A stretch of DNA of 21,676 nt from a virus. Location of the stretch: the IMG/VR virus record IMGVR_UViG_3300023210_000262, positions 1-21,676 of that record. The stretch is one strand, 5' to 3'. The notes below the pieces were generated by a model that did no database searches, was not told where the DNA came from, and saw nothing but the letters and a program-made list of their open reading frames with translations. Position 1 is the stretch's first letter; the number at the start of each line of letters is the position of its first letter. A program made the translations under genes and the position numbers. Below are positions 1 to 21,676 of the stretch, one piece after another.

Positions 1-826
1 AAGCTACTCAATTTATCGTAGCTCAAATACCACAGGTTATACTTCAAGTAAAAGCATCTTTTTGGAAAACTGTAAATTTAGTTCAAATAGGAAATGCACT
101 AACAGAATTTAAAATACAATCAAATCATATATTAGCTCATCATTCTAATTCTATAACTCAACCATTATCTAATCATAGAGTAGGAGAATAATTACCAGTA
201 GCAGTAGTTATATTTCTTTCTAAATCTTGTTTAGTATCATCAGTTCCTCATTGTGCCATTAATTCAAAATAAAGCACATTTGTAGGTAAATTTCAAGTTC
301 AAGCTTGAATACATATATAAGAACTTCCATTATATTCAACTACATCATCAAGAACATAAGCAGTAACACCACTATAAGTTCCTTGCCATATGAAACTAAC
401 TCAGTCAGTTCAATCTGCTCAGTCAGCTCAATCAGCACCTGTCGCTCAATCATCTCATTTACTAGCAACTAAATCCCAATAAGTTCAGTTTGTAGGTAAA
501 TTTCAAGTAGATGCTAATATACAAACATAAGCACTTCATAAATAAGATACTGCATCATTTACAGAATAAGCGAATACAGGACTATATGCACTTTGCCACA
601 CAAAACTAATTCAGTCTGCTCAGTCATTTCATTGTATTCATTGTTCTCATTGAATACCTTGTATTCATTGTTCTCATTGTATTCATTGTTCTCATACAGG
701 TCATACAAAATTCTCAGAGGGCATAGTTTTTACTATATCACTATCTTCTGCATCTACGATTACTACTCTATCAAGAGCATTAACAGCAGTAGTTTTTTGT
801 GCTAAATTTTTTACCTTAATTGTCAT
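1..826 (-). CDS. Collagen-like tail fibre protein, C-terminus beyond window
   Basis: Read with TGA as Gly, the frame opens at ATG 826 and stays open to the window edge (275 residues, 3' end missing). Residues 1-40 look like a tail-fibre N-terminus. Residues 42-72 are a Gly-X-Y collagen tract (VGPVGEQGIQ then repeats). Residues 73-122 form a WQxxY / YVC / TGNLPTN / YWDL module like the small carbohydrate-binding-type modules of phage fibres. A second Gly-X-Y tract (124-142) is followed by a second, similar module (143-192). A Gly-rich beta-type region follows. Collagen tracts in phage fibres normally form trimeric stalks, so receptor binding is inferred. Of 40 Gly codons I count 31 as TGA, which makes expression depend on a tRNA reading UGA. 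It starts 10 nt after the preceding stop. Start choice: first ATG, no Shine-Dalgarno. Confidence 0.88.
628..700 (-). repeat. Direct repeats encoding Gly-X-Y collagen tract
   Basis: An 18-bp unit containing ttcattgttctcattg on the plus strand recurs at 638-653, 664-679 and, in part, 682-694. It encodes the repeated residues GIQGEQ on the minus strand. This is a coding repeat within the fibre gene, likely to expand and contract by slippage or recombination. Confidence 0.85.
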
Positions 827-836
827 AATAGTTTAA

Positions 837-1001
837 TTAAAAAGTAGGGTCTTCTGTCCATTCTGTTTCTGCATCTACAAAAACTCAGGTATGAAATAAA
901 ATAGCTTCGTCATCATCATCAGATAATTGCAAAAGGGCATCTGTTGCTATTGTATCATAATCAGTTTGTGTAGGACTTTCTTGTTGCCAAATTGTAGTCA
1001 T
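837..1001 (-). CDS. Small acidic protein of unknown function
   Basis: A 54-residue ORF from ATG 1001 to TAA 837-839, starting MTTIWQQESPTQTDYD and ending in a Trp-containing acidic tail. It has a DDDDEA run near residue 36 and one TGA (Gly) codon. It is not recognised. It ends 10 nt before the collagen-like fibre starts, so co-transcription with the fibre is likely. Size and position would suit a small virion or fibre-associated protein, but nothing in the sequence shows this. An out-of-frame ATG at 1009 is less likely to be the start because it does not continue this ORF. Confidence 0.6.
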
Positions 1002-1009
1002 AAGTACAT

Positions 1010-1040
1010 AAAAAAAGGATTAATATCTATATATTAATCC
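1010..1040 (-). terminator. Rho-independent terminator
   Basis: A perfect 10-bp stem (1017-1026 with 1031-1040, 4-nt loop) is followed on the minus strand by a run of seven U. It lies after the small membrane-protein gene and before the 54-residue gene. A weak TTGCAA-N16-TAATAT match (1031-1058) overlaps it and could restart transcription for the fibre genes. Confidence 0.8.
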
Positions 1041-1073
1041 CTCAGAATTATTTTGCAATAATTTATTTATCTT

Positions 1074-1214
1074 TTATTCAAATACTGTTTTTATAGTAGC
1101 TATTCAAATTATAACAGGTATTGTGATATACCAAAATGTAATTAAAAGAGTAATCCATAATAACCGACCTGAAATCATAACTAATTTAATTAACTTCTCA
1201 AATATTGTTTTCAT
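1074..1214 (-). CDS. Small single-pass membrane protein
   Basis: A 46-residue ORF from ATG 1214 to TAA 1074-1076. A short Lys-rich N-terminus (MKTIFEKLIKLVM) precedes a hydrophobic stretch of about 25 residues (LLWITLLITFWYITIPVIIG) and a short charged tail, so one transmembrane helix is expected. Small membrane proteins next to tail genes are often holins or spanin-like lysis factors in phages. The position allows that reading, but no family motif supports it. It carries one TGA (Gly) and one rare CGG codon. It is followed directly by a strong terminator and starts 2 nt after the preceding gene. Confidence 0.6.
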
Positions 1215-1216
1215 AA

Positions 1217-1360
1217 TTATTTGTTATCAATTATTGTATCTAAGTATTCATTTACCATATCAGCAGATATAGTTAAATTTTCCATTCTTTCAGAGTTACA
1301 ATTTTCTATACACTTTTTACTTTCACTTTGTAACCATTCTATAAATTTTTTAAGTTCCAT
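1217..1360 (-). CDS. Small hypothetical protein
   Basis: A 47-residue ORF from ATG 1360 to TAA 1217-1219, beginning MELKKFIEWLQSESKKCIEN. It is highly charged, probably helical, with two Cys six residues apart. It has no Gly at all, so it reads the same in any code. It sits in a tight run of four tiny genes (gaps of 2 and 22 nt on either side), which supports it being a real gene. Function not recognised. Confidence 0.55.
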   Translation of the reverse strand: MELKKFIEWLQSESKKCIENCNSERMENLTISADMVNEYLDTIIDNK

Positions 1361-1382
1361 TTTTATTTATTAGTAATTAAAA

Positions 1383-1562
1383 TTATCCTATATGTGCAAG
1401 AATAGTCCAAGTAGTATCTTTTATTAGTAGTGATTTATTTCAAATCAAATCTGCATCTGCATAAGTATTAAATAATTTAATATCTCAATTTAGAGCAGTT
1501 AATATTTTAGCATTATTATTTATATCATATATAATAATAAATTTTCAAGTATAATCTTTCAT
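1383..1562 (-). CDS. Small hypothetical protein after structured leader
   Basis: A 59-residue ORF from ATG 1562 to TAA 1383-1385, beginning MKDYTGKFIIIYDINNNAKI. Its three Gly codons are all TGA, so it is invisible under the standard code. The alternating pattern (KFIIIYD, KILTAL, TTWTILAHIG) suggests a small beta-rich domain. It is the first gene after the consensus promoter at 1732-1759 and its roughly 160-nt leader, so it would be the direct target of any leader-based control. Function not recognised. Confidence 0.6.
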
Positions 1563-1731
1563 TTTTAAATTATTTAAGTATTAAAATATATATTCATTAA
1601 CATTCGCAGACACTAATGTTTCTGCACTAGAATTGTAGCGAATGTTATCCACTACTCCTAAAGTACAATATTACTAATGCCTGAGAATGTTAATGAACTT
1701 GTTTGTGAGATATTCCCTCAAGTGCATAATC
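1563..1731 (-). promoter_or_regulatory. Structured 5' leader with alternative stems and possible leader peptide
   Basis: This stretch has no full-length gene. Transcription from the promoter at 1732-1759 would yield a leader of about 160 nt before ATG 1562. Arm A (1685-1697) is a perfect 13-bp complement of arm C (1593-1605). Arm B (1638-1646) is a perfect 9-bp complement of 1599-1607, so A and B compete for C. An inner 5-bp hairpin (1606-1610 with 1621-1625) also overlaps C. A 17-codon ORF (ATG 1725-1727, TAG 1674-1676; MHLREYLTNKFINILRH) runs through arm A and starts within a few bases of the predicted transcription start. The layout resembles an attenuator; function is inferred. Confidence 0.5.
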
Positions 1732-1759
1732 ATTATATTGTTTTCTTTTACAATGTCAA
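1732..1759 (-). promoter_or_regulatory. Consensus promoter for tiny-gene/fibre operon
   Basis: A perfect TTGACA (1754-1759) and a perfect TATAAT (1732-1737) are separated by 16 bp on the minus strand. It lies between the terminator after the 1288-residue gene and the small genes, where a promoter would be expected. Confidence 0.8.
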
Positions 1760-1808
1760 ATCTCATTTATGATAATAATTAGAGAATAGGGGCTTAATGC
1801 TTTAAAAT

Positions 1809-1840
1809 AGCCAAAAAGATTTTTTATTTTCTTTTTGGCT
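1809..1840 (-). terminator. Terminator hairpin after the 1288-residue protein gene
   Basis: An 11-bp perfect stem (1809-1819 with 1830-1840) whose arms are AGCCAAAAAGA and TCTTTTTGGCT, 54 nt after the stop of the long gene. The following U-tract is short on the minus strand (AUUUU). The plus-strand side is also T-rich, so it may work in both directions. Confidence 0.65.
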
Positions 1841-1893
1841 TTGTTTGTTATTGTTCTATTTTTGTGTACAAGAATACTCTTTTGAGGGTGTCT

Positions 1894-4800
1894 TTATAGT
1901 ATTTCAGATAAGTATTCAGTTGTAAATAATGCTCATCATAATCAGAAAAATACATTTCAATATTTACTAATCTTTTGTATTAATTCAGTTCTTGCTCAAG
2001 GTTTTGGTGTATATCAAACTATTCTATCTTCTAGTCAAGTTCATTTTAATATAGTTTTTACTTCTCACATTTGAGCTTTTGGTACTAGAGCATAAGTAAA
2101 TTCATCTAATTGTACAGCTCTCTTTATTTTTGTTTCTATGTACGATTTAGGTAAATCCATAGCTTCTTTCATTATTCATTTTAATCTATCAACTTCTGCA
2201 ATAGATATTTTAGAAGCTGAAAATCTATTTATTTCATCTACTATGTTTGTGCTAGGTCTTGTAAGTGAAAAACTATCTGCGAGAAAATCATTTATATCTC
2301 AAGAAGTTGTCCTTATCCATTCATCTTTTAATGCTTGATATTTAATATCTAGTTGCTTTGAACTTCAAAATTTTGTTTTTTTAATTCCTCATATTGATAA
2401 AGATTTAGCATTCTTTCATAATTGTCCACTTAATCATTGAGTAAATAATCAACCACTTTCTGTTCATTGTGTTCATCATTTAAACATATTTTTTAAAACA
2501 GTATCTAGTGTATATTCTCAGTAACTAGGTCTTCACAAGTTAGTTCTTCATTTATAAAGCTTTTTATCCATTAATTCATTTGAGATTTTTTCTGTAAATC
2601 TCTCAAAATCATCAGTTAATCAGGCTTTAGTAATTGCATCATCTATATTGTTTGAAGTTCAGAATTTATCAAATATTTTCTTCGCTCTTAAATTTGTTAA
2701 ATAAGAGTGCATTGCTTCTGCATCAAAATATGATAATTTAGGTGCTTCAACTCTAGTAAATGCTTTATCCATTATCTTTTGCATCTGCCCTATAAATAAT
2801 TCATTATCTTGATTTTTCACAAAATTTTCAGGAAAATATTTTTTTAATGTTTCAGGTTTTATTCTAGCAATTTGATTATATCAAGTAAATGTTCACGAGC
2901 TAGGCATTTTTGTTGCTATATCAATATTTAATCATTTTTCTTTAGCATATAAAGCCTTTAATCAATAATTTCTAGTTCATAATCATTCTTCTAATCAATT
3001 TATTATCTCATATCAACTTACTTTATATTCAGATAAATCTTGTGTCATCTGAGTTACTCTTTGATTTATTTCTTTTCATTTTTTAAGCACTAAGCTAGGC
3101 TGAGGTACTCTTGGAGAATATATATCAGCAGAGTATGTTTTAGCTTTCAGGCTTTGAATTAATGCCTTATTTCAAACTAATGTAATATCTCCAAAATCTT
3201 CAAATGGTATTGTTTTCTTCGTTACAGCAAGACTAGGTCAAGGCATTCCTCATAATTCTTGTATAGATTTTAGTTTATCAGCAGAAAGATTATGTAAAAC
3301 TACTAGATTATTTGCATCAACTTTTAATAATTCATCTTTTGTTACATAAAATCATTCTTGTCATTTAGTAAATGCCTCATCTCATATAATCTTACCTTTA
3401 TCATTCTTATACCATATATGAATTACATCTCATTTATTTTGAGCATTTTTATAAACAGTAGAATTTTTTACATATTCTAATGCCTCAGCTTGTGTTTTTG
3501 CTGTATTTTTTGGTACAAACATTCATCATTCTATTGTTCACTTATTACCATTCTTTACATATTGTTCAAGAGCATTCTTTCAACATAATTTTCAAGAACA
3601 CTTTAATCAAAATTTATTTTCTAATAAACTAGTAGGTGTTTTAATTATTTTAGTATCATCTAAAAATTTACTTTTTGTTCAAGGAACTTTGTCAGCTAAT
3701 TCGTCCATTAATTCAGCCATTTTAGGTTTAGCTTTTGTCCATTGTTTTTCTAACCATTCTCTAACTATTTTATAAACTGCCTTAATTTCTTCTGTTGCTA
3801 GATTTAATCCAACAGTAATTTTCTTTGCAAGATTATTGATTTGAGTTGGTGTAGCTTTTTTTCATATCTTAGCAATATCATCTACTATTGCTTGTGGATT
3901 TATAAATCATTTAGTATTTATTTGAGTTTTACTAGGACTTACATCTGCCTTTTTAAAACCCACCTCATCTTTAAATGCTTGTTCAGCAGGACTGAGTTTA
4001 GCTTTTGTTTTTGGTACGACTTTTGGAGTTTCTTTTGGTAAAATAGACATTGCTTTTGCATTAAACTCAGAGAAAAATCTCTCTATATATGCCTTATTAG
4101 CATTACTTAATTTCCCTCAATCTAACATACTCTCCATTCTATCTATTTGCTGTAAAGTCTTGTTTAAGTTCTTTTGAATAGATAATACATCTAAAGTTTT
4201 CTTTCAGATATTACTTTGTACTCATAATGCACTTAATGCTCATCAAATTGACCCTCAAGATAATGTATTTGCTAATCTAACAGTTCAAGCTCATAATCAA
4301 GCCAAAGGTCATCTAGTTATAGTTTTATTAAATAGATTTTGTACTTTTTTACCCATATCATCAACTAGTCATTTAGCTGTATATAATTCAGATATTTGTA
4401 AATCCATTTCTTTTAATGCACTATTACCATTTTTATCTCTAACTAAATTTTTTAATCAAGCTCTATTATTTTCAAACCTAGATGCACTTACACTAGATAA
4501 AGGTTCTCAAGTTGTTTTACTAAAAGATTTATTCTTAAATTTAGTTCCATAAAATCTAGCCAAATCATTAATATCTTTTTCACTCCATTTTACTATATCT
4601 TCTAAATCATCAACTTTAGCAAGAAATTCTAAATCATTTTCTTTTGCTCATACTTTCTTTAAATCATCAATAGCAGAATTTACATAATTAGTTTGTCTTT
4701 TTCATACAGTTGTTGTTAAATCCTCTATATTATATACAGGCTTTGTAGATAACATATCATCAACTTTTGTAGACATTGCTCAGATTTTTTTACTAAAACT

Positions 4801-5760
4801 CTTTCATAAATCATTATAAGTATTCATCTTAGCAGTATCTATTAATGAGATACTGTCTTTGAATGCTTTTAAATCAGGAGCAGTTTTAGCTTGAGATGCT
4901 TTAGCAATTAAATCATTTAAACTTTCTTGTGGAAATAAATAATTTTTAGTTTTTATAGTTTTTTCTCATAAAGCAACTCATCATTTAGCTCATAATTTAA
5001 CTCATTCTTTTCATAAATATCAAGTTCCGATTAAATCTAATACTCATATTCAAATAACACCAAGATTTTCTACATCTTGTTGTACTTCCTCAGGTAACAT
5101 TTCAAATACTTCTTTAGCAGTATATCAAATTCATTTTGCAGTAGTTCAAATGGTTTGTGCTACATCACTACCTATAACCATATCAAATTGTCTTTTAACT
5201 TCATCTTTAAAAGGTTTTTCAACAACATCAGGGCTAAGAAATGAAGCTAATTGTCAAGTTGTTTCAAATCATTCTCAGATTAAGGCTTCAACTAATCAAC
5301 TAAATGCTCTTGCATCATTAGCAGTTCTATCAAAGAACTTTCTAAATACATTTCTATTGCTCGTATCTATTTCTCATTCTATTTCTACATTTTGTCTAGC
5401 TTTTTCTTCTATTCTTGATAAGAATGTTTTATTGTCTTCAAAAGCTCAAGATACTTCATTTTCAGGAGTAGGTTGTTCTAAATCCATTCATTCAACAGTA
5501 TATCATTTTTCAGTATAATAATTCTTCACTAATGCTAAAGCTTCTACATCTGTAACTCATTCATTCTTTTGTACTTTCGCCATATCCTCAAACATTTTTT
5601 GTTTTGTCCTTATTGTAGGAGTAGGAGCTGTTTGTGTATTAGCTAATTCTTGTATTTTATTATCAGTCGCATTAAAAATAGGGGCTTTACTTTGTGTTTG
5701 CTGAGGTGTTCTCAGATTAGCTCCTTTTTGAAAATCTTGTATATTAAATAAGTCAGTCAT
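1894..5760 (-). CDS. Very large polyvalent-type phage protein, probable ejected virion protein
   Basis: A 1288-residue frame from ATG 5760 (MTDLFNIQDFQKGANLRTPQ) to TAA 1894-1896, with no TAA or TAG but many TGA codons. Residues 220-265 and 481-520 hold Gly-rich hydrophobic stretches (GVIGIGVLDLIGTGYLG; GPLAGLGAGTVRLANTL) that could enter a membrane. Residues about 741-870 match from memory a segment shared by large phage polyvalent proteins (LVVLHNLSADKL, then MPGPSLAVTKKTIPFEDFGD). The segment near 1068-1110 (GRTNLGRPSYGEYTLDTVLK) also recalls those proteins. The rest is Lys/Asp/Glu-rich helix. Polyvalent proteins are thought to be delivered with phage DNA; I saw no clear catalytic site. 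It follows the CHAP-domain gene by 10 nt, so the two are probably co-transcribed and may be ejected together. Confidence 0.72.
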
Positions 5761-5770
5761 AGTATTATAA

Positions 5771-8323
5771 TTAGTCTAAGTAAGATAAATCTATTGCCCC
5801 TTTTGCCTTGTTATATTCTTGTAATATATCTGCATTATTAGAATTGATAGGCTCAGGCTCAATATCTACCTGCCCTCAAGTTCTTGTTATCATATCTTCA
5901 AATACATCTACTAATTTATTCACTTCTTCATTCCATTTATCATTAGATAAGTTCATAGCTAATTTTGTAGCAGAATTTTCTATCATCTTTAATTCCTCAT
6001 TAGATAATGCCCCAAAAGTTGCTCATCAAGCTTTTAGGTCTATTAAGTTTTGTAATGTTAATTGTCCTTTTAAAAAATTAAAGTCTGCTCTAAAATCTGC
6101 TTCATTATCTCAGAAGAAAGGAGTATATTGAACTAATCAACTTGTCATTCTATCCATTCTACCTAAATCAAGCATTCATTTTAAACTACTTATCATATCA
6201 GTAGCCTTTCTAATTTGTATAGCATCATCTCCTGTTATAGCTCAAGATTTATAAGCATAAGCATCTTCTGCTGTTAATCATAATTCTTTCATCGTAGCTT
6301 TCGTTGTACTTGTAACTTTTCAATCAAATCATTCTAAGAAAGCTTTTTGTCATTCTGTATATAAACTTGGACTATAAAATCATCAATCACTATTTTTAAT
6401 AGTATCTAATTTTACCATTCTAGTAGATTTAGTTTCTTTTCAATCTATATTCCAATCAGTAATTTCTACTGTTCAATCTTTTTGTACAGGTCAAGTAATT
6501 ATTCAAATATGTCAATAGTCCTCTCAAGTTGCACTATCCACACTTCAATTATTCCATATAGCAACATCTCAGGGTTGTGGTATATCTATACTTTCATCAA
6601 TATATTTTGCTTTACTTTCATAAGTATTTCATACCCAAAAATCTTTAGGGTCTACTCATAAAGAACTTACATATTTATTTACAGCTTCTCCACATTGTAA
6701 TCAAGTTGGGTCAATCCCTGCAATAGCATCATAAATACTCATTGTACTTGTAGAAGTTCAATTAACAGAATGTGTAAAATAAGTTGGCTCTGCTCAAGTA
6801 TCATAAGTTCTTACTGTTGTAAATACTCAATCAGATGAATAAGTTGTATCTTTAAATCCTTTATCTTTATCTTCTTCTGTAAATACTACATCTCATAATG
6901 AAGATGTAACCTCTCTTGATACTCAATCAACTACATATAAAAGTTTTCATTCTCTATCAGTTTTATAAACTCATCATTTTTCTTCTTTTTTTAGTCAGGC
7001 TTTAAATGCTTCTAATTCTAATGTTCTTTGGTGCTTAATATCGTTTGCTAAAAACTCATTCTCTGCCTCAAATTCTTTAATAGCTAAATCTGTCATTGAT
7101 TTTCTATCAGAAGTATATTGCTCTAATGCAGTTTCATATATCCATTTTTGATTAGCATCTTCTATTTGACTTACTTGTAATTCTATGTCTATTTGATTTT
7201 GGAAATTAGATAATGTTCCTGCCTTAGCATTATATTCATTAATAAGAGTATTTTTCTTATTAGTTAATGATTTAGTTTGGTCTGCAATTATTCAATTTAT
7301 AACACTTGCAGGTACTCATTTATGAAGTGATTTAATCTCATCTCAAATATCTCTAATACTATCATTCATAGCATCTATTTCAGTCTGTTTTGCCTCTAAA
7401 TCAGTTACAACTTGTTTATATTCAGCAGAGTTTTGGATAGCATCAATATTTTGTCTTGTTGTACTAGAAAAATTTTGACTTAAAGCATCAATATAATCTT
7501 GTTTGATTATCAAATCAGAACTAACAACATCATCTTTATCAGGGTCAGATATATTTTTAATATCTTCTAATTTAGCATAATTTTCAAAATCTGCTTTTTG
7601 TTGTGGACTTAATAAAGCATATTGTTCATCAGTTGTAGTAAAATCTCAGTTCTTCATAGCATCATAAAGAAATTCATTAGATGCTCAGTTAAATTTATTA
7701 AAAAACTCAACATTAGATTTATTTTTAAAATGTCCTGTAACTGCTGTTCTTATTTCAGGAAGAAGCTCAGGATTTTCATTTGCAAACTTTTGTATATCCT
7801 CAGAAGTTGCTCATTTATCTAAAGCATCATTAAATTTTTCCATATTTAATTTATCCAAATCTTCTTGACTAGGAGTTGGGTCTTCTTTAGATAATTCTTG
7901 TTTTTGTTCAATTTGTTTAGTAGGCTGTTCTGTAATTTGTTGTTCTTGAAAAGTAGACATATCTCATTGTCTAGGCTCTGTTTTATCTGTTACTACTTGT
8001 TTATCTTCTTTAATTTCTTCCACTCATTTATCTTGTAAATCTCATACTAAATTACTATATGGACTTTCTGTTTCATCTTGTGGTATATCTCTTGTAATAT
8101 TATCATTAATTCAAGGCAGATTAAAAACTCCTGCTTCTGTATTATTGTTTTTTTCTAAATCAGGAACTTCAATATCAGCATCTGTGTTTGGTACTCATCA
8201 AAAAGGTTGTGCAATTACATCTTTTATTCAAGGTAAATTTACATCAGTATTTTCTGCAACAGCATCAACTGCTTTATCTCATAAGTCTTTTGCTGTTTTT
8301 GCAATAGTTCAAGTAATAGCCAT
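5771..8323 (-). CDS. Virion protein with CHAP-type peptidase domain and coiled coil
   Basis: An 850-residue frame from ATG 8323 to TAA 5771-5773. Residues 1-230 are acidic and low in complexity. About 300-460 is long helix or coiled coil (Lys/Glu/Gln-rich). About 525-640 looks like a CHAP / NlpC-P60-type cysteine amidase: GLQCGEAVNKY (Cys near 544), PGDVAIWNN, GHIGIITG (His near 605) and VEITDWN (Asp/Asn near 625), giving the Cys-His-polar order. The C-terminal 150 residues (LKGQLTLQNLIDLKAGGATF, GALSNEELKMI) resemble ends of phage internal or tape-measure proteins. A role in local cell-wall cleavage during DNA entry is inferred. About three quarters of its Gly codons are TGA, including both Gly of GHIGI, so the domain is cut to pieces under the standard code. 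Confidence 0.8.
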
Positions 8324-8333
8324 AATTTTTTAA

Positions 8334-8819
8334 TTAAATATTAGAGTAGCAAGTAGCATACATACCTACTGTTATAGTGTCCACAATATCCCAAGTAACA
8401 ATAAATCAATCATCAGTAAATTCTTTTAATTTTCAAGTAATTTTACTTCATCAAGTTTCAAGCCAAATTAAATGTACACTATTAGCTGTTAATGTACTTG
8501 TTACATTAGTTATATTTCAATCATCATCTTCATATCATATTCAAATAGTAGATAATCAATGAACTTGTACTTTTTTTGGTCTAAATCCAAATCAAGAAAA
8601 AGTAGTATCTCATCAAGCAGTAACAGCCCTCCAATCAATAAGACTATATTTCGTATCAGCAACTCAACTACTTCAACTTTCTCAATTAGTATTCACTCAA
8701 TTTCTTAATCTAGGTTGTCATAATCAAGGCTCTCTACTTGATTTTATGTCCACAGAGTTAAAAGGCAAGTCTTTCAATACTTTTTCTCAGTTTATTGTTT
8801 TATATGTCGTGTTCTTCAT
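8334..8819 (-). CDS. Beta-rich virion-associated protein
   Basis: A 161-residue frame from ATG 8819 to TAA 8334-8336. It starts MKNTTYKTINGEKVLKDLPF. The middle segment (TFSGFGFRPKKVQVHGLSTI) and the end (FIVTWDIVDTITVGMYATCY) follow the pattern of small beta-sandwich phage proteins with a GFxPxxV strand, as in H-type-lectin-like or fibre-associated domains. The family assignment is from pattern memory only. Its start overlaps the upstream gene by 20 nt and its stop lies 10 nt before the CHAP-protein gene, so it is in the tail operon. Most Gly codons are TGA, with several tandem TGA pairs (for example TAGGDT). Confidence 0.65.
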
Positions 8820-10236
8820 AATCAAAAGCATATCAGTAATAAATTTTTGGACTTGTAGGAGTAGTTAAAGTAGTAGCTAATATAAACTTAATACTATAAT
8901 CTCTAAAATCTCATTGAACAGGTAATCTAGCAATATTATCTAAAGGCTGTTCATTAATTGTGCCTAAACTTGTATAAGCTCATCAATCATAACTAATTTG
9001 AACTTCTATTGTTCTGTCGGCATCTATATCTCAAACTTTAAAATATATATATTTAGCAGTTTTCTTATATAGTCAAGCTCATAAAGGATTAACATTTGTT
9101 ATTATTGCTCACTCCTTAGTTTTATTTGCATTTTTATTACTTACATTTATATAATCAACTCATTTATTAGTTCAATCATTAAATCCATAATATAAATAAT
9201 CTTCACTAACATATAATCATCTAATTTGAGTATATTCTAACCCATAACTAGAATACTTAGGTAATTCTTTATAAGCCTCAGGTAATCATTCAACATCTTT
9301 CCCAAACTCATATAATCTTTCATCTCAACTATTATCAGTATGTCCAAATAAAGTAGGTCAATAATTAGCCATAGGGCTTTGGTCGTTCAGATAACTAAAG
9401 ACAAATTTTTGCTCTCATAATTGTTCACTATCTCTGTTTTTGAATAAAGGAACTAAATCATATCAACTCATATAATATAAACCTTTTTGTAATCCAACTA
9501 ATCAAGAATATAGATAATCAATGTTTCATATTTGGTATCAAGCTTCTAATGGTAACTTTAAATCAATACTTTCAGAAATTACATCAGAGTTTCAATCCCA
9601 TAACATTAATTTTCAAGTTTTTGTATACACTCTAAAATATCCTCATACATAAGATATAAAGACAATCTCATCTCAGAATATATCATATTCAGTTACAGTA
9701 TCAGCAGTTGTAGGCTCAAATCTACAAACCTTATCTCCTAACCATATATAAGCAATATCTCATAATACAGTAACTCAAGTATATCAATCATTCTCACTAG
9801 TAGATAAAGCTCAAGTAGTGGCTACAAGAGAAGTAGTCCAAGATGATGCAATAGCAGTAGCTATCGTTTCTGTATATAATGTATAAGTAGAAGTAGCTCA
9901 ATTATTTTGAACTAAATATACATTATCTCATATTACAAAATTAGCAGTAATCCAAATATTACTATCCACAGTTCATACAGTTCAAGTTCTATAAACTCAG
10001 GCATCAGTAAAAGCTAGCACCTTAGAACTATTTGTAATTTTATCATATAATCCTAAAAAAGCTTTCGGCACTTGTGTTCAAGTATCAATAGCTTCTGTCG
10101 GAGCATTATCTAATTGAATAAAATTAGAGTTTCAACTCACATCAATTCAGTTTGAAAATAAATATTTATCAGGTCATCAAAGTACATCATCTTCCGACAT
10201 TCCTCAGGTAAATCAGTCTTTTATATATCTTGCCAT
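8800..10236 (-). CDS. Beta-rich structural protein, possible tail hub or nozzle
   Basis: A 478-residue frame from ATG 10236 (MARYIKDGFTGGMSEDDVLG) to TAA 8800-8802. It is dominated by short beta-strand repeats (VYRTGTVGTVDSNIWITANF; GYQIGNIDYLYSGLVGLQKG), the look of a beta-propeller. The N-terminal GFTGGMSEDDVL with downstream ISVSGN-like text recalls the opening of short-tail hub or stabilisation proteins (P22 gp10 / T7 gp12 type). This is an analogy, not a homology call. Its position after an adaptor-like gene and before the ejection-type proteins suits such a role. It overlaps the next gene by 20 nt. Almost all Gly are TGA. Confidence 0.65.
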
Positions 10237-10254
10237 TTTTTTATAGGTTAAATA

Positions 10255-10944
10255 TTACTCTAAGTGTGTTAAACTTGGGAAAAGTCAATGAATTGGGGCT
10301 GTTATTCTATCTGATAATTCTGTTACCATTTCATTTTTAAGTCTTTCATAATTATTTATCGCATCATTCTTTTCATTGATTTTTCATAAATGCCCTAATT
10401 GATATTGTATCATTCATTCAACAATAGTATTGTGAAATTGTCTAGGGATTAAATTTAATGCCTCAGCTCAACCAAGCACTAGGTCAATCGGAGTAATTGC
10501 ACTAATAATATTTACTCATTCAATAATGTCTTCACTAGGAGCAGGAAAAATATGTGCCTTATTTCAATTTAAGAAAAAGAAAGCATCAGCAGTAGATGTA
10601 TTCTCTGCATAATAATCTAAAGCATAAGGTAGCCCATTTTGTGATACTTCGTGCAATACTTTAGGAATAGTATCTGTACTAGAGTAATATACTTCAATCC
10701 TTTTTACTTTCTTATGTCATACAACTAAAGCAGTAGCTTCTTGTAAATCATATCAAGTTTGCCCTATTACTGTATCAGTTAGAAAACTTCTCATAAATAA
10801 ATCTTCTCAGACAGCATTGATAATTAACTCAATCATATCGTGATAAACTGTATTTAGGTCTAATAATATATCAGTATCATTCCATTGTGTACTATTTACA
10901 TTTATTCTTCTTCTTGCTCTAGCAAAAAGTTCTGTATTGTTCAT
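10255..10944 (-). CDS. Head-tail adaptor-like protein
   Basis: A 229-residue frame from ATG 10944 to TAA 10255-10257. The N-terminus (MNNTELFARARRRINVNSTQ then WNDTDILLDLNTVYHDMIEL) is typical of phage adaptor proteins that dock under the portal: an Arg-rich helix, a W-x-D-x-D-I/L turn, then a helix. The C-terminal part (LIPRQFHNTIVEGMIQYQLG, then a Lys/Glu helix) also fits that family's closing helices. It sits in the head-to-tail part of the map, 10 nt before the hub-like gene and 15 nt after the preceding one. Family assignment is by pattern; gp4-type adaptors of short-tailed phages are the nearest analogy. Confidence 0.68.
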
Positions 10945-10959
10945 AAATTTTTAGTTAAA

Positions 10960-12234
10960 TTATATTTCTTCCCCTAATTCTAAATTTCAAAACATATTAC
11001 AAGCTCAACCACTCTCTCTAGCTCAACATAAAATTAGATAATCTCATTGTTCAGCGAAAAATTCTATATTTTCACTAGGGTTTCATATCGTACTTGTTCA
11101 ATCTTGTGGTACTCTAGCTCAAAGTATTCTAGTTGCCTTAGTAATATCAAATGTTATATCAGTATCAGAATAAGGAACACAATCAATATATTCAATAGAA
11201 CTTCATAATTCAGCATCTTGATATATTCAATCTCAATAAGCAGTTCAGCCTAAAGCAGTAATATCTCTAGTTCTCCAAATACTCATTATTGACTTATTAT
11301 CAGAACTAGCACTAATTCTAGTTAATACACTATCTCTAGTATTAGCTACTCAATATAAAGTTTCTTTAACTCTCATTATAATTAAAGGTTGGTCATATCA
11401 ACTAACAGCTCTACCTTGAGTTATTCATATATCATTAGTACAAGCAACATAAGTTAATCATTGTTTTTGCCCTCATTCACTTGTAACATCTACACAACCA
11501 AAACTCATAGCAACATCAGTTCAATCTGTATTTTCACATCTATAATGTACAGCCATAGCAGGATTAGCAGTAGATACTTGTGTTCAACCTCAAAGATTAG
11601 TAATTACTCAAACTAATTTCAGATTAAAGTAAAAATAATAATTTCATACTCATCTCCAATGATATTGTATATCGTATAAGTTTCAGGCAGATAAATCAGC
11701 TCAAGCAGGTAAATCCAAAACAACAGTCTTAGTTGTTCATACAGTATTCCTCATTACTCATTCTAATACTCAATCTGTTAATCTAAACATAACAGCACTT
11801 CAATTACTTAATAATCCCCATTCTCTTATTCAAGTAGCACTAGGAGCAGGTATATATCAAGCAGTAGCATAATAATGTCATCTGTTAGGTTGGTATCTTG
11901 GGTGTCTTCTACTATGTAAATGAGTTATATCTCAAATAGTAGCTCAACTATTCATATTCATCTGTCAAAGACTAGATACACATTTTGTAGAAGTATCTGT
12001 ATCAACTAAAGCAGTTCAATTTTCAGATATTCTCCAATAAGCTTGTGGTATATTATAAGTCCAAATTCAATGAAACAAAGATAAGTCAGTAGATACTTTT
12101 CTAATTCCCCATACAGTATTTCCTAAATCAGTTTCCATTAAATTTCATCAAGCTCAAGGTGTTGTACTCACAGCTCAATTTCAATTATAACTTTCATTTA
12201 ATATTTGTTGTGGAGTTAATTGTTTATTATCCAT
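10960..12234 (-). CDS. Virion structural protein of unknown role
   Basis: A 424-residue frame from ATG 12234 (MDNKQLTPQQILNESYNGAV) to TAA 10960-10962. It contains a segment often seen in phage structural proteins: HLHSRRHPRYQPNRGHYYAT, followed by beta strands (WGLLSNGSAVMFRLTDGVLE; NLYDIQYHWRGVGNYYFYFN) suggestive of a jelly-roll or concanavalin-like fold. No enzymatic motif is evident. Being the first gene after the Rha terminator, it starts the tail operon. A modest promoter match lies at 12264-12291. Most Gly are TGA, including a GGG triple near TNLGGGTQ. It could be a decoration, connector or baseplate-like protein; I cannot choose among these. Confidence 0.7.
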
Positions 12235-12263
12235 TTTTGGCAAAATTATTAATTAATACTTAT

Positions 12264-12291
12264 ATCTTAATACCTGAGAAATAAAAAGCAA
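12264..12291 (-). promoter_or_regulatory. Candidate promoter for tail operon
   Basis: TTGCTT (12286-12291) and TAAGAT (12264-12269) with a 16-bp spacer. The -35 box grows out of the U-tract of the preceding terminator. The match to consensus is moderate. Its support is the position and the same 16-bp spacer seen in stronger promoters here. Confidence 0.4.
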
Positions 12292-12320
12292 AAAAAAAGG
12301 GCAGAAATTAATCTGCTCTT
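12290..12320 (-). terminator. Terminator after rha-like gene
   Basis: Minus-strand GAGCAGATTAATTTCTGCCC (stem GCAGA/TCTGC plus an outer G-C pair) followed by nine U. The TAA stop of the Rha-like gene lies inside the hairpin loop, so translation termination and the terminator overlap. Confidence 0.8.
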
Positions 12321-13015
12321 ATTTGTTTTTGTCAAATGTCATCTAAATACAATGTATCAGCAAACTTATCTAGTGCTAGTTTACATAATAAGTATATTTC
12401 TTTATAATGTGTGCCTTTTTTCATTTCTTCTACAATAACACCTTTTAACATATTCTCTGCAACTGTTAAGTGAAATAACTCCATTTTATCTAAAGTATCT
12501 CTAGTTTTAGGTTTATTATGTTGTAGTAATTTTAATGCTTTATATTCAGCTTTAGTTAAATTAGCATAATAAAATTTTACTCCACTACTTGCACCTTGCT
12601 CTTTTGCATATTCAATAAAATCTTTTATAGTATCTGTTGCTTGTAATCTTATAGCCTTTCATAATTCTCTAGTTGTTAACCATTCGGAATTTTGTTGTTG
12701 TAATAAAATTTTCTCCATATCATTAAAAGCTTTAATAAATTGTAATTTTTTACTATTAGCTTTTTTATTATGAATATTCATAACGAGAAACATATATCAA
12801 TCTCTATTTATTGAATAATTTTCAAATATCCTTTTATATGAATTTTCATATGTAGATTTAACAAACATTTTATTAAAATCTTCTATGGAAATTTCCATAG
12901 TAAATTTCCTAATTTTTCTAAGTATTTCCATATGAGCAACTCAAAATTCTTCTCAAATTCTATTACTTGTAGTTCTTGCTTCTCATTTAACTAAATTAAC
13001 TAATTCTGAAACCAT
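12308..13015 (-). CDS. Rha family phage regulatory protein
   Basis: A 235-residue frame from ATG 13015 to TAA 12308-12310. Residues 14-100 follow the Rha pattern: RTTSNRIGEEFGVAHMEILR, RKFTMEISIEDF, a YENSYKRIFENYSINRDGYM stretch, LVMNIHNKKA and KLQFIKAFNDME. Residues 110-235 form a second helical domain (EWLTTRELGKAIRLQATDTI; YYANLTKAEYKALKLLQ) like C-terminal parts of phage antirepressor-type proteins. Rha proteins are phage-encoded regulators; in lambdoid phages Rha affects growth in IHF-deficient hosts. It has a dedicated promoter (13071-13098), an inverted repeat just upstream of its start and a terminator at its stop. It is an independent cassette inside the structural operon. Six Gly codons are TGA. 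Confidence 0.78.
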
Positions 13016-13016
13016 A

Positions 13017-13043
13017 TATTAGTATTATTAATAAATACTAATA
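13017..13043. promoter_or_regulatory. Inverted repeat, likely operator of rha-like gene
   Basis: A 10-bp perfect inverted repeat (13017-13026 with 13034-13043; arm TATTAGTATT) with a 7-bp centre, ending two bases upstream of the Rha-like start codon and downstream of its promoter. It could be a repressor or autoregulation site, or a hairpin covering the start. Direct role inferred. Confidence 0.5.
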
Positions 13044-13070
13044 CTATCTATATTTATTAATAAATCAACT

Positions 13071-13098
13071 TTAATATTGATATTAATCTGTTTGTCAA
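13071..13098 (-). promoter_or_regulatory. Promoter of rha-like gene
   Basis: TTGACA (13093-13098, perfect) and TATTAA (13071-13076) with a 16-bp spacer on the minus strand, in the 171-bp gap between the capsid gene and the Rha-like gene. Confidence 0.65.
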
Positions 13099-13130
13099 AG
13101 AAAAATACTTATTTAATAAAGTTAAGATAA

Positions 13131-13152
13131 TAAAAAAAGACCCTAAGGTCTT
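13131..13152 (-). terminator. Terminator after major capsid gene
   Basis: Perfect 6-bp stem AAGACC/GGTCTT with a 4-nt loop (13137-13152), followed by seven U on the minus strand (13132-13138), 35 nt after the capsid stop. A textbook intrinsic terminator. Confidence 0.88.
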
Positions 13153-13186
13153 AATTTCTATTGTATTTAGTTTAGATAGTTTTTGG

Positions 13187-14104
13187 CTATGCAAAACTAG
13201 TGGCACTTTCAAGTCTAATCATTGCATCTTCTTGCAATATTTTAGAAACGAATGCAACTTTAGCACCAACTTTGACCCTTTGTGCAAGTGGGTCGCTATC
13301 AGATGCAGTTCTAGGAGTTATAAATGTTTGTAGGCTGTTTAAGCTTGGAACACCATAAGCACCTCTACCACAAATTAATGTTGGGTAAACAGTAACAGTA
13401 GAAGTAAATGTATTAACATTTGAACTTACAACTATTCTCACACCATTGATTGCCCCAATTTCTCCTTTAATCATTTTTTCAGGAGTTACATATTTGTTTG
13501 TTTCAATAAATCAAGTTACAGATGTATCTTTCTTTAAATCGTAAACAGTATGTGGGTGCAAAATTGCAACATAGTAACCCTCGTAAGTTGGAGCATTAGC
13601 AGATTGTAATTGTGTATATGCACCAATTAAGTCTTCTCAGTCTAGTGTATCAGTAGCATCAATAGTAACTCTTGAAGTAGCATCTCAACTATATCTAACA
13701 TTAGTTCAAGTCATAACTTCATCTTGTACAATGTTATCTATAATTCTAGCCATATTAGACCCAATTTCTTTTGCAGACCCTTGTATAAAGTTTATAGCAG
13801 TAGTATCTAGTAACATACTAGATAAGTTTACATATATACCATATTCCTCAGGACTAGCAGTTATTACTGTTGCATTAAATGCAGTTTCAGTAGGTGTTAC
13901 TCAATCAGTTAGAGTAGCAGTAGCAGTAGAAACAGTTAATTGAGAAAATTTTGCCCAAGATACAGTATTATATCCATCTTCAAACATAGGTTTTTCTCAC
14001 ATATTGAAAAATTCTACATTTGGCTCAAAGTTTTCTAAAACTGTTCTATATAGCCAAGTTTGTAATACTCAAGCATTCAAATCTCATCTTGTTATAGAAG
14101 CCAT
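13187..14104 (-). CDS. Major capsid protein, N4-gp56 family
   Basis: A 305-residue frame from ATG 14104 (MASITRGDLNAGVLQTWLYR) to TAG 13187-13189. Features match N4-gp56-type capsid proteins: an N-terminal helix followed by LENFEPNVEFFNMGEKPMFE, then VSWAKFSQLTV, EEYGIYVNLSS, NMARIIDNIVQDEV, the central YYVAILHPHTVYDLKKDT motif, FIETNKYVTPEKMIKGEIGA and GVRIVVSSNVN. The length is normal for the family. It follows the scaffold-like gene by 24 nt and is followed by a strong terminator, giving a scaffold-capsid unit driven by two tandem promoters. The eight TGA-Gly codons all lie in the first about 200 residues; the last 107 residues use only GGN for Gly, unlike other genes here. Confidence 0.94.
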
Positions 14105-14128
14105 AATCTTATAGTTAATAAATAATTA

Positions 14129-14707
14129 TTAAATACCTATTGTTCAAGCTTTTTCCATTTCCCTTACTGTAACATTTAACTCATCTAAAGACATATCGTT
14201 AGGTTTTTTATCCCTAAGATTTGCTCAAGGTGTTGTTCATACAATTCATCTATTTCAAGCAGTAGCAGTTCTATTATCAGCTAATATATCTTTATTCGCT
14301 GTTATTAAATATGCTTCATCTCTTGTAAAACCTCTTTCTTCAATTAGTTTATCAATAGCCTCTTTGTGTGTTTCAGCATCAGGATTAGATGTATAAAACT
14401 TGTTATCGGCATTTTGTTTTTCTAGTTCTTTTATCCTGTTTTCAAGAGTAATATTCTTATCCTTTTCCTCATTTCTTTGTCAAAGGAGTTTCTTAATCTT
14501 TTTTTCAGGCTTACTAAGGTTTTCATCATCTGCATTAGCAGGGTCAGTTGGCTCAGTAGGTGCTTCTTCTCAATCTCAAGCCTCAGCTTTAGGTTTTGTG
14601 TCAGCAGGTGCATCTCCTCAACCTCAGTCAAGTTTTGCTATATCGTTCATCAAGGCACTATTAAGTTCCTCAGAACTTAGATTGTCAATATTTGCTCAAT
14701 CGCTCAT
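14129..14707 (-). CDS. Scaffold-like protein
   Basis: A 192-residue frame from ATG 14707 to TAA 14129-14131. The N-terminal 65 residues are acidic and rich in Pro, Ala and Gly (DAPADTKPKAEAGDGEEAPT). A Lys/Glu coiled coil follows (residues 66-100, KKIKKLLGQRNEEKDKNITL). A helical part (DKLIEERGFTRDEAYLITAN) and a short basic, Gly-containing tail come after it. Acidic, coiled-coil proteins directly upstream of the capsid gene are usually scaffolds, so the call rests on position and composition. It is the first gene behind the tandem promoters at 14730-14783. TGA is the main Gly codon. Confidence 0.75.
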
Positions 14708-14729
14708 ATTTAATTTGTTAAGTGTTATT

Positions 14730-14757
14730 ATTATACAGCAACAACTGCATTGTTCAA
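14730..14757 (-). promoter_or_regulatory. Proximal promoter of scaffold-capsid operon
   Basis: TTGAAC (14752-14757) and a perfect TATAAT (14730-14735) with a 16-bp spacer on the minus strand, ending 23 nt before the scaffold-like start codon. Confidence 0.7.
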
Positions 14758-14783
14758 TATATGTATACAGAGATTTTTGTCAA
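14756..14783 (-). promoter_or_regulatory. Distal promoter of scaffold-capsid operon
   Basis: A perfect TTGACA (14778-14783) and TATATT (14756-14761), 16-bp spacer. The -35 box begins in the U-tract of the upstream terminator, and its -10 box overlaps the -35 box of the proximal promoter by two bases. Two promoters in tandem fit the high demand for capsid protein. Confidence 0.65.
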
Positions 14784-14809
14784 AAAAAAAGAAGATTATT
14801 AGTCTTCTT
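14782..14809 (-). terminator. Terminator ahead of scaffold-capsid operon
   Basis: Stem AAGAAGA/TCTTCTT (14789-14795 with 14803-14809) followed by nine U on the minus strand. The TAA of the 88-residue gene (14799-14801) lies in the loop, the same design as at the end of the Rha-like gene. Confidence 0.8.
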
Positions 14810-15065
14810 CTTTATCAACTGTTTCAACAATATTATCAAAACTAGAGATTATATTTTCAGGTAACTCAAGGAATTGTTTTAACAACAATCTCTCAACTTT
14901 CTTTAAATCCATATAAGTATATTTCAATTCATTCTCTCATATAGTATCTAGTATTTGTGCATCTAAATCTTGTATTTGTAATTCTATTTCATTACATAAT
15001 TTTAGATAAGGTGGGAAGTTTTGTAATTGTTTCATACCTTTTAAGGCATTTAGTTCTTTACTCAT
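14799..15065 (-). CDS. Small helical hypothetical protein
   Basis: An 88-residue frame from ATG 15065 to TAA 14799-14801, starting MSKELNALKGMKQLQNFPPY. It is rich in Leu, Gln and Glu, with heptad-like spacing that suggests a helical or coiled-coil protein, and has an acidic tail (TVDKEED). One TGA. It overlaps the end of the upstream gene by 16 nt, indicating translational coupling. Lying between portal and scaffold, it may be a head-assembly accessory, but no family is recognised. Confidence 0.62.
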
Positions 15066-15712
15066 AATTTCTTTTTAAGTGTTTCTAATTTCATTTGAGA
15101 GCTTGGATATTTTCAATGTTCTTTTTTATATTGTTCTCTAAGTTCACTAATTTCATCTAATAATTCTATACCACCAATCTCAGCTTCTTTAGCATCTTCT
15201 ATTTCAGGAGTTCATTTACTTCACAAAGCGATAGGAGAAACTCATCATAAATCTTTCTTCATTTCTGCAATAACTTCATCTTGAGCTTCTTTTACTATTT
15301 TTTTAAATACTTCCTTTGATTTACTTGTTTTTTTCTCATCTAAATCTTTTCAAGTGATATATAATATATCTTCATTATTCATTCCTAATTTCAATAATTT
15401 ATCAGTATCTTGAGTGTCTTTTAGACTAAATCCATAAAACTGTTGTAGTTTTTTATACTTTTCTTTTCATTGAACATCTCTTAATTCAAATCATTCAGTA
15501 GGCTTTTTAGCGAACTCTACCTCTCTGTTCTCTTTTATATATTCTAAATCTTCTTTCTTAACTCATTTCTTTTTCATTTCAGTTTCATCAAATAAGTCAA
15601 TATAAGATAGACCATAAAAATCTTGTAATTTACTAATATTACTTACTTGAAACGGATTTTTTGTCCCCTCCATTAAATTTATTCACATTGAATTTGCTCT
15701 TGATATTACCAT
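15050..15712 (-). CDS. Helical hypothetical protein between portal and scaffold genes
   Basis: A 220-residue frame from ATG 15712 to TAA 15050-15052. The sequence is Lys/Glu-rich and holds two similar units: LQDFYGLSYIDLFDETE near residue 30 and LQQFYGFSLKDTQDTDKLLK near 90, an internal repeat. A Gly-rich turn (KKDLGGVSPIALGSKGTPEI) follows, and then a C-terminal coiled coil. It begins 1 nt after the previous stop and overlaps the next gene by 16 nt. An in-frame ATG at 15673 could be an alternative start. No family recognised; context suggests head morphogenesis or portal-associated function. Confidence 0.62.
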
Positions 15713-15713
15713 T

Positions 15714-15989
15714 TTAGTCTAGGTTAGATTTTAAAAATTCTATATTGTCTGTATGAATACCAATAGCTCATATATTAGATGCTAATTGATTATTTTGTTC
15801 ATCTAAAGCTATCTCTAAAGATTTTGTATCTCCATTTCATTCTTCTATATCTGCCTTAATTGCTCCTAACATTATATTGATTGAATTAATATTAGTATGA
15901 CAAGCTATATACTTAAATTGTATATCTGTTAAATGTGCTTCTATGGCTTCTTTAGTAACTAAACCTTTATCAAAAGTAGGTATTTCCAT
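15714..15989 (-). CDS. Small hypothetical protein
   Basis: A 91-residue frame from ATG 15989 to TAA 15714-15716, starting MEIPTFDKGLVTKEAIEAHL. Mostly helical, with Ile/Asn/Gln-rich segments (HTNINSINIMLGAIKADIEE). Two TGA-Gly codons. It is the first gene after the portal terminator and has a good promoter at 16017-16044. It leads a three-gene unit of overlapping or abutting reading frames that ends just before the scaffold promoters. Function unknown. Confidence 0.6.
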
Positions 15990-16009
15990 ATAAAAATGTT
16001 ATAAAATAA

Positions 16010-16043
16010 TGCCCCTATTATAATTAAATTATAAGTAAGGGCA
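16010..16043 (-). terminator. Long hairpin after portal gene, overlapping a promoter
   Basis: A stem of about 15 bp (one bulge, one G-U pair) runs from TGCCC at 16043-16039 to GGGCA at 16014-16010, with a 3-nt tip, followed on the minus strand by UUAUUUUAU. It ends 14 nt after the portal stop. The U-tract is imperfect, so termination may be partial. The hairpin contains the -35 and -10 boxes of the next promoter. Confidence 0.6.
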
Positions 16044-16044
16044 A
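16017..16044 (-). promoter_or_regulatory. Promoter of the three-gene unit after portal
   Basis: TTGCCC (16039-16044) and a perfect TATAAT (16017-16022) with a 16-bp spacer on the minus strand, embedded in the hairpin at 16010-16043, 28 nt before the ATG at 15989. Confidence 0.6.
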
Positions 16045-16057
16045 GTTTTTGTTATTG

Positions 16058-17998
16058 TTACATTATATCTTGAACTGAGGCACTTTCTCAATCTTGTCTT
16101 TGTGCAGATTGTGAGTTAGCCATTGAGTTGTTTATAGCTCATCACATTGCTTGTCATTGACCCATAGGTTGTCAATCCATTTGTAATCAAGCCTGTGTTT
16201 TTTGCTTTAACTGTTCTTTATATATTGCTTCTCTCTTTGCTGTAATCTTCTTCATTGCATCAGTAGGCAATCATCTTTTATATATCATAAGATAAGTTGC
16301 TTGGTCTGTTTGTACATCAATATCTTGTATTTCTATATCGTGATTTAATACTGAGATTTGTTCTTTAGCATCTTGTTCTTCATAAGTTTCAGGTATCATC
16401 TGCTTAATCATATTAGCAGGAGTTCCACTAATTCTTAATATATGCCTGTTTATGAATGCTTTATTTATCTTTGGAATATTTGGGTCTTGTAGAAGTATTT
16501 GGTAATTAGGTATGTTTAATTTTTCTTCTGCTACTTTAGCATCTTCATCAGATTTATTTATAATATCTATATCAATATCATTAGTAGTTATAAAATCAAC
16601 TTTCTTGAAATTCATAACATTACTACCAAATCAATTAGATAGTCTAACAATCTTTTCTGCACTTCCTGAGAAATATTCTCTATAACTTCTATACCATAAT
16701 TTCCAAAAGGCTTTCTCTCCCCAACTGTTCACTTTATTATTAAGGGCAAGATTAAGATTTGCATTCTGTTGTATTGTTTGACTTTCTCTAGCTGTAATAC
16801 TTCTATCTCATCTAACTCATTGTATAATTCAATCAATTCAAGTAGAGTTTTGCACTTCTCTATTCAAACTATTTCTCATCATCTCAACATCTTGTGTAAG
16901 TTTTTCTCTAGCAACTTCTTGTACAACATTTCCAATATCTTCTCAAGATTTAAGATTTATTCAGATATATCTTGAAGTAATACTAGGTTTTTGTAAATCA
17001 GCTCTATTTTTAATCTTGTTCACATCATAAACAAAATCTCATCATAAAGCCTCTTTAGTAGCCTTAATTAGTTGTAGATTAAATAATTTACTAGATGCTC
17101 TTTGTTTATCTTCTACATAATCCATAACAGAATAACCCATAGGATTATCCCTGCTTGGTCTAAAGTAGTTTACAACAACAGGAAATGGTATTAAACTAGC
17201 ATCTTTCTTTTCTTCTTCATTAACAGCCTCTAATTTAATTAGTTTCAGTATAGTTTTACAATCACTATCAACTACAACAAAGTATTTCTCTCAGTTTATA
17301 ATTGTATAATGATTATAAATAGTAATTAGGGCATTTGCAGTAGTATCTTTTTGGAAACTTAATTTATCTGCCTCATTTCTATATTGTAAACTCTTTTGTC
17401 TTTCAGTAGAGATTGTAGATTGTAAATCATCAAGATTAAAAAATCAAGCAGATGCTACTAATGCAGAGCTTTCATTCTTTAATTGTGTCATTGTAACTTC
17501 ACTTTCAAATCAATGAAACCTAAAATCTTGTGCAGTATATCAAGTAGGAGTTGGGTCAGCATACCAAGACATTGGGTCTTGAACTGTAAACATTGGAACA
17601 TTTCTTTTACTATCAAAGTTGTCAAATATTCTAACAGATACTCAGTAGAATAATCTATCAAACTCTTTTTGGTAGTTCTTCCAATCCATATTCATTTCAT
17701 CTGTATCAAATCTAGCTAAGTTCTCTAAATTATCAGCAACTTCATAATCCTCAAAACTTCTTCATTGAAATTTTACAGTCAATTCATCTTGATAAGATAA
17801 TGCTATCAAAGTATTAATTTGAGATGAAGCAATATTTATATTTACCTTATCTTTTCATTTAGCTTGTCAGTTAATTAATTTTATTCTATCTCTAAATTGT
17901 TGTCTTTTTTCTTCAAAGTAACTTTTAGATAAATCCTTTTCTCACTTAATCTGAGATAGAATTTCATCTTTATTTAATCATAATAAATCTAGTTCCAT
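16058..17998 (-). CDS. Portal protein
   Basis: A 646-residue frame from ATG 17998 (MELDLLGLNKDEILSQIKGE) to TAA 16058-16060. Portal-like content: an N-terminal helical part with KVNINIASSQINTLIALSYQ, then VRIFDNFDSKRNVPMFTVQD followed by PMSWYADPTPT, and VVVNYFRPSRDNPMGYSVMD near residue 280. The following VEDKQRASSKLFNLQLIKAT stretch is typical of the P-x-G-x-S-x-x-D...Q...N portal core. A long C-terminal helix region ends in a Gln/Gly/Met-rich tail (QPMGQGQAMGGAINN). It forms the DNA channel at one capsid vertex and anchors terminase. Location after terminase and length suit portals of phages with N4-gp56-type capsids. TGA appears throughout as Gly. Confidence 0.86.
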
Positions 17999-18054
17999 AA
18001 TTGTTTAGTTATTATTAATAATTGTATATTAATCTCTAAGAAAAATTATGCAAA

Positions 18055-18636
18055 TTATTTAAACCTCTTATTCCGACAAACTTTACATTGCTGAGTTTTA
18101 TAGTATTTATTAATAATAAATCATTCTCAACATTTAATACAATCTCTAGTAATATTGTCTACTCAACTATCTCTCCTAAACTGACTTTTACATTTATTTG
18201 AACAAAATCTTGAAGTTGTTTTATCGGTTGTTTCAAAATCTGTTCAACATTGCTCACATTGTAAAGTATGTATAGGCATACATCACAAACTATTCTTATA
18301 ATGTTCTTTGTGCCAATTTCTTCATTCTTCACTTCAATGCCATATTTTTGTTAATGGCCTAATTATATCTAATTGTTTATTATTATTTTCTTTATATTCA
18401 GCATCTTCAAATCTCTTTTTCATATGTTCACTTCTATGTTTTCAACTTTCAATTAACTCAAGATTATCTAAATTATTATTTAAAACATTCTCATCTTTAT
18501 GATGAATATCATATCATTTAGGTATATCTCAATTATGGTAAATCCAAACATCTCTATGCAGTCTATTTCAGTATGCTTGTTGATAATATTTTTCATCTCC
18601 CCGAATTTTATATGTTTTTCAGTTGAATATAATCAT
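18055..18636 (-). CDS. HNH endonuclease with C-terminal zinc-binding modules
   Basis: A 193-residue frame from ATG 18636 to TAA 18055-18057. The N-terminal half is an HNH_3-type homing endonuclease: YGNRLHRDVWIYHNGDIPKG, then YDIHHKDENVLNNNLDNLEL, with the catalytic His pair and the N-N-x-x-x-N-L signature. The C-terminal half carries Cys pairs for zinc: CEQCGTDFE, FCSNKC, DCIKCGEGF and CKVC. It sits between the large terminase and portal genes with its own promoter, a common insertion point for phage homing endonucleases and also a place where HNH proteins assist packaging. I cannot separate these. CGG occurs twice; the one after CKVC suits Arg. Confidence 0.9.
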
Positions 18637-18665
18637 AAGTAATAGTTAAATATCTAATCGTATCT

Positions 18666-18693
18666 AATATACTTATATTATTAATATAGTCAA
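18666..18693 (-). promoter_or_regulatory. Promoter of HNH gene and possibly portal
   Basis: TTGACT (18688-18693) and TATATT (18666-18671) with a 16-bp spacer on the minus strand, in the 58-bp gap after the large terminase gene. Confidence 0.6.
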
Positions 18694-18694
18694 T

Positions 18695-20236
18695 TTAAAA
18701 GTAATCTTCATAGCTTGTTTCAGCTACAACTCATCAAATTCTACTTTCTAATTTTATATTTACTGCTTGTGCTAAATATCATAGAGCATCTGCTACATCT
18801 GAGTTTTTATGTTCAGGCACATTCATAAAACACCCTGTGCTATCATTCCACTTCCTCCTATATTCAGCAGTTTTATCTAATCAGTCGGAACAATTCTCTT
18901 TATCAAAATACATATATTTAAAACTATCTCTACAACTATCTATCCTATCAGATATTAGAGTTTTAGGTAAAACCTCAACCTCATATCATAACTCTATCAT
19001 TGTTTCTTCTCTAGTTTTTCTATCATTTAATGAATGCACTTTAGCATCGTGAGGCAAATACATTGTTCAGAAATTATAAGGCTTAGGCATTAATATTTCT
19101 CTATGAATATCCTTTAATCAATATCAAGTTCAAGCGAAAAAATCTATTATTCTAATTTCTTTTCAAAAAACTTGATAAAACCAAATAACCATTGCATCTC
19201 ATCATCAAGCACCACCCAAATCCCAACCTGTATATACAGGTAATTCTACTTCATAAGGCACTCTACATAATCTTCATTCCTCTCTAACCTTAGTAATCCA
19301 TTTCTTATAATAACTTCAAGCAATCGCTACCATAAATGCCTCCTCAGGAGTGCTAGGATATTCTCTAAGCATTTCATCTTTCTTTTCTTCTGCTTTTACT
19401 TGATACCATTTCATCTGTGTTTCATCACAATCAATCTTTTCTTCTTCTTTTAATTTCTTAAAATAGTTTTTAGTTTCTTTAGATAATACTAAATCATCAT
19501 CTTCTAATCTATATTCATCAACTTCCCACCAAGCAAAGAAGAAAAACTTATATTCGTGAACATTTAATTTTTTTCATATTTCTGTTAATTTCTTAGCAGT
19601 TTCACTCTTATCGTAAAAATCTCAACTCTTTCATTCGGCTGTACTTTCTATAAATACATAATTTCATTCAGCAACAGCCTCTAATGCTCAAGTATTTATT
19701 TCTTTTGCTCTGTCAGGAAATTTGGCACAAATCTTTCAATACTCAGATATATGTAAATATTGTAAAGTTCATCATCTAAAACTCGTTCATACATAAATAG
19801 AGCTTCAATTACTAAATTCTAAAGTATCTGTACTATCTTTTTTTAAAGGTCTTTCGGCTCGTAGCCATAAAGGCAGATTATCATAAGCAAATTTAATCTT
19901 ATTATCAAAAATACTTTTTGCCTCTCTTAATCATTGAGCAATTACTCAACAAGCAACATTACTTCTAAATAATGCTTGGTCTAACATTAACACTTGAATT
20001 AAAGTAGAAAAACCTAATTGCCTTGCTTTAAGGATTAGGTTTTTGTAATGTAAATTATCAATTAGATAGATTTGATATTTATTAGGCTTGAATGGTATAA
20101 CCTTTCAATACTTGTCTTTAATCTTATAAAGCTTTCAACTCTTTAATCTCCATTTCCAATCTTTTAATTTACTCTTTAGTTTGTCTTGTTCAGATATAAC
20201 TACTTTAAGTTTCTTTCCTACTTGTTTTTTAGACAT
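18695..20236 (-). CDS. terL: Terminase large subunit
   Basis: A 513-residue frame from ATG 20236 to TAA 18695-18697, a usual length. ATPase domain: the Walker A-like KARQLGFST near residues 70-77, the adenine/coupling region NGSSIYVGTSFRGG, the Walker B-like LHISEYG near 160 and coupling motif IESTAEG near 195. RNase H-like nuclease domain: YTGWDLGGAGGGDAMVIWF near 336 (catalytic Asp), a central SDRIDSCRDSF stretch and DVADALGYLAQA near 478 (catalytic Asp). It cuts and pumps phage DNA into the prohead through the portal. It begins 4 nt after the small-subunit stop. TGA supplies Gly in GAGGGD, in TSFRGG and after HISEY. One rare CGA codon (19859-19861) follows LPLWL. Confidence 0.95.
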
Positions 20237-20240
20237 AAGT

Positions 20241-20729
20241 TTATTTAGTTAAATCAGTATCTTCATCTAATTCTTCTAAAATTTCTCACATAGTATAATT
20301 CTTATTAATATTTTCTACTTCTTGTTTATCAACCCAACCAAAGTTATTCTTTAAATTAAATATCACTCAAGTAGGATTTAGTTTGTTTTTAAGCATTCAT
20401 TCTTCAATAGCACTCTCAATAAACTGCTTCGCTCTTTTTATAGTGGGAAAAAACTCCTCTCTTTCTTCGTAATTAATTAATGTTCTTCTTGAAGTATCTA
20501 AAGCTACTGCTAGTCAAGAAACAGTAGGAACTTGTATCATTACTTTTTCCTGATAAGGCTCGTATTTATATTTGTTTTTACTATCTAATAATTTATTTCA
20601 ATCTTCATCTCTTTTAATCCTATCATTCCATTGTAACTCATAACAACTTTCAAAGTATTTCTCTATCTGTTTTTGTAGTATCTCAACTGTTTCAAACATT
20701 AATGGTCTTCCTCATTTATTCTTAGCCAT
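20241..20729 (-). CDS. terS: Terminase small subunit
   Basis: A 162-residue frame from ATG 20729 (MAKNKGGRPLMFETVEILQK) to TAA 20241-20243. It has the GRP-x-x-F opening followed by a helix (QIEKYFESCYE), a DNA-binding helix-turn-helix stretch (VPTVSGLAVALDTSRRTLIN then YEERE), an oligomerisation helix (RAKQFIESAIEEGMLKNKLN) and the NPTGVIFNLKNNFGWVDKQE segment of gp3-type DNA-packaging proteins, then an acidic tail. It recognises the packaging site and hands DNA to the large subunit encoded 4 nt downstream. Six of eight Gly codons are TGA. Confidence 0.88.
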
Positions 20730-20739
20730 AATTGTATTT

Positions 20740-20767
20740 ATTATAAAATAAATTTCTCATTTGTCTG
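20740..20767 (-). promoter_or_regulatory. Candidate promoter of terminase genes
   Basis: A perfect TATAAT (20740-20745) with CAGACA (20762-20767) 16 bp upstream on the minus strand. The -10 box is only 10 bp from the start codon, so the transcript would be nearly leaderless. Confidence 0.5.
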
Positions 20768-20792
20768 CATCTCAATTTCTCGGCTTTTGCCC

Positions 20793-20819
20793 AAAAAAAG
20801 ACTTAGTGTTAATAAGTCT
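20793..20819 (-). terminator. Terminator after methyltransferase gene
   Basis: Perfect 7-bp stem AGACTTA/TAAGTCT (20799-20805 with 20813-20819) and seven U on the minus strand. The loop and one arm include a copy of ACACTAAG, a motif found twice more upstream (20855-20862, 20899-20906). Confidence 0.82.
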
Positions 20820-20847
20820 ATTATAATGATTTTATTATTAAATACAA
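20820..20847 (-). promoter_or_regulatory. Candidate promoter firing into a terminator hairpin
   Basis: TTGTAT (20842-20847) and a perfect TATAAT (20820-20825) with a 16-bp spacer. The predicted start is at the base of the terminator hairpin at 20793-20819, so its product would begin with that hairpin or be terminated at once. Confidence 0.45.
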
Positions 20848-20852
20848 GTTAC

Positions 20853-20908
20853 ATACACTAAGCTTACAAATTTTAGAAGAAGATGTAAAGTCAAATTACT
20901 TAGTGTAT
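20853..20908. repeat. Inverted repeat between methyltransferase and terminase genes
   Basis: Perfect 10-bp arms ATACACTAAG (20853-20862) and CTTAGTGTAT (20899-20908) lie 36 bp apart, just upstream of the -35 box at 20842-20847. A third CTTAGTGT copy is in the terminator (20802-20809). The spacing suits a looping operator or a regulator site. Role inferred. Confidence 0.5.
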
Positions 20909-20918
20909 ATAAGCTATA

Positions 20919-21662
20919 TTAAATAGCTAGCCTTTCTTTTGCTATGTTAAAATAATTCTCATCTAGTTCAATTCAAATAAAATCTCTGTTTAAGTTTTGA
21001 CAAGCAATTCCTGTACTACCACTTCACATAAAACAGTCCATTACTAATCCATTATTAGAGTGTGTTAATATAAGTTTTTCTAATAATTGCACAGGTTTTT
21101 CAGAAGTGTGTAGTTTTTTAGTAGTAGGTTTTTCAGGAATATCATCTATCACATCATTAGGATAGTTTGTATATTCTCTTTTTAATTCTTTCTTATGGCT
21201 AGGTCTATGTCAAGCAATAGTTCCAAAATTATTTCAAGAAATTTTCTTATCTATCTTAATAAGCCCTTGTGGATTATATATCATTCTTCTTTCTTCTCAT
21301 ATTTGAGATATATGCCCCATAGGAGCTTTACTAAATACAAGTATATCTTCGTGTTTTGTCATAGGTCTATTTTTACTATGTACAAAATTTGTAGAATTGT
21401 TTTTTATCCAAGTATATTTATACTTATATTCATTTAAGCTACTCATCATAACTCTAGGAGTAAAACTTCAACTTGCAAAAACTATTATGCTTCCATTAGG
21501 TTTTAATTTTTTCCAAGCTATATCAAAGAATTTATTAAAATCAACATATTTATCCCATTTACTTGCAATAGTGTTATATGGGGGGTCAATCAGGATTAGT
21601 TCTATACTATTATCTGTTCACTTAGACAATATATCTAATGCTTCTCAATGTATTAATTTCAT
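20919..21662 (-). CDS. DNA methyltransferase, beta class (DPPY)
   Basis: A 247-residue frame from ATG 21662 to TAA 20919-20921. It begins MKLIHGEALDIL, the standard opening of phage N6-adenine/N4-cytosine methylases, followed by motif IV IDPPYNT (residues 26-32). The SAM-binding FxGxG motif I lies near the C-terminus (DCFMGSGSTGIACQNL then NRDFIGIELDE), so the order is that of beta-class enzymes. KLHTSEKPVQLLEKLI matches motif X. It transfers a methyl group from SAM to phage DNA, probably to evade host restriction. TGA encodes the Gly in HGE, in FMGSG and in FIGIE, which is decisive for the code. No methylase-linked endonuclease is visible. AGGA lies 3 nt before the ATG, too close for an ideal ribosome site. 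The frame is open upstream to the window edge, but the start fits the family. Confidence 0.93.
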
Positions 21663-21676
21663 TATTCCTATATTAA

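Follow-up and report, generated by a model that had tools for sequence, protein, structure and literature searches.

Ribosome-mediated attenuators such as the trp and his leaders combine a promoter, a short open reading frame (ORF) and mutually exclusive stems, and the position of the ribosome selects which fold forms. Hairpins of a different kind punctuate the early RNA of phage T7, where they serve as RNase III processing sites of the phage message. Stabilising 5′-terminal stem-loops are described for the ompA and papA mRNAs (Emory, Bouvet and Belasco 1992; Bricker and Belasco 1999, as cited in PMC3997798).

The phage leader analysed here touches on all three systems. Like the ompA and papA elements, its small stem-loop would lie within a few nucleotides of the predicted 5′ end and keeps its pairing while its sequence changes; unlike them, it belongs to a phage using genetic code 25 and is followed in one strain by a far larger second hairpin. 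That second hairpin resembles the T7 processing sites in being long, mostly paired and located where a phage message is not translated, but it does not lie between genes of an early region and its cleavage is hypothetical. Similar to the trp and his attenuators, the leader has a promoter, a short ORF and mutually exclusive stems, yet it differs from them in lacking a downstream terminator or start-site masking, regulatory codons and conservation.

TGA encodes glycine in this phage

The window is the whole 21,676-nucleotide stretch of DNA that was analysed, the 21.7-kb virus record IMGVR_UViG_3300023210_000262. Its genes are carried by the minus strand, and their frames continue through TGA codons. 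Translation with code 25 (TGA = Gly) yields full-length genes that include terminase, portal and a collagen-like fibre, in which TGA falls at the glycine positions of the G-X-Y repeats. This code has already been described in phages that infect Absconditabacteria and Gracilibacteria (PMC10746230), and the genetic code alone suggests that the host is a TGA=glycine bacterium. Relatives of TerL reached at most 46% identity; they were too divergent, and the gene lies too remote from the leader, to inform the comparison. The two genome-contig loci belonged to Thermomonas and Pseudomonas and thus yielded no host genome. The nearest relative, IMGVR_UViG_3300038326_000452 (hereafter G001), is 98% identical over 10 kb.

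Shine-Dalgarno-like sites are rare in this group, occurring at 2 of the 69 gene starts counted in the window and G001, two records that share much sequence. A TTAAY/TAACT-like motif about 8–14 nt before the ATG was present for 30 of 52 G001 genes, compared with a mean of 14 and a maximum of 24 in shuffled sequence. We also noted that positions 1894–5760 encode a protein of 1288 aa, one domain of which resembles the PBECR5 nuclease (Pfam PF18814); its G001 counterpart matches approximately residues 1–700 only and is divergent beyond.

A strong promoter ahead of a tiny-gene operon

The initial annotation had placed a perfect TTGACA-N16-TATAAT promoter in front of the leader, and all twelve consensus positions were confirmed (Table 1). 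The terminator-like hairpin upstream of it, whose stem is identical in G001, is predicted to close the preceding operon, with the promoter directly behind it. The stretch downstream of the promoter is, in our view, best explained as a leader transcribed from a predicted start at the 5′ end of a small, late operon of the phage. Searches with the 59-aa product of the first gene returned neither relatives nor a recognised domain. This leader had been described as lying upstream of four tiny genes and the tail fibre. It does precede them, but a second terminator-like hairpin, with seven U and a stem conserved in G001, stands before the fourth gene, directly preceding the start of that 54-aa gene and the fibre. 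Fibre expression may need read-through of this hairpin or a promoter of its own.

Table 1. Positions of the leader elements and neighbouring features in the window
Feature	Position	Strand	Remarks
Terminator-like hairpin, AGCCAAAAAGA / TCTTTTTGGCT then TATTTT	1810..1840	minus	Fold −13.3 kcal/mol
Sigma70-type promoter, TTGACA-N16-TATAAT	1759-1732	minus	12/12 matches, best site in region
17-codon ORF, ATG...TAG, MHLREYLTNKFINILRH	1674..1727	minus	ATG 4 nt after −10 box
Small 5′ stem-loop, UGAGG-GAAUA-UCUCA	1706..1720	minus	Same register in three leaders, with covariation
Long RNA hairpin, perfect outer stem of 13 bp, two inner stems	1592..1698	minus	About −51 kcal/mol
Arm A, TTCATTAACATTC	1685..1697	minus	Pairs with C over 13 bp
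Arm B, AACATTCGC	1638..1646	minus	Pairs with C over 9 bp
Arm C, GCGAATGTTAATGAA	1593..1607	minus	Partner A; under 5′-side masking to at least 1682, partner B
First gene after long hairpin, 59 aa (code 25)	1383..1562	minus	No relatives found
Second gene, 47 aa	1217..1360	minus	70% identity to G001 counterpart
Third gene, 46 aa, hydrophobic	1074..1214	minus	71% identity to G001 counterpart
Terminator-like hairpin, GGATTAATAT...ATATTAATCC-TTTTTTT	1008..1040	minus	Between third and fourth tiny genes

A search for the promoter pattern gave no locus in genome contigs and four in viral records: G001 contributes two loci, an overlapping record of the early region one, and L102 the fourth. The L102 locus looks like a chance occurrence: its flanks do not resemble ours, and a blastn comparison of the window with it came back empty. 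Two further minus-strand stretches of G001 (L013) follow promoter-like sequences. At 13650–13926, a TTGACA promoter is followed by a strongly structured stretch (−65.7 kcal/mol over 251 nt) that contains no ORF of at least 35 aa, gave no Rfam hit with E values up to 1 and is possibly a non-coding RNA. At 10740–10967, a promoter copy, TTGACA-TATACT, stands before an inter-ORF stretch that folds at −37.3 kcal/mol over 201 nt.

A long hairpin folds on the transcribed strand

Folding of the minus-strand leader, the check proposed with the initial annotation, gave a single 105-nt hairpin at 1698–1592 as the minimum-energy state. The pairing of A with C closes this continuous structure, which contains a second stem (1683–1673 with 1617–1607) and a third (1668–1647 with 1643–1622). 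The folding energy of the 171-nt leader is −51.5 kcal/mol, compared with −26.2 ± 3.9 kcal/mol in shuffled sequence (z −6.5; none of 200 shuffles as low), and the hairpin is the lowest of 1437 minus-strand 130-nt windows (z −6.3, with the next at −3.4). G-U pairs make up 9 of its 45 pairs. Most mismatches between the arms become G-U pairs in the transcript, which is why the plus-strand reading folds much less well, at −30.7 versus −51.5 kcal/mol. This bias and the weaker plus-strand fold point to an element that works as RNA, and not to a palindrome of the DNA. We also considered an amplification or assembly artefact, which we think unlikely: a chimeric inverted copy should match perfectly, whereas the inner arms show imperfections biased towards G-U. 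The hairpin is, however, seen in a single record.

No known RNA family or riboswitch matched in Rfam at the gathering score, and relaxing the threshold to E up to 1 yielded chance hits elsewhere only. Blastn with the hairpin returned short chance matches in phages and nothing in plasmids. Nor did any of these searches yield a homologue with which its pairs could be compared. A compact, very stable fold that follows its own strong promoter behind a terminator would suit a small regulatory RNA, cut from the promoter transcript near 1590 and targeting messages of the host or the phage in trans. We judge this decidedly unlikely, as no terminator follows the hairpin and neither an Rfam match nor a homologue was found.

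The relative G001 shares a 5′ stem-loop and lacks the long hairpin

Failure of related phages to conserve the complementary arms had been named beforehand as evidence against a switch in this leader. G001 shows just this failure: it keeps the upstream terminator, the perfect promoter and the leader start TATAATGATTATG, and it has no 105-nt hairpin. In first place it carries an unlike ORF of 73 aa, and the genes that follow, the second and third, are homologous to ours (Table 1).

The presence of the hairpin here and its absence from a phage that is 98% identical elsewhere would be expected of a role-less palindrome inserted into the leader, either a small MITE-like repeat or a template-switch product, as would its terminal inverted repeats (13 bp perfect, about 25 bp imperfect). 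Such repeats might recur, but the arm pattern of the hairpin has no second copy in its own record, in the related records searched or in 2.9 million viral contigs, and the terminal-repeat pattern found no match in viral contigs. Furthermore, no target duplication was seen, the inner stems depend on G-U pairs of the transcribed strand, and the first gene differs too, so the insertion would not be a clean one. We therefore regard the inserted palindrome as unlikely. The two phages differ in the hairpin and in the first gene alike, which could also reflect a protein-binding mRNA operator, for example one through which the 59-aa product regulates its own synthesis. This is highly improbable: the protein has no recognised domain, and the hairpin lies 30 nt upstream of the 59-aa gene and leaves its start codon uncovered.

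A second copy of the promoter and leader start, at 6640 in G001, precedes one of its early operons and is also present in the overlapping record. The comparison set comprises three distinct leaders, two late and one early, of which two come from one phage. In all three, a stem-loop with a 5-bp stem and a 5-nt loop lies exactly 11 nt after TATAAT. Across these ungapped leaders its pairs are 100% kept, with three of the five changed on both sides, and sliding the partner strand by 1–3 columns reduced pairing to 27–47%. In this small sample, the same level of compensation was reached in 15 of 500 shuffles. The short ORF has counterparts of 12 codons in G001 (MSIREYLTYFKY) and of 5 codons in the paralogous early leader (MSLGK). 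Since compensation keeps the stem-loop while the ORF runs to 17, 12 and 5 codons, the comparison supports, although it does not prove, that the shared leader element is the small 5′ stem-loop and neither the ORF nor the long hairpin.

Alternative pairing of the arms in silico

The 17-codon ORF is present as originally annotated, with arm A inside it. Its product is probably not a conserved peptide: the three leaders show no leader-peptide conservation, and the 17 codons include no regulatory run. The position of the ATG, 4 nt past the −10 box, indicates that the ORF would be leaderless or would even begin upstream of the true 5′ end, and its translation, leaderless if it occurs, is doubtful.

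The arms were likewise recovered where they had been reported, with C able to pair with A (13 bp) or with B (9 bp). Arm B and the complement of C share a 10-nt exact match, TAACATTCGC. When the loop was shuffled 5000 times with dinucleotides preserved, a match of this length arose in 0.1% of cases (nominal p 0.001, for a comparison made post hoc). Arm B is a direct repeat of arm A (TAACATTC), so the complementarity of B to C partly follows from that of A to C and is not independent of it. A DNA operator was also considered for the matching sequence and set aside, TAACATTCGC being found nowhere else in the records checked.

We examined in silico the claim that a ribosome on the ORF would mask A and shift pairing to B:C. 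In the unmasked RNA, the probability of A:C pairing is 0.99 and that of B:C 0.000. Masking A alone raises B:C to just 0.0002–0.03, because B remains in the apical stem, where it is paired in the minimum-energy fold (1655–1647 with 1643–1635). Masking from the 5′ end to 1682 gives B:C a probability of 0.75, and masking to 1680 or further gives 0.94–0.98. The claim thus holds for a mask that extends from the 5′ end to at least 1682, and not for one covering A alone; a ribosome near the stop codon (1676–1674) could flip the fold. Mutually exclusive folds selected by the ribosome were, in this computed sense, found.

No U-tract follows the A:C or the B:C hairpin, and the ATG at 1562 is unpaired with a probability of 0.6–0.8 in every masked and unmasked state, so no attenuator output was found. 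An attenuator-like switch, in which a leaderless ribosome at the end of the ORF would open A and the second stem and the C:B pairing would alter expression of the tiny genes, draws on the response to 5′ masking, the B/C match and the strong promoter immediately upstream. The attenuator or riboswitch logic first proposed is nevertheless not supported: neither state includes a terminator or masks a start site, masking A by itself does not suffice, G001 has no hairpin and a shortened ORF, the ORF shrinks again in the early leader, its ATG may lie in untranscribed DNA and it carries no regulatory codons. We consider this switch very unlikely. A version in which the ribosome on the leaderless ORF flips the 105-nt hairpin, and thereby governs how the tiny-gene message is processed or degraded, appears quite improbable as well.

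A possible role in message stability or processing

Our preferred reading, held tentatively and with slightly less than even confidence, is that the leader consists of a conserved 5′-end stem-loop and a strain-specific long hairpin, with a probable role in mRNA stability or processing. By analogy with the ompA and papA mRNAs, the stem-loop at the predicted 5′ end would guard the message from 5′-end-dependent decay. The long hairpin would either add to this protection or form a double-stranded, RNase III-type processing site, at which a cut would separate the 5′ end from the coding part of the message. It would represent an optional module, gained or lost together with the first small gene. An optional RNA element of stability or processing is, in our analysis, more likely than a conserved on/off switch. 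A pure stability element leaves the 10-nt match between B and C unaccounted for, except as a repeat of A.

Almost nothing is known about message control in phages of bacteria that read TGA as glycine. A caution is that the striking long hairpin is strain-specific. If the switch were true, it would constitute an RNA regulator operating without Shine-Dalgarno control in uncultivated bacteria. The combination of promoter and 5′ stem-loop offers a small, testable leader family that would serve both an early and a late operon.
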